From an uncultured Duodenibacillus sp. (GTDB taxonomy: Bacteria; Pseudomonadota; Gammaproteobacteria; Burkholderiales; Burkholderiaceae_F), in assembly GCA_944390745.1 (NCBI GenBank), contig CALXQK010000008.1, forward strand, positions 57,787 to 121,786: a stretch of 64,000 bases of DNA, in the 5' to 3' direction. The notes below the pieces were generated by a model, which worked only from the letters and a program-made list of their open reading frames with translations, was not told where the DNA came from and did not search any database. Of this stretch, positions 1-64,000 are shown in pieces. The position numbers were made by a program, and so were the translations under genes. How positions within the stretch are numbered: the stretch's first letter is position 1; every line of letters starts with the position of its first letter.

Positions 1-2
1 TT

Positions 3-719
3 GGATTTGACGTATTAGAAAGATGTGATGATCCAAAGATCTACGAACTATTGGGATCACCAGATGTTTTAGTACATCTTGCATGGAGAAATGGTTTTAA
101 ACATCATGAAATCAATCATATTGAAGATCTACCAAAGCATTATAAGTTTCTAAAGAACATGGCAATTTCTGGGTGCCACAACATTACAGTGATGGGGTCG
201 ATGCATGAAGTAGGCTACTTTAATGGCGTAGTAGATGAGTGTGTGCATTGCAACCCTTCGAGCTACTATGGAATTGCTAAAAATGCTCTCAGGCAACTAT
301 GTTTAACTGAGTTGACCAAGTATGTTCGAAACATTAAGTGGTTAAGGGGATTCTATGTTTACGGTGATGACGCTGGGGGTGGGAACTCCATTTTCTCAAA
401 ATTGATTGAGTTTGATAAGACTACAGGATCGATAAATCTTACAAAGGGAGATCATAAATTTGATTTCATAGAAGTAAATTTATTAGCTAGGCAGATTGCA
501 TTGGCGGCGATACAGTCAGAAGTAACTGGAATTATTAATGTGTGCTCCGGCAAGCCGATGAGCTTAAAGGAAGCTATAGAAAATTATGTAGCATCGAATA
601 ATTTAAAACTCAAGCTGAACTTTGGAGCCTATCCAGAGCGCCCGCAGGAGCCAAAGATAATTTATGGTGATACAACAAAAATAAGTAAAATCGTCGAAAG
701 TGTTAATGTGAAAATGTAG
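3..719 (+). CDS. NAD-dependent epimerase/dehydratase, 5' end cut by window
   Basis: Extended short-chain dehydrogenase/reductase fold, probably a nucleotide-sugar epimerase, dehydratase or reductase making a precursor for surface polysaccharide. The reading frame is open to the left edge, so the N-terminal NAD-binding glycine loop lies outside the window; a TTG at 51 is not a convincing start. The catalytic YxxxK is visible as YYGIAK, preceded by serine-rich residues, and the C-terminal half has the usual substrate-binding region. It is followed 3 bases later by the first RgpF-type gene, so it belongs to the same AT-rich + strand operon. The exact sugar cannot be assigned. Confidence 0.85.
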   Translation, partial: GFDVLERCDDPKIYELLGSPDVLVHLAWRNGFKHHEINHIEDLPKHYKFLKNMAISGCHNITVMGSMHEVGYFNGVVDECVHCNPSSYYGIAKNALRQLCLTELTKYVRNIKWLRGFYVYGDDAGGGNSIFSKLIEFDKTTGSINLTKGDHKFDFIEVNLLARQIALAAIQSEVTGIINVCSGKPMSLKEAIENYVASNNLKLKLNFGAYPERPQEPKIIYGDTTKISKIVESVNVKM

Positions 720-722
720 AAT

Positions 723-1589
723 ATGTCAACACGGGTTTCGCGCTATGCTATTTGTGTTTACTTCGATCCTGAGGGAGAGTTGCGACCTTTTATGGAGTTC
801 TTTCTATCATCGTTGAGTGAGACTTGCGTTGGTGTTTTACTCGTCGTGAATGGAACCTTAAACAAAAAGTCACGAACAAGGGTCGAGAGTTTAGGAGTTC
901 ATCTTCTGGAGAGGGAAAATAAAGGATATGATTTTTATGCCTATAGAGAAGGTTATTTTTATTTTAAAAACACTATTCACTTGGAGATTGATGAGTTAAT
1001 ATTTTGTAATTCATCGTGTTATGGCCCCATTACATCCTTAACAAATGTCTTCCACGAGATGGATAAACAGGAAGTTGACTTCTGGGGGTTAACACAATGG
1101 CATAGTGAACCATGGCCTGATCATATACAAAGCTATTTCCTTGTTTTTAGAAAAAGACTTCATGAATCAACGGCCTTTCACATATATTGGGAGCAGCTGC
1201 CGAGACTGAGCAGTCGAAAAGATGCTATTGAGAAATGTGAAGTTCAACTGACTTCGTACTTTGCTCGGATCGGTTTCAAATGGAGCACATTTTTACCTCC
1301 ATCAAGGCCTGATTATAGTATGACATTTGTGCACGAAGGACTAGTGAGCGGATTGCCACTATTAAAGAGAAAATTTTTCATATTGAATAACAATGATGAT
1401 GAGAAGAAAAAAGTCTTGTCTTTTCTTTTGAATCAAACGAAGTATGACATCCAACTGGTTTATGAGGACTTTTTTTTATCAAGATATCTATCGAATCAGG
1501 ATAACGGGAAGATTTCTATCAAAACATTCATAAAATGCAACTATCCAAGAGCTACAAAATTGTTAATTAAGTTGAAGCGGTATCTGTGA
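723..1589 (+). CDS. RgpF-type rhamnan synthesis protein (short form)
   Basis: A 288-residue protein of the rhamnan synthesis F (RgpF) family, found in O-antigen and cell-wall polysaccharide clusters and thought to act in glycan assembly. The family hallmark ENKGYDFYAYREG, an NxGxD-type motif, is seen near residue 60, followed by the CNSSCYGP and DFWGLTQ segments repeated in the next gene. It has no clear membrane segments. It starts 3 bases after the epimerase stop and overlaps the next gene at GTGA (1586-1589), indicating translational coupling. It corresponds to only the N-terminal module of its larger neighbour, so it may be a duplicated and shortened copy. Acceptor and donor sugars are unknown. 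Confidence 0.8.
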   Translation: MSTRVSRYAICVYFDPEGELRPFMEFFLSSLSETCVGVLLVVNGTLNKKSRTRVESLGVHLLERENKGYDFYAYREGYFYFKNTIHLEIDELIFCNSSCYGPITSLTNVFHEMDKQEVDFWGLTQWHSEPWPDHIQSYFLVFRKRLHESTAFHIYWEQLPRLSSRKDAIEKCEVQLTSYFARIGFKWSTFLPPSRPDYSMTFVHEGLVSGLPLLKRKFFILNNNDDEKKKVLSFLLNQTKYDIQLVYEDFFLSRYLSNQDNGKISIKTFIKCNYPRATKLLIKLKRYL

Positions 1590-3475
1590 GTGTTCCTATG
1601 TCAAATAATCGCCTGGTTTTGTGCACGTTCTATGAAGAAAATGGAAGGCTATTTGATAGCAATCTTTTTTTTCTAAAATCGCTTATTCCTTTTAGCAAAA
1701 AATTAATTTTGATTGTTAACGGGGAAATTAATGATGACGCAAAAAACAAACTTTCAGGACTTGGAATTTCATCTTTAATTCGAGAAAACAAAGGTCTTGA
1801 TTTTGGTGCTTGGCAAGAAGCTATTTTATATTTGGGTTGGGATGAAATATGTAGCTACGACGATCTGTTAATTACAAATCTAACGTGCTATGGGCCAGTT
1901 TATCCATTGCAAGAGTTATTTGATGAAATGGATAATCGGCATTGTGATTTCTGGGGAATAAATAGGCATCCAGCTATGCCTCATGTGAAGCTAATTCCAT
2001 CAGATCCATCTTCATCAATTCAGGAGCATATTCAGAGTTACTTTGTTAACTTCAAACAAAATGTTCTTTTGAGTGAGCCTTTTCAGAATTTTTGGAACAA
2101 ACTTAAACAGGCATCGTCTTATCAAGAGGAAGTTGCATACCACGAGAGCAGGTTAACATTTTTCCTGGAAAGCTCTGGTTTTATTTCCTCAACATATATG
2201 CCCTTCATGAAATATAAAAGAACGAATGCTAATGCATCGTTACTTGAAGGGCTAAATCAGCTGGTTGAAGATAGAAACCCTTTTATAAAAAAGAAGATAT
2301 TTTCCTTAAGACAGGATTATTGGCTAAATAATGGAAACTGGGGGCAGTGTGTAAATATTCTGCAATACATACGGGACAAGACCAGTTATTCAGCATCTAA
2401 TATTATCCAAGAGATGCTGGCTACTGTGCCAATGTCTACAATTCAAACAAACTTACACCTCACGTATCAAGTTGACAGTATAAATAGTGATAAATCGTTG
2501 TTGTCTAAATCAATTAAACTCGGACTTGTTTTTTTTGCATTTTACGAAGACCAGGTTCAGTATAATCTAAGTTATATTTTTAACTTTCCAAAGGATACAT
2601 TTATTTGTTTGTTGTCCGCACGGACAGAGCTTCTCGATATATATGAAATTGCTTTGAAAGAGAATGGGTTTAACAATATAGAAAAAAGGGAAATTCCCCC
2701 TCGTGGTCGTGATGTCTCGGCCTATATTGTTGGCGCACAGGATGTTTATCAAAAAGCAGATTACATCTGCTGTTTGCATGATAAAAAAACATCCCAGGCT
2801 GGATATTTAGTAGGAACGGCCTATCGAAATCACAATATTGAAAATCTTGTCGCTACAAGGGATTATATTACTAATATAATTCGAGAATTTGAAAAGGATC
2901 CTTTTTTAGGAATGCTTGTTCCCCCGACATATCCTTTGGCACTAGGAAATGAAATGAGTGATCCTGAGAATAGAAGAATTCTCCTTGAGCTATATAAAGA
3001 TTACTCAATTCGAGCGCCGTTTGATGAGATTCCGCTAGCGCCGTACGGAACAATGTTCTGGGTCAGAGGGATAGCTTTTCAGACTTTAAAAAGAAAAACA
3101 TTAAATTTTGAGGACTTTCCTAAAGAGCCAAACTCTACAGACGGGACAATCTTGCATGCATTTGAAAGATTTTATCCGGCCTTGGTTCAGGAGTCGGGAT
3201 TTTATATCGGTTGGTGTGGTACCGCTAAAAACTTAAAATGGTATTTTGATTTGGCATTTTATGTCTGGAGAGAATATCAGAAAAGGTTGTATTCAGTATA
3301 TGGGTTCATGCCGTTGCCAGCGTTATTGGAATCGATATCATTGCAGCGTAGCTCACCAAGATGTGGCGTAAGAAAAGCTGTCTTTAATTTATTGAAAGAG
3401 ATAAAGTTTAGATTGTTCCCTGAAAAGAGTTTTCCCAGACTGAGCGCTTTTGTAGCTAAAGTTCTAAAAATATAA
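1586..3475 (+). CDS. RgpF-type rhamnan synthesis protein, two-module form
   Basis: A 629-residue RgpF-family protein with two similar halves. The N-terminal module (about residues 1-230) carries RENKGLDFGAWQEA and resembles the preceding 288-residue protein. The C-terminal module (about 305-580) carries the classic RgpF motifs PPRGRDVSAYIVG and LHDKKTSQ. The likely role is assembly of a rhamnose-containing or similar O-polysaccharide at the cytoplasmic face. The GTG start overlaps the previous stop codon. Base composition is AT-rich like its neighbours and unlike the rest of the window, a sign of horizontal acquisition. Two active sites in one chain could mean two linkages, but this is inference. 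Confidence 0.82.
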   Translation: MSVPMSNNRLVLCTFYEENGRLFDSNLFFLKSLIPFSKKLILIVNGEINDDAKNKLSGLGISSLIRENKGLDFGAWQEAILYLGWDEICSYDDLLITNLTCYGPVYPLQELFDEMDNRHCDFWGINRHPAMPHVKLIPSDPSSSIQEHIQSYFVNFKQNVLLSEPFQNFWNKLKQASSYQEEVAYHESRLTFFLESSGFISSTYMPFMKYKRTNANASLLEGLNQLVEDRNPFIKKKIFSLRQDYWLNNGNWGQCVNILQYIRDKTSYSASNIIQEMLATVPMSTIQTNLHLTYQVDSINSDKSLLSKSIKLGLVFFAFYEDQVQYNLSYIFNFPKDTFICLLSARTELLDIYEIALKENGFNNIEKREIPPRGRDVSAYIVGAQDVYQKADYICCLHDKKTSQAGYLVGTAYRNHNIENLVATRDYITNIIREFEKDPFLGMLVPPTYPLALGNEMSDPENRRILLELYKDYSIRAPFDEIPLAPYGTMFWVRGIAFQTLKRKTLNFEDFPKEPNSTDGTILHAFERFYPALVQESGFYIGWCGTAKNLKWYFDLAFYVWREYQKRLYSVYGFMPLPALLESISLQRSSPRCGVRKAVFNLLKEIKFRLFPEKSFPRLSAFVAKVLKI

Positions 3476-3478
3476 TTA

Positions 3479-4636
3479 ATGTTTACTATGGTAAGACTTC
3501 TTGACTTTCTCATTGAAAAAATGCTCTTCCTGTTGTTTGTTATTAGAAGTTCCTTCTTGGTGAGAAAGAGAAAATGTTTACTTATTAGTCATGAAGCGTC
3601 GTTGAGTGGGGCTCCGGTCGTCTTATTGAATGTGGCAAAAATTCTATGTACGCTCGGGTGGACACCGATAATTCTTTCGCCTTATCGTGGCCCTCTCTTT
3701 TCTGAGGCTAGACAAAATAAAATCACAATGTTAAGGTGTCATTGGAGGAATATAGTTCGTTGTGCGCAATTTGGGGCGAAAAGATATGATCTTATAATCG
3801 TAAACACTTCTGTTAATGGATATGTAGTTAATGGATTGCAGGATTTTGATTATTGTCCAGTTTTGTGGTGGATTCATGAATCTGCTGCGGTATATAGTGA
3901 TGCATGTATACGACAGTTACCTGTAGAGGTGAAGGGTCATATAAAAATATGTGCAGGTGGTGACTATGCAAAAAGCCAGTTAAGACGTTTTAGGCCAAAT
4001 TATAATATACAGACGCTGTTATATCCTACTTTGGATTTAAAGAAAATAATTTCAGAAGAAGCTGTTGAGTGCTCTAAGAAAATAAATCTTTATTGTATAG
4101 GAACAATCGAAGAAAGAAAGGGGCAAGACCTTTTGGTTCGTGCGATTAAACAATTGCCTCAGGATGTTTTGAATGAGTGTTGCTTTACTTTTATTGGAAG
4201 GATTGGTTCTCCAGAGATATACAGTACAGTGAAATCGCTAGTTAGCTGCAAGGGTGTTGCCTGTGAATCGATGGGAACAGTGCCGTTAAAAGATCTGTAC
4301 AAGCAATATCAGAAAATGGACGTTTTAATTTGTCCGTCTCGTGATGATCCAATGCCTGTTGTCGTAGCTGATGCCCTTTCTCTTGGAAAAATCGTTGTCT
4401 GCTCTTCTAATACTGGATGCGCCAGTATTTTAACTGCAAACAATGCTGGTATTGTATTTCAAAATAATTCAGTTACGGATTTGACCAACTCAATCATAGA
4501 GGCAATCCGCATTGTTAAGCAAAAGAGATTGCGATCTATTTATTCGGCTCGTGCCAGATCTGCTTATAAGGATAATTTTTCTGAAGACTCATTTCTAAAA
4601 AGCTTTGAAATTCTACTTAGGAAGTTGAACCTTTGA
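3479..4636 (+). CDS. Glycosyltransferase family 4
   Basis: A 385-residue GT-B fold retaining glycosyltransferase. The N-terminal domain begins after a hydrophobic stretch (residues about 10-25) that may anchor the protein to the inner membrane, and contains SLSGAPVVLLN. The C-terminal donor domain has the EERKGQDLLVRAI element and SRDDPMPVVVADALSLGK, which corresponds to the GT4 E-x7-E region, although the first acidic residue is replaced. It follows the RgpF gene by 3 bases and precedes an epimerase by 12, so it is operonic. It probably adds one sugar to a lipid-linked glycan. Donor specificity cannot be read from sequence. Confidence 0.85.
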   Translation: MFTMVRLLDFLIEKMLFLLFVIRSSFLVRKRKCLLISHEASLSGAPVVLLNVAKILCTLGWTPIILSPYRGPLFSEARQNKITMLRCHWRNIVRCAQFGAKRYDLIIVNTSVNGYVVNGLQDFDYCPVLWWIHESAAVYSDACIRQLPVEVKGHIKICAGGDYAKSQLRRFRPNYNIQTLLYPTLDLKKIISEEAVECSKKINLYCIGTIEERKGQDLLVRAIKQLPQDVLNECCFTFIGRIGSPEIYSTVKSLVSCKGVACESMGTVPLKDLYKQYQKMDVLICPSRDDPMPVVVADALSLGKIVVCSSNTGCASILTANNAGIVFQNNSVTDLTNSIIEAIRIVKQKRLRSIYSARARSAYKDNFSEDSFLKSFEILLRKLNL

Positions 4637-4648
4637 TCAAATAATTGT

Positions 4649-5551
4649 ATGAAAAAAATACTTATCCTCGGGTCTAATGGTTACCTTGGCAGTTCGCTTT
4701 TTAAATTTTTATCTACTTGTGATAATTATTTTGTAGTGGGTTATCAGAGGCACTGCCAACAAAATCTTAATTGCCCTCGCATTATTTGCAGGGATTTCAT
4801 TGGCGAGGATTGGGAATCGTTTTTTGCAAACAATGATTTTGATGTTGTAATACACCTTATCTCATCAACTACACCTTCATCCTCCATGGAGCTTGTCCTG
4901 AATGAGTTGAATGGTGTGGTGCTGTCTACGTTAAAATTAATCAATAGCTTAAAGGAATCAAAAACTAGATTTATTTTTGCATCATCCGGAGGAACAGTTT
5001 ATGGGAGTGATTATAAACTACCTATTAAGGAAAATTCGAAGCTAGACCCTGTATGCAGTTATGGCATGCATAAAGTTCTTATTGAACATTATCTTAGATC
5101 ATATGGGGTGTCTTACGGGCTTGATTACAAGATAATGAGAATAGCAAACCCATACGGTGGGTGGGGGCACAAAAATAGGGCACAAGGCATTATCCCTTTA
5201 TTGGTCAGTAAGTTATTTGCTAATGATTTTATAGAAATATTCGGCAATACAATTCGTGACTATTTGTATGTAGATGATCTAATGCAGGCCTTCTTGTGTG
5301 TGATTTGTGATAGTCAGAATGAGCACCGTATATTTAATATTGGAACGGGTGTCGGTACATCGACGTTTGAGTTGATTCGACTTATTGAAGATGCTGCGGG
5401 TAAATCATTTAAAGGTATCAATATTACTGATTTGCGGCCTTGTGATGTTCCGTACAATGTTCTAGATATTGCCTTAGCTAAGCAAGTCTTGAAGTGGTCC
5501 CCAAAAGTCACCCTTTCAAATGGTATTCGTGAATATTTGAGAACCATCTAA
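4649..5551 (+). CDS. NAD-dependent epimerase/dehydratase (UDP-glucose 4-epimerase-like)
   Basis: A 300-residue extended SDR enzyme. It begins with a Rossmann loop GSNGYLGSS and contains the catalytic YGMHK (YxxxK) with an upstream SSGG segment, then NPYGGWGHKNRAQG, typical of GalE-like nucleotide-sugar epimerases. The length is slightly short for GalE (about 330). It is the last gene of the polysaccharide cluster in the window and supplies a sugar precursor, possibly by 4-epimerisation. The first epimerase at the window edge is a different member of the same superfamily rather than an obvious duplicate. Confidence 0.85.
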   Translation: MKKILILGSNGYLGSSLFKFLSTCDNYFVVGYQRHCQQNLNCPRIICRDFIGEDWESFFANNDFDVVIHLISSTTPSSSMELVLNELNGVVLSTLKLINSLKESKTRFIFASSGGTVYGSDYKLPIKENSKLDPVCSYGMHKVLIEHYLRSYGVSYGLDYKIMRIANPYGGWGHKNRAQGIIPLLVSKLFANDFIEIFGNTIRDYLYVDDLMQAFLCVICDSQNEHRIFNIGTGVGTSTFELIRLIEDAAGKSFKGINITDLRPCDVPYNVLDIALAKQVLKWSPKVTLSNGIREYLRTI

Positions 5552-6002
5552 GTTACAAATAACTACACGGGGTGGTTGCCTCAGAAAGGGGCGATGAGGT
5601 CTTCTTAAAAATCACGATCCCTTTTTTTTGAAATAAGAGGATTTTCTGAGAAGTGTTACGCTTTCTCCGTACCCTAAGAGTCTGTATAGAATTTTGTGTG
5701 TGATGAGATTGTTCATACCACCCAACGGACTAGAACAGCCTGACGCAAATGATCTCTGGCAAAGGATGCAGACCGCGTAAGCTCGCCGCCGAACTTTCTC
5801 ACCTGCCGAATCTCGAACATGCCGTTGATGAAGCAGCAGCTGCTGGATTGCTCTAGGACAGGGATGGCGTCAAAAGCTATCCATTTAGGGGAGGGGCACA
5901 CCTTATGTCGTTTCATGGGTACGATACCGAGTCGTCCAGTACAAGTAAGACCTAGATTCCCTTGATTAGGATAAGGCTGCAAGCGGGCCGATCGGCACCC
6001 GC
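5552..6002. other. Intergenic boundary after polysaccharide cluster
   Basis: About 450 bases with no gene I can support. A T8 run near 5622 lies in the AT-rich part and could end the polysaccharide operon, but I see no strong stem before it. Composition changes sharply to GC-rich from about 5700 onward, where an 89-codon open frame on the - strand (5713-5982) resembles no family I know and may be mobile-element debris. Confidence 0.5.
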
Positions 6003-6606
6003 ATGCAGAGCAGCAAACGCAGCGGAACTAGCCGAAAGGCGATCCGCACCAACGCCCGCGATCTGGGTGTCAACATTCCTCGAGACCGTGACAACAGTTC
6101 CGAGGCGGTCCTGCCATCCAGGCATTCCCGCCGCTTCGACGGCCTAATCGCCATGTACGCCCGCGGTATGAGCACGCGCGGTACCGGCGACTATCTGCCT
6201 GAGCAATACGGCGTGCAGGTCTGGCTTGGGTATGCGGAGCTTCCGGGGGACGGTCTTCAACGCACTGAAGGCGCGCGGTCTGGTAGACATCCTGAGCGTC
6301 GTCATGGACGGCATCAAGGGCATGACGCAAGCCTTGGAGACCGCATGCCCGAAGACGGGGACAATGCTGTTCTGCTGTTCGCAGATCTGGCGAAACACCT
6401 GGGTGCAGGTGGTGCCGTTCTTCCGCTTCCCGTCGGAGGTACGCAGGCTCATCTACACGACGAACTCGATTGAGGTCTTGAACCGTGCAATTTGCAAAGT
6501 GATCAAGACTCGTACGCTGTTCCCAGCGAAGGCCGCTGCCAAAAAGCTCATCTTCCTTGCGATGCGCAACGACACAGCCGCATGGAAGAGGCCAGCGGTA
6601 CGTTGA
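6003..6606 (+). pseudogene. IS256-family transposase remnant
   Basis: Decayed mutator-type (IS256) transposase. Frame one (from about 6003) keeps VNIPRDRD and MYARGMSTRGTGDYLPEQYGV, matching the family's N-terminal half. After about 6205 the frame changes and sequence between is lost. Frame two (from about 6226) keeps ALKARGLVDILSVVMDGIKG, the VxxDGxKG catalytic-Asp region, then jumps to VVPFFRFPSEVRRLIYTTNS and KVIKTRTLFPAKAAAKKLI from the C-terminus. At least two deletions and one frameshift make it inactive. It sits at the compositional boundary between the polysaccharide cluster and the GC-richer chromosome. No intact terminal repeats were found. Confidence 0.85.
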
Positions 6607-6851
6607 TCAAACGCGATGCCTCAGTTCGCCGTCATGTACGGTCAACGCTTTACGGGAGCAATCATGTAAGCGATGGGAAAGAAACCTTTTGCCTGCTAGG
6701 GATAGGAAAGCCAAACCCAGCCTTTGCGAATAAGACCGGGCGGCTGCTACGCCCATCCCCTGAAACTTAACAGGACGCAAAACTCCATACACTGCCACCA
6801 AGACTGCCAGGTTATCACGCTCTCAAATAGCATTAAGGGATTTTTTGGCAC

Positions 6852-7571
6852 TTAGTCACATCCAGTGCATACGAGTATGAAACGTCCAACAGGGCTTCCT
6901 GAAATGGTGAAGGAAGCGTTGTTGTCAATGCGTAGGTGGTCTCCAGCCTCAAGAGTGATATCCGCAATGCACATGTTGCCTTCCACGACGTAAAGAAGGG
7001 CGGCATCTTTAACTGTTATTTTGTCAGAAAAACCAAACGTATCAGCACATCCTCCATAAATCTCGACGTCCACTGGGGCGATCAGACAAGCAGTATGGCT
7101 TTTATCTACCTTATCATTTGAGAGAAGTTTTTGCAGTCGGTTTAAGGGGAACATCTGTTCCCCAAAAGAATGTTGCTGGTATGCTGGGACTTTTGGAACT
7201 TGATACGGACGAAGCCAAATCGATATGTATCGCATGGGATCATCCCCCACCGCTGTTGTTTCATGAAGATATCCAGAGGAGGAGGAAAATCTATGCATCG
7301 ACCCGCGAGTTGTGACTTTGTCGTTTCCCAACGTGTCATGGAAGTGCATGCAGCCGGAAATTTGCAGACAGACAACCTCAAAATACTCGTGAGGGTGCAT
7401 TGGAATACCATAGCCTGGCTCGCAATAGTAATCGTTAAAGGAGTAGATGTTGCCTAAAAACTGATTGTCAGGATCGAAGCGGGCGCTTGATGAAAATAGT
7501 CCAAATCCTTTGACATTCTTTCGAGAAACCTTCTGAGGGTGCCGGCGATCTTTGGAGAAATAGGTAATCAT
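6852..7571 (-). CDS. Pirin-family bicupin protein
   Basis: A 239-residue pirin-like cupin. The N-terminal cupin has the metal-binding pirin signature IPMHPHEYFEVVCL and a downstream HETTA segment; the C-terminal half is a degenerate cupin. Pirins bind Fe or Ni, and some act as quercetin dioxygenases or redox regulators. The ATG at 7571 is preferred over the longer frame because GGAGAA (7577-7582) sits 5 bases upstream. The gene follows the XRE/S24 regulator by 16 bases, so the two are probably co-transcribed. Its substrate is unknown; proximity to the lyase operon suggests, but does not prove, a linked function. Confidence 0.82.
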   Translation of the reverse strand: MITYFSKDRRHPQKVSRKNVKGFGLFSSSARFDPDNQFLGNIYSFNDYYCEPGYGIPMHPHEYFEVVCLQISGCMHFHDTLGNDKVTTRGSMHRFSSSSGYLHETTAVGDDPMRYISIWLRPYQVPKVPAYQQHSFGEQMFPLNRLQKLLSNDKVDKSHTACLIAPVDVEIYGGCADTFGFSDKITVKDAALLYVVEGNMCIADITLEAGDHLRIDNNASFTISGSPVGRFILVCTGCD

Positions 7572-7587
7572 GTAACTTCTCCTTGTA

Positions 7588-8334
7588 TTAGCCAACAAAG
7601 TAACGATTTAGATCTTCGTATGATCGGATCATTCGAACGACTCGTCCTACAATTGGGACAAAGCTAGTGTGCTCCATGTCAAAAGCTGCGGCGCCAAAAC
7701 ACGGATTGTCGGCAACTAGAGAAAGCATATTTCCTGTCAGAACGCAGTGCCGAAGACAAAGTCCAACTTCGTCCTCCTCGGATAGTCGAACGGAATATAT
7801 GGCCTTCTGATCACTGGCGCTGAGAAATAAGTAGGAAATCATTGGGCGCATCAAGACGAGGTCTCCGGGAAGCAGGCCTGGTGCCATAGAATTGTCTGTG
7901 ACATAGAGACCATAACTTCGGCGCGTGGGAAGCGAATAGTTGTCAATGTCAGGCAAATGCATCCAGACAACTGGACTTGAGCTGGAAGCAGGAGCAACCT
8001 TTGAGCTGCTCGCTCGATAGACGGGCACCCAGTTTGATGAGCTTTCAGAACTATCCTCCCTGCCTTCTGGGCAAGTTTCACGTAGTGTCAGTTCACACCC
8101 CAAGTCTCGGCGATTCTCTGCAGCTGCGGGCGCGTCCGGCGTCATCTCGAGCAGATAGTCTGTGCTGACATTGAGGCTGCGCGCGATCTTTTTGAGCAGT
8201 TCGTAGTCAGGTTCGCTACGCCCCATGATGTAGTTGTTCAGTCGCCCGCGGGTGATGCCTATGGAATTAGCAAAAACTGCCTGAGAGAGACCTTTTTGGG
8301 CAAGAATCTTGCGGATTTGCGAGCTAAAAGACAT
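7588..8334 (-). CDS. XRE-family regulator with S24/LexA-like C-terminal domain
   Basis: A 248-residue repressor-like protein. Residues about 5-62 form an XRE helix-turn-helix (QAVFANSIGITRGRLNNYI). After a Ser/Pro-rich linker, the C-terminal half resembles the peptidase S24 fold of CI and LexA repressors, with DNSMAPGLLPGDLVLM carrying the expected nucleophile Ser. In the region of the catalytic Lys I see LCLRHC, so autocleavage may be lost or altered. A strong AAGGAGG ribosome site precedes the ATG. It lies upstream of pirin and downstream of the MmgE/PrpD gene in the same orientation and is the likely local regulator. A prophage origin is possible, but no phage genes are nearby. Confidence 0.85.
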   Translation of the reverse strand: MSFSSQIRKILAQKGLSQAVFANSIGITRGRLNNYIMGRSEPDYELLKKIARSLNVSTDYLLEMTPDAPAAAENRRDLGCELTLRETCPEGREDSSESSSNWVPVYRASSSKVAPASSSSPVVWMHLPDIDNYSLPTRRSYGLYVTDNSMAPGLLPGDLVLMRPMISYLFLSASDQKAIYSVRLSEEDEVGLCLRHCVLTGNMLSLVADNPCFGAAAFDMEHTSFVPIVGRVVRMIRSYEDLNRYFVG

Positions 8335-8456
8335 GCCCCTCCTTCATGAGACAAAGCGTTAAAAATAGCCAGCGGCGACCTTGTATACCGTACAGCTTCC
8401 TGCGACATGATGACGCAGGAAGCGTTCCTCCATCTTAATCTGTGTTTGAGGAGATT

Positions 8457-9818
8457 TCACTCGGGGGTGATCCCGCTGTAAATCACATTCGGAATTGAGG
8501 TCTGGTCCTTCAGGCTCTTTGCCCATGACAATATTTCTTCCTGATCCCTCCTCGAGAGGATTCCGTCGGTGACTGACTTGAACTTGGTCTCTACATCCTC
8601 GAGCGTCATTGGCAGTTCCGGATCGCCGCGGCGGAAGAGGTTCGTCTTCTCAAAGGTGTTGTTGTCTTTTGTACGGATGATGATCCGACATGGACGGGTC
8701 TGGGGGAAGAGTTTGTCGATTTCGGGATCAAAAGTCATGTGCACCTTCCGGCTTTCCGTCCTGACGGTTTCGTCTTTTAGAACCTCCTCACTAAGGTCAT
8801 TGAAGCCGAGATGTCCTTTGGCCAGCATGATTCCCATGCAGAATGGAAGGGAGAATCTGGCCTCGCCAAGAGTCCCGGGATCAGGATTTGAGGTGAGGTC
8901 AAGGGCTTGCTGATAGACGCGCGCTTCAACTTTTACGATGTCTTTCCCTGTTAGAGCATGCTCGCGCATCAACATGAGGAGTGCATCAAGCATTGAATGG
9001 GTCTGGCCGCAACATGGATAATTCTTGAAGCAGATTGACTCGATCATATAGGGATTTCCCATGTCGCGAGTGATATCAGAGAGCACTGCGTGTGGTGCGG
9101 AAAATCCCGCCAGACCCTTTTCTCCTTCGAGAATTCGTCGTGCGCCAGCCACGCCCTTTTGCGCAAGCCTTGCGGCTAAAAGCCCGTTTAAAGCCGCCTT
9201 TCCTGGGTGGAGCGGCTTGGTGCCTAATGCTCCGTCGCAAAGGAATTGCCATAGCCCCGCAGCCTGCGTTCCCGCGTGTCCAAGGGCATCAGCGGTCTGA
9301 TCAGCAGAAAGGCCGAGGTAGCGGGCTGCGGCCGCAGCTGCAGCAAAGGCGCCGGCGGTACCCGTTGTATGGAACCTGGCATAGTGTTCACGACCGAATG
9401 TCTGACCGATACGGATGCCTGCCTCGTAACCGCTCACGGCAGCGGCTGTCCAGCGACTGCTATCAAACCCCTCTGTAGCGGCGAGGGCAAACAACACTGG
9501 AAAAACGGTAATGCCGACGTGCATTGTGCTTCCGCGGTGAAGATCGTCAACCTCGCGTACGTGACCAAGGGCTGCGTTGGCAAAGGCCGCAAAAGGTTCG
9601 GAGCATGCGCCGCCTCCTATCAGGGGGATGGCCCCGGAACTGAGCGCTGTAGCAAGCTCCCTGTATTGCACCCCAAGTGGATCACCTGTTGCAAACCAAG
9701 TTGCCCCAAGGTAGTCGATTAAGCAATCTCGCACCTTTTGGGTAGTCGATTGAGGTAGCTTTTGGGCTTCAATTCCCACGAGAAAACAAGCAAGTTGCTC
9801 TGTGATGGTTTGTTTCAT
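8457..9818 (-). CDS. MmgE/PrpD-family protein (possible epimerase or dehydratase)
   Basis: A 453-residue full-length MmgE/PrpD-family protein. The family includes 2-methylcitrate dehydratase, cis-aconitate decarboxylase and iminodisuccinate epimerase. Recognisable parts are the N-terminal all-helical domain with ANAALGHVREVDDLHRGSTM and GVTVFPVL-like segments, GTAGAFAAAAAAARYLGL, and the lid-domain FKNYPCCGQTHSMLDAL. Its neighbours are a fumarase-superfamily lyase, DcuC and an MFS carrier rather than methylcitrate synthase or PrpB, so a role in propionate metabolism is unlikely. By analogy with iminodisuccinate catabolism, epimerisation of an amino-dicarboxylate before lyase cleavage is the best guess. 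Confidence 0.85.
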   Translation of the reverse strand: MKQTITEQLACFLVGIEAQKLPQSTTQKVRDCLIDYLGATWFATGDPLGVQYRELATALSSGAIPLIGGGACSEPFAAFANAALGHVREVDDLHRGSTMHVGITVFPVLFALAATEGFDSSRWTAAAVSGYEAGIRIGQTFGREHYARFHTTGTAGAFAAAAAAARYLGLSADQTADALGHAGTQAAGLWQFLCDGALGTKPLHPGKAALNGLLAARLAQKGVAGARRILEGEKGLAGFSAPHAVLSDITRDMGNPYMIESICFKNYPCCGQTHSMLDALLMLMREHALTGKDIVKVEARVYQQALDLTSNPDPGTLGEARFSLPFCMGIMLAKGHLGFNDLSEEVLKDETVRTESRKVHMTFDPEIDKLFPQTRPCRIIIRTKDNNTFEKTNLFRRGDPELPMTLEDVETKFKSVTDGILSRRDQEEILSWAKSLKDQTSIPNVIYSGITPE

Positions 9819-9835
9819 GGTTCTAACTCCAGTGG

Positions 9836-11155
9836 TTAGTTCGCTTTTTGACCGGAGACACGCATTGGCTCACGCACAATGAGCGCGGCGACAAGCGCGA
9901 TGACGCCGAGTGCGAGATAGATGTATGACGCCAGTGTGAAGCCCTCGGCGCTGAACCCTCCGTTGCTATTGCGTCCCGCGGCTTCTAGAACTGCTCCAGT
10001 TATGGGCTGCAAAGCCGAAACAGCGAAGCTTGGGAAGGCATTGAGAAGGCCGCTTGCCGTACCTGTTGTTGCTGATCCATATAGGTCTCTCATTGAGGCA
10101 AAGCCAATCGAAAGCGCCCCCATGCCGAACGCGGCAATGGCGAAGAACCACAGGTAGCAGCCCCAAGTCGGGAAATCGCTACCAAACCATGCAAGCAGGG
10201 TAAAGCAGACAATCATCGCTGCTGAATTGAAGATCATCACGGGTTTTCTTGCCTTGAACAGTTTGTCGGAGAACCAACCGTTCAAGGGTCCGCCTGCAAG
10301 CATGCCAACGCCCATCATGTTGATGACGTTTCCAGCTTCAACCCGGCTCATTCCATGAACATCCATCAAGAATGGACCACCCCAAACGCCGCCAAAAGCC
10401 ATGTGTATCGAGAAGTGGCAGCAGAACCAGACGGCAATGACCCAGAACTGAACAGAAAAACAGATCCGCTTCAGATTGGACTTCATGAGTTGGTAAGCGC
10501 TGCCCGACCTGACTGGGAGTTGGTTCTGGAACGGGGCATAACCCTTGTCCTGTGGTTTGTCAAAGACAAAAATAAAGAGCAGGACGGCGATGGCAAGCGT
10601 GACGATGCCGGTAACAATCATTGCCTGACGCCATCCCAATGCGGCGCAAAGCATGGCAAGGGGGCCAGACCCTAGAATGAGGCCCACTCCGCCCATGCCA
10701 AGAAAAAGCCCGTTCATTGCGGCAAAGCGATCCGGAGGAAACCACTGTGAAAGCAGCTTGACGCCGCAGACGAAAATGACTGAAACGCCGAAACCCATCA
10801 AAGCTCTCGAGAGCATGAGAGCGCCAACGGAACTGGTAACCCCAAAGTAAACACAGGCAAGCCCGGCAACTGCAAAAAAAACTGGAGTAGTTTTCCTTGG
10901 GCCTAATGTGTCGGCCAGAAGCCCAGAAGGAAGCTGCATTAGCCCGAAAACAAGGAAAAAGACGGAACTCATGGAGCCAATGGCGACAGCATTCATTCCG
11001 AGGTCCTTGGCAAGGTCTACGGCAATGATGTTCGGGGTGACCCTGTGGAAAGTGACGAAAAGGTACGCAAGGCAAATGACTGTGAAGATGACGATGGCAA
11101 ACCGACTTCTCGATTTGTCGTCAGTCTGCAGCGCAGGAGCGGAGTGCTTGTCCAT
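9836..11155 (-). CDS. MFS transporter
   Basis: A 439-residue major facilitator with about 12 membrane segments. Two halves are separated by a cytoplasmic loop near residues 195-225 (DKPQDKGYAPFQNQ), and motif A-like features include SGLLADTLGPRKTT after TM2. The pattern resembles organic-acid or nitrate/nitrite-type MFS members. It is 17 bases upstream of the MmgE/PrpD gene and downstream of DcuC in one - strand run, so it probably imports the substrate of the pathway. Substrate identity cannot be read from sequence. Confidence 0.85.
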   Translation of the reverse strand: MDKHSAPALQTDDKSRSRFAIVIFTVICLAYLFVTFHRVTPNIIAVDLAKDLGMNAVAIGSMSSVFFLVFGLMQLPSGLLADTLGPRKTTPVFFAVAGLACVYFGVTSSVGALMLSRALMGFGVSVIFVCGVKLLSQWFPPDRFAAMNGLFLGMGGVGLILGSGPLAMLCAALGWRQAMIVTGIVTLAIAVLLFIFVFDKPQDKGYAPFQNQLPVRSGSAYQLMKSNLKRICFSVQFWVIAVWFCCHFSIHMAFGGVWGGPFLMDVHGMSRVEAGNVINMMGVGMLAGGPLNGWFSDKLFKARKPVMIFNSAAMIVCFTLLAWFGSDFPTWGCYLWFFAIAAFGMGALSIGFASMRDLYGSATTGTASGLLNAFPSFAVSALQPITGAVLEAAGRNSNGGFSAEGFTLASYIYLALGVIALVAALIVREPMRVSGQKAN

Positions 11156-11201
11156 GGCGGCGTTCCCCCCTAGAAAAGATGTACTTAGATGTTGGAGGAT
11201 G

Positions 11202-11239
11202 CCCCCCGAAGGATTTGTTCAATCAAGCTCATCGGGGGG
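11202..11239 (-). terminator. Stem-loop between dcuC-like and MFS genes
   Basis: An 8-base inverted repeat, CCCCCCGA at 11202-11209 and TCGGGGGG at 11232-11239, lies in the 103-base gap. No U-tract follows on the - strand, so it may be a processing or attenuating hairpin rather than a full terminator. Confidence 0.4.
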
Positions 11240-11258
11240 AAGGGAGCCCGCTTTGTCC

Positions 11259-12647
11259 TTACAGGTCAAAGTAGACGAAGATGAAGGGCAGTGCCACGCA
11301 GGCGCCGACAATGGTGGGAATCAGAGTTCTCTTGGCTGCCTGGAAAGGCGAGACCCCTGCAATGCCGGAGACTGCGATGATCGCTCCAAAGATGGGAGAA
11401 ATTGTGCGGCCGAAGCTAGCAAATTCATCAATTGCAACCGTCATTACGACTGGGTCGATGTCCAAAGATGCTGCAATATTGGGAACCATGGCGGCAAAGG
11501 AGAAGAAGGCTGCATTGCCGCTTCCCATCAGTGTGGCGGAAATCATCGTCACTAGACAGCAGGCGGCAATGAGCGATTTCGCTCCAAGTCCAGCTGACTG
11601 GGCTGACGCCACGAGCGTGTCGAGCGTTCCCGTCATCATCAAGCCTTTGGCAAACACTTCGCCGGCGACAATCAGGCACACCACCAGCGTAAAGATGCGG
11701 CCCATCGCTACGAAGTATTCCTTGAAGACTTTGAGTGCTTCGCCAAAGCTGCGACGATGGATGATTTCAAATGCAAACGCCAGGAAAGTGCACATGAACA
11801 TCGCGTTGGCGATATTGAGCTTGATTTTCCAAGGCAGACCGAAGTATTCGGTCACCAAGGGTGAGCACCCCATGATGAGTACCAACGGCAAAACAGGAAG
11901 GATCGCGTAAATCAAAGGTACCTCCCCCTTAGTAGCCTCCATGTCGCTGAGCTTGTGAAGTTCTTCAAGATCCGGACCTTCCTTACGATCCCAATAAGGC
12001 TGCACGATGAGGTGCGCAATAAGCACGAAAACGAGCGTAAACAGAACGATCGGCGATTGGTACAAGAGGAAGTACTCTGTCACGTCGCGATTCAATAGCC
12101 CGCACCCGAAATTTACGTTGGGAGAGGCCGGTCCCCAGCCAAACATTCTTGTCGAACAGATGACAGCAAGAGCCGTCAAGCGACTTAACCCTGCTCGTAT
12201 CAAAATGGGATAGAAGGTAATCATTGCCAGCAGAGCCATGCCGGCGCCGCTCGGGACGAAGATTGAAAGGAACTGCGTGATGATGAACGCCAGGGCAAAA
12301 ACCAACATGGGCGAGTGGAGCTTCTTAAGCGGTGACGCAAAAATGTTGCACAGTGCGTCGCTTGCATGAATCTTATCCATGTAGGTTGAGTAGCCTGCAA
12401 TCATCATGATCTGCAGGCCCAGCCCTGAAGTGCGCGTTGCAAACATTCGCCTCACGCTTTCGAAGATGTCAAAGGGCGTAAAGCCAGTGGCGAATTTTGG
12501 GTCAATAAGTTTCCCTGTCCCCATAAGAACAGAAGCGGTAATCAGTATGAAGCCGCCGATAAGGAGAATGCCAGGGGCGTAATGCTTTCTTACGAGCATC
12601 ACGGCGATCCAGATGGTGATCACTAAAGCGAGGGTAATTCCAAGCAT
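11259..12647 (-). CDS. dcuC: C4-dicarboxylate carrier, DcuC family
   Basis: A 462-residue polytopic membrane protein of the DcuC anaerobic C4-dicarboxylate carrier family, which exchanges or exports succinate and fumarate. Many hydrophobic helices are visible, with conserved SIFVPSGAGMALLAMITFYP and FGWGPASPNVNFG elements and the C-terminal GSGNAAFFSFAAMVP. The ATG at 12647 is chosen because GGAGG (12653-12657) sits just upstream; the longer frame is unlikely. It lies directly downstream of a fumarase-type lyase, which would produce fumarate. That fits import of a dicarboxylate-like substrate or export of succinate after fumarate respiration. Confidence 0.85.
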   Translation of the reverse strand: MLGITLALVITIWIAVMLVRKHYAPGILLIGGFILITASVLMGTGKLIDPKFATGFTPFDIFESVRRMFATRTSGLGLQIMMIAGYSTYMDKIHASDALCNIFASPLKKLHSPMLVFALAFIITQFLSIFVPSGAGMALLAMITFYPILIRAGLSRLTALAVICSTRMFGWGPASPNVNFGCGLLNRDVTEYFLLYQSPIVLFTLVFVLIAHLIVQPYWDRKEGPDLEELHKLSDMEATKGEVPLIYAILPVLPLVLIMGCSPLVTEYFGLPWKIKLNIANAMFMCTFLAFAFEIIHRRSFGEALKVFKEYFVAMGRIFTLVVCLIVAGEVFAKGLMMTGTLDTLVASAQSAGLGAKSLIAACCLVTMISATLMGSGNAAFFSFAAMVPNIAASLDIDPVVMTVAIDEFASFGRTISPIFGAIIAVSGIAGVSPFQAAKRTLIPTIVGACVALPFIFVYFDL

Positions 12648-12663
12648 AGGAACCTCCACTGTT

Positions 12664-12721
12664 AAAAAAAAGCCGACCCGGCGATCTCGGGATTGCAGAG
12701 ATGTATGAAGCGTCGGGTCGG
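12664..12721 (-). terminator. Rho-independent terminator after lyase gene
   Basis: On the - strand, CCGACCCG (12721-12714) pairs with CGGGTCGG (12680-12673) and is followed by C and a U8 run (12671-12664). It sits between the lyase and dcuC genes, so read-through or a second promoter must feed dcuC. Confidence 0.75.
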
Positions 12722-12772
12722 GGAGCAGCACCCCTCAAGAAACCAGATGGGGCACCCAAGATGGAGTCGGAT

Positions 12773-14149
12773 TTACCAGGTGGCGGGATCTGGGTCAGTA
12801 CGACTCAGCTCACGGCAATACGCGATGACTGCATCAATTTCTTCGGAAGCCTTTCCGAGGTACTTGCTGTAGTCGAAGATCGCGTCGATCTCTTCGTGAG
12901 TCATCACCGCCGTGACCTGCTCGTTGGAGTGGAGACGCTCAATGAATGTCTTGTCATCGTTTTGTGCGAGCGTGAGTTCGCGCAAAAGGTGATGCGCCGT
13001 GTTTTTCCCAATACGCTCGCCCAAATGGAACATGACGGCTTCAGACAGCAATAGACCGCCGAGGAGGTTCAGGTTTCGTTTGATGTTCTTTTGGTCTACT
13101 TCCAGCCCCTCGACCACGGTTGCGATGGCAGTGACCATGTGCGCAAGGATGATGCTTGACTCTGGGACATCTTCCAGATCAGTGCGCCACACGCGAGCAT
13201 CGCGCTCGTGCTGGCAGACTTGCGTCAGCATGCCGAGGAGAGCATTCGACTGCACGATGCGGCTTTGTGAGACGGTCATCTCGCTCACATTGGCATTGCG
13301 CTTATGAGGCATTGTCGAGGAACCGACGGTATTGCGCCCCATGGGTTCACGCAGTTCGCCGACTTCGCTCGTGGAGCTGGCAAGGATTTCATTGGCAATG
13401 CGACCCAAGGTGCCTGCAAAAATACCCAGCGTGGTCAGGTACTCGGCAACGATGTCTCGAGAGGACGCCCAGCAGATCGGCGGATTGACCAGACGCAGTT
13501 CGTGCGCAACTCCTTCGACGGTTTCGAGAGCTTTATCTCCGAAACCTGCTTCGGTTCCAACGGCTCCGTGCAGCATCAAAACAAAGACCCGCTTTGGGAA
13601 CTCCTTCATGCGTTCAATATCTCGACGAACTTCCGCTGCCCAGGTTGCAAATTTGAAGCCCATCGTAATCGGGAGCCCCTGCTGACCGTGCGTGCGCCCA
13701 GCCACGACCGTGTGACGGTGTTCTTCAGCCTTCTGAAGAATCGCCTTTTCAAGACGAAGCGCTTGCCTAAGGATGTAGCGGGCAGAGGCGCGCATTTGAA
13801 GCACCATGCCGGTGTCGATGATGTCCTGGGTTGTCGCGCCGAAATGTACATACTCCCCTGTGCTCCCCGGACACGCTGCCTGAACGCATTTGAGGATCGG
13901 CATGATCATGTGGCCAGTCTGCGCGAGAGTTTCCTTAAAGAGGTTCATGTCAAGGCAGGAGAGCTTGCAATGAGCTGAGATCTCTTTAGCGGCATCTTCT
14001 GGGATAACCCCGAGTCGTCCCTGTACGCGTGCCAGAGCTGCCTCAATGTCGAGCCAGTACTGCACTTTGCCTTCGTCAGAGAAAACGGGTTCAAGCTCGG
14101 GAACCGACCAGTTTCCACGGAACAGACCTGAATCGATGATGTGCGACAT
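12773..14149 (-). CDS. Fumarase/adenylosuccinate lyase-superfamily lyase
   Basis: A 458-residue class II fumarase/aspartase-superfamily enzyme. The C2 region has VHFGATTQDIIDTG, C1 has AGRTHGQQGLPITMGFK, and the flexible catalytic loop GSSTMPHKRN (about residues 275-284) is intact. The overall pattern is closest to adenylosuccinate lyase or carboxymuconate cycloisomerase (PcaB) types, but no purine or protocatechuate genes are nearby. Members of this group also cleave iminodisuccinate or EDDS to an amino acid and fumarate. The MmgE/PrpD and DcuC neighbours favour a C-N lyase acting on an N-substituted aspartate. It is the first gene of the - strand operon. The precise substrate is inference. 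Confidence 0.85.
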   Translation of the reverse strand: MSHIIDSGLFRGNWSVPELEPVFSDEGKVQYWLDIEAALARVQGRLGVIPEDAAKEISAHCKLSCLDMNLFKETLAQTGHMIMPILKCVQAACPGSTGEYVHFGATTQDIIDTGMVLQMRASARYILRQALRLEKAILQKAEEHRHTVVAGRTHGQQGLPITMGFKFATWAAEVRRDIERMKEFPKRVFVLMLHGAVGTEAGFGDKALETVEGVAHELRLVNPPICWASSRDIVAEYLTTLGIFAGTLGRIANEILASSTSEVGELREPMGRNTVGSSTMPHKRNANVSEMTVSQSRIVQSNALLGMLTQVCQHERDARVWRTDLEDVPESSIILAHMVTAIATVVEGLEVDQKNIKRNLNLLGGLLLSEAVMFHLGERIGKNTAHHLLRELTLAQNDDKTFIERLHSNEQVTAVMTHEEIDAIFDYSKYLGKASEEIDAVIAYCRELSRTDPDPATW

Positions 14150-14753
14150 AGTTGTTCTCCTTTGCTTGCTCTTTGAAGTAAAAGCATCCTAGTCATGATG
14201 ATAAAAGAAACTTTTACATCAATGGAGATGGCCGCCTGTCTGCCCAAGTAAATGAATAAAGCTTTTGATGTTGACTAAAAGGGCGTAAAATTAATGTACT
14301 AGCATGTTAATCCGGTACTATAATAAGTCCTTTGAGCTGATGTTTTGCCCGCAATGTTGAGGTGTCTGAAACTTTTATGGTGATGAAAAATATTAAAAAC
14401 ATATACAATGCTTTTGATCCCCTTGCTGAAGACGGTGCATTGTTCAATCTGTTTCGGCGCAAAACTTTGAAAGCAAGTCCCTTCTTTGATCTGCACGTTC
14501 CAGAGCAAGCAATATTGAACACAGTCTCTGGACGACTTTTTTATTGGCATAGGGGATCTCTGGGGGATAAAGGGACGATGACGTGGTTGATATTTTGTTT
14601 GTGATTATTTTTGGGAGTGTGGTTGACGTTTTTTTTTGTCCCTTGTTCTCTGCTAGATATAATTTTTTTTGTTGTGTGTGTTTGATTGACTGGGGACGGA
14701 TATATTTATATTTATCGTCGGCTTGGCCCACTTTCTGGTTATGAGGAGTTCTT
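14150..14753. other. AT-rich divergent intergenic region
   Basis: About 600 AT-rich bases between the divergent lyase and M20 peptidase genes. Open frames of about 80 codons on both strands (14299-14604) have no recognisable domain and are not called. The stretch probably holds promoters for both directions. A candidate for the peptidase is TTGTCC (14636-14641), 16 bases, TATAAT (14658-14663). Confidence 0.5.
14636..14663 (+). promoter_or_regulatory. Candidate sigma-70 promoter for M20 peptidase
   Basis: TTGTCC, a 16-base spacer and a perfect TATAAT precede the peptidase start by about 90 bases. T-rich surroundings make chance matches more likely. Confidence 0.4.
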
Positions 14754-15974
14754 ATGCTTACACGTCGAGAGTTTGTTTCTTGTATTGCGGCAGGAGGTGC
14801 TGCCTCTTCCATTCCGGCAGTCTTTGCGGCAAGTGATTTTGATTTAAAAGCATTTGCTTCAGAATTGCAGGAATTGGTCAGTATTGACTCTAAAACTGGG
14901 TATGAGGAAGGCGTCAACAAAATTATTGCGATATTCGAAGAGCGCTTCAAATTCATTGGCTGGACCGTGACTCTTCACTCCTGTCCTGGGCGGGGAAACG
15001 CGCTGATTGCAACCTCAAAGCCAGACCAAAATCATTACGATGTTGTTCTGTGCGCTCATGCAGACACAGTTCAGCCGGTTGGATATGCCCAGAAGTATCC
15101 CTTTGTTCTCAAGGGAAGCATTGCTCATGGTGCTGGTGTCGGTGACGATAAGAGTTCTTTGCTGTCGGTTTGGTGGATCTGCAAGGGACTGCCTAAAACC
15201 GTTACAGAAAAGCTCAACATTGCTGTAATCATCAATCCTGGCGAAGAGTCAAGCAATCCTTCGACGTTGAAGTTTTTTGAGAGAGAAGGGAAAAAGACGC
15301 CATTGGCTCTTGTGTATGAGCCTGGTCGTGGAGAGGTCAAGGGCGGTGGATTTGTTAAGGTCCGCAAGGGATCTACCAGGCTCAACGTCAGGTTCCATGG
15401 AAAAGCGGCTCACTCGGGCAACAATCCGCAAGATGGACGCAATGCCATTTACGCGATGGCTCTTGCGATTCCAAAAATTACAGCTATTCAAAGCAAGTAC
15501 CCTGGTGTGACAATCAATGGGAATACGACGAAGGGCGGAACAGCTGTTAACACGATTGCCGCTGAGGCTGAGGTTACCTTCGATTTTCGGTTTACCGACG
15601 ATAGGATTCGAGATCAAGTCGTTTCAGAAATTCGCGCTCTTTGCGATAAGGGGTTCATGGATGGCGTGCGAAGCGAGCTTGTAATCAATCGTCTTGGAAA
15701 CGCTCTTCCTGAAACTGAAAAATCAAGAAAGTTGATGGCGATTGTAGATCAGGCGGCTAAGCAGTTGGGGCAACCGGAACCTCAGTGGCTCGCCGTTGGC
15801 GGCGCCTCCGACGGCAATAAGCTGGCAGCTCAAGGAGCGGCTGTTGTGTGCGCCATGGGGGTCGTAAGCGGTAATTTGCACAATCCTGAAAACGAGTGGA
15901 CGGATCTTTCCACTGTGCGCTCGCGCATTGACCTTAGCCGAAAGGTTCTTGAGCTTATTGCCCAGGGAAAGTAA
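14754..15974 (+). CDS. Exported M20-family metallopeptidase (glutamate carboxypeptidase-like)
   Basis: A 406-residue M20 zinc peptidase. The N-terminus MLTRREFVSCIAAGGAA is a twin-arginine-type signal, pointing to folded export to the periplasm. Metal-site motifs are present: LCAHADTV (His ligand and Asp), GVGDDKSS (bridging Asp) and NPGEESS (catalytic Glu plus ligand Glu). The dimerisation domain begins near KVRKGSTRLNV with KAAHSGNNPQDG. A GAGGAG-type ribosome site precedes the ATG. It is divergent from the lyase/DcuC operon and could release an amino acid or dicarboxylate moiety from a conjugate before uptake. Carboxypeptidase G2-like activity is the nearest analogy. Confidence 0.87.
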   Translation: MLTRREFVSCIAAGGAASSIPAVFAASDFDLKAFASELQELVSIDSKTGYEEGVNKIIAIFEERFKFIGWTVTLHSCPGRGNALIATSKPDQNHYDVVLCAHADTVQPVGYAQKYPFVLKGSIAHGAGVGDDKSSLLSVWWICKGLPKTVTEKLNIAVIINPGEESSNPSTLKFFEREGKKTPLALVYEPGRGEVKGGGFVKVRKGSTRLNVRFHGKAAHSGNNPQDGRNAIYAMALAIPKITAIQSKYPGVTINGNTTKGGTAVNTIAAEAEVTFDFRFTDDRIRDQVVSEIRALCDKGFMDGVRSELVINRLGNALPETEKSRKLMAIVDQAAKQLGQPEPQWLAVGGASDGNKLAAQGAAVVCAMGVVSGNLHNPENEWTDLSTVRSRIDLSRKVLELIAQGK

Positions 15975-16040
15975 TGAAATTTCCAGCCTGACCTTGGCTT
16001 TCTCAATTGTTGCAAGGTTGTGACAGGATCTATCTCAGCT

Positions 16041-16087
16041 AGGGGCGCTGTTCTGCACCGGTCTCAATCGGTCTGAACAACGCCCCT
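16041..16087. terminator. Long stem-loop between convergent genes
   Basis: AGGGGCGcTGTTC (16041-16053) pairs with GAACAaCGCCCCT (16075-16087), with one mismatched base on each arm. It lies between the M20 peptidase and the convergent MFS gene and probably terminates in one or both directions. There is no long U-tract. Confidence 0.55.
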
Positions 16088-16111
16088 TGCTGTGGGGCGC
16101 AAGTCTCGAAG

Positions 16112-17530
16112 TTATCTTTTTATTCCCGTCCGGGGCTCTGCGGATCCGGTGGTGGTTGATCTTTCTGCGGTTTCGCCGCCAATCACGTCGTAGACCTTCT
16201 CAGTCGTGCCGTCGGAGTCCTTGCCGCTTTCAAGATCAAACTCGTCGTGGTCGGCTTCGGCATGCTCGGAGAACTTCCTTCTGAGATTCACGGCGGCATT
16301 GCGGGCGTTGCTTGCCGCGGTGATGACCTCAAGGGGCGCACCGCTGGCAAGCTGCCGCTCTCTCGGACGGCAGAAGTAGAGAAGAGCGACGAGCGGCAGC
16401 AGCAGGCCGCCCGAAATGATCATCGCAAGCTGATTGCTGTAATAGGTTGCCAGCGCGCCGCCAAAGACCGGGCCGATGACGCTGCCGAACTGCTGCGTTG
16501 CGTAGGAGTATCCGAAGACCTTGCCGCGGTCTGCCGGATCCGTGCTTTGCGTGAGCACGGCGTTGATGGCAGGAAAGATTCCGGCAAAGGCCAGACCGCC
16601 GATAAAGCGCCAGATCGTAAACTGGGTGAGATCCTGCGGGATGGCCTGGATGACGCCGAAGATGCCCGAAAGCAGAAGCGACAGGTACAGAACCGGCCGG
16701 TAGCCCCAGCTTTGCCCCAGCATGCCCCAGGGCGGGGAGGCGATCACCCCGGAGATGCCGACAACAGAAAAGACGATGCCCGAGATGAGCACGATGCGGT
16801 CCATCGAGCCCTGCAGCTCGGCAATGTAAAGCGGGAGAATCGGCTGCACCATCAGAATCGTCATCTGAACGAAGCCCGCCGCAAATAGCATGCGCAAAAT
16901 CGTACGGTTGCGCAGGGGCGAGGGGCGCGCGGGAGCCGCGGCGGCGCCCTTGACGGGAGCTGGCCTCGGCGGCTCCTTGATGAGAAGCGTCAGCAGCAGC
17001 GTAATGATGCCCAGACCCACAGCCGCGATCGTGAAGGTTGCGCGCATGCTGAAGGACTCGGCCAGAATGCCGCCCACCAGGGGGCCGAGGACGCCGCCTG
17101 CGGTCATGCCGGCCTGCATGATGCCAAGGCAGAAGCCCAGCTTTTTTTGCGGCGCGTTGGCGCTCATGATGGCCAGTGTCGCGGGCCAGAGGCCCGCCGA
17201 GAGGCCCTGCACGATGCGCACGGCAAAAAGCTGCCAGGGCGTCTGCACGATGCCGCCCAGAAAGTACGTGATTGCAAGGCAGAACGAGGCGCGGATGGCC
17301 ATCAGCTTGCGCGACTTCTTGTCAGCCAGGGCGCCCCAGATCGGAGCAAAGATGCCCGAGATGAGAAACGTCACTGAAAAGATCGTGCTGCTCCACCAGT
17401 TGACGTCGGCCTGCGCCACGCCCAGCTCGTTGATGAGGTACATCGGCAGAAATGGCACGAGCATCGTGTAGCTGGCCGACATGAGCACCGCACTGGCGGT
17501 GAGAACGGCAAGTGCAACTTTCCAGTTCAT
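16112..17530 (-). CDS. MFS multidrug-type efflux transporter
   Basis: A 472-residue drug:H+ antiporter-like MFS protein. The first helix begins MNWKVALAVLTASAV. Motif A is visible as GALADKKSRK between TM2 and TM3, and a motif C-like GGVLGPLVGGILAE is in TM5. The two six-helix halves are joined by a loop with a Pro/Ala-rich stretch (KEPPRPAPVKGAAAAP). It most resembles MdtG/TetA-type exporters. A charged C-terminal tail (about 50 residues) extends beyond the last helix. ATG 17530 is chosen over the upstream frame because the membrane segment begins there. Specificity is unknown. Confidence 0.85.
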   Translation of the reverse strand: MNWKVALAVLTASAVLMSASYTMLVPFLPMYLINELGVAQADVNWWSSTIFSVTFLISGIFAPIWGALADKKSRKLMAIRASFCLAITYFLGGIVQTPWQLFAVRIVQGLSAGLWPATLAIMSANAPQKKLGFCLGIMQAGMTAGGVLGPLVGGILAESFSMRATFTIAAVGLGIITLLLTLLIKEPPRPAPVKGAAAAPARPSPLRNRTILRMLFAAGFVQMTILMVQPILPLYIAELQGSMDRIVLISGIVFSVVGISGVIASPPWGMLGQSWGYRPVLYLSLLLSGIFGVIQAIPQDLTQFTIWRFIGGLAFAGIFPAINAVLTQSTDPADRGKVFGYSYATQQFGSVIGPVFGGALATYYSNQLAMIISGGLLLPLVALLYFCRPRERQLASGAPLEVITAASNARNAAVNLRRKFSEHAEADHDEFDLESGKDSDGTTEKVYDVIGGETAERSTTTGSAEPRTGIKR

Positions 17531-17916
17531 GATGATTCTTTGGTGGAGCCCGAGGTTAGGGGGCGGCGCCGTTTTTGCCTTGACGGTTGCTCTTGACAGA
17601 GCTCTATTCTTTGATCCAGGGCACCGCATCTCATTGAGTTTACGCTTGATGCCGTCCTTGGAAAACGGCCTTTCGGGTAGCTCCTAAAGGCCCTGCCCCG
17701 CCGTTGAATGCTCGTTGTCATGCAAAGATGACGCATCAGCATCGAGCTGAAGCCCGGCGCTGTCTTTGCCTGATCCTCCGGTGGTGCGGTGCGGCTTGCG
17801 TTAAACTTCGTCGATCCGTCAGGAGCGCAGAGGCCTGTGGCGCAGGCCAGGCTTTCTGAGCGCTGTCTTCGGCCCTTGCGGCCGCTTCACCTCTCTTTTT
17901 TCCCATTCCTTTTCCA
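17531..17916. other. Divergent intergenic region
   Basis: About 390 bases between the MFS gene (- strand) and the coiled-coil gene (+ strand). It presumably holds both promoters. TTGACG at about 17579 and TTGACA at about 17592 are -35-like, but no convincing -10 partner was found. Confidence 0.4.
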
Positions 17917-18675
17917 GTGAGCAAACTGCCCGTGATGATTCTCACCGCAGCCATTCGAGATTTTCGCAAGGGGCTTCTGAATGCCCCCAGCAGAAGAACC
18001 CTGGCGGCGCTTGCCGCGTGTCCCGTTCTTGCCCTGTCGGCGCTGCCTGCGCTTGCCTTTGATCCGGATCTCGCGGCCATTGAGGATCAGACGGTGATCA
18101 AGCGCTTTCCCGCGGGTTCCATCGTGACGCGCGAAAAGGCCGAGCAGGCGTTGCGCGAGGTCAGAAACGCCCGCTCGCGCATGAATGAGCTCGTTGACTA
18201 CTCCACGCGGCGCTGCGGGGAGAACTTTCTTGTCAACTCCTGCATCGACGACGTGCGCCGCGCCAAGATGCGCCAGGACAGAAGGTTTCTTGCCATCGAA
18301 ACCGAGGCGCGCAAGTTTGTGCGCCAGGACGATGCGCGCATCGAGCGCGAAAAGCAGGCCGAGCGCGACCGCAAGGCCGCCGAGCCTCCAGAGCGCATCG
18401 AGCCCTCGAAGGGACGTCCGGCCAACGCCGCGCAGGAGTCCGCCGCAAAGAATCGCGACGCCCGCAAAAACCGCACCGAGGAGGTGCGCGAGCGCGAGGC
18501 GATGCACCAGCAGAAGGTTTCTGAGGAAGCCGCAAAGCGCGCCGAGTACGAGGCCAAGGTGAAGGAGCAGCAGGCCCGCCGCCTTGAGCGCGAGGCCAAG
18601 GTCAAGGCGCGGGCCCAGGAGCGCGCCCGCCAGAAGGCCGAGCGGGATGCCGGGCGCTCTGAGAGCTCCAAATGA
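17917..18675 (+). CDS. Predicted exported coiled-coil protein of unknown function
   Basis: A 252-residue protein. A long N-terminal leader with hydrophobic core LAALAACPVLALSALPALA (residues about 29-47) looks like a signal peptide, so the mature part is probably periplasmic. It contains a short domain with two cysteines (RRCGENFLVNSC, about 98-109) that could form a disulfide. From about residue 120 to the end it is a highly charged Arg/Glu/Lys/Ala-rich helix (KRAEYEAKVKEQQARRLERE) expected to form a coiled coil. Similar small exported proteins are known as hypotheticals in Burkholderiales. An internal ATG at 17935 is an alternative start. Confidence 0.65.
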   Translation: MSKLPVMILTAAIRDFRKGLLNAPSRRTLAALAACPVLALSALPALAFDPDLAAIEDQTVIKRFPAGSIVTREKAEQALREVRNARSRMNELVDYSTRRCGENFLVNSCIDDVRRAKMRQDRRFLAIETEARKFVRQDDARIEREKQAERDRKAAEPPERIEPSKGRPANAAQESAAKNRDARKNRTEEVREREAMHQQKVSEEAAKRAEYEAKVKEQQARRLEREAKVKARAQERARQKAERDAGRSESSK

Positions 18676-18757
18676 GATGGACCGGCGCCTCGGGGCCGGC
18701 GTGCGGTGATCCTTCGTTGATGCGTATTTGTTGAATTTTTTCGCTGAAGCTTCAGAG

Positions 18758-20923
18758 ATGGCTGACTCTTGTGATCGATCCGACGGCGCGGCAGCCCTGC
18801 CAGGCGACGCGAGCGCCTGCGGCGACAGCGAGTTTGTTGCCGCCGTCAAGCGGCAGTTTGCGCCCGGCGGTGCGCTTTCGCGCGCCACCGACTCCTACGT
18901 GTCGCGCCCGGGCCAGGTTGCCTTTGCCGCAAGCGTGGCCGGGGCGATCGAGTCGAGCGGCACCCTTGTGGTCGAGGCGGGCACGGGCACGGGCAAGACC
19001 TTTGCGTATCTCACGCCCGCGCTCATGAGCGGCCGGCGCGTCATTGTGAGCACCGCGGGCAAGGCGCTGCAGGACCAGCTCTTTGAAAAGGACATCCCGG
19101 CCGTCAAGCGCGCGCTCGGCATCAATGCCGATGCGGCGCTGCTCAAGGGCCGGGCAAACTATCTGTGCAAGTTTCGCATGGAGCACATCGAGGCGCTCCC
19201 CTCCCGGGGCGCTGTTGAGGATCTTGCCCGCATCAAGCAGTTTGCGCTGACGACGACGACGGGCGACCGAACGCTCATCAAGGGCGTGGGGGATCGCTCC
19301 GACATCTGGCCCTACGTCACGAGCACCAACGAAAACTGCCTAGGGCGCAAGTGCCCGCACGCCGAGGACTGCTTTGTGACGCGCGCGCGCAATCGCGCCC
19401 GCGCCGCACAGCTCGTGGTGGTCAACCACCACCTCTTTTTGTCGGCCATGGCCTGTCTGGATGGAGAGGGCGCGCTTGAAGGGCAGCCCCAGGCCGAGGG
19501 CGAGGATCTTCTGGATGGATCTCTGGACTTTGCCGCCGACAGCGATGCGGGGCTTCTGCCGCACGCCGACGTCGTCATCTTTGACGAGGCGCACAAGATT
19601 CCTGAGATCGCGCTCAACTTCTTCGGCGAGGAGCTTGCCACCTACAGCATCAAGACGGTGGTGGGCGAGCTTGAGGCGCTGCTCCTGAAGCCCGCCTACA
19701 GCGCCTACGCGCCCAGGGGCTCCACGTGGACGGATGCCTGCAACGCCGTGCTGCATCCCCTGCAGGACCTGATGATTGCGCTTGACAGAGCCGGCGTTGA
19801 AATCGACTCCAACGTCAACCTCAAGGATTTCTCCGCCGCGGCGCTTGAGACCGCCTGCGGGGATTTGAAGAAGGCCTGCGAGGGGCTTGAGCGCCTCGCG
19901 GCGCTCTGCGCGCCGCTTGTTTCAACCGATGAAAACATTGAAAAGCACGTCGAGACCGCCGCAGGGCTTCTTCCCCTGATGACGGACTGGGTCGGCCGGC
20001 TTGCAGATCCGGCCGCGGCCCGCGGCTCGGGAACCGCGCCGTCGGTCTTCTGGCTTGAGCGGCGCAAAAACGAGATGCGCTTTGTGGAGACGCCCCTGAC
20101 GATCGCCTCGAAGTTTGCCCGCCTGCGGCAGGCGCACTCGGAAGCCGCCTGGATCTTTACGTCGGCCACGATTGCGACCGAAAACGGAAACTTCTCGCAT
20201 TTTCTCCGGGAGCTGGGGCTTGCGCAGGCGGACACGCACGCCTGGGCCTCGCCCTTTAGCTACCAGCACCAGGCGATGCTCTACGTGCCGCAGAACATGC
20301 CCAATCCCCGAAGCGTCGACCGGCAGGCCTTCATCGAGGCGCTGGTGCGCGAGAGCTGGCCTGTGATCGATCTTCTGGCCGGCCGCACGTTCTTTTTGTG
20401 CACGAGCCACCAGGCCATGGGCTATGCCGCCCAGGCCCTGCGCGAGACGATTGCCGACAACGACCGCGACTATCACGTCATCGTGCAGAACGAGGACAGC
20501 CGGCAGCACCTCATTGAAACCTTCCGCAAGCAGCCCAACACCATTCTGGTGGCGACGATGAGCTTCTGGGAGGGAATCGACATCAAGGGCGAGAAGCTCT
20601 CCCTGGTGGTGATCGACAAGCTGCCCTTTGCCGCGCAGGGCGACCCGGTGTTGACCGCCCGCTGCAAGTGGATCGAGGAGCAGGGGCGCAATCCCTTTGC
20701 CGAGCATCAGGTGCCCACGGCCGTGATTGCATTGAAGCAGGGCGCGGGGCGCCTCATTCGCAGCGAGTTCGACCGCGGCATTCTCATTGTGGGGGATACG
20801 CGCATCATCCCGGGCTCGAGCTCCTACGCGGCGCGCTTTCTCTCGAGCCTGCCGCCCTACGTGCGCACGAGAAAGCTCGAGCGCGTGCTCAACTTCTGGC
20901 GCTATCCTGAACGGTCAAGCTGA
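18758..20923 (+). CDS. DinG/YoaA-type ATP-dependent DNA helicase
   Basis: A 721-residue XPD/DinG-family superfamily 2 helicase that unwinds DNA 5'-to-3' and is involved in repair and R-loop removal. Motif I is VEAGTGTGKTFAYL, motif II is VIFDEAHK, and the C-terminal motif VI is seen as KQGAGRLIRSEFDRG. Between motifs I and II, cysteines in NYLCKF and NCLGRKCPHAEDC can form the 4Fe-4S cluster typical of the family. The ATG at 18758 is preferred to a TTG 10 codons earlier. YoaA and DinG paralogues cannot be separated by eye; length and the absence of an exonuclease domain fit either. Confidence 0.9.
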   Translation: MADSCDRSDGAAALPGDASACGDSEFVAAVKRQFAPGGALSRATDSYVSRPGQVAFAASVAGAIESSGTLVVEAGTGTGKTFAYLTPALMSGRRVIVSTAGKALQDQLFEKDIPAVKRALGINADAALLKGRANYLCKFRMEHIEALPSRGAVEDLARIKQFALTTTTGDRTLIKGVGDRSDIWPYVTSTNENCLGRKCPHAEDCFVTRARNRARAAQLVVVNHHLFLSAMACLDGEGALEGQPQAEGEDLLDGSLDFAADSDAGLLPHADVVIFDEAHKIPEIALNFFGEELATYSIKTVVGELEALLLKPAYSAYAPRGSTWTDACNAVLHPLQDLMIALDRAGVEIDSNVNLKDFSAAALETACGDLKKACEGLERLAALCAPLVSTDENIEKHVETAAGLLPLMTDWVGRLADPAAARGSGTAPSVFWLERRKNEMRFVETPLTIASKFARLRQAHSEAAWIFTSATIATENGNFSHFLRELGLAQADTHAWASPFSYQHQAMLYVPQNMPNPRSVDRQAFIEALVRESWPVIDLLAGRTFFLCTSHQAMGYAAQALRETIADNDRDYHVIVQNEDSRQHLIETFRKQPNTILVATMSFWEGIDIKGEKLSLVVIDKLPFAAQGDPVLTARCKWIEEQGRNPFAEHQVPTAVIALKQGAGRLIRSEFDRGILIVGDTRIIPGSSSYAARFLSSLPPYVRTRKLERVLNFWRYPERSS

Positions 20924-20979
20924 CCGCCCCGGCAGGGCTGCGCCAGGAGCCCGGCTGATGCCCGGGCCTGCTGCGGCGG

Positions 20980-21318
20980 CTACTCATCGGCGCGCCTGCG
21001 GATGCGCTGCGGCAGCTCCTCGGGGCGGATGCCCTCAATGGAGGAGAGAATTCCCTCGCAGCTTTCAAGCTCTCCGAGACAGTAGAGAATGCTCAGGATC
21101 GTGCCGATCGAGGCCGTCATGTCGCCCTTTTCAATGCGCTTGTAGGTTGTCAGCGACGTCTGGCTTTTCATCGCAAGCTGCCGCTGCGTCAGTCCCTGCA
21201 CGCGGCGCGCAACCGAGATGCGGTAGCCGAGCTCCTCGGTAAAGTTCTGCACCGGCAGAAAGAAAAAGCGCTTCTGGGTTTTGGCGGACTTTCTTTGACG
21301 GGTGGTTTTGGCGGCCAT
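20980..21318 (-). CDS. Small XRE-family transcriptional regulator
   Basis: A 112-residue HipB-like DNA-binding protein. A basic N-terminal tail (KTTRQRKSAKTQKR) precedes the helix-turn-helix at about residues 35-90 (LTQRQLAMKSQTSLTTYKRIEKG). No HipA-like or toxin gene adjoins it, so it is not called an antitoxin. It is divergent from the coiled-coil gene at 21518 and convergent with the helicase. The target is unknown. Confidence 0.75.
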   Translation of the reverse strand: MAAKTTRQRKSAKTQKRFFFLPVQNFTEELGYRISVARRVQGLTQRQLAMKSQTSLTTYKRIEKGDMTASIGTILSILYCLGELESCEGILSSIEGIRPEELPQRIRRRADE

Positions 21319-21517
21319 GGGTGATTGAGCTCCGCATCAGTGCGGGCGCAGGATTTGAGGTTGAGAAAAATGCCTTTCGGGCTTTTATATGATACCTTGA
21401 AGCCGGGCCGCAGACTTGGGCGGCGCAGGCCTTGCAAGGGGGCGTCACCGGGACCAGACCGGATGCGCCGGTCCTCAGCCGCTTTGAAAGGGCGCACATA
21501 TTGCAAACAGGTGTTTG

Positions 21518-21985
21518 ATGCAGGATTCTCAAAAACATGTCGAGCTTGCGGCTGAGCGCGATGCGCTTGCCGCACAAATCAAGCGCGTTCAGGCCGAGGA
21601 GCGGCGCTTGCGCGAGCGTCTTCAGAGCGTTGAGGCCGCGCTTGCCGCGCTCGAGGATGCGCACGCCGCACTGCCCGCGCACGGCGCCGTGCGCCCCATG
21701 AGCGAAGCCATCCGGCGCAGCATCGGACGCGCCGTGGAGAGTCTGCGCAGCGAAGCCGCAGCATCAGCCAGAGACTCTGCAGCGCCCGCGGGTGCAGCCG
21801 AGGCTTCTGATGCGGCAAGGGGAAGGGCGGTCCGGACTTCGGGCGGCACAGCGGCGAAGGCGGCGGGAAACGGGGAGGGCAGGACGATGACGGGGAGCGC
21901 GGATGCCGCTGAAGGCTCCGGGGATTGTCCCGATCCCTTTGGAAGCCTCAGGTCGGCGCTTGACGCCTTTGACAAGGTGCTCTGA
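21518..21985 (+). CDS. Small coiled-coil hypothetical protein
   Basis: A 155-residue soluble protein. Residues about 5-50 form a strong heptad-like coiled coil (RDALAAQIKRVQAEERRLRE). The remainder is Ala/Gly/Ser-rich and probably disordered, ending in a short hydrophobic-acidic helix (FGSLRSALDAFDKVL). The ATG at 21518 is chosen over an adjacent in-frame TTG. No family is recognised. It is divergent from the XRE regulator. Codon use matches neighbouring GC-rich genes, and the coiled coil argues against a chance frame. Confidence 0.55.
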   Translation: MQDSQKHVELAAERDALAAQIKRVQAEERRLRERLQSVEAALAALEDAHAALPAHGAVRPMSEAIRRSIGRAVESLRSEAAASARDSAAPAGAAEASDAARGRAVRTSGGTAAKAAGNGEGRTMTGSADAAEGSGDCPDPFGSLRSALDAFDKVL

Positions 21986-22083
21986 TCACTGCCCCTTTTT
22001 TCTGCGCGTCTCCCCGCAGAAGGCGGGGTGCCCGCTAGGGTGCGCCGCCCTCGGGCGACAGGGGCTCTCCGCGGGATGCGTCA

Positions 22084-22689
22084 TCAGGCGAAGACGCCGT
22101 GCTCGATGAGAATCTTCACGCCGATCGCCAGCAGGATGAGACCGCCGAAAATCGAAAGTCTGCCGCCATGGCGCGCGGCTTTTTCAGACAGGGTGCGGCC
22201 GAGCAGCACGGCCGCGGCCGTAAGCGCAAAGCAGATGATGCCGATCAGGGCCGCAGGCCAGACAATCGGATAATCGGCCAGGGCAAAGGAAAAGCCCACG
22301 GCAAGGGCGTCAAGGCTCGTTGCCACCGCAAGCGTCAGAAGGGTCAGAAGCGAAATGTCGGAGTCCCTTGCGTCATCCCCGGACTTGAGCGTATCGTCTT
22401 CCTTGTTTTCCGATGAGAAGCCCTCCTTGAACATGTTGGCCGCCACAATGGCCAGAAGTCCGAAGGCCGCCCAGTGATCCCAGGCGTTGATGACCGAGGA
22501 AAACGCCGCTCCGGCAAGCCATCCGCCAACCGGCATCAGGGCCTGGAAGAATCCGAAGACGACGGCAAACTTCAGGACGTCGCCAGCCGTGACGCGCTGG
22601 CGCGTGGCGCTCCAGCAGCAGGAGACGACCATGGCATCAATGGAAAGGGCAACGGCAATGCCGCAGACTTCAGGAATGAGACTGTTCAC
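22084..22689 (-). CDS. mntP: Manganese efflux pump MntP (YebN)
   Basis: A 201-residue inner-membrane protein with six predicted helices, matching the MntP Mn2+ exporter in length and layout. Two repeated halves contain ALSIDAMVVSCCW and AVATSLDALAVGFSFAL; the Asp in the DA pairs is essential in the E. coli protein. An acidic cytoplasmic loop, KEGFSSENKEDDTLKSGDD, lies between the halves. The GTG at 22689 is chosen because it gives the usual length; longer upstream frames are not membrane-compatible. I looked for a yybP-ykoY manganese riboswitch upstream and could not identify one. Confidence 0.87.
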   Translation of the reverse strand: MNSLIPEVCGIAVALSIDAMVVSCCWSATRQRVTAGDVLKFAVVFGFFQALMPVGGWLAGAAFSSVINAWDHWAAFGLLAIVAANMFKEGFSSENKEDDTLKSGDDARDSDISLLTLLTLAVATSLDALAVGFSFALADYPIVWPAALIGIICFALTAAAVLLGRTLSEKAARHGGRLSIFGGLILLAIGVKILIEHGVFA

Positions 22690-23143
22690 GGGGAATCGCA
22701 GGAAAAAAGGGATCGATCCGGGCGGCCGGCAGAATCGGCAAGGGGGGTGGATAAAGCGCTGCAAGCACCGGGCTGGCAGTGATGACGCGCTCCTTGAGGA
22801 GCCGCCTGCGGCTGTCGCGGCTTGCGGATGTCCCTGGGGCGCGCGCAAGCCGCGGCGCCATTGTAGCGGCCGGGGGAACCTCTTTCACGCACGGCGCCCG
22901 CGGTTTCTATTCTGAAGCGCCGTCAATGCCCCGGCGCTCCGGAGGACTTTCGAAGACGCGCAAGGCCGGGATTCTGCGGACAGGCATTGAGCTCATGTAA
23001 AGATTGGAAAAGGAATCCGGCCTTCAGATCGCTTCCCGCGTCGCCTGCGGTATCGTTACCGCAAAAGGGGGCGGCGCCGGCATTCTTTCATCCCTGCAGC
23101 CCCGGTATCTTTGATTATCAAGACCTTTTTTTGGAGAAGCACC
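22690..23143. other. Intergenic region with a 7-base palindrome
   Basis: About 450 bases between mntP (- strand) and the small membrane-protein gene (+ strand). The only clear element is TGCGGTA-tcgt-TACCGCA at 23046-23063, 80-100 bases before the next start, which could be an operator. Confidence 0.4.
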
Positions 23144-23446
23144 ATGCATCACATCTTCGGACCCGGGTGCTGGGGATTTGGTCCCGGCTGGGGACACGGG
23201 TTCTTTGGAATGCCCATGCTCCTAATCATTCTTCTTGTTGCCCTTGCAGCGGTTCTTTTTCTTTTCTACCGCACGAAAAATGCCCCCGAGCGCACGCCGG
23301 GCGCCTTGAGCGCCGCTGGCGGCTCGGTGAAGCCTGGGGCAGCCTCCCGGCAGGAGCAGGATCTCGCCGCGCTTCAAGGCGAGATGGCCGCGCTTCGCGA
23401 GGAGCTGGCCAGGCTTCGTGAGACGCTGGGCAAAAGGGACGCCTAG
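23144..23446 (+). CDS. Small membrane protein with coiled-coil tail
   Basis: A 100-residue protein. The His/Gly/Trp/Phe-rich N-terminus (MHHIFGPGCWGFGPGWGHGF) precedes one hydrophobic helix (MLLIILLVALAAVLFLF) and a soluble tail that ends in a short coiled coil (ALQGEMAALREELARLRETL). A good ribosome site, GGAGAAGC, sits 4-8 bases before the ATG at 23144. His, Cys and Trp near the N-terminus might bind metal, as in short copper or SHOCT-associated proteins, but no family is assigned. It precedes pyrD by 268 bases. Confidence 0.7.
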   Translation: MHHIFGPGCWGFGPGWGHGFFGMPMLLIILLVALAAVLFLFYRTKNAPERTPGALSAAGGSVKPGAASRQEQDLAALQGEMAALREELARLRETLGKRDA

Positions 23447-23714
23447 CGGCGCGGTCCCAGTATCCCGGGCTTGAAGAGGCCCCGGGATGAAGGGGGCCTG
23501 GACCAGGCGGCAGGCGCGCAGGATTCGTGCTGCGCCCTGCCGCTTTTGCCTGAGCGTGCGCCCCGGGGCGGGCAGGCTAAAATGACGGGTCAAGACGCGC
23601 CGGGCGCGGGCGGCTCTGCCGCCCGTTCGGCGTGATTTGCGGCGCACGCCTGACCTGCCTGCAAGGAAAGACGCATTGCTGCCGCCAGCGCCAGAAAAGG
23701 AGCCTTTAGCCGCC

Positions 23715-24764
23715 ATGCTCTACAAACTCATCCGCAGTCTGCTCTTCAAGCTCGATCCGGAAACTGCCCATGCGCTCATCATGGGTAACATCGACTGGGC
23801 GGCCGCGACCGACCTCATTCGTCTGGTCTGTCCTAGGCCCGTGCGTGCGCCCGTGGAGGTGATGGGCCTGAAGTTTCCCAACGCCGTGGGTCTTGCGGCG
23901 GGCATGGACAAGACGGGCGAACACGTGGCCGCTCTGGGCGACCTGGGGTTCGGGCACATTGAGGCGGGCACCTTTACGCCGTACCCGCAGTCGGGCAATC
24001 CCAAGCCGCGCCTGTGGCGTCTGATTCCGGCCGAAGGCGTCATCAACCACATGGGTTTCAACAACTGCGGCGCGGACAAGGCCATCGAGAACCTGGACCG
24101 CAGCGCTCGCTCCTACCGCTCCATGGGCGGCATTCTGGGCGTCAACATTGGAAAGCAGAACTCCACACCCGTGGAAAATGCGCTGCCCGACTATCAAAAG
24201 TGCATGCAGAAGCTCTACGGCTCGGCAGACTATCTTGCCATCGACATCTCCTGCCCCAACACGCCGGGCCTGACGCGCCTGCAGGAGGTCGACGCCCTTG
24301 AGCCCCTCGTGCGCGGCATTGCCGAGGAGCGCGAGCGTCTGGCCGGGGAGTACGAACGCCGCGTGCCGATCACCATCAAGATCGGTCCGGACCTGCAGGA
24401 CGAAACGATCCTTGCCATGAGCGATCTTTTCGTGAAGTACGGCATCGACGCCGTGACCGCCACCAACACCACCGTTTCGCGCAAGGGCGTGGCCGACCTT
24501 GAAAAGAGCAGCAACCCGGGCGGACTTTCCGGCAAGCCGCTCTTTGAGCGCTCGACCGAGGTCGTGCGGCTTCTCGCCGACCACCTGCAGGGGGCGATGC
24601 CGATCATCGCCGTGGGCGGCATCATCCGCGCCGACGACGCCGTCGCAAAGATGCAGGCCGGCGCAAGCCTCGTGCAGCTCTACACGGGCTTCATCTACAC
24701 CGGGCCTGAGCTCATCGCGCAGTGCGCGCGCGCCATCGACGACTGGCAGCGTCAGCAGGCATAA
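23715..24764 (+). CDS. pyrD: Dihydroorotate dehydrogenase (quinone), class 2
   Basis: A 349-residue class 2 PyrD that oxidises dihydroorotate to orotate with quinone as acceptor, the fourth step of de novo pyrimidine synthesis. The N-terminal membrane-associating helix MLYKLIRSLLFKLDPETAH is characteristic of class 2. Further motifs include NAVGLAAGMDKTGE, GTFTPYPQSGNPKPR, NHMGFNN, AIDISCPNTPG with catalytic Ser region, and GGLSGKPL. The ATG at 23715 is used; the upstream part of the open frame is not conserved. It is followed by a strong terminator shared with the convergent amidohydrolase gene. Confidence 0.95.
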   Translation: MLYKLIRSLLFKLDPETAHALIMGNIDWAAATDLIRLVCPRPVRAPVEVMGLKFPNAVGLAAGMDKTGEHVAALGDLGFGHIEAGTFTPYPQSGNPKPRLWRLIPAEGVINHMGFNNCGADKAIENLDRSARSYRSMGGILGVNIGKQNSTPVENALPDYQKCMQKLYGSADYLAIDISCPNTPGLTRLQEVDALEPLVRGIAEERERLAGEYERRVPITIKIGPDLQDETILAMSDLFVKYGIDAVTATNTTVSRKGVADLEKSSNPGGLSGKPLFERSTEVVRLLADHLQGAMPIIAVGGIIRADDAVAKMQAGASLVQLYTGFIYTGPELIAQCARAIDDWQRQQA

Positions 24765-24833
24765 GAAAAGAGCGGGGTTCCTTTTGAGGCGCTCTCCGCG
24801 CCTTTTCAAGAGACTCCCGACAGCCCTCCAACA

Positions 24834-24878
24834 GCCTCCGGCCGCCCCGAAAAAGGACAGCGCGGCCGGAGGCTTTTT
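24834..24878 (+). terminator. Rho-independent terminator after pyrD
   Basis: Perfect 11-base stem GCCTCCGGCCG (24834-24844) / CGGCCGGAGGC (24863-24873) followed by T5 (24874-24878). It lies between convergent pyrD and amidohydrolase genes. Confidence 0.85.
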
Positions 24879-24880
24879 AC

Positions 24881-26296
24881 TCAGGCCCCGCAGACAAAGC
24901 GCTCCCTGAAGCGCTCAGGCTGCAGCGGCTCCTTGACGACGTGGGCAATGCCGCGCCGCGCGAGCGCGTCGGCTCCGCGCGCGTCGCAGATGATGGTGGT
25001 GCCGTTGCCAAGCAGCGCCCCCTCGTTCATGATGACGCGCCCGCCCACCACCGTTGCCGCCGCCCGCCGCGCCGGCACGTCGACGACGGTCACGTCGCCG
25101 TCGGCTCCCTCGGACAGGTGGCCCTTGGCCGGCAGCCCCAGCGCCCGTGCGCCGGCAAGGCTTGCCTTGGCGACGAATTCCGACATCGTCAATGCGCCGA
25201 AGGCCACAAGGAGCAGCCCGTTTTCAACGATCACGTTGCGCGGATAGCTGCCGCCGTCGGTTGAAAAGGCGTCGACCACGAAGCTGCCGTCGTCTCTTTT
25301 GGCTTGCGCCAGAAGAAAGCGGCTTGCTGCCGGGTTGACCGAAAAGCTTCCGACCACCGCGCTTTGCTTTTTCTTCCAGTAGTCAAGCGCCTCCCGGCCG
25401 TAGATGAGGCGTCCGATGCGGCCGTCGTCGGCAAGAACCCCTGCCTTCTCATCGAGGATGGCCTGTTGAAGTCCCTCGGCCGTGGGCTGATAGCCCAGGC
25501 GCCTGAGGCACGTCTTGGTGACCTCGGTCGTCGGAACGCCGTTCTTGACGGCAAGCCGCGTGCCGTTTAGCGGCGACAGATAGGATTCGGAAAAAATCTG
25601 CGGGTGCGCCTTCAAAAGCGCAATGGCCTCAAGCGACTCGTCAACCTCGTTTCTGACCTGGCCGCGGCAGTAGCTGTTGATGTGCGCCACGTGCAGAAAG
25701 CGCCCGTCGGCCGCCTCAACGGCGTCGCGCATGCCCTCGATGTTGGAGCCGTGCACGGTGTTTCCAACGTGCCAGGCAACCCAGGCGCTGCAGCGCGCGG
25801 CATCCTCGATAAAGGCCGCGCAGATGTCGAGATCCATGGGAAAGTGCCCGCCGAGAAGCTTGACGCCGATGCCGCCCGACTCGAGCGTTTTCTCAATCAG
25901 GCCGCGCCGCTCGGCCGCATCGGGGCGGCTGCTCTTGAGCGTGAGCCCCTCGCGCGCGGCCTCGACGACGGCGATGTTGATTCCGGAGCCGCTTGTTGGG
26001 ATGGATTCAAGAATGTTCTCAAGGGGGCCAGCCATGTCGAGCACCGTGGTGACGCCTGCGAGCGCAACCATGCGCTGCGCGTGGGGGTGTCCAAGCACGG
26101 TGCGCATGTGCGCATGCATGTCGATGACGCCGGGCATCACCACCTTGCCGCGGGCGTCGAGAATGTCCGCGCCGAGCGCGTCCAGTCCCGGCGCCACGCG
26201 CGCCACCTTTCCGTCTGAAATGAAAACGTCGGCAAGTTCGTCGCGCCCGTTGAGCGGATCAACGACGCGCCCGCCCGCAATGAGCAGATCCTTCAT
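24881..26296 (-). CDS. Metal-dependent amidohydrolase (dihydroorotase/formylmethanofuran-dehydrogenase-A-like)
   Basis: A 471-residue amidohydrolase-superfamily protein. The N-terminal metal motif GVIDMHAHMRT gives HxH, HVGNTVHGSN and LHVAHINSYCRG supply further His residues, and DAFSTDGGSYPRN carries the probable catalytic Asp. The start MKDLLIAGGRVVDPLNG is the usual beta-sandwich domain of hydantoinase-like enzymes. GGGAGG is placed about 8 bases before ATG 26296. The bound lysine seen in dihydropyrimidinases may be the K of GGIGVKLLGGHF. Unusual: the metal-dependent hydrolase has a 5'-neighbouring gap and no pathway partners, so its substrate is unknown. Confidence 0.82.
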   Translation of the reverse strand: MKDLLIAGGRVVDPLNGRDELADVFISDGKVARVAPGLDALGADILDARGKVVMPGVIDMHAHMRTVLGHPHAQRMVALAGVTTVLDMAGPLENILESIPTSGSGINIAVVEAAREGLTLKSSRPDAAERRGLIEKTLESGGIGVKLLGGHFPMDLDICAAFIEDAARCSAWVAWHVGNTVHGSNIEGMRDAVEAADGRFLHVAHINSYCRGQVRNEVDESLEAIALLKAHPQIFSESYLSPLNGTRLAVKNGVPTTEVTKTCLRRLGYQPTAEGLQQAILDEKAGVLADDGRIGRLIYGREALDYWKKKQSAVVGSFSVNPAASRFLLAQAKRDDGSFVVDAFSTDGGSYPRNVIVENGLLLVAFGALTMSEFVAKASLAGARALGLPAKGHLSEGADGDVTVVDVPARRAAATVVGGRVIMNEGALLGNGTTIICDARGADALARRGIAHVVKEPLQPERFRERFVCGA

Positions 26297-26447
26297 GGCT
26301 TTTCCTCCCGAATGCTGAGCGCCCGTTCCCGGCCGCAAGATGCCCCCGCTGGGCGATTTCTTCCAGCGCCTCGATTCTCATTTTAGGCAGTCCGGGCCCG
26401 GACCATGAAAGGGACTTCTGCGACGGGGCAGGGGGCGGTCAGCTGGT

Positions 26448-26717
26448 TCACTGTCCGCGGTCTGCGCCGCCGGATTTTCGGCGCGTTGTCCTGCGGTGAA
26501 AGACGATCGGGGAGACGGGAACATCTCGCGGCCGGCCGGCACGCAAGGCCGCGTCGGGGCCCCTGCGGCAGCTGCGGCCGGCCCGGGGCACTGCGCTGCC
26601 GGCGGGCGCGCACTTGCGGCAGGATCCGCACCCGGATCCTGACCGCGACAGACGCCGCAGCGCCAGGACTGCGAGCGCTACGACGAGCACAAGGACAAGC
26701 CAGCTTGCGGCGTTCAT
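26448..26717 (-). CDS. FeoB-associated Cys-rich membrane protein
   Basis: An 89-residue small protein starting 15 bases after the FeoAB stop. A single N-terminal helix (SWLVLVLVVALAVLALRRL) is followed by GCGSCRKCA, the CxxCxxC pattern typical of FeoB-associated proteins that help ferrous-iron uptake. Family members are often 50-60 residues; the Arg-rich tail here is longer and of doubtful structure. Co-transcription with feoAB is implied by spacing and orientation. No clear Shine-Dalgarno is visible, suggesting translational coupling. Confidence 0.75.
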   Translation of the reverse strand: MNAASWLVLVLVVALAVLALRRLSRSGSGCGSCRKCAPAGSAVPRAGRSCRRGPDAALRAGRPRDVPVSPIVFHRRTTRRKSGGADRGQ

Positions 26718-26732
26718 ATTTTGTTTTTTCGG

Positions 26733-29090
26733 TCAAAAGCCCATCAGGACGCCCGCGCCGTGCACGATGAAGGCCGCAATCCAGGCCACGATGCACTGCG
26801 TGGCGACGACAACGCACGCCCAGAGGCCTCCGAGCTCGCGCTTGATGGTGGCAATCGAGGCCACGCAGGGCGTGTACAGAAGGCAGAAAACCAGAAGCGA
26901 GAGCGCCGCCAGGGGCGACAGAAGCGTCGTGAGCGCCTCGGTGGAGCCAAAGAGAACCGAGATCGTGCTCACCACGCTTTCCTTGGCCATGAAGCCGCTG
27001 ATCAACGACGTGGTCACGCGCCAGTCCTCAAACCCCAGGGGCGAGAAGACGGGCGACACCCAGCCCGCCACGGTCGCGAGCATGCTTGCCTGTGAGTCGT
27101 CCGTCGGGTTGAAGTGAAAGTCAAAGCTCTGCAGAAACCAGATGATGATGGTGGCAACGAAAATCACCGTAAAGGCGCGCTCCAGGAAGTCCTTGGCCTT
27201 TTCCCAGAGCAGCTGCAGCACGTTCTTGGCGCCCGGCATGCGGTAGTTCGGCAGCTCCATCACAAAGGGAACCGCCTCGCCCTTAAAGAGCGTGCTGCGC
27301 ATCAAAAGTCCCATCAGAACCGCCACGAGAATGCCCGTGAAGTAAAGCCCGATCATCACGAGCGCCCCCTTGCCCGGGAAGAACGCCGCGGTAAAGAAGG
27401 CGTAGATCGGAAGCTTGGCCGAGCAGCTCATGTAGGGCGTGAGCAGGATGGTCATCTTGCGGTCGCGCTCGGAGGGCAGCGTGCGGCTTGCCATGACGCC
27501 CGGAACCGTGCAGCCGAAGCCGATCAGCATCGGCACGATGCTCCTGCCCGAAAGCCCGATGCGTCTGAGAAGCGTGTCCATCACGAAGGCCACGCGCGCC
27601 ATGTATCCGCTGTCCTCGAGAAACGAGAGAAAGAAAAAGAGCGTGACGATTGTGGGCAGAAAGCTCAGCACGCTGCCTACGCCGTTGAAGATGCCGTCAA
27701 TGACAAGCGAGTGCAGCGAGGCATTGACCTGCGCGGCCGTCAGCGCCGCGTCGGTCCATTGCGTGAGCGCGCCGATGATGAAGTCGAGCCCCTCCTGAAG
27801 CCAGACGCCGATCACGTTGAAGGTGAGCCAGAAGATGAGCGCCATGATGGCAAGGAATGCCGGAATGGCGGTGTACTTGCCGGTGAGCACCCGGTCGATG
27901 GCGAGGCTTCGGATGTGCTCGCGGCTCACGTGCGGGCGCACGACGGTCTCGCGGCAGACGCGCTCGATGAACGAAAAGCGCATGTCGGCCATGGCCGCAG
28001 CCCGGTCGAGCCCGCGCTCGGCCTCCATCTGCTTGAGAATGTGCTCGATCGTGGCCTTTTCGTTGGCGTCAAGCTCAAGCTGCTCGAGGATGAGCTGATC
28101 GCCCTCGGCAATCTTGCTTGCCGCAAAGCGAAGCGGAATGTCCGCACGCCGGGCGTGGTCCTCGATGATGTGCATGATGCCGTGCAGGCACCGGTGCACG
28201 GCCCCGCCGTGGTCGTCGGCGCTGCAGAAGTCCTGCACCGCGGGCTTTTCCTGAAAGCGGGCGATGTGAAGCACGTGGTCGACGAGCTCCTCGATGCCCT
28301 CGCCCTTTGCCGCGGCAATCGGCACAACGGGGAGCCCCAAGAGCGCCTCCATCTCGTTGACGCGCACGGAGCCCCCGTTGGCGAGCACCTCGTCCATCAT
28401 GTTGAGCGCGAGCACCATGGGACGGTCAAGCTCCATGAGCTGCATCGTCAGATAGAGGTTGCGCTCGAGGTTGGTGGAGTCGACAATGTTGATGATGGCC
28501 TTGGGGTGCTCCTTGAGGATGAACTCCCGGGTGATGATCTCCTCGTTGGTGTAGGGCGACAGCGAGTAAATCCCCGGCAGATCGGTGACGAGCGTCTCGG
28601 GATGGCCGATGATGCGGCCGTCCTTGCGGTCGACCGTCACGCCCGGAAAGTTTCCCACGTGCTGGCTTGAGCCGGTGAGGCGGTTGAAGAGCGTCGTCTT
28701 GCCGCAGTTCTGGTTGCCTGCCAGAACGAGCGTCAGCTCGGTGTCCTCGGACAGGGGATTTTCGTGCTCCTTGCTGTGATACTTGCCGCCCTCGCCGTAG
28801 CCCGGGTGGGAGATGAGCGCGGTCTCGCCCTGCGCGGGCTTTTCAGACAGCGGGGGATGGCGCACGTCTTCAATGGCAATCTCGCGCGCCTCGGCCGTGC
28901 GCAGCGTGAGCTCGTAGCTCTTGACGCGAATTTCAATCGGGTCGCCCATCGGGGCGCGCTTGATCATCGTCACCGACGCGCCGGGGATGATTCCCATGTC
29001 GAGAAAGTGCTGGCGCAGTGCGCCGTGGCCGCCCACGGCGGAGACGGTGGCGGTTCTGCCGATGGGCAGGTCATTGAGGGTAAGCGGCAT
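26733..29090 (-). CDS. feoB: FeoA-FeoB fusion ferrous iron transporter
   Basis: A 785-residue natural fusion of FeoA and FeoB for Fe2+ import across the inner membrane. Residues about 1-78 form an SH3-like FeoA domain (LNDLPIGRTATVSAVGG, FLDMGIIPGASV). From about 118 the G-domain starts, with G1 GNQNCGKTTLFNRL, G2 FPGVTVDR, G3 DLPGIYSLSPY and G4 NMMDE. The membrane part shows the two Gate motifs (FGCTVPGVMASRTL and the C-terminal LLYTPCVASIATIKRELG). Cys residues in the gates are present. In many bacteria feoA and feoB are separate genes. The neighbour is the FeoB-associated Cys-rich protein. Regulation by Fur or FNR is likely from family knowledge, but no box was recognised. Confidence 0.95.
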   Translation of the reverse strand: MPLTLNDLPIGRTATVSAVGGHGALRQHFLDMGIIPGASVTMIKRAPMGDPIEIRVKSYELTLRTAEAREIAIEDVRHPPLSEKPAQGETALISHPGYGEGGKYHSKEHENPLSEDTELTLVLAGNQNCGKTTLFNRLTGSSQHVGNFPGVTVDRKDGRIIGHPETLVTDLPGIYSLSPYTNEEIITREFILKEHPKAIINIVDSTNLERNLYLTMQLMELDRPMVLALNMMDEVLANGGSVRVNEMEALLGLPVVPIAAAKGEGIEELVDHVLHIARFQEKPAVQDFCSADDHGGAVHRCLHGIMHIIEDHARRADIPLRFAASKIAEGDQLILEQLELDANEKATIEHILKQMEAERGLDRAAAMADMRFSFIERVCRETVVRPHVSREHIRSLAIDRVLTGKYTAIPAFLAIMALIFWLTFNVIGVWLQEGLDFIIGALTQWTDAALTAAQVNASLHSLVIDGIFNGVGSVLSFLPTIVTLFFFLSFLEDSGYMARVAFVMDTLLRRIGLSGRSIVPMLIGFGCTVPGVMASRTLPSERDRKMTILLTPYMSCSAKLPIYAFFTAAFFPGKGALVMIGLYFTGILVAVLMGLLMRSTLFKGEAVPFVMELPNYRMPGAKNVLQLLWEKAKDFLERAFTVIFVATIIIWFLQSFDFHFNPTDDSQASMLATVAGWVSPVFSPLGFEDWRVTTSLISGFMAKESVVSTISVLFGSTEALTTLLSPLAALSLLVFCLLYTPCVASIATIKRELGGLWACVVVATQCIVAWIAAFIVHGAGVLMGF

Positions 29091-29453
29091 CGCAAAGGGT
29101 CTCTATTGTTTCGTCTTGTTGTCCGACTCTTCCTGCAGGACTCTTGTTTTTCAAGCTCAGGGGAGGCTCTCGGGTCGAGCGTTTTTCAACCGGCGGGGGC
29201 GGCGGACATTCGCCAGATGGGAAAGGGAATCGAGGGCCGCCCCGGGGCAGGCCCGGCCCAATTCGAAAAAGCCCCGGCCGGGGTCCTTCCCGGGAAAGGC
29301 CCGCCCGGCGCCGGCCCCGCATCAAATGGCGCTTCGCGCCGTCGGATGAACGGGCGGGATGCGGGGGGCTTGCAGATGTTTTTCAAGCGGGCCGGTCTGA
29401 AGCGTGCGCTATTTTAGAACGCCTTTTGCGGTGCGGTTCGCTGCCTGGCCGGA
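29091..29453. other. GC-rich intergenic region upstream of feoAB
   Basis: About 360 bases holding the feoAB promoter region (- strand) and the end of the RelA/SpoT pseudogene. It contains many short GC-rich inverted repeats, for example CCCCGGCCGGGG at 29272-29283. No gene, Fur-like box or clear terminator is supported. Confidence 0.4.
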
Positions 29454-30527
29454 TCAATGCCTGGCCGCAGGAATGGCCCTGCACGCGGACTTGAGACTCT
29501 CAATGAAGACGCTCGCATCAGCAAAGTAGTTGGGGCAGGCGCGCCTGAGGGTCCTTGCATCTGCGGCGGATGCGAGCACGAGGTCAAGGTCCGGGTTGTC
29601 CTTCTCGCAGAGTTCAGCCGTCGCGTAGAGCTCTTGAGCAATCGAGCGCTGGGCCCTTGAGAAGGGAATCCAGGACGTCTTTTCGCGCCTTGAGTCGAGC
29701 ACCAGAAGATAAAGCGCGTCGCGGCTTGCTGCCGCAGCCCCCGGGACGACCTGCAATGCCGAGGCAAATGCCGAAAGCTTTTTGAAAGCGCCGAGCTTTT
29801 CTTCAAGCGCAAGGAATTCGGAGACGATCTCCCGCGGATCCCTGCCCTGAAGCGCCGCAACGACGGGCAGCCTTTCCTGAATCGAGAGGATTGCGCTGCC
29901 CAGCCGGAAAAAATGCTTGAAGCGCTCGTCGCCCTCGCCCGTCTTGAAGGACGTTTTCTCAATCACGCCGAGCGTTTCGACCGCGGTCGCCCAGGCGTGC
30001 TGCAGGACGGTTCAAAATTGAATCTCAACCAGAAGGCCGTTCATCGCCCCGTACCTGGACGAGCTCGAGTTGTACCTGAAGACCTGGTGAATCCCCCTGC
30101 AGCCGTCAGCCTTTGGGTTTTCAATGCAGTCCTTCGGGGCAAGCGCGGCGTGTCTGCAGCGCCTGCCTGTCATCGCCGCATGAAGCCGCCGGAGGTCGCC
30201 AGCATTGGCAAGAATGACCCGGATGCCGCCGATGTCCTGCATCCGGTCAAGCTGCATGTTGGGAAAGCGGATGAGCTTTTTGACGATGGAGGGCGTGCGC
30301 TTGAACCGCAGGGCCGTGACCGCGCCCCGAAGCTCAAGCTCCACAATTCTCTTTTTCGCAAGCGACTCAAGGACGCGAGCCGGCTGATCGTGCATCTGAC
30401 GCCATTGGCTGAGAACATCCATGGACGCTTCAAGTGCGCCGCCCGTGCGCAGGCCGCGGCTGCGCAGAATGTCGCCGGCGCGGCGCACCGCTTTTCTTGA
30501 AACAGTCCGGTTCGATGATGTCGTCAT
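29454..30527 (-). pseudogene. RelA/SpoT-domain (p)ppGpp synthetase-like gene broken by in-frame TGA
   Basis: A RelA/SpoT nucleotidyltransferase-domain gene of about 357 codons interrupted once. The N-terminal part has RMQDIGGIRVIL (active-site Asp region), GCRGIHQVFRY and GLLVEIQF, then a TGA at 30014-30012. In the same frame, without any shift, follows TVLQHAWATAVET and a 170-residue C-terminal helical region. The family consensus at the stop is Arg (FRTxLQHAWAT), so a single CGA-to-TGA change explains the break. ATG 30527 has GGAG five bases upstream. The domain set resembles stand-alone RelA/SpoT domain-containing proteins. If the stop is real, the N-terminal fragment lacks part of the domain and is probably inactive. 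Confidence 0.85.
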
Positions 30528-30952
30528 GAAGTCTCCGGCCGCCTGCTGAGGAAATGCTCTCGATTGCATTGAGATTTTCGCAGGCTCCTGCGCCTGGGCC
30601 GGTCAGGATTCGCAGCCAAACTCAATGTAGGCAAAAGGCGGGAAAGGAAAGGGCAGAGGGGAGGCCTTCGGGCGAAGAATTGCACGGCGGGGCCCGGGCA
30701 AGGGGCGGGCGTTCTTCGCGCCTTGTTTTCCGCAGCGAAAGCCTGCGCCTTTTCAAGTCATAGTCTTGAGGCTATGCCCGGGGCCGCCTGCGGGAAAACC
30801 GGGGCCGCAGACTCCCCGGGCGAGCCATGGGGGCCGCGCAATCGCCGCGGGGCGGCGGCGTAGAATCGAATGAAGAAGGCGCACAGGCCGTCAGGAAAAA
30901 CAATAAGAGTGAAGAAGAACCCGGAGGGGACAACACTCGGGAGAGCCGCCGC
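30528..30952. other. Divergent intergenic region
   Basis: About 425 bases between the RelA/SpoT pseudogene and the MFS gene. A small inverted repeat CATAG-N8-CTATG (30759-30776) is present. No gene is supported, although the MFS frame is open upstream to 30827. Confidence 0.4.
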
Positions 30953-32119
30953 ATGATTTTGCGCATCATCTGCTTTGCCATGCTGCTCAACGCCACCTTC
31001 ATGAGCCTGAGGGTGATTGTGAGTCTCGATGCGCTTGCCGACGGCGCAGCGCCCTCGGACGTGGGCCTGCTGATGGCGCTGCTGTGCTTTTTCCCGGTGT
31101 TTCTCGCCATTCCCTGCGGGCGCTGGATTGACCGGATGGGATACAACCGCCCGGTGCTTCTGACGGCCGGCCTTTTCATGACGGCCTCGGCGCTGCCCGT
31201 CATCTTTTCGGACCCGCGCTTTGGGCTGTGGCCGCTTTACGCGGGCTGCGTTGCCAACGGCCTGGGCTCGATGATTCTTGCCATCAGCTCCAACTATCTG
31301 GTCGGGGCGGCCGCCTCGGGCGGCAACCGCACGCAGATGTTTGCCTGGCTCACCATGGGAAACTCCGTGGCCGGGCTGAGTTCGCCCATCATCGCAGGCC
31401 ACCTGATCGACGCCTGGGGATTTTCAGCGGCCTATGCGGTCTCGGGCGCGTTTTCGCTCACGGGGCTCATCGTCTATCTCTTCACCTCCCGGGCGCTTTC
31501 CAGGATCAAGCTGCCGCCCCCGAGAAAATTCGCTCGCCACTCCACGGACCTTCTCAAGGATCCGGTGATGGGGCGCATTCTCATCGTCTCGGCCGTGGTG
31601 TCGATGGCCTGGGATCTGGAGACCTTCATGTTTCCGGTCTACGGGCACGACGCGGGGCTCACCGCCTCGGAAATCGGCTGGCTCGTGGGGACGTTTTATG
31701 CGGCGACCTTCCTTGTGCGCTTTGCGCAGTCGTGGCTCTCGAGAATCTTCTCGGACTGGCACTGCCTGACGTTTTGTCTTGTCGTGAGCGGCCTGTGCTA
31801 CATCCTCTTTCCCAACTTCAATACGATGACGCCGCTTCTGGCCATTGCCTTTGTGCTGGGGCTGGGGCTGGGCGTCGCCAATCCGAGCATTCTGAGCCTG
31901 CTGCAAAGCCACGCTCCGGCCGGGCGCGCGGCCGAGGCCTTCGGGATTCGCTCGACGCTGGCCAACCTCACGCACTTCTCGCTGCCTCTGGCCTACGGCA
32001 CGATTCTCGCGGCCCTGAGCGTGGCCACGCTCTTTTACGCCTGCGCGGGCCTCATTCTCGCCACCGTGGGGCTCACCGTGACGGTGCGCGAAAAGGCGCA
32101 GGCTGACAGCAGCGAATGA
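30953..32119 (+). CDS. MFS transporter
   Basis: A 388-residue 12-helix major facilitator. Motif A after TM2 reads GRWIDRMGYNRP, and the central loop holds RIKLPPPRKFARHS. It resembles sugar or drug exporters of the YajR/MFS_1 type. ATG 30953 is preferred because the hydrophobic first helix (ILRIICFAMLLNATF) begins there, although the frame is open for 42 more codons upstream. It is convergent with marC. Substrate unknown. Confidence 0.82.
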   Translation: MILRIICFAMLLNATFMSLRVIVSLDALADGAAPSDVGLLMALLCFFPVFLAIPCGRWIDRMGYNRPVLLTAGLFMTASALPVIFSDPRFGLWPLYAGCVANGLGSMILAISSNYLVGAAASGGNRTQMFAWLTMGNSVAGLSSPIIAGHLIDAWGFSAAYAVSGAFSLTGLIVYLFTSRALSRIKLPPPRKFARHSTDLLKDPVMGRILIVSAVVSMAWDLETFMFPVYGHDAGLTASEIGWLVGTFYAATFLVRFAQSWLSRIFSDWHCLTFCLVVSGLCYILFPNFNTMTPLLAIAFVLGLGLGVANPSILSLLQSHAPAGRAAEAFGIRSTLANLTHFSLPLAYGTILAALSVATLFYACAGLILATVGLTVTVREKAQADSSE

Positions 32120-32158
32120 CCGCGCCGGGGGCGATGCATCAATCAAGGGCGGCGGCGG

Positions 32159-32761
32159 TCAGGCCTTCAGGAAGGCCGCAACACCCGTAAAGATCATCTG
32201 GCAGGAGAGCGCGGCAAGAATCAGGCCCGTGATCTTGGAGAGCATGGAGATGCCGCTTCTGCCGATCACACGCTTGATGTATTTGGCGCAGAAAAGCAGC
32301 ACGCCCACGCTCAGGCACGCCAGCGTCACGGCGGCGGCCGTGGCGTTCATGGCGGCCCAGCCCGAGGCCTCGCTTGCCGTCACAAGCAGCGCGCCAACCG
32401 CGCCCGGACCCAGGGCCGTGGGGATGGCAAGCGGCACGATCGCCAGATCCATGATCGACTCCTTGGAGGCGGGCAGCTGAAAGCGTCCTTCCACAAGCGA
32501 GACCGCCGTCAGAAAAAGAAGCGACCCCGCGCCGATGCGAAAGGCGTCGACCGTGATGCCGAAGAGCTCAAAGATGGTGTTGCCGAAGTAGAGCAGCACG
32601 ATGCTGATCACTACCATGCCGATCGTGGTCCTCAGGGCGAGCGCCCGGCGCGTCGCATCGCTTTCGTACTCAGTCATGGCCAGAAAGACCGCAATGACGA
32701 AAAAGGGCGTCAGGATGAAGAAGAACTTGACGTAGATGGCGAAAAACTGCGCAACGCTCAT
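32159..32761 (-). CDS. MarC-family integral membrane protein
   Basis: A 200-residue protein with six predicted helices, matching the MarC (UPF0056) family in length. Visible features include the N-terminal FFAIYVKFFFILTPFFVIAVF, LAIVPLAIPTALGPGAV with the conserved PLAIP segment, and a C-terminal GLILAALSCQMIFTGV. The family was once linked to multiple antibiotic resistance, but that role was not confirmed and the function is unknown. ATG 32761 is chosen because upstream sequence lacks membrane character. It is convergent with the MFS gene. Confidence 0.88.
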   Translation of the reverse strand: MSVAQFFAIYVKFFFILTPFFVIAVFLAMTEYESDATRRALALRTTIGMVVISIVLLYFGNTIFELFGITVDAFRIGAGSLLFLTAVSLVEGRFQLPASKESIMDLAIVPLAIPTALGPGAVGALLVTASEASGWAAMNATAAAVTLACLSVGVLLFCAKYIKRVIGRSGISMLSKITGLILAALSCQMIFTGVAAFLKA

Positions 32762-33163
32762 GGCTGGCTCCAGCGTCGGTTGAACCGTCGCCCGACTCCG
32801 CCTGACTGCCGGCGAACCTGCCGCGGCTGGGACGGGGCGCGAGAAGAAAAAGGCAAGGGAAAAAATCAAGGGGACGAAGTCTCAGTAGAAGAGCCGTCCC
32901 TGAAAGCATATAGGGAGCGGCGCAGGGCGTGCGGCCGCATGCAAAAAAATCCGCGCCGGGCCGTCTGACGGCGAAAAAGACCGCGCCTGCCGCAGCAGGA
33001 CCTTCAAGGCGCGCCATTGTAGGGGGTCATGATGACGGCCGCATGTCGTCGGCCTGCCGTGCGCTTCCTGGCCCCTGCCCGGAAGGTGCCGGTAAAAAAG
33101 AGCTCCCCTGATGCCTTCAGCCCGGAGATCCTGCGTCACGGCAGGCGCTGCCGGCGATTGAAG
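32762..33163. other. Intergenic region upstream of marC
   Basis: About 400 GC-rich bases between the stop of the PAP2 gene and the start of marC, both on the - strand. No conserved frame, promoter or terminator was identified. Confidence 0.4.
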
Positions 33164-33763
33164 TCAGGATCCGGGCGGCGGCGCTGCGCCGTGGTCCCGG
33201 TCGGGTGCGTGAGCTTCAGAACGGCTGCTGATCCGTCGGGCGGCCAGTCCCACGATTCTGACCGCCGCCCAGGCGCACAGCGCCCCGATCACGGCCCCGG
33301 CGGCGACGTCGGTTGGAAAGTGCACGAAGAGATAGAGCCTTGAGAAGGCCATCAGGGCGGCAAAAAGAAGCGCCGGGATGCCGAGTCTTGGGTAAAAGAG
33401 CGCAAAGGCCGTTGCGGCCGCAAAGGCGCTGGTGGTGTGTCCCGACGGAAAGGAGAAGTCGGGTGGGCAGGCGATGAGCGCCATGCCCTCGACGAGGTCG
33501 CAGGGGCGCAGGCGCTCAACAAGGGGCTTCAAGGTTAGATTGCAGACAAGGTAGCCCAGCAGCAGCGCCGCAAGCATCGTGACGCCTGCGCGCCGCGTTC
33601 TGGGCCAGAGGGCGAGCGCAAGCGACAGCGCGATCCAGATGAAGCCGAAGTCGCCCAGCCGGCTGACGGCCGTCAGCATCGTATCGATGCCGGGGTGCGC
33701 GGCGGCCTCTTGAATGGCCTCAAGAAAGCCGAGCTCAATGTGAACGTGTTCCAGAAGGGACAT
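33164..33763 (-). CDS. PAP2-family membrane phosphatase
   Basis: A 199-residue type 2 phosphatidic-acid phosphatase-like membrane enzyme. The three-part signature is complete: KPLVERLRP, FPSGHTTSAF, and SRLYLFVHFPTDV. The last two supply the catalytic histidines facing the periplasm. Five or six helices surround them. Possible substrates are undecaprenyl pyrophosphate or lipid phosphates (PgpB/BacA-type). The start at 33763 gives a standard length. The C-terminal tail (RSEAHAPDRDHGAAPP) is hydrophilic and poorly conserved. Confidence 0.88.
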   Translation of the reverse strand: MSLLEHVHIELGFLEAIQEAAAHPGIDTMLTAVSRLGDFGFIWIALSLALALWPRTRRAGVTMLAALLLGYLVCNLTLKPLVERLRPCDLVEGMALIACPPDFSFPSGHTTSAFAAATAFALFYPRLGIPALLFAALMAFSRLYLFVHFPTDVAAGAVIGALCAWAAVRIVGLAARRISSRSEAHAPDRDHGAAPPPGS

Positions 33764-34193
33764 CAGCGGCGGGTGAAGGAAATTTTCAAACGGGCGCCCG
33801 GCGCAGGCTGACAGCTGCGAAAAGCCCCCGGGGGGCATGAGGGCGCGTCAGGAAAAAAGTTGAAGCAAAGTCAGAAAACAGGCGCCCCTGCAGGGCAAAC
33901 GGGTGGGGCAGGCGCAAAGGCTAGCCCTCAAGGCTGGATCAATTGTGACACGTTGATGACGGCAGCGCGCGGCCGCCCCGGCCTTCAGAGGGGGCGGCAG
34001 GACGAAAATTTGCAAGCAAAGGTTGCCGGCCCCGGGAAAAATGTCGGGTTTGTCATATTCGGCCGATACGATCGAAAGTCCGGGAGGGGTGCTCGGCCGT
34101 CGGAAGGTCCGCACGCCCTTGTTCAACCCCCGCCCTGCGCCGCGGGGCTGCGGCCCGGGGGCAGCTCTGCCCCGGGCAAAGGAAGATGACGCA
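33764..34193. other. Divergent intergenic region
   Basis: About 430 bases between PAP2 (- strand) and the poly-Asp peptide gene (+ strand). Upstream start codons at 34023 and 34053 are in frame with the peptide but precede no signal peptide, so they are rejected. Near 34140-34180 a repeated GCCCCGGGG-like sequence could form a hairpin. Confidence 0.4.
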
Positions 34194-34415
34194 ATGACGA
34201 CGCGACGACAAATGCTCTGGATTCTGGCTGCCGCCGGTCTGGCGGCTCCCTTTCAGGCGCTTCACGCCGATGACGATGACGACGATCGCGATGATCGCTG
34301 GGACGACGATGACGACGATGACGACGACGATGATGATGACGATGATCGCCGCCGGTCGCGCCGCTCGCGCAGAAGGCGCGATGATGATGACGATGATGAT
34401 GACGACGACGATTAG
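34194..34415 (+). CDS. Exported poly-aspartate/arginine low-complexity peptide
   Basis: A 73-residue peptide. MTTRRQMLWILAAAGLAAPF resembles a Tat-type signal (RRQ then hydrophobic core), with a possible cleavage after LHA. The mature part is almost only Asp with two Arg-rich interruptions: D6, D15, an RRRSRRSRRRR stretch, then D11. GAT/GAC codons alternate irregularly rather than as one pure repeat, so selection for Asp rather than simple slippage is plausible. Metal, Ca2+ or polycation binding in the periplasm is possible but unproven. GGAAGA precedes the ATG by about 6 bases. No homologue is recognised by eye. Confidence 0.6.
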   Translation: MTTRRQMLWILAAAGLAAPFQALHADDDDDDRDDRWDDDDDDDDDDDDDDDRRRSRRSRRRRDDDDDDDDDDD

Positions 34416-34646
34416 TTCGTCTGGCCCTGACTTGATTTGATCAGCCCCGGGGCACCCGTACGGGCATCCTTCGGCTGCCCCGGGTGAAGAAGAGAAGCCT
34501 TGCTGAGCCGGCATGACTGAACTGCCGTCTCGAGCAAGGCTTTTTGCTTTGCCGCCGCTTGATGGCCGGCTCCCGGAGGCCTTCCGGCGCGCCAAAGGGC
34601 CGGTCCGAAGGCCGCCGGCGGAGACCTTCGGCCGCAGACCGGGGCG

Positions 34647-35753
34647 TCAGGCCTTCACGACGCGGGCGACCTCGTCGGCAAAGGCCTTCGGGCCCTGCGC
34701 GGAGAGCACGCCGTAGAGGTGCATCGCGGTGAGGTTGGCCATGACGTAGTTGCGCATGGCCTGGATCTGGCGCGGATCGGTGAGACCATACTGTTCGCGG
34801 GCAAGCTTTGCAAGCGCCTGGGCGGTCCACTGGCAGGCCGAGGTTGAGATCACGAAGTCGTGGTCTGCGAGGTGCACCACCCAGCCCTCGATGCGGCGCG
34901 GCAGCGGAAGCGTTTCGCCTCCCTTGTCGATGAGGCCGTACTCGATGGGATCGACGCCCGCAATGATCGAGGCGGCCTTGAGCCAGCCGACGACGAGCCT
35001 TTCGCCCGCGCTCGTGGCCGGGTGCTCGTGCGCGCAGGCCTGGGCGGTCACGACCTCGGCGGGAATGCCGCGGGCAATCGACTCGGCGATTGAAAGAACG
35101 TGGTGCTCGCCCGTGCCGGCAAGCTGCTGCTCCTTGCGGCAGGAGTGATCGTCGCTCCACGTAAAGACCCAGGGCTTGTGCAGGTCGTGGAGGATCTCTC
35201 CGCCCACGGCAATGTCGTAGTCAAGAACCAGACCGTTGACGCTGCGGTAGTTCTTCACAAGCGCCTGGGCCGAGACGACGTTCAAGGCCGTGTGCGCGGC
35301 CAGCCCGCCCGGATAGGCATGGTGCGAGCTGTAGCCCGAGCCCGGCGCGCTCCAGAAGGGCTGCGGGCTTTGCGAGGCGTCCCTGACCGCGGGAAAGACC
35401 TCCCGGCGGGCCGGATCGATGAGGCCTGCGGACCTGAGTCTTTCAAGAATCTCGGCCTGATTGCCGCGGGCGATGGTTGGCGCCGGGTTCTTGAGAACGG
35501 AGAGCGTCTTTTCGCGCAGCCCCGGATCCTTGATCTGGCGCGCGGCCTCTTCAACGATGCGGTAGGCGGCCTGCACGACCACGCTTTCGCGGGCCATGTC
35601 AACCTCGCTCATGGAAAAGACGTCGGCAAGCGCGCGCTGCGTCTTGGGGGCGGCGGCAAGCGCCTCAATATTGAAGGTGCCCGCGCACAGGCCGGCGCCG
35701 ACCGTCAGAAAAAGCGAGCTCGAAAGCAGATCTCGGCGGGAAATGTCAGGCAT
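34647..35753 (-). CDS. Tat-exported HD-domain protein
   Basis: A 368-residue protein with a Tat signal at the start (MPDISRRDLLSSSLFLTVG). Mature sequence includes SSHHAYPGGLAAHT, then YDIAVGGEILHDLHKPW with the HD doublet, and GTGEHHVLSIAESIARG plus ACAHEHPATS. This layout of metal-binding His and Asp residues is that of HD phosphohydrolases. HD-domain enzymes are normally cytoplasmic nucleotide hydrolases, so export is unusual. ATG 35753 is supported by AGAGGA upstream. Substrate unknown; extracellular nucleotides or phosphoesters are guesses. Confidence 0.8.
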   Translation of the reverse strand: MPDISRRDLLSSSLFLTVGAGLCAGTFNIEALAAAPKTQRALADVFSMSEVDMARESVVVQAAYRIVEEAARQIKDPGLREKTLSVLKNPAPTIARGNQAEILERLRSAGLIDPARREVFPAVRDASQSPQPFWSAPGSGYSSHHAYPGGLAAHTALNVVSAQALVKNYRSVNGLVLDYDIAVGGEILHDLHKPWVFTWSDDHSCRKEQQLAGTGEHHVLSIAESIARGIPAEVVTAQACAHEHPATSAGERLVVGWLKAASIIAGVDPIEYGLIDKGGETLPLPRRIEGWVVHLADHDFVISTSACQWTAQALAKLAREQYGLTDPRQIQAMRNYVMANLTAMHLYGVLSAQGPKAFADEVARVVKA

Positions 35754-36178
35754 GAGTATCCTCTCTGAACGTTGAATCCTTGACTGGGGCAGGGGTTTTT
35801 CAAAGGCAGGACTGCGGCCGGCGCTCCGGCAGGGGGCGGGCATCGCCACTGTCCGGCGCGGACGTTTTTTCAGATGCGTCCCCGGCGTTCTTTTCGTGAG
35901 CGCTTTGACTGCGCCTGCCGTCTGGCTCGTATTCTCAACGGCCAATGTGGCGGCTTGACTGCATCTCAATGACAGCCGCGTGACTCATGCAGCCGGCGAA
36001 AAACGGCGCGCCCCTGCGTGAGGCGCGAAGAGTTTGGTGCGTCAAAGATGGCGGCGGATCCGGGTTTCAATCCGGATCCGCCGCCTAGTTGCGGGCGGCT
36101 TTTTTTTGCAGCGGCTCTTGAGCTTGACTCGCAGCGCCTGGCCTTAAAGAGCGCCCCCGGCCCATGGCCGGCCAGCGG
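35754..36178. other. Intergenic region with overlapping hairpins
   Basis: About 425 bases between the HD-protein start and the ABC permease stop, both on the - strand. It holds a perfect 14-base inverted repeat and an overlapping U-tract hairpin (separate entry); otherwise nothing recognised. Confidence 0.5.
36050..36107 (+). terminator. Strong hairpin with overlapping terminator-like hairpin
   Basis: GGCGGCGGATCCGG (36050-36063) pairs with CCGGATCCGCCGCC (36072-36085). On the + strand, GCCGCC from its 3' arm can instead pair with GGCGGC (36093-36098) followed by T8, so the two structures are mutually exclusive. In the - direction, the direction of the ABC operon, only the long stem is present, without a T-run. 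Confidence 0.6.
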
Positions 36179-37501
36179 CTAAAAGAGCCGTTTTCTGCCG
36201 ATCACCACGGCGGGAATCACGGCAAAGAGGGCGCCGGCGGCAGCGGCCGCTGCCAGAAGTCCGACTTCAGCAAGGCCTGGTTGCAGGTGCATGGCCACGC
36301 CGCTTTGCGCCTCGATGATGCGTCCCGCCGCAAGGGAAAAGAGCGTGCCGAGCGCCCAGGCGATGACGGCGGCAAGCGTCACTGCAAGCGCAATGGCGCT
36401 CCAGACGGCGGAAAAGACGTAGCTGCGGGGCGCTCCCATCGTGCGCAAGAGGCGCAGGTCCTTTTCGCGCAGGCGGGCAAGCACGAAGCCCGTGAGAAGC
36501 GCCGCCGCAAGCGAGGTTGCCGCCGAGCTTCCCGCAAAAGCCTTCAGAGCCGCGGCAGCTGTCGAGAAGACGGCCAGAAGCTCCAGAAGCGCCTCACCCG
36601 TAAAGACCGCCATGATGTTGACGATGCCGCCTGCGGGGTCCTCAGCCGAGCTCTTCAAAAGGTTCTGGCGGATGCGATAGGCCCCGGCCATGTTCGTGGG
36701 CTTGACCACCAGGGCCGAGGCGCCCGGAAGCTTCTTGAAGTCCTCGTCGCTCCATGTGAGCCACGATTCAATGGCCTCGTCCTCATGATCGTGATGAGAG
36801 TCTGCATGCAGACTCTTGTCTGCGGATTTTCTGGTGTTTTTGGCGTCCGGTGAATTCAACTCCAGCGCCTGCGCCTTTTCGGGCGTGGTTTTTAATGGGC
36901 CGTGCATGGCCCACAAAGACTCAATCGGAATGAGCACCGCCCGGTCCCAGGGCGTTCCGGTTTCCGGGAGAATGCCCACCACCGTGAAGGTCTCCCTGTG
37001 CCCGTGCGAAAGGCCTGCTGCAGAATGCGTGGGCGAGAACGTCTCGCCCGGAGAAAAGCCCGACAGGGCCCCTGCCACCGCCTCCGTGCGGGAGGAAAAG
37101 ACGCGGCCGGCGAGCATCCGACGGGCGTCGCCCTGCGTGACGAACGCGCGCGTGGTGCCGACAAGGGGAGACGCTCCGGCCCGGTCGCCGAAGGCCACCG
37201 GCGCGGCCCAGGCGACGTCGGCCGGGTTGGGCGACAGACTGCGCATGACGGGCATGGGAACAAGTCCCGTCATCTCCTCGCGCAGATAGACGGTGGAAAG
37301 AAGCAGCGCCGAGCGGCTGCCCCTGGCGCCGACGAGAATGTCGAACTGATCGGCGGCGCTCACGGCGGCGCGCTTGACCATGCGCTCGGTCTGCACGACG
37401 CTGCAGGCCACGGCAAGCGACAGCGCCAGCAGCAGCGTCAGTCCCAGAAAAATGCCGCGGCACTGCCGAAATTCGCCTTTGAGAAACAACAGGACGTTCA
37501 T
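36179..37501 (-). CDS. MacB/LolC-like ABC transporter permease
   Basis: A 440-residue permease with one N-terminal helix (FLGLTLLLALSLAVACSVV), a large periplasmic domain and three C-terminal helices (FtsX-fold). The periplasmic loop contains a His/Asp-rich patch, LHADSHHDHEDEAIE, suggestive of Zn2+ binding. It lies 19 bases after the ATPase gene. The three-gene set matches the P. aeruginosa PA4064-PA4066 arrangement, induced by zinc limitation, although the ZrgA-like partner (PA4063) is not seen here. Role inferred: mechanotransmission of a periplasmic metalloprotein or lipoprotein. Confidence 0.82.
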   Translation of the reverse strand: MNVLLFLKGEFRQCRGIFLGLTLLLALSLAVACSVVQTERMVKRAAVSAADQFDILVGARGSRSALLLSTVYLREEMTGLVPMPVMRSLSPNPADVAWAAPVAFGDRAGASPLVGTTRAFVTQGDARRMLAGRVFSSRTEAVAGALSGFSPGETFSPTHSAAGLSHGHRETFTVVGILPETGTPWDRAVLIPIESLWAMHGPLKTTPEKAQALELNSPDAKNTRKSADKSLHADSHHDHEDEAIESWLTWSDEDFKKLPGASALVVKPTNMAGAYRIRQNLLKSSAEDPAGGIVNIMAVFTGEALLELLAVFSTAAAALKAFAGSSAATSLAAALLTGFVLARLREKDLRLLRTMGAPRSYVFSAVWSAIALAVTLAAVIAWALGTLFSLAAGRIIEAQSGVAMHLQPGLAEVGLLAAAAAAGALFAVIPAVVIGRKRLF

Positions 37502-37520
37502 GGATCGGTTCCCCTTCTGG

Positions 37521-38309
37521 TCAGAGGCCGCCGGCAGCCTGCGCGTCCGGCCCCTCAAGCCAGGACCAGCGTCCCTGGTGCATGCGTGCGCGCAGGGGAA
37601 GGCTTCGGGCGATGTTCTCGTCGTGCGTCACGACGATGAGCGCGGCCCCGAGCTTGTCGGCGGCCTCGTTAAGCGCAGTCATGACGCGCCGGGCGTTGGC
37701 CTCATCGAGGCTTGCCGTTGGTTCGTCGGCAAAGATCACCTTCGGGCGTCCCATCAGAAGCCTTGCGAGCGCCGTGCGCTGCATCTCGCCGCGCGAGAGA
37801 TTGGCCGCGCGGGTGCCGGCGGGCACGCCGAGGCGCTGCAGCAGCACCTGCGCCCGGTCGCGGGCCTCGCGCTGAACGGCGCCGTGAAAGGTTTCCGGCA
37901 GCAGCACGTTTTCCAGGGCCGTCAGGCCGTCAAGAAGCCCGAAGTCCTGGAAAAGAAACCCGCAGAAGCGCCCGCGCCAGCGGTCGCGCTCGGGTTCGGA
38001 GAGCGCCGTGAGCTCTGTCTCGCCCCAGCGCACCGATCCGGTGTCGGGCCGCACCATGCCGCTTAGAACCCGCATGAGGCTCGTCTTTCCTGCGCCCGAG
38101 GAGCCGGTGACGGCAACGCGCGCTCCCGCGGGCAGGTCAATGGATTCAATTGAAAGAATCGTGCGCACGGAAAGTCCGTCGGCGGCCTTGAAAACAATAT
38201 GGCGCGCCGCAAGAGAAAGCGGCGCGCACGCATCGCCTGCAGGGCTCCCCGGGACAGGCCGGGCCGCCGCGCGCACGCCGATGCGCCCGTCTGTTGTCGA
38301 GGGCGTCAT
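37521..38309 (-). CDS. ABC transporter ATP-binding protein (MacB/LolD type)
   Basis: A 262-residue ATPase with all motifs: Walker A GSSGAGKTS, Q-loop in FLFQDFGLLDG, signature LSRGEMQRTALARLL, Walker B VIFADEPTASLDE and the H-loop VVTHDE. It resembles LolD, MacB and FtsE-type subunits. An additional N-terminal 35 residues of low complexity precede the domain. It overlaps the preceding gene by ATGA (38306-38309) and is followed by the permease, so the three are co-translated. Confidence 0.92.
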   Translation of the reverse strand: MTPSTTDGRIGVRAAARPVPGSPAGDACAPLSLAARHIVFKAADGLSVRTILSIESIDLPAGARVAVTGSSGAGKTSLMRVLSGMVRPDTGSVRWGETELTALSEPERDRWRGRFCGFLFQDFGLLDGLTALENVLLPETFHGAVQREARDRAQVLLQRLGVPAGTRAANLSRGEMQRTALARLLMGRPKVIFADEPTASLDEANARRVMTALNEAADKLGAALIVVTHDENIARSLPLRARMHQGRWSWLEGPDAQAAGGL

Positions 38310-38755
38310 TTGAGCACCTCATAGCTTGCGTTGACGATGCGCACAAGGCTCACAAAGCCCGTTTCCGGATCGGTTCTTGAGCCGAGCTCAAGCGTGCCCG
38401 TGACCTCGATGGCGTGGTTGGGCTGCACGAAGTCCTCCGGATCCTCCAGGTAGACCACCACGATCGAGTCGGGCCAGTCCTCGTCGCTGTTGCAAAAGGG
38501 ACACAGGCTCACGGGCGAGCGCGTGAGCACCAGAAAATGCGCCCCGGCCTTGAGCGGGGGCGCCATAAAGCCGCGCACGGCAACGTTTTTCCCGTCAAGC
38601 GACTTCATCTTGTCGCTGAAGGTCAGGCCCAGCACCGAGGGCGGCCCGTACATCTCGTCAAAGCCCAACGGCGTGCCCGCGGCATGCGCCGCACGGGACC
38701 GGAGACCGGGCGCAGCCGCAAGCATCAAAAGCTTCAGGAGGTTGCGTCGATTCAT
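38306..38755 (-). CDS. Exported DUF3299-like protein of the ABC operon
   Basis: A 149-residue exported protein, first gene of the ABC operon. The N-terminus MNRRNLLKLLMLAAAPGL is a Tat-type signal. The mature part contains PPLKAGAHFLVLTRSPVSLCPFCNSDEDWPD, with a CPFC motif that could bind metal or act in redox, followed by a domain ending near VSLVRIVNASYEVLK. Similar small exported proteins accompany MacB-like ABC pairs in the PA4066 type of zinc-starvation operon. A periplasmic metal-handling role is inferred, not shown. Confidence 0.7.
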   Translation of the reverse strand: MNRRNLLKLLMLAAAPGLRSRAAHAAGTPLGFDEMYGPPSVLGLTFSDKMKSLDGKNVAVRGFMAPPLKAGAHFLVLTRSPVSLCPFCNSDEDWPDSIVVVYLEDPEDFVQPNHAIEVTGTLELGSRTDPETGFVSLVRIVNASYEVLK

Positions 38756-38894
38756 GCGTTTTGTTTTTTTGTGGGGAAAGGACTCAAGGGAGTGCGTCCG
38801 CCGGCCGGCTGCGCCCCGGCGCCTGCCGGCCGGCGTGTGCGGCCGACAGGGCTCCGGGGGCGGCCCCGGGGCGGCGTCCAGGCCGAGCGAGGGC

Positions 38895-40646
38895 TTATCT
38901 GCCCAGCGCAAGCGCCTCGGCCATCACGCGGAAGACCTCCGTGGAGTTCATGAAGCCGTGGAAGGCTTCGGCGTTGGGGCCGCGGGCGGTGACCACAAGG
39001 TCGTCGACCGTGTGCACGCCCTGAGGCTCGCTGCGCGGAAGATTGCCCTCGACAAGGTGCGCGCCCGGCACGTCCTTGTAGACGGCGTTGGCGACGTACT
39101 CGCCCTTTTCATTCTTGACCGCCGGCGTGAAGGTGGCCTCGGCAAACGGACGGTAGGTCTCGTAGTAGTCGGGGTGCGCGCCGAAGAACACCGCCAGGCG
39201 CTTGTCCGGATAGAAGTTGTCCGGGAACCCGTCCTTGTCCTTGTCCTCATAGTGCGGGTATCCCGCATTGGCATAGACGCCGACCTTCTCTCGGCTATCG
39301 CGACCGGGCTTGTTGTCGTCGATCGTTCCGGCAACGGAAATCGAGTGCGTATGGTCGCCCGTGACGATCAGAAGCGTCTCGGGGTGCGCGTCGCAGTACT
39401 TCTGCGCGGTCTCGACCACCTTGTCGAAGGCGATGGTCTCGGCCACGGACCGCGTCCAGTCAAGCGGGTGCGAGAACTTGTCGACAAGGCCCGCCTCAAG
39501 CATCAGGAAGAAGCCCTCCTTGTTCTTTTCAAGCACCTTGACGGCGGCGGCAAAGCTCTCGGTCAGATCGGGCTGGTTGGGGAACTTTTTGACCGTGTTG
39601 CCCTTGAACTGGTGGCGGTCAAGCCAGCCGTCCATGTTGCCCGTATGAAAGAGTCCGAGCAGGCGGTCGGCCTTTTCCGAGGCCTTCATCATGCCCTCGC
39701 GGTCGGTGGCGAGTTCATAGCCCGCCTTTTGAAACAGCTCGATGTAGTTGATGTTGTCCTTGCGCTTGGAGCCCGGCGTGGACTTGGGCAGGAAGTAGGC
39801 CGAGCCGCCGCCGAGCATCACCTCGGGCTTGACGTCGTAGAACATTCCGACGATGTCGGCCTTGTCGGCGCGCCGGCGCGTGTGCGCCACGACCGAGGCG
39901 GGCGTGGCGTCCTCAAGCTCGGCGTCGCTCACCACGCCCACGGCCATACCGGTCTTGCGGCGGATGAGCTCGGCAATCGTCTCCTGGCGCGGATCATCCT
40001 GCGTGGCCTTGGTGCGGTCGACGTACACGCCCAGGGCGTTGACCGAGGACTTGTGGCCGGTCATGTAGGCCGAGGCCGTATTGGCGCTGTCGGCGGCGAT
40101 GGTGTCCACGGAGCTTGTGCCCAGAAGCGCCATGTGCGGCATGTCGTCCATCGCAAGCGGTGCGTTGTACATGCCGTTCTCAACGCCCTTGGACATGATG
40201 CGCGCGGCCGTGCGGTGTCCGACGCTCAGGCCGTCGGCAATGAGAAGGATGACGTTTTTGGCCCTGCGCTTCTGCGGGGTCGCGTACAGATCCCAGACAA
40301 CGGTCTTGCTGCCGCCCTTGCCCGAGACCGTCACGGCGTATTTGCCGGGTTTGGCGATCTCGACGCCGCGCATCCACACGGCCGAGGCGTTTCCGTCAAT
40401 TTCGGTGCCGACAAAGACCTCGTCGCCCTTGAGCACCTTGCGGTAGTCCTCTCCGTTGATCTTGATGGAAACGTCGCCGCGGTCGACGACCGAGTCGAGC
40501 TCAACCTTGAAGTCGAACTTCGCGTTCGTCATGAAGCGCGCCTTGTCCACGGGATAGATCTCCGCGGCCCCGGCGCAGGCGCTCGAAAAAATGCCGATGG
40601 AGGCGATGGCAGCGGCTGCGGCTGCGGATGCAAGCTTGATCTGCAT
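38895..40646 (-). CDS. phoA: Alkaline phosphatase
   Basis: A 583-residue periplasmic alkaline phosphatase hydrolysing phosphate monoesters. A signal peptide (MQIKLASAAAAAAIASIGIF) is followed by an unusual N-terminal beta-domain of about 100 residues. The core starts at KNVILLIADGLSVGH (metal-ligand Asp), contains the nucleophile region DTIAADSANTASAYMTGHK, LMLEAGLVDKFSH, LLIVTGDHTHSIS and GVHTVDDLVV. It is longer than E. coli PhoA (471). The neighbouring DUF3299/ABC operon is metal-related, and Zn is the cofactor here. A possible Pho box lies upstream (separate entry). Confidence 0.92.
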   Translation of the reverse strand: MQIKLASAAAAAAIASIGIFSSACAGAAEIYPVDKARFMTNAKFDFKVELDSVVDRGDVSIKINGEDYRKVLKGDEVFVGTEIDGNASAVWMRGVEIAKPGKYAVTVSGKGGSKTVVWDLYATPQKRRAKNVILLIADGLSVGHRTAARIMSKGVENGMYNAPLAMDDMPHMALLGTSSVDTIAADSANTASAYMTGHKSSVNALGVYVDRTKATQDDPRQETIAELIRRKTGMAVGVVSDAELEDATPASVVAHTRRRADKADIVGMFYDVKPEVMLGGGSAYFLPKSTPGSKRKDNINYIELFQKAGYELATDREGMMKASEKADRLLGLFHTGNMDGWLDRHQFKGNTVKKFPNQPDLTESFAAAVKVLEKNKEGFFLMLEAGLVDKFSHPLDWTRSVAETIAFDKVVETAQKYCDAHPETLLIVTGDHTHSISVAGTIDDNKPGRDSREKVGVYANAGYPHYEDKDKDGFPDNFYPDKRLAVFFGAHPDYYETYRPFAEATFTPAVKNEKGEYVANAVYKDVPGAHLVEGNLPRSEPQGVHTVDDLVVTARGPNAEAFHGFMNSTEVFRVMAEALALGR

Positions 40647-40684
40647 GTCTGAAGAAATGATCCTGAAAGTCGGTTTGAAGGAAG

Positions 40685-40718
40685 CGCCCCTGAGGGGGCG
40701 TCCCGCCAGCGGGACGCC
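40685..40718 (-). promoter_or_regulatory. Overlapping hairpins in phoA leader
   Basis: GGCGTCCCG (40697-40705) pairs with CGGGACGCC (40710-40718). An alternative stem, CGCCCC and GGGGCG (about 40685-40700), overlaps it. They lie 40-70 bases upstream of the phoA start and could regulate translation or transcription. Confidence 0.5.
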
Positions 40719-40772
40719 TGGTCCTGTCGGAGGGCTGCTGCGGCTGAGTCTATGCAGGGCTTGTGTCGGCTT

Positions 40773-40790
40773 CTTGACGAAGTTCTGACC
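40773..40790 (-). promoter_or_regulatory. Pho-box-like GTCA repeat upstream of phoA
   Basis: On the - strand GGTCAGAACTTCGTCAA shows two GTCA half-sites 11 bases apart, the spacing of the PhoB box. It is about 130 bases before the phoA start. Only half-site cores match. Confidence 0.4.
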
Positions 40791-41051
40791 GGCCGATGAC
40801 GGCCAGCCGTACGAAAGGACCGGGGGCTTGCAACCGCTGATGAGCAGAGCTGCCTGCCTAAAAATATCAGGGGGTGTGTCAAGAACAACAACAAGGCTGT
40901 TGTTGAATACAGAAGACGCCTGGACGTCAAAAAGAGAATGAATAAAACGTCATGATGCGGCGTTGCACAATGAAAACAAACAAAAAGAGCATCGATCCGC
41001 GTTGCGCAAAAAATACAGCCGCAGGGAAAATATGGATGTCGCGGACTTCTC

Positions 41052-41061
41052 GGGGGGGGGG
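41052..41061 (+). repeat. Poly-G (G10) tract
   Basis: A run of 10 G in the region before the HTH gene, about 180 bases from its start. Such tracts change length by slipped-strand mispairing. CATAAT (41073-41078), a -10-like hexamer, lies 11 bases downstream, so the tract would sit in the spacer of a promoter. Confidence 0.75.
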
Positions 41062-41243
41062 TACGAACATTGCATAATTTTTTCAAATCTCAATACGGAG
41101 TTGCTGTGCGGCGAAAGACAGGCTTCAAGCGCAAACCTTGACAAGACTTTGACGGGCCGGCCGCTTTTTCAAGCGCACCTCCGGGAGATGCGGCTCCTCG
41201 TCCATCAACAAAACAAGCATTCGGACGGGGATGGGAGTTTTCA

Positions 41244-41678
41244 ATGGTGCAGCAGCTCAAGATCGTGCGGCATGTGCGCAGGGATTGCGCACCGGAGTCT
41301 GTTCGACGACAGGCCCTGGCGCTTTTCAAGGAGGGCCGGGGCTACAAGCTTGTCGCCCGCAGGCTCGGGCTCTCCGAGCATACGGTGCGCGACTGGGGGA
41401 GGCTCTTCAAGCAGGGGCGCTTTCGGGCTGAGCTCTCGGAGAAGCTCCTTTACTACGGCCCCGAGATGCGCGAGCTCGTCTTCTCGCTTCGCGGCAAGGG
41501 CATGTCGCTGCGGGCGATTGCCGCACGCACGGGCGTCTCCATTTCTACCTGCTGCGCCTGGCTCAAGCGCCGCGATCTGCAGCCGGTGCAGGCCGGGGCA
41601 GCCGATGACCAGCCCGAGGCCCGGTCCGAATCTGGATCGGAGGGCGGCGGCAGGGGCGGCATGCGCAAGCGCCCCTGA
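41244..41678 (+). CDS. Double helix-turn-helix protein upstream of autotransporter
   Basis: A 144-residue DNA-binding protein. Two transposase-type helix-turn-helix units are visible: RRQALALFKEGRGYKLVARR with SEHTVRDW (residues about 20-52) and RELVFSLRGKGMSLRAIAAR with SISTCCAWLKRRD (about 72-110). They resemble the HTH_28/HTH_23 module of IS3-like OrfA proteins. No catalytic domain or inverted repeats adjoin it, so it is more likely a domesticated regulator than an active element. GGGAG precedes the ATG. The autotransporter follows after a hairpin. Confidence 0.75.
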   Translation: MVQQLKIVRHVRRDCAPESVRRQALALFKEGRGYKLVARRLGLSEHTVRDWGRLFKQGRFRAELSEKLLYYGPEMRELVFSLRGKGMSLRAIAARTGVSISTCCAWLKRRDLQPVQAGAADDQPEARSESGSEGGGRGGMRKRP

Positions 41679-41722
41679 TCACGAATGCAAGCGCATGCGG
41701 GCCGGACCGAGGCGGCTTGCGG

Positions 41723-41759
41723 GCGCTGGACATTCCAATGTCCGGGCGCGACTTTTTTT
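41723..41759 (+). terminator. Terminator-like hairpin between HTH and autotransporter genes
   Basis: GGACATT (41728-41734) pairs with AATGTCC (41737-41743), extended by GCGC/GCGC on the outside, followed by T7 (41753-41759). It ends 16-25 bases before the autotransporter start, so it may attenuate transcription into that gene. Confidence 0.65.
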
Positions 41760-41784
41760 GACCTTTCAGAAATCGATGACACCC

Positions 41785-44103
41785 ATGAAAAAAATCCATT
41801 TCGCCTGTCGTCCGGCCGCCCTGGCCGTCGCCGCCGCGCTTTGCGCCGGCCTTTGCAGCACTGCTGCAGCAGCGGTGCTGGTGCTCGAGGGTGACCACAC
41901 AATCAAAAATCTTCATTCACTCAATGGTGGTGATGCAGAGGTTTATGAAGGCCTCGTGATTGACCATCGGCCGCACATCGTATGGAACCAGCATACGCTG
42001 CACGTTTCAGAGGGCGCGAGTCTGACCATCAATGGACCGACGAAGGGTGGGTCCTATGCCGACGAGATTGAGGGTACAGGAGACATTGGAACGTATCTGA
42101 TCACCGTTTTTGATGATCGATCAAAAGTTGTCCTCAACGGCGACGTCGACCTTGAGGTCGTGCATACGCGCAGCAACGACGAGCAGATCGTCGACATCGG
42201 CGCCAACCTGCTCTATGCCCGAAACGAAGGCTCGATCGAGGTCGGAAATGCCGGCTCCACGGCCCGGCTCTGGGTGCTTGCCGGAAGGCCTGACCTCATT
42301 TCCGCCAAAGACGGCGGCAGCGTGGTGTTCAAATCAACCCGCAATCAGCTTGTGGGCTCAATTGATACGATGGACAGCGCCAGCAGCAGCCATGGGACGT
42401 CCACCATCCGGATCGCCTTTGAGGGTGCGGACTCCTACTGGATCGGCGACGAGCGCTCGTGGCAGAACTACAAGGAATCCCAGGGACAGGATCGAATTGA
42501 GACCGAGGATGTGATTGACCTTGCCTTTCGCGACGGCGCGCAGTGGATCTACCTCGGGCAGCACGCCAACCGCAACTCCGGCGGCATTCTCGGCTGGGCC
42601 ATCCCCAGGCGCATCTCCTCGGTGACGCTCGACGGCGGCATCATCAATCTGCACGACGTCACCATCAAGAGCCTTTTTGACGAGATCGGCCTCACCAGCC
42701 GCCTCAGCAACGAGCAGTACGGCATGGAGGAGGCCTTCAACACGCACGACTACGTGCGCATTGGAAACCTCAGGGGCAGCGGCGGCATCTTCCGGCTCGA
42801 TTTGAACGGCGAAGACAAGACGCAAAGCGACATGGTCTACGTCGAGTCGGGCGAGGGCACGCACTATTTCGAGCCCTACGACCTCACCAAGCTTGAGCCC
42901 ATTACGCCTGAAAATACGCTCACCTTCGCGCTTGTGGGAAAGGGCGGCTCGGGGCTCACCTTCATCGACAAGCAGAACATCTACGGCGAGGCGCTCGTCG
43001 ACTATGAGCTTGAGATCGCCAGCAGGGAGATCACGGCCGAAGATCTCGCCAATCCCGAAAACGCCTACTGGGACAAGACCTTCGGCGTGAATCCTGATGA
43101 CTATGAGGGCGCCCAGCGCGACGAGGCGGCCGCTGAAAAGATCGACATGAGCGCCTTTGAGGGCGGCACGAACTGGTACATCCGCCGCGTGACGCTCACC
43201 GAGTCGGCCGCCGCCCAGGGCATGACCGGCGCGGGCTGGGCAAGCTACGACGCAGCCGTCGAAATGCCCCGGCGCGATCGCCGCGCCATGCAGGCGCAGA
43301 CGACCGGCGAGGAGCGCGCCAACGGCCTCTGGGTGCGCCTGCAGCAGGGCCGCAGCGGCATCGACAACCAGTACCGCTGGGATCGCTCAGGCGTGACGGT
43401 GGGCCTTGAGCGCGAGTTCACGCAATCCAACCGCGTCGGCGCATGGTTTGCCTACACGCGCGGCGACACGGAGTTTTTCGACATCTCCGGCACGGGCGAC
43501 ATGAAGCGCTACGAGCTTGCGCTCTACGACACGCTCTCCCTTGGGAGCCAGTACCTTGACTTCGTGGCGCGCTTCGGGCGCGTTGAAAGCGAGTTTGACG
43601 TCGGCAATGTGCAGTACCAGACCTCGGGCTCCTTCGGGCAGAACTACGCTGCGCTCTCCGCTGAATACGGCATCCATCTTTCCTCGCGCTCGGGCTTTTT
43701 TGCCGAGCCGCAGCTGCAGCTGCAGGCCGCGCGCCTTGGCAGCTATGACTATGAGGCCTCGCGGGGCATGCGCTCTGAAGTCGACTCCGAAACGAGCCTC
43801 ATGGGGCGCGCGGGTCTTCGCGCCGGCCGCAGCTTCTCGGCGCTCGAGCGCTCCGGATCGATCTATGTGCGCGGCGACCTGTACCATCAGTTCACCGACG
43901 GCGAGTCGGCGACGATGCGCGATCAGCTCGGGCACCGCCTTGACGTCGTCTGGGGCGACAACGACACCTGGGCGGCGCTGGGCGCAGGCGCTGCCTTTGC
44001 CTGGTCGGATCGCATCGACCTTGCGCTTGACGCCGAGTGCTACACCGGAGGGGACGTAGACAACGCCTGGCTTTTGACCGGGCGGCTCCTTTATCGCTTC
44101 TAA
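41785..44103 (+). CDS. Autotransporter (type Va secretion) protein
   Basis: A 772-residue predicted autotransporter. A signal peptide (AALAVAAALCAGLCSTAAAA) is followed by a passenger of about 480 residues with repeated beta-strand-like pattern, then a C-terminal beta-barrel from about residue 505 (GLWVRLQQGRSGIDNQYRWD) that ends in the terminal Phe (LTGRLLYRF) expected of an outer-membrane barrel. The start could also be the ATG at 41776; no clear ribosome site is present. No protease triad is evident in the passenger, so it is probably an adhesin-like surface protein. It is downstream of the HTH gene and a G10 tract. Confidence 0.88.
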   Translation: MKKIHFACRPAALAVAAALCAGLCSTAAAAVLVLEGDHTIKNLHSLNGGDAEVYEGLVIDHRPHIVWNQHTLHVSEGASLTINGPTKGGSYADEIEGTGDIGTYLITVFDDRSKVVLNGDVDLEVVHTRSNDEQIVDIGANLLYARNEGSIEVGNAGSTARLWVLAGRPDLISAKDGGSVVFKSTRNQLVGSIDTMDSASSSHGTSTIRIAFEGADSYWIGDERSWQNYKESQGQDRIETEDVIDLAFRDGAQWIYLGQHANRNSGGILGWAIPRRISSVTLDGGIINLHDVTIKSLFDEIGLTSRLSNEQYGMEEAFNTHDYVRIGNLRGSGGIFRLDLNGEDKTQSDMVYVESGEGTHYFEPYDLTKLEPITPENTLTFALVGKGGSGLTFIDKQNIYGEALVDYELEIASREITAEDLANPENAYWDKTFGVNPDDYEGAQRDEAAAEKIDMSAFEGGTNWYIRRVTLTESAAAQGMTGAGWASYDAAVEMPRRDRRAMQAQTTGEERANGLWVRLQQGRSGIDNQYRWDRSGVTVGLEREFTQSNRVGAWFAYTRGDTEFFDISGTGDMKRYELALYDTLSLGSQYLDFVARFGRVESEFDVGNVQYQTSGSFGQNYAALSAEYGIHLSSRSGFFAEPQLQLQAARLGSYDYEASRGMRSEVDSETSLMGRAGLRAGRSFSALERSGSIYVRGDLYHQFTDGESATMRDQLGHRLDVVWGDNDTWAALGAGAAFAWSDRIDLALDAECYTGGDVDNAWLLTGRLLYRF

Positions 44104-44194
44104 TGGCGTCCTTGAGGCCCCTGCGGGTGTTTTTCTGCGGCCCTGCGGCCCGCACTTGAGGGCCCTTGTTGCCGGCCCTTGAAGCCTTGTTGAT

Positions 44195-44224
44195 CGGGGA
44201 GCGCCTGCGGGCGCTCCCCGTTTT
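44195..44224 (+). terminator. Rho-independent terminator after autotransporter
   Basis: A perfect 10-base stem CGGGGAGCGC (44195-44204) / GCGCTCCCCG (44211-44220), loop of 6, followed by T4. Confidence 0.85.
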
Positions 44225-44309
44225 CAATGCGCACCGGGCAGTACAATGCCCGGCATGTGTGCGCGGCGCCCTTGCGCCGCACCTCTGACGCCATTTTTGG
44301 GAGATACGC

Positions 44310-45242
44310 ATGCGAACCATTCACCGGGCCGCCGTCATCGGCATGGGCGCCCTGGGCATTCTCTATGGAGACCTCATCTCCAGGCGCTTCGGAGCCGGGG
44401 CTGTCACGTTTCTAGCCGACAGCGGCAGGCTTGCCCGCTATCGCGCTGATCCGCCCACGATGAACGGCGAGCCCTGCGCCTTTTCCTTCAGCACGCCTGA
44501 GGCGTGCACGGGACCGCTTGATCTGCTGATCTTTGCCGTCAAGGCGACGGCGCTCGATGAGGCCGTCGGCTCGGTGCGGCATCTCATGGGCGAGGACACC
44601 ATCATCCTGTCGCTTTTAAACGGCATCTCAAGCGAAGAGATCATCGAGCGCGAAATCGGCCGCGGCATCATCGTGCACTGCGTGGCGCAGGGCATGGCCG
44701 CCGGCCGCCGCGGTACGGCCGTGATCTGCAAAAACCAGGGCATGCTCTGCGTGGGCGTTCCCGCCGCGCACCCCGAGCGGCGCGAGGCGCTTGCCGCGCT
44801 CGAAGCCTTTTTTGATGCGTGCGGCATTCACTATCGCCATGAGGACGACATCGAGCGCAGACTCTGGTGCAAGTGGATGTTCAACATCGGCGTCAACCAG
44901 GTCATTGCCGTGGCCGAGGGAACCTTTGCCGACATCCAGCGCCCCGGCCCCGTGCGCAGCCGCTACATCGCCGCCATGCAGGAGGTGGTTGAGCTCGCCG
45001 CGCGCCTTGGCGTTGACGTCACGCAGGCCGATCTTGAGGAGTACGTCCGCATCGGCGACGCGCTCGATCCCGAGGGGATGCCGAGCCTGAGGCAGGATGC
45101 GCTAGCGCACCGCCCGACCGAGGTGGAGCTTTTTTCCGGCACGCTGATCAAAAAGGCCCGCGCCGTCGGGCTGGCGGTTCCCGTCAACGAAAGTCTTTAT
45201 CGCGAGATCAAGGCGATGGAGGCAGGCTGGAAAACCCCGTGA
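44310..45242 (+). CDS. panE: Ketopantoate reductase-like (ApbA/PanE) protein
   Basis: A 310-residue 2-dehydropantoate 2-reductase family protein, which would reduce ketopantoate with NADPH in pantothenate synthesis. The Rossmann loop is IGMGALGILYG; FAVKATALDEA, SLLNGISSEE and the Lys in RRLWCKWMFNIGVNQ fit the family (K, N and E catalytic region). The C-terminal domain includes PTEVELFSGTLIKKA. ApbA-like paralogues with other substrates are common, so assignment to pantothenate is likely but not certain. It is followed by a nitroreductase 61 bases later. Confidence 0.82.
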   Translation: MRTIHRAAVIGMGALGILYGDLISRRFGAGAVTFLADSGRLARYRADPPTMNGEPCAFSFSTPEACTGPLDLLIFAVKATALDEAVGSVRHLMGEDTIILSLLNGISSEEIIEREIGRGIIVHCVAQGMAAGRRGTAVICKNQGMLCVGVPAAHPERREALAALEAFFDACGIHYRHEDDIERRLWCKWMFNIGVNQVIAVAEGTFADIQRPGPVRSRYIAAMQEVVELAARLGVDVTQADLEEYVRIGDALDPEGMPSLRQDALAHRPTEVELFSGTLIKKARAVGLAVPVNESLYREIKAMEAGWKTP

Positions 45243-45303
45243 CGCCGAAGGCGCGTTGAATTGCCGGGTTGAAACCTTCACTTTTTTTAGGACGACAACG
45301 AAC

Positions 45304-46035
45304 ATGAGCGAAACGAAAAATCTGGGCGACGTGCTTCGTGCGCACGTCTCGGTGCGCGACTACGCCGACAGGCCCGTTGAAGACGACGTCAGGGACCGGA
45401 TCCTTGAGGCGGCCTTTGCCGCCTCAAGCACGTGCTTTTTGCAGCTGATCGACATCATCCGCATCACCAATCCCGAAAAACGCGCAAGACTCATGACGCT
45501 TTCCGGCAATCAAGCCCATGTGGCGAGCGCCCCGGAATTCTGGGTCTTCTGCGCCGACTACCGGCGCGATGCGCTGCTTGCGGGCGAAGCCGACCTCGGC
45601 TGGACCGAGCAGCTTCTCGCTGCGACGCTGGATGCGGGGATCGTCGCGCAAAGCGCCATGGCCGCGCTCGAGGCCGAGGGACTCGGGGGCGTCTTTGTCG
45701 GCGGCCTTCGCAACGGCATCGCCGAGGTCGATGCGCTTCTTGAGCTTCCCCAAAACGTCGTGCCGCTTCTGGGTTTGGCGTTCGGCTATCCGGCCTGGCG
45801 CAACGAGCGCAAGCCCCGGCTGCCGCAGTCGGTGACCGTGATGGAAAACGTCTATCGCGATGCCGATCCCGGGCAGATCGCCGCCTACGACGCGCGCATG
45901 CACGAGTACTTTGCCTGCCGCGCGAAAAACCCGCGCGACGACACCTGGATCAACGGCGTGCGCGGCATCCTCAGGCGCGAGCGCCGTCCCTTCGTGCTCG
46001 AATTTCTGCAAAAGAAGGGCTTTGGACTAAAATAA
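45304..46035 (+). CDS. NADPH-dependent nitroreductase (NfsA-like)
   Basis: A 243-residue FMN-dependent nitroreductase. The N-terminal HVSVRDYADRPV is the typical FMN-phosphate Arg region, and length fits NfsA/FRP-type rather than short NfsB. The C-terminal extension includes RRERRPFVLEFLQKKGF. Such enzymes reduce nitroaromatics, quinones or flavin. ATG 45304 follows AGGACGACAACGAAC. Probable operon with the upstream PanE-like gene. Confidence 0.87.
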   Translation: MSETKNLGDVLRAHVSVRDYADRPVEDDVRDRILEAAFAASSTCFLQLIDIIRITNPEKRARLMTLSGNQAHVASAPEFWVFCADYRRDALLAGEADLGWTEQLLAATLDAGIVAQSAMAALEAEGLGGVFVGGLRNGIAEVDALLELPQNVVPLLGLAFGYPAWRNERKPRLPQSVTVMENVYRDADPGQIAAYDARMHEYFACRAKNPRDDTWINGVRGILRRERRPFVLEFLQKKGFGLK

Positions 46036-46532
46036 ATTTTCTTTGCCGCTTTCTTCGCGTCTAGAAGGATTGCTCCGGCCCGGGATTGCTCCCGGGCTTT
46101 GCTTTCGCCATAACAACAGCATCCGAAAGCCGGGCCGCCCTTGGTGGACGCCCCATGCGGCAGCTTCTTTCCCTGCGGGCTCTGAAGGACTCTTCAGAGT
46201 CCCCGGGGTGATGTCCGCAGGCTTTCCATCCCGCTGCGCCCAGCGCCGGCGACGGCTGCGCCCATCGTTTTCCGACCGCGTTCTTTTTGATGACCCAGCG
46301 CCCGAAGGCTCCTCAAGCAAGAGGGGACTGGCTGCGCTTGAGGGGATGTTTTTCCCTTTTTTTTCGGCGTCCGAAAAAGGAGACCGAAAAAAAAGCTGAA
46401 AAAGGCGCGCGAATGGGACGTGAGAAAAGGACGTGTAAAAGGGGCGGACCTGGAAGGCTGGGGAAGGGAGCTTGATTGAAGTTTTTTTTCGTGTTGTTGT
46501 GTTTTGATGCGCTGCGCTAGGGAGATCTCGCC
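46036..46532. other. Intergenic region
   Basis: About 500 bases between the nitroreductase and the YczE-like gene. It contains the terminator at 46078, a stem CTCTGAAG/CTTCAGAG near 46180-46200, and T- and A-runs with an inverted CGG/CCG core near 46350-46400. No gene is supported. Confidence 0.5.
46078..46100 (+). terminator. Rho-independent terminator after nitroreductase
   Basis: GCCCGGGA (46078-46085) pairs with TCCCGGGC (46090-46097), loop TTGC, followed by TTT. Confidence 0.75.
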
Positions 46533-47168
46533 ATGTTCTTTCGCTTTGTGATGTTTGTTCTGGGGCTTTTGATTCTTGCGAGCGGAATTTCCACCGTGAC
46601 CCACGCCGGACTCGGCACGGGCACGATCAGTTCGGCGGCGATTGTTCTGTCGCAGCGCACGGGGCTGACGATCGGCCTTTTTGTCTTTGCCACCAACGCC
46701 TTCTTCTTTTTCCTGCAGATCCTGGTCGATCGGCGGGACTTCTGGATCAAGGCCCTCAAGCAGCTGCCGGTGTGCGCGCTCTTCGGCATGATCTTTGACC
46801 TTGCGATGTGGGCGACGTCCTTTCTTGATCCCACAAGCTATGCGATGCGCCTGGTGCAGGTCGCCGCAGGCACGGTTCTCACGGGACTGGGCATCTCCTG
46901 CATGGTCTACGCGCGCCTGTGCATTCTGCCGCCCGAGGGCTTCGTTCTGACCGTCATGCACCGCTGGGGCGGGTCGTTCGGGACGCTGCGCATGGGCGTG
47001 GACATCTTCATCGTCTCGGCCGCGGCCATCCTGAGCCTTTTGTTTTTCGGCACCATCGTGGGCCTGCGCGAGGGAACGCTTGTCACGGCGCTGGGCTCCG
47101 GGCGCTGCGCCAACGTCTTTTTGAAGCTCTGGGGGCGGCTTTTTCCGAAGCACCGCGCCATTGACTAG
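46533..47168 (+). CDS. YczE/YitT-like integral membrane protein
   Basis: A 211-residue protein with about five membrane segments, resembling the YczE membrane protein family of unknown function. Typical features are GISTVTHAGLGTGTISSAA, a DUF161-like glycine pattern near the start, and LPPEGFVLTVMHRWGGSFG. It has no obvious signal peptide. It may be a transporter by fold, but no substrate is known. It is convergent with the TauE-like gene. Confidence 0.8.
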   Translation: MFFRFVMFVLGLLILASGISTVTHAGLGTGTISSAAIVLSQRTGLTIGLFVFATNAFFFFLQILVDRRDFWIKALKQLPVCALFGMIFDLAMWATSFLDPTSYAMRLVQVAAGTVLTGLGISCMVYARLCILPPEGFVLTVMHRWGGSFGTLRMGVDIFIVSAAAILSLLFFGTIVGLREGTLVTALGSGRCANVFLKLWGRLFPKHRAID

Positions 47169-47285
47169 CCGGCCGCTGCCGCGCGGCGGCAGACGCGGGA
47201 CCCTGGCGCGCTTTTCAATGGCCGACGGCAAAAAAGCCCCGCATGCAGAGCCCTCCCGGGCCCTCCGGGCTCCGGGGGCGCTGCG

Positions 47286-48044
47286 CTACCCGATGCCCGC
47301 GGCAAGCGCCTCGCGAAGGATGAGGCTCACGGCTGCGCCCATCATGAGCCACAGCAGCACCCGGCGAAAGGCGCTGTCGCTGAGCCGCTTGTAGAGCGCC
47401 ACGCCTGCCTGCGCGGCAATCAGGGTGGCGGGAATGGCGATGGCCATCATCAGAAGCGTCTCAAGCGTGAAGTAGCCGCGCCAGAGATAAATGGCGCAGG
47501 CTAGCCCCAGGATGACGACGTTGAAGGGCCTCAGAATGGCGCTCGTCTCCTGCTTGCTCCAGGGCTGCAGCGCGGCCCACATCGTGGGCAGCACGCCCGA
47601 GAGCGACGCGGCGCCGCCGAGCAGGCCGCTCGCAAGTCCCACGAGCGCGTCGCAGACCGGATGGTCCTTCTTCATGAGCGGCAGCGCGTGGTGCATGACG
47701 AGAAAGAGGCTGTAGAGCAGCATCAGGCAGGCGATGGTGATCTTGATCACCGAGGCGTCCACCCACACGAGAATGCCCGTTCCGAGCGGCATGGCGACAA
47801 GCGCGGGCAGCAAAAACCGCGGCAGGCGCCGAAAGCCCCTTGAGAGTCCGGCGCGCGTGAGCCACAGGCTCTGGACGCCGCTGATCACCGACATGGCCGC
47901 CACGATCGGCACGGCCTGTTCGGCGGGCATCGCCTGAAGCCAGATGCCCAGCGACATGAGGGCGGTTCCAAAGCCCGCCAGTCCGTTGACAAAGCCCCCG
48001 GCGGCTGCGCCGAGGATGACATAAACGATGGTTTCAAGCTGCAT
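47286..48044 (-). CDS. TauE/SafE-family sulfite or anion exporter-like membrane protein
   Basis: A 252-residue protein with about eight helices, matching the TauE/SafE (DUF81) family. The two repeated halves have GFVNGLAGFGTALMSLG and GLASGLLGGAASLSGVLPTM. Some members export sulfite, sulfonates or other anions; the function here is unknown. ATG 48044 is chosen since the first hydrophobic helix begins a few residues later. It is 90 bases downstream of nth in the same orientation. Confidence 0.85.
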   Translation of the reverse strand: MQLETIVYVILGAAAGGFVNGLAGFGTALMSLGIWLQAMPAEQAVPIVAAMSVISGVQSLWLTRAGLSRGFRRLPRFLLPALVAMPLGTGILVWVDASVIKITIACLMLLYSLFLVMHHALPLMKKDHPVCDALVGLASGLLGGAASLSGVLPTMWAALQPWSKQETSAILRPFNVVILGLACAIYLWRGYFTLETLLMMAIAIPATLIAAQAGVALYKRLSDSAFRRVLLWLMMGAAVSLILREALAAGIG

Positions 48045-48134
48045 GACTGCACCGAGCCGCTCGCCCGCAACCGCTGCGGGCATGCACCAGGGAGCAAGTA
48101 TGCTCTCTTTGAAGGGGCCGCGCGGGCTGCGCGC

Positions 48135-48785
48135 TCAGTCCGCGGAGCTGGTTTTTTCCTTGAATTCGCACAGATCGGCAATGGGGCAGTCCGCGCAATG
48201 CGGCTTTCTTGCCGTGCAGCAGTAGCGTCCGTGCAGCAGGAGCCAGTGGTGCGCGTCGGTTAAAAGCGCAGCCGGCAGGTGCCGCTCCAGAAAGCTGCCG
48301 ACGGCCGAGGGCGTCGAGCCGCTTGCGGCGGGCACGAGTCCCGTGCGCCGCGCCACGCGAAAGATGTGCGTGTCCACGGCCACAAGCGGTTCGCCGAAGG
48401 CGACGTTTAAAACGACCTTGGCAGTCTTTTCCCCGACGCCGGGCAGCGCCGTGAGCGCCTTGAAGTCGCGGGGAACCTCGCCCTTGTGGTCGCGCACCAG
48501 AAGCTGCGAGGCTTCAACGGCGTGCCTGGCCTTGGAGCGGTAGAGCCCGAGCGTGCGGATAAAGCCCTCCACCTCCCCGGGCGTCATGACGGCCATGGCC
48601 GCAGCCGTCGGGGCGCGCTCAAAGAGCGCGGGCGTGACGGCGTTGACCTTTCGATCCGTCGTCTGCGCCGAGAGCATCACGGCAATGAGCAGCTCAAAGG
48701 GATTTTTCCAGTGCAGTTCGCTTTGGGGCGCCGGGCGAAGCGCCGCCAGACGCTCAAGAATCTCGCGTCGCCGGTTGTCGTTCAT
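48135..48785 (-). CDS. nth: Endonuclease III
   Basis: A 216-residue DNA glycosylase/AP lyase that removes oxidised pyrimidines. The HhH-GPD motif LPGVGEKTAKVV contains the catalytic Lys, VDTHIFRVARR supplies the catalytic Asp, and the C-terminal cluster CTARKPHCADCPIADLC gives the Cys-X6-CX2-CX5-C iron-sulfur ligands. The start at 48785 gives the usual length. Part of a - strand run after RnfB. Confidence 0.95.
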   Translation of the reverse strand: MNDNRRREILERLAALRPAPQSELHWKNPFELLIAVMLSAQTTDRKVNAVTPALFERAPTAAAMAVMTPGEVEGFIRTLGLYRSKARHAVEASQLLVRDHKGEVPRDFKALTALPGVGEKTAKVVLNVAFGEPLVAVDTHIFRVARRTGLVPAASGSTPSAVGSFLERHLPAALLTDAHHWLLLHGRYCCTARKPHCADCPIADLCEFKEKTSSAD

Positions 48786-48883
48786 GGTGCGGATGGACCT
48801 CGTTGTTCGTGCGCGGGAAGTTTGCGCAGGCAGGCAGAAAAGGATCAGTTGGGACGCAGGCGGCCGCGCAGAACTGCCGGGGG

Positions 48884-49489
48884 CTAGCTCCCGGCGCCCT
48901 GCGCCTTCCTGAGCACGGCCGCCAGGATGTCGGCGCGCGTGGCGGCGTCGTGCCTGACGGCGCGCAGGCGCTCGGCTCGGCGGCGCTCCCGGCGCCTGAG
49001 CGCAAGCTGATAGCGCTCGCGGGCGCATCGCGCGTCCTCATCGCTCCAGCTGCGGCCGGCCTCGACCATGTCGACGGCATTGACCGGGCAGGCGCATGCG
49101 CACAGCCCGCACCCCGTGCATTGCTCTTCAATGACGGCGTAAAGGTGCCTGGGAACGCCGCTGACAACCTCCACGGGGCAGGCCGCGGCGCACAAGGCGC
49201 AGCCGATGCAGTCCTGCGCGCGAATGCGCGCCGTGCAAAACGGCAGCTCCCGACCGTACTCGGGATCAAGCGGCAGCGCGGGAATGCCGAGCGCCCTGGA
49301 GAGCCTTTCAATGCCGCGCCGGCCTCCGGGCGCACAGCGGTTGATGGGCGCGCGGCCCTCGGCGACGGCCGCGGCGTACTGCGCGCAGCCGTCAAAGCCG
49401 CACTGCCGGCACTGCGTCTGCGGAAGCAGCCGCTCGATGTCGCGGGCGCTGATGCGTGCAGAGGGGCCGCTGCTCGGGGCTTGCGTCAT
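48884..49489 (-). CDS. rnfB: RnfB/RsxB-like electron-transfer ferredoxin
   Basis: A 201-residue soluble RnfB-type protein. The N-terminal part has the 4Fe-4S motif QTQCRQCGFDGCAQYA, and two 2[4Fe-4S] ferredoxin motifs follow (CIGCALCAAACPVEV and CTGCGLCACACPVNAV). It lacks the N-terminal membrane helix of E. coli RsxB and ends in an Arg-rich helical tail. No other rnf/rsx genes are nearby, and the neighbours are Fpr, FdxA and Nth. It may transfer electrons from ferredoxin to Fe-S repair or to a SoxR-like reductase, which is inference. Confidence 0.85.
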   Translation of the reverse strand: MTQAPSSGPSARISARDIERLLPQTQCRQCGFDGCAQYAAAVAEGRAPINRCAPGGRRGIERLSRALGIPALPLDPEYGRELPFCTARIRAQDCIGCALCAAACPVEVVSGVPRHLYAVIEEQCTGCGLCACACPVNAVDMVEAGRSWSDEDARCARERYQLALRRRERRRAERLRAVRHDAATRADILAAVLRKAQGAGS

Positions 49490-49509
49490 GGCGGACTGAA
49501 GCCGGGGCC

Positions 49510-50244
49510 CTAGAGCCAGAAGTTTTCCACGAGCACCTGCCCGGGCTTGCCGCCGCGGGGGCTCGTCATGCCGCGGGCCTTGAGCGTCTCGCGCACGGCC
49601 TTCACCATGGCGGGATTGCCGCAGATCATGGCGCGCGAGCGCGCGGGATCAAGCGTCAGACCCGCCGTCTTCTCAATGCGGCCGTCGGCGAGCGCATCCG
49701 GAATACGCCCGGAAATCCAGGCGCCCTTGTCGCGGGTGACGCAGGCCATCACCTGAAGCGTGGGGCCGGGCGTGAGGCTGCGGCCCACGTACTGCGTCTC
49801 CTGCCACGTGCGCACGCCGTGCACGAGGATGATGTTGTCGTACCTGGCGCGGATCGTCTCGTCATTGGCGACCGCAACAAAGGACGCGGCGCCCGTTCCG
49901 GTGGCAAAGAGCCACAGATCCCTTCCGCCCGGCTCGAGCCGCTCCTCAAGGAGCATTCCCATCATCTCGGTGTCCATCATCAGCGCATCGCCATTTTTGA
50001 GGGCGCAAAGCCTCGGAGACACCTTTCCGCCCTTGACGCGGGCAATGAAAAGCCTGAGCACCGGCGAGCCCGCCGGCGTTGCGATCGAGTAGCAGCGCCA
50101 GGCGTCCTCCGGGGCGCCCGGCAGCGCCACGCGGACGAATTCCCCCGTCTTCCAGCGCACGCCCTCGGGAACGGCCAGATCGAGCGCAACGACGTTGTCA
50201 GCCGCCTGAACCGCCTCGAGCACCTGTGTACGAACAACAGCCAT
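49510..50244 (-). CDS. fpr: Ferredoxin-NADP+ reductase
   Basis: A 244-residue plant-type-fold FNR. The FAD-binding RCYSIATPAGS fits the RxYS motif, FATGTGAASFVAV is the NADP-binding glycine loop, and the C-terminal MICGNPAMVKAVRETL is characteristic of bacterial Fpr. It is 20 bases upstream of rnfB, and fdxA is 65 bases upstream, forming an electron-transfer operon. GGAGAGG precedes the ATG. Confidence 0.9.
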   Translation of the reverse strand: MAVVRTQVLEAVQAADNVVALDLAVPEGVRWKTGEFVRVALPGAPEDAWRCYSIATPAGSPVLRLFIARVKGGKVSPRLCALKNGDALMMDTEMMGMLLEERLEPGGRDLWLFATGTGAASFVAVANDETIRARYDNIILVHGVRTWQETQYVGRSLTPGPTLQVMACVTRDKGAWISGRIPDALADGRIEKTAGLTLDPARSRAMICGNPAMVKAVRETLKARGMTSPRGGKPGQVLVENFWL

Positions 50245-50309
50245 CGATTCCTCTCCAAAAGACAAACGCAAGGGGCGCGCGCGTGCGCGCGCCGGCCCGA
50301 AAATGCGCT

Positions 50310-50633
50310 CTAGCGCTTGAGATACTGCCGTTTGTTGGGCACGCCGACCCAGTCGTCGGCGTCGTCCGGGCAGGGCTTCTTGCGCGTGATCGAGGGCCAC
50401 TGGTGGGCCAGTTCAGCGTTGATGCCGATGAAGTCGAGCTGGTCGGCCGGAACATCCTCCTCGGCAAAGATCGCCCCCTCGGGACACTCGGGCACGCACA
50501 CGGCGCAGTCGATGCACTCGTCGGGGTCGATCACAAGAAAGTTGGGGCCTTCATGAAAGCAGTCGACGGGGCAGACGTCAACGCAGTCGGTGCGCTTGCA
50601 GTTGATGCACTGTTCGCAAACAACGTGGGTCAT
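50310..50633 (-). CDS. fdxA: 7Fe ferredoxin FdxA
   Basis: A 107-residue ferredoxin. The N-terminal [17 protein letters not shown] gives a 3Fe-4S plus 4Fe-4S arrangement, and [16 protein letters not shown] completes the second cluster, as in proteobacterial FdxA. The C-terminal extension about [17 protein letters not shown] is family-typical. It begins the - strand electron-transfer run and is the likely partner of Fpr. Confidence 0.95.
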
Positions 50634-50889
50634 CTTTGATGTTCTCCTGGCGGGCTCAAGGTCCGGGGGGCGCTCTGCATGCGCTGAGTTGCCGCCCGCA
50701 CCCGTTCCTCGGGCCGGAAGTCCTTGAAAAATCCGGGTCGGCAAAAAAGGCCCGCGCAAGCCTGCAGAATCCTGCTGCCGCATGCGCGCCGTTTTTTGCG
50801 CTTTACAAACAATCTATTTTAGCGCAGTGCGTACAGCTCCCGCTGCGGCGCAGGCGCAGCAGGGCAGCCGCCCGCGCCGAGCCGAGCCG

Positions 50890-51528
50890 CTACAGGAACG
50901 TCTGCGCAAGCACCCAGAGCGCAATGATCACGAAGACTGCGCCCGTCAGACAGTTGATGACCTTCGGGCCCGAGGGACCGGAGAGAAAGCGCCGGGCGCG
51001 GGAGGCAAGCATCGCCGTGGCGAGCATCACGACAAAGACGATGGCGCCGTAGACGGCGATCATGATCGCCGTCTGCGGCACGTAGGCAAGCTTCGGGTCG
51101 ATGAACTGCGGCAGCACCGAAATGCCGAAGATGACGGGCTGCGGGTTGGTGATCGAGACGATCACGCCCTTGACGAACTGCGCCCGCACGCCCTCGGGCT
51201 GCTGGTTTTCGGCGTGCTTCAAAAGCCCCGCGGTCCTGCCGGCGTCCTTGAAAAAGCTCTTGAAGCCAAGGTAGAGAAGGTAGCAGGCGCCGACGGTCTT
51301 GATGAGCGCAAAGAGTTTGGGGCTTGCGGCAATCACGACGCCGAGGCCCGAGACGGCAATGACGAAAAGAAGCATGATGCCCGCGGCAAGCCCCGCGCAG
51401 CCGGCCATGGACTTCTTCCAGCCGTACTGAAGGCTCAGCGTCACCGCCAGCACCGAGCCCAGCCCCGGCGCGAGAATGTTGGCGGTGCCGGTGACCAGAA
51501 ACAGCGAAAAAAGCTCTTCGTTGAGCAT
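50890..51528 (-). CDS. LysE/RhtB-family amino-acid exporter
   Basis: A 212-residue membrane protein with six helices and the family pattern APGLGSVLAVTLSLQYGWKK near the start, GACYLLYLGFKSF and NPQPVIFGISVLPQF. These proteins export amino acids such as lysine, homoserine or threonine. ATG 51528 is used because the upstream frame is Arg-rich and not membrane-like. Specificity is unknown. Confidence 0.85.
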   Translation of the reverse strand: MLNEELFSLFLVTGTANILAPGLGSVLAVTLSLQYGWKKSMAGCAGLAAGIMLLFVIAVSGLGVVIAASPKLFALIKTVGACYLLYLGFKSFFKDAGRTAGLLKHAENQQPEGVRAQFVKGVIVSITNPQPVIFGISVLPQFIDPKLAYVPQTAIMIAVYGAIVFVVMLATAMLASRARRFLSGPSGPKVINCLTGAVFVIIALWVLAQTFL

Positions 51529-51609
51529 GATGAATCCGTCGGGAGAAAGGTCTGTGCCGCAGCGCCCGCGCTGCGGGCGGCTGCGGCGCAAAGAGCGCCT
51601 TGAGCGCGC

Positions 51610-52152
51610 CTATTTTCGGCGATAGAGGCAAAAGCAGACGGCCGGGCGCAGATCGGTTTTTGGAAGCGTCTCGAGCACCTCGCGCGAAAAGCGCGCCGGG
51701 TCCGGAGCGTCGAAGTCGGCGTCCCCCTCGCAGTCGAGGTCGATTTCGGTGAGCCAGATCTCATCGGCAAGGTCCCTGCTTTCGCGGTAGACCTGCGCGC
51801 CCCCGATGATGAAGATGCGCGAGTCTCCGGCCGTCTCAGGGCGTCCCTTGAGAACCTCGCCCGCCGCAGCGAGCGCCTCCTTGAGCGAATGCGCCGTGAC
51901 GACGCCCTCGGGGGCGGCAGGCGCGCCGCGCGTGAGCACGATGTTGGTGCGCCCGGGCAGCGGCCGGCCGATGGACTCAAACGTTTTGCGGCCCATGATC
52001 ACCGGCGCGCCCATGGTGACGCGCTTGAAGTGCTGGAGATCCTCGGGAATATGCCAGGGCATGGCTCCATCGCGCCCGATGATGCCCCGGCGGGCGCAGG
52101 CGACGATCTGGGCGATGATGGGACGACGGGCGGCGCTGTTGCTCTCAGTCAT
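51610..52152 (-). CDS. folA: Dihydrofolate reductase
   Basis: A 180-residue DHFR that reduces dihydrofolate with NADPH. Signature features: IGRDGAMPWHIPEDLQHFK (Trp loop and the catalytic acid E), PVIMGRKTFESIGRPLPGR and IFIIGGAQVYRES. The gene is downstream of thyA in the same orientation, the common thyA-folA arrangement for thymidylate synthesis. ATG 52152 fits homologous starts. Confidence 0.93.
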   Translation of the reverse strand: MTESNSAARRPIIAQIVACARRGIIGRDGAMPWHIPEDLQHFKRVTMGAPVIMGRKTFESIGRPLPGRTNIVLTRGAPAAPEGVVTAHSLKEALAAAGEVLKGRPETAGDSRIFIIGGAQVYRESRDLADEIWLTEIDLDCEGDADFDAPDPARFSREVLETLPKTDLRPAVCFCLYRRK

Positions 52153-52284
52153 GACAATGAAGAAAACGCAGTTGAAAAAACAACGAACGGCAATGGGGGA
52201 GAAAGGCCGCGGGCAGGGCCGCACCTTCCGGGGACGGTTCCTGCGGCGGGGGCGCTTGATGCCCGAGCCTGCCGCAGCGGATCG

Positions 52285-53085
52285 TCAGACGGCCACCGGA
52301 GCCTTGATGGCGGGCCAGGGGTCGTAGTCAATGAATTCGAAGTCTTCGTAGCGGTACTCGAAGATCGACGCGGGCCTGCGCTTGATGCGCAGCCTCGGGT
52401 AGGGGCGCGGCTCGCGCGAGAGCTGCAGCTCGACCTGCTCGAAGTGGTTGGCGTAGATGTGGCAGTCCCCGCCCGTCCAGATGAAGTCGCCCGCCTCAAG
52501 ATCGCACTGCTGCGCGACCATGTGCGTCAGAAGCGCATAGCTTGCGATGTTGAAGGGCACTCCCAGAAAGAGATCGCACGAGCGCTGGTAGAGCTGGCAG
52601 GACAGGCGCCCGTCGGCAACGTAGAACTGAAAGAGGCAGTGGCACGGCGGAAGGGCCATCTTGTCAAGTTCGCCCACGTTCCAGGCGCACACCATCAGGC
52701 GGCGGCTGTCCGGGTTGGTGCGGATGGTCTTGATGAGCTCGCTGATCTGGTCGATGCGCCTGCCGTCGGGCGCGGGCCAGCTGCGCCACTGCACGCCGTA
52801 GATCGGCCCGAGGTCGCCGTTGGCGTCGGCCCACTCATCCCAGATCGTCACGCCGTTGTCGTGCAGATAGCCGATGTTGCTGCTTCCCGAGAGAAACCAC
52901 AGCAGCTCGTGAATGATTGAGCGCACGTGCACCTTCTTGGTGGTGACGAGCGGAAACCCCTCGGCCAGGGGAAAGCGCATCTGGTAGCCGAAGACCGAGC
53001 GCGTTCCCGTGCCGGTTCGATCGCCCTTGAAGACGCCGTTGCGGTAGACGTGCGCAAGGAGAGTTTCGTATTGATTGCTCGGCAT
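52285..53085 (-). CDS. thyA: Thymidylate synthase
   Basis: A 266-residue thymidylate synthase converting dUMP to dTMP with methylene-THF. Visible motifs are [15 protein letters not shown] (Arg-loop), [20 protein letters not shown], the nucleophile region [32 protein letters not shown] and [12 protein letters not shown]. The length is standard. It precedes folA by 132 bases. Confidence 0.97.
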
Positions 53086-53308
53086 GGCTCGATGGGTGTG
53101 AGGAAGCGGTGCTGTGGGGTTGGGGCGCCGGGGCGCAGGCCCGGGAGACATCCCGGGAAAGTCCCGGAAGGGCCCCGTCGGGCGCGCCGGGATGACGCCG
53201 CCGCCCATTGTATCCAAGAATCGGTTCCCGGGGGCCGGGAGGGGCGCCCGGTCTTGCAGGGCCGGGCGCCATATTGCGGCAGTCTTGCGGCAGGCGCGGC
53301 GCAGGTCT

Positions 53309-54277
53309 CTAGTCAGCGTGCAGGTAGTACTCGTAAAAGAGCACCGTCAGGTGATAGAACACCGGAGCCGAGAAGGTGAGCGGGGCAAAGCGCTCGAGAA
53401 TGCCGCGGCCGATGTAGAGCTCGCCCTCCCAGCTGCGCGAGCCGAGGCTGCGCTTGACGGAGTTGATCACCAGGTCGCCCATGGCGCAGGCAAGCACGAT
53501 GGCGATCGCAAACAGCGCCGTCTGAAGAATCGAGAAGGGCGTCAGCCAATAAAGGGCGATGCCCGCGACCACCGCAAGCAGACAGCCCACGGTGATGCCC
53601 TTGACAGTCTTGTTGGGGTTGAGCACGAGCGCTCTTCCGCCCAGGGCGGAGCTTGCCAGCACCGAGAAGAGGTCGGCAAGAAACGTGATGATGAGGAAAA
53701 AGAGCAGCATCAGCTGCCCGGACGTCTTGTGGCTTTCAAAGTCGAGGTTGGCGATGGCCGGGGCGTGGCTCACGCAGAAGACGCAGATCATCAGCCCCCA
53801 CTGCACCTTGGCCACGCGCTCCAGATACCGGTCCGTGTCGTGGCTCATGGCGGCCACCACCGGCAGGATCAGGAAGAGATAAATCGGGATGAAGAGCGTG
53901 AAGACTTCCGACAGGTTGAAGTACACCAGGGCGTACTGCACGGGGATGGCGATGTAAAACGCAATCACCAGAACCCAGTGGTCGGTGTGCTTGATGGGCG
54001 TGAGCGCAATGAACTCCCGCAGCAGGAAAAACGAGAAGATCGCAAAGAGAATGACAAGCGCCCCCTGGCCCCACCACCAGGCCACGGTAAAGACCACGAT
54101 CAGCCACCAGCCCATGCGCACGCGCGAGTTGGCGATCGCCAGGCGGCGGCTCTGCTCGGGCGTGGCCGCGCGCCCCTGCGCCCAGAGGCCGTAGATGGTG
54201 CTTGCGCCCTCAAGGAAAATGAGTGCGGCCAGAATGATGAGATACCCTTCCTGAAGGGTGACGCCGAGGCGCATCAT
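53309..54277 (-). CDS. CdsA-like phosphatidate cytidylyltransferase family protein, divergent
   Basis: A 322-residue protein with about eight helices resembling CTP-transferase family 1. LNPNKTVKG and [17 protein letters not shown] fit the beginning of the CdsA signature. The expected Lys-Asp and the PGHGG-D element after it are replaced by [18 protein letters not shown], so catalysis may be altered. The acyltransferase gene precedes it by 23 bases, so the pair may make or remodel a phospholipid. Alternative: a non-catalytic homologue or a related dolichol-type kinase. Confidence 0.75.
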
Positions 54278-54300
54278 GAGAATGGTTCCTCCTTCAGAGG

Positions 54301-54897
54301 TCAGTTGAGGTGCGCCAGATCAATCACGGCCTGGCGGGCGCGGGTGAGAAACGCTTCCTTGGGCTCGGTCACGTCGTGCTCCAGGGGCGCGCCGAAGCGC
54401 ACCGAGCAGATCGTCGGCACCGGAATGTACACGCCCTTGGGCATGGCGCGGTGCAGGTTTTCGATGTAGACCGGGATGAGCTCCACGTCGGGAAATTCGC
54501 GCATCAAGCGCCACAGGCCGCTCTTGAATTCGCTTGGAAGCGGCTGCGGACGGCGCGTGCCCTCGGGAAAGATGATGAGCGAGTCGCCCTGGTTGAGCGC
54601 ATCCTTCAGGGGCTTGAGGGGGTCGGCATGCTCGGCGCGGCGCCGGTCGATCAGCACGACGTTGAGCTCGGTCATGGCGATGCGCTTGCGAAAGAACCCG
54701 TGGTCCCAGTAGTCGCGCGCGGCGACCGGGCGCGTGACGCGCCGCAGCACCGCCGGCAGCGACGTCCAGATGACGATCGTGTCGAGGTGGCTGGTGTGGT
54801 TGGCAAAGTAAATGCGCTGCTTTTTGGAGGGCTTGCTGCCCTCCCACTGCGGGTAGGCACCCACAAGCAGGCGCGTGAGCCACACGATGGGCGTCAT
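54301..54897 (-). CDS. 1-acyl-glycerol-3-phosphate acyltransferase-like protein
   Basis: A 198-residue PlsC-type acyltransferase. The catalytic ANHTSHLDTIV (NHxxxxD) and the phosphate-binding IIFPEGTRRP are intact, with LIDRRRAEH and LIPVYIENL in the standard places. ATG 54897 gives a typical start (MTPIVWLTRLLVG). It makes phosphatidate, the substrate of a CdsA-type enzyme encoded immediately downstream. Confidence 0.88.
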   Translation of the reverse strand: MTPIVWLTRLLVGAYPQWEGSKPSKKQRIYFANHTSHLDTIVIWTSLPAVLRRVTRPVAARDYWDHGFFRKRIAMTELNVVLIDRRRAEHADPLKPLKDALNQGDSLIIFPEGTRRPQPLPSEFKSGLWRLMREFPDVELIPVYIENLHRAMPKGVYIPVPTICSVRFGAPLEHDVTEPKEAFLTRARQAVIDLAHLN

Positions 54898-55351
54898 CAA
54901 CTGAAATTGAAACACGGGTGAAAATTCCCTGCCGAAGGCGTCTCTTGGGGCGACGTTGGTTCGTCTTGATCTGTCAAACCGTCCATTATAAAGAGTGCCG
55001 GCAGCGGAAAAACGGCCCCGCGCCCGCCGCCGGCCGGGACTTCCGGCACTCGCCGCAGTCCCGGGAGCAGGACTCTCCAAAACCATAGTAGGGGAATGTT
55101 CATCAGGGTTTGATCCTAATTCCGTCAGACGATCCTGACGGCGGCGCGATAATTCTGCGCAGAGAGATCCGTGGTATACCAGCCGGGATCTGAAATCCGC
55201 CCGGGCGTCGTTGCGGCGCTTGAAGCGGTGCAGTGCATTTGCGAGGCTCCGATGACCTCCGCAAGGGCTTCGGGACGAGCGTCCCCGTCGCCCTGCGGCT
55301 CAAGGAGCGCAATCCATTCACGATCCATTGACATGGAGGTTAAGAAAGGAA
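54898..55351. other. Divergent intergenic region upstream of aminotransferase
   Basis: About 450 bases between plsC (- strand) and the aminotransferase (+ strand). An inverted repeat CCGTCAG-N6-CTGACGG (55122-55141) is present. A 69-codon open frame on the - strand (55125-55334) is not convincing. No riboswitch type is recognised. Confidence 0.45.
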
Positions 55352-56533
55352 ATGACTCTGAAGCACAATTTCGATGAAGTCATCGACCGCACCCACACCA
55401 ACAGCTCCAAGTGGCTGAAGTACCCGGCCGGCGTTCTGCCGATGTGGGTGGCCGACAGCGACTTCCGTTGCCCGCAGCCCGTGGTCGAGGCCGTCACCAA
55501 GCTCGCGCAGTTCGGCGTCTACGGCTATCCGTACGTCAATGAGGGCGGCTTTGAGAAGGCGTCCGTGGCCTGGTGCAAGCGCCGCCTCGGCTTTGACGTG
55601 CGCCCGGATCAGTGCGACTACGTGCCGAGCCTCGGCACGGCTCTTGCCGTTGCCGTCAAGGCCTTCACCAAGCCCGGCGAGAAGGTTCTGATGCAGTCGC
55701 CCATCTATCCTCCGTTCACCGCCGTCACCGTCAAGAACAGCCGCACCCCGGTGTACAACTCGCTCAAGTTCGTCGACGGCAACTACCAGATCGACTTCGA
55801 CGACTTCGAGAAGTGCTGCTCGGATCCGGCCGTGAAGCTCTTCCTGCTGTGCAACCCGCACAACCCGACGGGCCGCTGCTTTACGCGCGAGGAACTCGAG
55901 CGCATGGTCGAGATCTGCGCCAAGCACAACATCGTGATCTTCTCGGATGAGGTGCACTCCGACTTCGTCTATGCGCCGCACGTGCATGTGTCGTTGCCGA
56001 CGCTCTCGAAGACCGCCCGCGACATCTGCATGGTGGGCCTCAATCCCTCGAAGACCTTCAACGTCGCCGGTCTGCGCACCGCCGGCGTTGTGAGCCCGAG
56101 CTCGAACCCCGAGATCCAGAAGGAGTATCAGCACGCCCTGGCCTCCTGCAAGATCGGCCGCAACATCTTCGGCGACCTTGCCTATCAGATCTGCTTCAAC
56201 GGCGAGTGCGACTACTACGCCGAGCAGGTCCGCGACTACGTCAAGGGCAACATCGACTACGCCGTCGAAGCCCTCAACAAGATCCCCGGCATCAAGGCCT
56301 ACACGCCTGACGCCACGTATCTGCTGTGGATCGACTGCAACGGCCTGGGCTTTGAAACCCAGGAGGAGCTCGACAAGTTCGCCGTCGAGCAGTGCAAGAT
56401 CGGCCTCAACCCGGGCGAGTCGTTCGGCAAGGAGGGCAAGGGCTTCCTGCGCATGAACCTTGCCTGCCCGCGCTCCTACGTGGTCGAGGGCTGCAAGCGC
56501 ATTGCCGAGGGCGTTGCCGCTCTGAAGAAGTAA
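55352..56533 (+). CDS. MalY/PatB-type PLP-dependent aminotransferase (C-S lyase)
   Basis: A 393-residue class I/II aminotransferase of the MalY/PatB subgroup, usually cystathionine beta-lyases acting on C-S bonds. The start MTLKHNFDEVIDRTHTNSSKW is typical of PatB. The PLP-binding region is in the LNPSKTFNVAGLRTAG segment (Lys in PSKTFN), with LLCNPHNPTGRCF and FSDEVHSDFVY for the phosphate and Asp/Tyr contacts. The ATG at 55352, with an AAGAAAGG-like site, is chosen over the TTG at 55328. Substrate could be cystathionine or cysteine. Confidence 0.9.
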   Translation: MTLKHNFDEVIDRTHTNSSKWLKYPAGVLPMWVADSDFRCPQPVVEAVTKLAQFGVYGYPYVNEGGFEKASVAWCKRRLGFDVRPDQCDYVPSLGTALAVAVKAFTKPGEKVLMQSPIYPPFTAVTVKNSRTPVYNSLKFVDGNYQIDFDDFEKCCSDPAVKLFLLCNPHNPTGRCFTREELERMVEICAKHNIVIFSDEVHSDFVYAPHVHVSLPTLSKTARDICMVGLNPSKTFNVAGLRTAGVVSPSSNPEIQKEYQHALASCKIGRNIFGDLAYQICFNGECDYYAEQVRDYVKGNIDYAVEALNKIPGIKAYTPDATYLLWIDCNGLGFETQEELDKFAVEQCKIGLNPGESFGKEGKGFLRMNLACPRSYVVEGCKRIAEGVAALKK

Positions 56534-56612
56534 GAAGCAGCGCGCCGTCCGCCTGCCGCGGACGGCTGTTGCTGCGTTGCTCATGAGCTGCTTGTGAGCT
56601 GACGCGCGCGCC

Positions 56613-56643
56613 GCCGCCGGTTTTGAGCCGGGGCGGCTTTTTT
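56613..56643 (+). terminator. Rho-independent terminator after aminotransferase
   Basis: GCCGCCGG (56613-56620) pairs with CCGGGGCGGC (56628-56637, with unpaired bases), followed by T6 (56638-56643). Confidence 0.75.
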
Positions 56644-56716
56644 CTGCGCCCGAAAAGGCCCGGCAGCGCGGCGAATACAATTCAAAGACTCTTCGTCTCG
56701 CGTCAAAACCAAGGTC

Positions 56717-58405
56717 ATGCCCGTGAAGGATGAAAGCCGCTCGCTTCTGGACTGGTTTCTCGACGGCGGCCGGCTTGCCGTCGCCGACTGCCAGCGCTCT
56801 TATGAATGGCCCGAGAGTCTTGTTGCAGACTTCGTCGAGGATCTGATTGCCAAGCTCTCGCACGAGGCGCCCGGGGTGCCCGACATCGGCGTCGTTGTTC
56901 TCGAGCGCGATGATGAAGGCGGATATTGCATCATCGACGGCCAGCAGCGGCTTCTGACGAGCGCGCTTTTCATGCTCGAAGTCTGCGGCCCCGGGGCGCT
57001 TTTGCAGACCGACTGCCGGTTGCGCCGGCTTCTTTCAGAGCCCGCGGGAAATTTTCAGACGGTGCTCCACGCCCGTCAGGCGCGCCGTCAGATTCGAGGC
57101 GTACTTGCACGCCGCCGCCTCTTTCGAAAGGAGGCTGGTGAGGATGAGCGGCTCGCCTTTCTTCGGCCGATCACTTTTTCCTTCGTTGAGTTCGAGCGGC
57201 GGCAGGGGAAGGCCCCCGACGACGGGGTCGTTCGTTTTTTCAAGCCCCTCAACACCACGCAGCTTCCCTTGAACGGCGGGCAGATTCTCAAGGCGCACCA
57301 CATGGGGCGGATTTGCAAGGGCAGAACTGACGAGATCTGGCGGCTGCAGTCGCAATACGACGCCTGGATGCAGCGCAAAGAAGACGGCCGCAACGACAAG
57401 GCGCTGGGCCTGACGGACTTTCACCCCGTCACGTTCAACACCGACGAGAAAATTTCGATCACGCGCTTTGTCGACAGTCCCGGACAGGAGGCGTGGTATT
57501 TTCTGGGCTGCGGATTTGTGCAGGCTGTCCAGGCGCTGCTTCTGGGGCAGGACGACTGGTGGCTTGAGATTGCGCGGCAGGGAGCCGAGCGGCAGTCGCC
57601 CTATGAGCGCCTTGAAGGCAGCGCGCGGCCGTGCCCCGGCGCCTGGAGTGCCGCGCGCCCCCTTGAGTTTGCAGAAGGCGAGGGCTTCTTTCGGATGCTC
57701 GATCGATTTGGGCGGCTCTTTAATGCCTACGTCCGGGAGCTTCAGGCGCTGCCCGCGGACCTGCAGGCGCCTTCCGAGGCCTGCTCAGCCGGGCCCGACG
57801 ACATGGATTGCGACCGACGCCCGGCGCGCCTTGTTTGCGAGGCCGCCCGGCATGCGGCGGCCTTCGGCAGCGCCCTGGCGCGCTGGTGCCGCGACGACGT
57901 CGATCGGCTGGCCGTGCCGGTGCTCGGGGACTTTTGCAGGTTCGCTGACAAAAGGCGCGTCGAGATCGATGGCTCGTTTGCAAATCCCCGCAGCCTTCTT
58001 GGCCTCCCGGAGCAGGGAGGGTGCCTGAGCAATGTGTTCGGCTGCATCCCGACGGCTGTGTTTGCGTCGGCTCTTGCCTGGAGCGAACGCTTTGCAAGGC
58101 GGGAGGATGATGCGGCAATCAAGCGGCTTTTGATCCTGCAGCTTCTCCATGGCCGCACGCAGAGCCGCTCAAGAAGCGTTCTCAATGCGCTTGCCGCTTC
58201 GCAGGCCGTTGCGGCCGCCGGCTTCTCGCTTGATGTGCAAAGCGCGCTCTGGCGCCTCATCAAAAAATGGCCATGGCGCTTTCAAAGCTGGGCAAGCCAG
58301 CTCGAGCCGGTTGTCTTCAGAATGAGAAAGGAGCTCAGGGACGCCTCTGAGGCCGAAGTCGAGGCGCTTGATCTGCTCCACGGCGCCCTTCTTTTTGCGG
58401 CGTGA
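56717..58405 (+). CDS. DUF262 domain protein (GmrSD-like), first of a tandem pair
   Basis: A 562-residue protein with an N-terminal DUF262 domain, which belongs to the ParB/Srx-like fold found in GmrS and in many defence and toxin systems. The diagnostic residues are QRSYEW (residues 26-31) and IIDGQQRLLT (72-81, including the invariant DGQQR). The C-terminal half is mostly helical, with no HNH or DUF1524 motif visible. ATG 56717 is used. It is followed 20 bases later by a second, similar DUF262 gene, and the shared N-terminal motifs suggest duplication. Function in DNA or nucleotide handling is inferred. Confidence 0.82.
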   Translation: MPVKDESRSLLDWFLDGGRLAVADCQRSYEWPESLVADFVEDLIAKLSHEAPGVPDIGVVVLERDDEGGYCIIDGQQRLLTSALFMLEVCGPGALLQTDCRLRRLLSEPAGNFQTVLHARQARRQIRGVLARRRLFRKEAGEDERLAFLRPITFSFVEFERRQGKAPDDGVVRFFKPLNTTQLPLNGGQILKAHHMGRICKGRTDEIWRLQSQYDAWMQRKEDGRNDKALGLTDFHPVTFNTDEKISITRFVDSPGQEAWYFLGCGFVQAVQALLLGQDDWWLEIARQGAERQSPYERLEGSARPCPGAWSAARPLEFAEGEGFFRMLDRFGRLFNAYVRELQALPADLQAPSEACSAGPDDMDCDRRPARLVCEAARHAAAFGSALARWCRDDVDRLAVPVLGDFCRFADKRRVEIDGSFANPRSLLGLPEQGGCLSNVFGCIPTAVFASALAWSERFARREDDAAIKRLLILQLLHGRTQSRSRSVLNALAASQAVAAAGFSLDVQSALWRLIKKWPWRFQSWASQLEPVVFRMRKELRDASEAEVEALDLLHGALLFAA

Positions 58406-58425
58406 GGTTTCCAGGAGGCTTGGCC

Positions 58426-60345
58426 ATGGGGCACCAATTGCGAATCAGACATCGCACCGTCACGGCCGCTGATCTGCTCGAGCGGCTCGACGATCTTTTT
58501 GAACCTGAAGCCGGTTCGGCCCGGGAGGCAGACGGCTCGCCGGCGCTGCGCATTCCGTTCTGGCAGCGCGACTACGAATGGACGCCGGATCAGATCCGGC
58601 CTTTTCTTAAAGCCATTCTCAAGGCGGCGGACAGCAGGCGGTGCGCCTATCTCGGAACCGTCGTGCTGGGCGTGCATGCACGCCACCGGACGCAGGTTCT
58701 GGTCATTGACGGGCAGCAGCGCCTGCGCACCCTGCAGATTCTCATCAATCGCTGCAAGGGCCCCCTTCTGCGGCTTGCGCGCGGCATCGACATCTCCGGG
58801 CGGCCGCTTTCGGACGCCGACATTGAGCAGGATCTGCAGGAGGTTGAGGCCGACTTGTCCAAGATGCAGCCCGAGGCCTTTGAGGCCTTTTCAAGTGATG
58901 CTCTCAAGGGAATTGCCGCGCATCCTCTCAAGGATTGGCTTGAGCGCGTCTGGTTTCGCATGATCGACGTGCGCCTTGGGCTTGAGGATCGCGACGACGA
59001 CGATCCGTTTGAGCTTGTCATGTCGAACCTTTTTTCGAGCCTGAATCGACAGGGAAGGGCGCTTGAGGACGGCGACGTCATCAAGGCGGAGCTTCTCTTC
59101 AAGTGCCGCAGGCTCGGGCGCGAGGACCTGAGCCTGCGGCTGGCCGATGCCTGGGAGACGGCGCGCATGCTGCAGCTTGCGCCGTCAAATCTCGTCTCGC
59201 GCGAGCTCTTGAAGTGCGCCGTTCTTGGAGACGAGAACGACGAGCTCGAGGCCTTCGACTACGACCAGGACGCCGTGCGGCTGCAGTTTTACCGCTACCT
59301 TCTGCTCGTTTTGGCCTATGCGCACCAGTGCGCCGAATCCTATGCAAAGGGAAAGTCCCCCGGGGAGCTCCTCCAAGGCGGGGCGCTTCTGAAAATGGAT
59401 TGCGTAAAAAGGCTTCTCGAAACGAACGATCCCGATGAGGTCGAGACGTTTGTCGCGGCGCTTGAGCGCATCAACCAGGCCTTCATCGACAACCGGGGCT
59501 TTCTGCTGCTGTCGCGTCGAAACCGACCGGAAGACAGGGATGACGGGGAGAGCCGCAAGGACTGGCCGCCGCCGCTCACAAAGGGCCGAAGGCGCCTGCT
59601 TGCCTTTCAGGGCTATGTGAGCGCGGGTCTGAAGGACAACTGGCTTGAGCAGCCGCTTCTGATGCAGCTGCTGCGCGGCCTGATTTTGAGAGGTTCGTCA
59701 GACGACGCGGCGCTTGGTGAAATTCTCTCGGAACTTGAGGCGCAGCTTTTTTCCAAAATCAGCGGCGAGAACGGCGAACCTGTCGCCATTACGGCGCGGG
59801 ACTGGTTTTTGCGGCGCGCGCTATTTGATGATCTTGAAAACGACCTGGTTCACGACGCGGCCCTCGCTGGCTGCGAGGCGATTCTTCAAAAGGAGCCCAG
59901 GCAGTTTGATGCGGACTCGGGCGAGGCGCTGCTGGAGACCTTCCGGGAGGATTTGAGCCGGATGCCCCCGCTCGATTTTCCGGCGAGCACGGGCGCAGGC
60001 GAGATCGACCACTGGATTGCGCTTGATCGCGGCACCAACGTCAAAGACGACGAGCGGCGCGTCTACGAGCCGCTCGCCAACAAGGCGCACATCTCCCGAG
60101 GCCTCAACCAGAGTCTGGGCAACATCAGCATTCTCCAGAAGGCGGGCAGGCTCAACGCATCCTGCTGGCCGTCGCTGCTGTTTCTGGCCGCATACTCCAG
60201 ATGCGCCCGCAAGTGGGATGTTTCCGACAACTCGCAAAAGTCCCAGTATGTGCGCGACTTCCTCGCTCCGCTTGAGGCGTTCTGGGCCGCGGTTGCCGAG
60301 CGCCTGAACCCGAAGGTTGCCTGTGCTCAAAGGGGCGAGCCCTGA
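58426..60345 (+). CDS. DUF262 plus DUF1524-like protein, second of tandem pair
   Basis: A 639-residue protein with the same N-terminal DUF262 features (QRDYEW at 47-52; VIDGQQRLRT with DGQQR at 95-99). The C-terminal 115 residues contain EIDHWIALD and a later LGNISILQKAGRLNAS, which resemble the His-containing and LGNLTLL elements of DUF1524, an HNH-like nuclease domain as in GmrD. The match is partial: the expected IEHI is seen as IDHW. ATG 58426 is chosen because AGGAGG lies 8-13 bases upstream; the frame is open to 58402. Together with the preceding gene it could form a two-protein nuclease. Confidence 0.75.
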   Translation: MGHQLRIRHRTVTAADLLERLDDLFEPEAGSAREADGSPALRIPFWQRDYEWTPDQIRPFLKAILKAADSRRCAYLGTVVLGVHARHRTQVLVIDGQQRLRTLQILINRCKGPLLRLARGIDISGRPLSDADIEQDLQEVEADLSKMQPEAFEAFSSDALKGIAAHPLKDWLERVWFRMIDVRLGLEDRDDDDPFELVMSNLFSSLNRQGRALEDGDVIKAELLFKCRRLGREDLSLRLADAWETARMLQLAPSNLVSRELLKCAVLGDENDELEAFDYDQDAVRLQFYRYLLLVLAYAHQCAESYAKGKSPGELLQGGALLKMDCVKRLLETNDPDEVETFVAALERINQAFIDNRGFLLLSRRNRPEDRDDGESRKDWPPPLTKGRRRLLAFQGYVSAGLKDNWLEQPLLMQLLRGLILRGSSDDAALGEILSELEAQLFSKISGENGEPVAITARDWFLRRALFDDLENDLVHDAALAGCEAILQKEPRQFDADSGEALLETFREDLSRMPPLDFPASTGAGEIDHWIALDRGTNVKDDERRVYEPLANKAHISRGLNQSLGNISILQKAGRLNASCWPSLLFLAAYSRCARKWDVSDNSQKSQYVRDFLAPLEAFWAAVAERLNPKVACAQRGEP

Positions 60346-60350
60346 GGGCG

Positions 60351-60376
60351 CCGGGCGCGGCTTTTGCGCGCCCCGG
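60351..60376 (+). terminator. Stem-loop after second DUF262 gene
   Basis: CCGGGCGCG (60351-60359) pairs with CGCGCCCCGG (60367-60376) with one extra C. There is no U-tract directly after it. Confidence 0.45.
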
Positions 60377-60532
60377 GGCAATCTTTCAAGAGAGTGCAGG
60401 CGGCGTTTTTTGACGCGTCGGCATGACCGGACAGACAGCACGTTGAAGCGTTCGGCCGGGACATGAAGCCCGCCGGCGGTCTTTGCGCCGCTGGGCGCAG
60501 CCTCTTCACGCCCTGATCTCCGAGGCGGCAGA

Positions 60533-60566
60533 CCGGCTTCGGTTTTTCCAGAGCCGGCTTTTTTTT
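60533..60566 (+). terminator. Rho-independent terminator
   Basis: CCGGCT (60533-60538) pairs with AGCCGG (60552-60557), followed by T8 (60559-60566). It is placed to end the DUF262 operon on the + strand. Confidence 0.65.
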
Positions 60567-60612
60567 GCCGTCAGCCCCCGCGCGCCTGTTCGTCCCGAGG
60601 AAAGCGAGCTTT

Positions 60613-60906
60613 TCAAACGGAGCGCTTCCCCGGGGAAAGAGCCTCTGTCCTGGGGCTCGGTGCGGCATCTGAAGCGGCTTGAAACGTGTGCTGCCAGGCT
60701 GATGGAGACACGTCAAAGGCTTCGCGAAACCGCTGCCGGAAGGTCACGGCCGAGGCATAGCCGCAGGCCTGCGCCACCTGCTCGATGTTCGCGGCGGTGT
60801 TTTCAAGAAGCTCCTGCGTGCGCCGAAGTCTTGCCCTGACGAGCCGCTGTGCGGGCGTCATGCCGGTGCTTCGCCAAAACGCCCGGTAAAAGGAGCGCTC
60901 GCTCAT
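60613..60906 (-). pseudogene. AraC-family regulator remnant (C-terminal HTH only)
   Basis: A 97-residue frame holding an AraC-type double helix-turn-helix: SERSFYRAFWRSTGMTPAQ, RLRRTQELLENTAANIEQVA and GYASAVTFRQRFREAFDVSP. Upstream the frame stays open for only a few matching residues (AAARQAA) before unrelated Arg/Gly-rich sequence, so the usual N-terminal ligand or GATase-like domain is missing. It is therefore probably a truncated remnant rather than a small functional gene, although short HTH-only AraC proteins exist. Confidence 0.65.
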
Positions 60907-61203
60907 GGCCGCCTGGCGCGCGGCGGCAGCCCTCGAAGCGCCGCGCCGCGTTCCTTTCCCGCCTTTTCTCGTTTCTGCGCCCGCCCCTGCGACAACTGTT
61001 GACGCATGCTTTTTTTATGATGGAGGCGTTGGGAGAGCGTGATGTCCTCTTGATTCACGTCGGCCCGGCGCTCCTCGCATGCGCTGCGGGGCCGGCTGTC
61101 GAAGGCCGCGCCCTGCGAAAAAAGACGCAGAAGTTTTTTCCCTGTGAAAAAGGAGGCGGCGCCTTCTTCTCTGCCGGAAGGCAGGGGAGTGCGTCGTGGA
61201 TTG

Positions 61204-62982
61204 ATGAATCTCAGAATTTTGTGCAGACGGTCCCGGGGTGCGTCGCTTGTAAAAGATAGCGGCGCCCCGAATACGCTTGAGCTCTGGCAGCTGCGGCTGC
61301 TTGCTGAGGCCGGACTCTGGCAGGAACTCGACCCTGATGAGCTCTCCCCGGGAGGCGACTGGAGCGGGGAAGGCTGGGTTCGGGAACTCTTTGACGAGCT
61401 CAATTGGGCGATGGCGGTTTCGCTCAATGCCGACTTTCTTGAAACCGGCTGCGTGAGCAGGCTTCTCGACAAATTCATGAAGGGCACGCTTGTAAGCGGC
61501 GGCAAGAATGACGATGCCGCGACTTCCGGGATCGTCGCCCGCGAAGACCGTCTGCAGTTTCTCAGGACGCGCCTGAGCGGCATTCTCGAGACGGCGACGA
61601 GTCTTCTCTATCCGAGCACGGATAGAGTTCTTCCCGAGGAGCTCGGCGCCTACTGGAGATGCATCTGCGGCGGGGGAACGGTCAGAAAGTGGCTCGGCAT
61701 CGATTCTCCGGAGTCGATCAAGGGCGCCTATGAGAAGCTGCGTGCGAGAATTGACGATGAAACCGCCTGTCTTCCCCAGCCTCTGGCCGAGAACCTTGCG
61801 GACATCCGCCGGGCGTTCGGCCTTTCGGATCTCGACACCCGCATCCTGGCGTTTCTTCTGGAGGCATCCATTCGCGGCAGCGGGCTTGGACTGCTGCTGG
61901 AGGGACTCAACTTTTCCCATGGGGCACAGGAAGTGCTTGTCGGCATCACGGCCGCAGCTCTAGGGGAGGATCGCCAGGCCGTCATGGAGCGGCTCGGCCG
62001 CGAGGCGCCGCTCATCCGCACCGGTCTTGTCGGATTTTCCGAGAGTTTGGAGAATGACTTCTGGAGTCGGCTCGAATTTCTTGACCACAATCGGTTCCGC
62101 TGCCTGACCTCAATGCGCATTCCGCTCGAGAAGCTTCTGTCCTCGACGGTTTCGAAGGCTCCCGAACCGGAGCTGACGCTTGCGGACTATGCGCATCTTC
62201 CGGTTGCTTCGCGCGTTCTGACGCCCTTTCTCAGAAAGGCGATCAAGGAGCGCCGCGCAGGAGTCAACATTCCTCTGTACGGCATGCCTGGAACCGGAAA
62301 GACCCAGCTATCCCGGGCGGCCTGCCGGGAGCTTGGCGCCGAACTTTATGACGTGGCGACGGCCGGCGAGAACGGACGGCAGGCAAGCCGTCTGCAGCGC
62401 TGGGAGACTGCATCGATCTTTCTGAGCGCTGCATCCGACACGGTGCTTGCCGTCGACGAGGCCGAGGATATCTTCAACGATGACGGCGCCAGCGCGCCCC
62501 TGGTGCGCATTTCCGGAGAGCTGGGGGTGCGGATCAACAAGGGCCGCATCAACAGGCTGCTTGAGACCAATCCGCTGCCGACCTTCTGGATCACCAACTC
62601 GATTCGCTCGATTGATCCGGCCATGATCCGTCGCTTTGACCTCGTCATCGAGGTTCCGGCGCCCGGTCTTGAAGGCCGCCGCAGGATTATCGAGCAGGCC
62701 TTCGGCGGAGGGATCTCGGAATCGACGGCTTCACGACTCGCGCAGGCCGAAAAGCTCGCGCCTGCCGTCGTCAGGCGCACGGCTCGCGTCGCATCGACGG
62801 TGGGTTTTGGGGATGGAGCGATTTCCGAGGAGGACGTCGTCGGGCTTTTTGATGAGACTGAACTAAGGTCATCGTTGCGGAATTTTGAATCTCAAAACGA
62901 ATACGGCTATAAGCCATGTATCAAAAGGAGGTTTCAGAATGCCGAAACGTTACAGTCCAGAAATCAGACGAACAGCTCTTGA
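61204..62982 (+). pseudogene. AAA+ ATPase gene truncated by IS3 insertion
   Basis: An AAA+ ATPase frame. From ATG 61204, the N-terminal 350 residues are helical with no recognised domain. Walker A is GMPGTGKT (residues 360-367), Walker B ends at VLAVDEAED (Asp-Glu at 418-419), sensor 1 is TFWITNS, and an arginine-finger-like RRFDLVIEVPAP is near 475. From about 62859 the translated sequence is that of an IS3 element, so the last matching residue is about 551 and the C-terminal part, often a further AAA module, is lost. The start is uncertain because the frame is open to 61144. Related ATPases of unknown role occur widely in proteobacteria. Whether this gene belongs with the DUF262 pair is inference. 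Confidence 0.78.
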
Positions 62983-63205
62983 GCTCGTCAATCAGGGGCA
63001 GACACAAATCGAGGTTGCACAAGCTTTGGGAGTTAGCCCCAAGACACTCAGCCACTGGGTTACCACAACACAAGCTCGTATGCCTGATCAGCAACGCAAT
63101 GAGCTTGAAGAACTCAAACGATTGCGCCTGCAGGTACGCAAGCAACAGGCCGAAATCGACTTCTTAAAAAAAGCAGCAGCGTACTTTGCCAAGCTGCCCA
63201 AGTGA
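62939..63205 (+). CDS. IS3-family transposase OrfA
   Basis: An 88-residue OrfA. An N-terminal helix-turn-helix (RRTALELVNQGQTQIEVAQ and SPKTLSHWV) is followed by a leucine-zipper-like helix (LEELKRLRLQVRKQQAEIDF). AAGGAGG precedes the ATG. An A7 run (63166-63172) near its end is a -1 frameshift site that would fuse OrfA to OrfB. The stop overlaps the OrfB GTG. Confidence 0.92.
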   Translation: MPKRYSPEIRRTALELVNQGQTQIEVAQALGVSPKTLSHWVTTTQARMPDQQRNELEELKRLRLQVRKQQAEIDFLKKAAAYFAKLPK

Positions 63206-64000
63206 AGTACGCTTTTTTAAAGACTTGTTTGGACAGCAAACTCATCGGGCGCAGAAAACTCATCAGTGTTCGAAAGGCTGCCGCCCTGCTGAGGATCAGT
63301 ACCAGCGGCTACTATCAGTGGCTAAAGGTTGATCGATACCACCGCCACGGAGTGCATCACAGCGACGAGGAGTTGCTTTGTCATGTGCGCACCGTTATCA
63401 GCCGTTGCGGAAAACAGGTTCCCGGAGTGATGCGCCTGTACCTTGCGTTGCGCCGAGAGGGCTTAAGCGTTGGTTTTAAGCGCCTGCGCAGACTTTTGCG
63501 AAGCAACGGCATCTTCCATCGCTACCATCGCAAATACACTGCCACCACGGACAGTAACCACAACCTGACTCGATTGCCGAATTTGATTGACCGTCAGTTC
63601 AACCGCTATGCGATCAATCAGGCTTGGTGCGGAGACATCACGTATATCCCAACCGACGAGGGTTGGCTTTTCATGGCCAGTGTGCTTGATTTGGCCAGCC
63701 GTTGCCTGGTTGGCTACAGTTTTGACTCAATCATGAAAACGTCCTTGGTTGTGGACGCTTTGCGCATGGCGATCGCCAACGAGCACCCGTCGCCGGGCTT
63801 GATTTTTCACAGCGATCAAGGATCACAGTACTGTAGCCATGGTTTTCAGGAATTTTTGCTTCACCAGGGCATTAGTGGCTCTATGAGCGAGCGTGGGCAA
63901 TGCTGGGACAACGCTCCGGCCGAATCATTTTGGGCAACCCTGAAGCGGGAAACACTACCGTTATCCGGATGCTTTAGCAGTCGAAAGGAGGCGCAGGATA
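63202..64000 (+). CDS. IS3-family transposase OrfB (DDE), 3' end cut by window
   Basis: An integrase-core transposase, at least 266 residues, open to the right edge. The DDE residues are visible: GDITYIPT (first D), HSDQGSQY (second D) and CWDNAPAESFW with the E following. The GTG start overlaps the OrfA stop, and the frame is -1 relative to OrfA, with no stop between the A7 slippery run and this frame, so an OrfAB fusion can be made. No truncation is visible within the window. Confidence 0.92.
   Translation, partial: MKYAFLKTCLDSKLIGRRKLISVRKAAALLRISTSGYYQWLKVDRYHRHGVHHSDEELLCHVRTVISRCGKQVPGVMRLYLALRREGLSVGFKRLRRLLRSNGIFHRYHRKYTATTDSNHNLTRLPNLIDRQFNRYAINQAWCGDITYIPTDEGWLFMASVLDLASRCLVGYSFDSIMKTSLVVDALRMAIANEHPSPGLIFHSDQGSQYCSHGFQEFLLHQGISGSMSERGQCWDNAPAESFWATLKRETLPLSGCFSSRKEAQD

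What the first reader, a model, noticed from the sequence alone, without database searches (positions are those of the whole stretch)
56717..62858. Tandem DUF262 genes next to an AAA+ ATPase: candidate defence-like module
Two adjacent genes share DUF262 motifs (QRxYEW, DGQQRLxT), and the second has a DUF1524-like C-terminus, giving a split GmrSD-type architecture with two DUF262 copies. An AAA+ ATPase follows on the same strand, with an AraC remnant between. DUF262/DUF1524 proteins are known in Type IV restriction (GmrSD) and other anti-phage systems. The tandem arrangement with a separate ATPase is not one I recognise. The ATPase may be an unrelated neighbour.
Basis: partly seen in the sequence, partly recalled or inferred. 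Interest (0 to 1): 0.75.

Follow-up and report, generated by a model that had tools for sequence, protein, structure and literature searches.

The report
Divergent two-gene TgvAB-like restriction pair
Two neighbouring genes look like a distant member of a recently described two-protein kind of bacterial defence that acts on phages with chemically modified DNA; the ATPase gene beside them is a cut-off neighbour that probably has nothing to do with it.

Summary
Gene A (56717-58405) and gene B (58402-60345) overlap by 4 bp and each begins with a DUF262 domain. B ends in a strongly diverged DUF1524-type (His-Me) region: Pfam misses it, but its D/E-H...N...N residues are kept in 5 of 5 family members, and profiles link it weakly to DUF1524. 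A was found in 5 of 67 family genomes, always directly before B; B had one further partial hit. The AAA+ ATPase is truncated by an IS3-type element and is not adjacent to A-B in the other 4 genomes. The tandem is a known kind: TgvAB has the same order and domain plan (passages); 22 of 80 related loci carry tandem DUF262 genes, and a tree places A with most first genes and B with the second genes. Unusual is the divergence: A's C-terminal ~350 residues match no Pfam, PADLOC, NCBIfam or PDB sequence. Best reading: a divergent new member of the two-protein GmrSD/TgvAB type IV restriction kind. Nuclease fold and activity remain unproven.

The parts
56717..58405 (+). Gene A, TgvA-like: N-terminal DUF262 (residues 20-195) plus a ~350-aa C-terminal region of unknown family
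57362..58402 (+). C-terminal region of A (residues 216-562); among 1,940 ORFs of the fetched loci its HMM matches only the relatives of A (next best E 0.17)
   Evidence: no match
58402..60345 (+). Gene B, TgvB-like: N-terminal DUF262 (residues 49-232), helical middle, diverged DUF1524-type C-terminus
60007..60141 (+). Putative His-Me nuclease core of B (residues 536-580: D536 H537 ... N560 ... N569 ... K580)
   Evidence: H537, N560, N569 and K580 invariant in 5 of 5 members (window plus four), residue 536 D or E; aligned to the E-H...N...N of DUF1524 proteins by hhalign
55328..56533 (+). Flank, not part of the system: class I/II aminotransferase gene; DNA homology to G016 and G018 stops at its stop codon
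60613..60906 (-). Flank, not part of the system: AraC-type HTH fragment (97 aa)
61144..62859 (+). Flank, not part of the system: first ~572 residues of an AAA ATPase, cut by an insertion sequence
62859..64000 (+). IS3-type insertion element (OrfA-like and OrfB-like transposase genes), runs to the contig end

Best explanation
A and B form a two-gene, two-protein defence system of the GmrSD superfamily with the plan of TgvAB. Both DUF262 domains would bind and hydrolyse NTP through DGQQR and together sense modified (non-self) phage DNA. B's diverged C-terminal His-Me domain would then cut or nick that DNA. A's unique C-terminal half would be needed for recognition or for licensing B. Shown here: the pairing, the DUF262 domains, the conserved motifs, the co-occurrence, and the placement of A with first genes and B with second genes of widespread tandem pairs. 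Inferred: the nuclease fold, complex formation, NTP hydrolysis, sensing of DNA modification, and phage resistance. The ATPase takes no part.
For: Pairing: A found in 5 of 67 family genomes (window's own included), B in those 5 plus a partial hit in G054; A lies directly before B on one strand in all 5, with G059's A split over two contigs. QR, DGQQR and FxxxN present in both proteins and invariant in the alignments (4 rows for A, 5 for B). Profile comparison with other tandem pairs: A against first genes E 2e-19 and B against second genes E 5e-21, better than the crossed controls A against second 5e-15 and B against first 1e-17; only B against second genes aligns beyond DUF262 (columns 46-608), superposing D/E-H, N and N. 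Bridge: the B C-terminal HMM hits the second gene of a more distant tandem in G054 (i-E 5.5e-6), which has PF07510 in the same region (2e-6). Tree of 61 DUF262 domains: A family with 23 of 26 first genes on one side, B family with all 26 second genes and 3 first genes on the other, support 95/90. Fast turnover: in same-genus G016 the flanking aminotransferase is 89% identical, but B is 31% identical and lies on another contig. TgvAB and GrwAB restrict phages with modified DNA and each needs both proteins (passages).
Against: Pfam finds no DUF1524 in B (E<=1) nor in 4 of 4 relatives; the HxxPQ of DUF1524 reads HW[IV][AS] here. The C-terminal part alone gives hhalign probability 15%, E 0.0017. 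A DUF1524 HMM built without the family scores relatives weakly (2.7e-4 for G016, 0.057 for G053, 0.15 for G017), and neither the window's B nor G059's was among the best 75 ORFs. The AlphaFold model of B is poor (mean pLDDT 54.1) and shows no strand between residues 521 and 600, where a beta-beta-alpha fold is expected (pLDDT 32-56). Foldseek's only two hits at E<=0.001 are SspE chains (1.5e-4) with TM 0.16-0.19, too low to show a shared fold. A lacks the DUF7834 domain found in 19 of 22 other first genes. No phage data exist, and TgvA and TgvB themselves were not compared.
Confidence: 0.75

Rival explanations
1. A, B and the ATPase form one three-gene system.
For: Same strand, within 0.8 kb here. 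ATPase relatives occur in 4 of the 5 genomes that have A-B (Fisher p 0.037), or 5 of 6 if G054 is counted (p 0.013); kinship is not corrected for. In G017 one lies about 8 kb from A-B on the other strand.
Against: Not next to A-B in any of the other 4 genomes (the G059 A-B contig is only 8.5 kb, and its ATPase is on another contig). ATPase relatives are in 22 of 67 genomes, 17 or 18 of them without A-B. No neighbour is shared by more than two of 19 ATPase loci within the ~1 kb flanks held. Here the gene is truncated by an IS element and separated from B by an opposite-strand AraC fragment.
Confidence: 0.03
2. B's C-terminal domain has lost catalysis or changed role, so A-B acts without cutting DNA (for example as an NTPase switch or a regulator).
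For: Pfam misses DUF1524 in 5 of 5 family members; the HxxPQ motif is changed; the poor model shows no strands there.
Against: H537, N560, N569 and K580 are invariant in 5 of 5 although mean column identity in that part is 42%; a dead nuclease should not keep them.
Confidence: 0.12
3. A phosphorothioate-sensing effector like SspE or DndI.
For: Same DUF262-DUF1524 plan. With the profile of B plus 22 second genes, 9jfl (DndI) is the best solved relative, before 20yv/20yw (818 aa, not identified here) and SspE. Foldseek's two significant hits are SspE.
Against: No DndC in the genome at E<=0.001 and no dnd or ssp gene among the flanking genes scanned. SspE works as a single protein by the papers' account. 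Other ssp and dnd genes were not searched genome-wide.
Confidence: 0.05
4. Two decaying paralogues without function.
For: The locus holds decayed neighbours (AraC fragment, IS-cut ATPase).
Against: Both frames are full length and uninterrupted with intact motifs; the pair is kept together in 5 genomes although B is only 27-42% identical among them.
Confidence: 0.05

Closest known systems
[quoted passage not shown] cholerae VPI-2; PMC11411939 and PMC12409362, passages seen)
   Same: Two genes, first DUF262 (TgvA), second DUF262 plus C-terminal His-Me nuclease (TgvB); QR, DGQQR, FxxxN in both. TgvB H571 and N602 are 31 apart, B H537 and N569 are 32 apart.
   Different: The window pair is not inside a type I R-M operon; its nuclease region is too diverged for Pfam; the C-terminal half of A is of unknown family. 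TgvA and TgvB sequences themselves were not compared.
GrwAB (V. cholerae WASA; PMC12137116, passages seen)
   Same: Two DUF262 proteins, one with a His-Me nuclease; the two asparagines are 9 apart in GrwA (N521, N530) and in B (N560, N569).
   Different: The catalytic H of GrwA (H431) is 90 residues before its first N, against 23 in B. The nuclease protein is named first (A). GrwB has an extended multi-domain C-terminus. Sequences not compared.
Widespread tandem pairs DUF262-DUF7834 + DUF262-DUF1524 (22 of 80 loci hold tandems; L118-L120 on plasmids)
   Same: Same gene order; DUF262 domains of A and B fall with most of their first genes and with their second genes.
   Different: A has no detectable DUF7834 and B no Pfam-level DUF1524.
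GmrSD fusion proteins, BrxU, SspE, DndI (single-chain enzymes)
   Same: B has the N-terminal DUF262, helical middle and nuclease-like C-terminus.
   Different: Here a second DUF262 gene is always paired with it (5 of 5 genomes).

Membership tests
TgvAB-like two-protein type IV restriction | Two adjacent co-oriented genes, DUF262 without DUF1524 first, DUF262 with nuclease second | tested here: met
   Order and DUF262 domains; the nuclease part is judged in its own row
[quoted passage not shown]
TgvAB-like two-protein type IV restriction | C-terminal DUF1524/His-Me domain in the second protein | tested here: inconclusive
   No Pfam hit; H, N, N kept and profile link through G054; model poor and without strands there
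TgvAB-like two-protein type IV restriction | DUF262 domains belong to the first-gene and second-gene lineages of tandem pairs | tested here: met
   (support 95/90; unrooted split, several long branches); profile comparisons. Not a feature named in the papers
TgvAB-like two-protein type IV restriction | Both proteins needed; protection against phages with modified DNA | not testable with these tools
   -
TgvAB proper (type I-embedded) | Lies inside an hsdMSR operon | tested here: not met
   No hsd gene among the flanking genes scanned; the two N6_Mtase matches of the genome are on contigs C5 and C19. The authors report 1,341 tgvAB hits against 79 for the five-gene operon, so embedding does not define the kind
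TgvAB proper | Direct sequence similarity to TgvA and TgvB | not tested
   No V. cholerae sequence was fetched
GrwAB | Partner protein with extended multi-domain C-terminus; similarity to GrwA and GrwB | not tested
   Sequences not fetched; plan taken from passages
Split GmrS + GmrD | DUF262 and DUF1524 on separate chains | tested here: not met
   B carries DUF262 and the nuclease-like region in one chain
SspE/DndI phosphorothioate systems | Phosphorothioation genes in the genome | tested here: inconclusive
   No DndC at E<=0.001; other dnd and ssp genes not searched

The most novel reading that the evidence does not exclude
A separate clade of the two-protein type IV kind, seen in these samples in one bacterial family only, in which the first protein carries an unrelated ~350-aa module where most others have DUF7834 and the nuclease has diverged beyond Pfam. 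It would sense a DNA modification, or another trigger, that TgvAB and GrwAB do not.
Probability: 0.3. Interest if true: 0.5.

Novelty: new member of a known kind. Interest (0 to 1): 0.33.

Why it matters
It suggests that two-protein DUF262 systems reach lineages where Pfam and PADLOC models show only two DUF262 proteins, so model-based surveys may undercount them. The tree suggests that most first and second genes stem from two old DUF262 lineages that travelled together. This bears on a question the TgvAB paper and the review leave open: why two DUF262 proteins are needed. The conserved, unexplained C-terminal half of A is a concrete place to look for the recognition element.

Tried and rejected
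Three-gene module with the ATPase: rejected. Split GmrSD: rejected, B has both parts. DUF7834 in the C-terminal half of A: no HMM hit in either direction; hhalign probability 0.6% over 29 columns. Viral carriage: the B C-terminal profile found no relative in viral contigs (22 pattern matches, none confirmed); the A profile found 66 loci, with matches up to query residue 262 of 562. The 80 are not a random sample; some pairs are cut by contig ends, and pairs with an ORF under 350 aa were not counted. The wider genome searches scored at most 3 or 6 candidates per genome, so a match could be missed. Structure models of both proteins were too poor to judge the fold (pLDDT 54.1 and 49.6); the model of A was not searched against structures. 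PADLOC hits (HEC-06, Orf5, SspE and others) cover only the DUF262 end, residues up to 156 in the rows shown. Fisher tests ignore kinship. The host name was not determined; a Sutterella-like betaproteobacterium is only a guess from memory.
Full report
OBSERVATION. Gene A (56717-58405, 562 aa) and gene B (58402-60345, 647 aa) are on the + strand and overlap by 4 bp. Each has a DUF262 domain (PF03235): A residues 20-195, 52.4 bits; B residues 49-232, 71.5 bits; cut-off 33.2. They are the only two DUF262 matches in this 2.22-Mb genome. The QR, DGQQR and FxxxN motifs that the TgvAB paper lists for DUF262 are present in both and invariant in the family alignments (A, 4 rows: Q26 R27, D74-R78, F175, N179; B, 5 rows: Q55 R56, D103-R107, F211, N215).

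THE PAIR IS A UNIT. Of 67 family genomes (own included), B (single-sequence search, E<=1e-6) is found in 6 and A (profile, E<=1e-20) in 5. The sixth B hit (G054) matches residues 38-118 only and belongs to a more distant tandem of DUF262 genes. Three of the A genomes besides the window's had supplied rows of the A profile, but window A alone, by tblastn against the fetched loci, also hits all four relatives at 5.6e-35 or better. In all 5 genomes A lies directly before B on one strand. In G059 the contig starts inside A, and the rest of A is on another contig.

THE NUCLEASE QUESTION. Pfam finds no DUF1524 in B or in 4 of 4 relatives. Yet P527, H537, W538, N560, N569, S571 and K580 are invariant in 5 of 5 members, and residue 536 is always D or E. 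The family profile aligns with 19 second-gene proteins of other tandems over columns 46-608 (E 5e-21), placing D/E-H, N and N on the DUF1524 motif. Much of that score must come from DUF262: B against first genes, and A against second genes, where only the DUF262 end aligns, give 1e-17 and 5e-15. The C-terminal part alone reaches E 0.0017, probability 15%, in the same register. The C-terminal HMM of the family finds, after the five members, the second gene of the G054 tandem (i-E 5.5e-6), then two further DUF262 proteins (0.002, 0.01) among 1,940 ORFs. The G054 protein has PF07510 at 2e-6 in the same region. The spacing H537-N560-N569 (23 and 9) is close to GmrD H144-N169-N178 (25 and 9). GrwA shares the N-N spacing of 9, but its H is 90 residues before the first N. 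Against it: a DUF1524 HMM made without the family scores three relatives weakly (2.7e-4, 0.057, 0.15), and neither the window's B nor G059's was among the first 75 ORFs. The AlphaFold model is poor (mean pLDDT 54.1) and has only helices between residues 521 and 600. Foldseek's two hits at E<=0.001, both SspE chains at 1.5e-4, have TM 0.16-0.19 and do not show the fold. I read this as a diverged but probably active His-Me domain; that is inference.

GENE A. Its C-terminal ~350 residues match only the relatives of A among 1,940 ORFs of the fetched loci and nothing in Pfam (E<=1), PADLOC, NCBIfam or PDB sequences. 19 of 22 first genes of other tandems carry DUF7834, as do 3 of 3 plasmid first genes. 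A shows no significant similarity to it in either direction. In the class-level sample 18 of 368 other genomes matched the A profile, all listed matches within profile positions 3-220 of 588. In the phylum-level sample 45 of 397 other genomes matched the B profile, all listed matches within positions 9-230 of 643. The B C-terminal profile was found in 2 of 399 order-level genomes, the window's own and G016, both of which had supplied rows. At most 3 or 6 candidates per genome were scored.

A KNOWN KIND. In those pairs 21 of 22 second genes have PF07510; of the first genes 19 of 22 have DUF7834 and 3 of 22 PF07510. The three plasmid records hit by A or B also hold such tandems, one of them between hsdS and hsdR genes of a type I R-M operon. 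In a tree of 61 DUF262 domains the A family lies with 23 of 26 first genes and the B family with all 26 second genes and 3 first genes (95/90; midpoint root for drawing only, long branches). TgvAB has this plan and order, both proteins are required, and it restricts phages with hypermodified cytosine. GrwAB is a second two-DUF262 system. I saw passages of these papers (PMC11411939, PMC12409362, PMC12137116), passages of PMC10952713 and PMC11662687, and passages and one section of PMC4619093, none as a whole. Paper searches for tandem or paired DUF262 and for DUF7834 returned none, and no title in the listings points to this clade; preprints and most subscription papers are not held.

CONTEXT. 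The aminotransferase gene just upstream is 89% identical in G016 and G018; G017 has no match to it at E<=1e-60. B is 31% identical in G016 (on another contig), 35% in G017, absent from G018 at E<=1e-6, and 42% identical in G059 of another genus. DNA homology to G016 and G018 stops at the aminotransferase stop codon; the G018 contig ends about 140 bases further on. In G016 a phage-type integrase gene begins about 0.7 kb further on, followed by a RhuM gene. This patchy pattern fits defence genes. In the tree the window's B pairs with G059 rather than with its own genus (97/68, not starred).

THE ATPase. Its relatives occur in 22 of 67 genomes. The six compared have open frames of 806-834 aa, and in 5 of 6 the window's AAA region also matches a second stretch, so they appear to hold two AAA modules. 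The window copy keeps the first ~572 residues (match to 572 in 5 of 6, to 601 in G018's) and then runs into an IS3-type element whose edge is at about 62859. No neighbour is shared by more than two of 19 relatives' loci within the ~1 kb flanks held. It is near A-B only here (0.8 kb) and in G017 (about 8 kb, other strand). Co-occurrence by genome is mildly raised (p 0.013-0.037, kinship ignored).

VERDICT. A divergent member of the two-protein GmrSD/TgvAB kind of type IV restriction; likely an anti-phage system that senses modified DNA. The ordinary part is the architecture; the open parts are the nuclease fold, the recognition half of A and the chemistry it reads.

Noticed in passing
62859-64000: IS3-type element with OrfA-like and OrfB-like genes at the contig end; an 85-base stretch 93% like its left end is on contig C10.
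   Followed up: partly
1-5548: Low-GC block (about 36-43% per kb against about 60-69% in most of 16-62 kb) with two RgpF-type rhamnan synthesis genes, a glycosyltransferase and an epimerase: probably an acquired surface-polysaccharide locus, with a Mutator-type transposase fragment just after it at 6003-6470.
   Followed up: partly
7591-8334: Gene with HTH_3 and a weak S24 peptidase match, like a phage-type repressor; beside it a pirin-like gene; other neighbours not scanned.
   Followed up: no
L216 (G016:C1:4976-5827): The same-genus genome G016 carries a DUF7834 gene as well as the divergent A-B pair, so both types may coexist.
   Followed up: no
L118:2279-10948: On an Aliarcobacter plasmid the tandem DUF262 genes overlap a PD-(D/E)XK nuclease gene on one side and a UvrD-helicase gene on the other, suggesting a four-gene operon.
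   Followed up: no
L078 and L087:9653-13348: Gemmatimonadota pairs in which both DUF262 genes fall on the second-gene side of the tree, near the B family but on a long branch.
   Followed up: no
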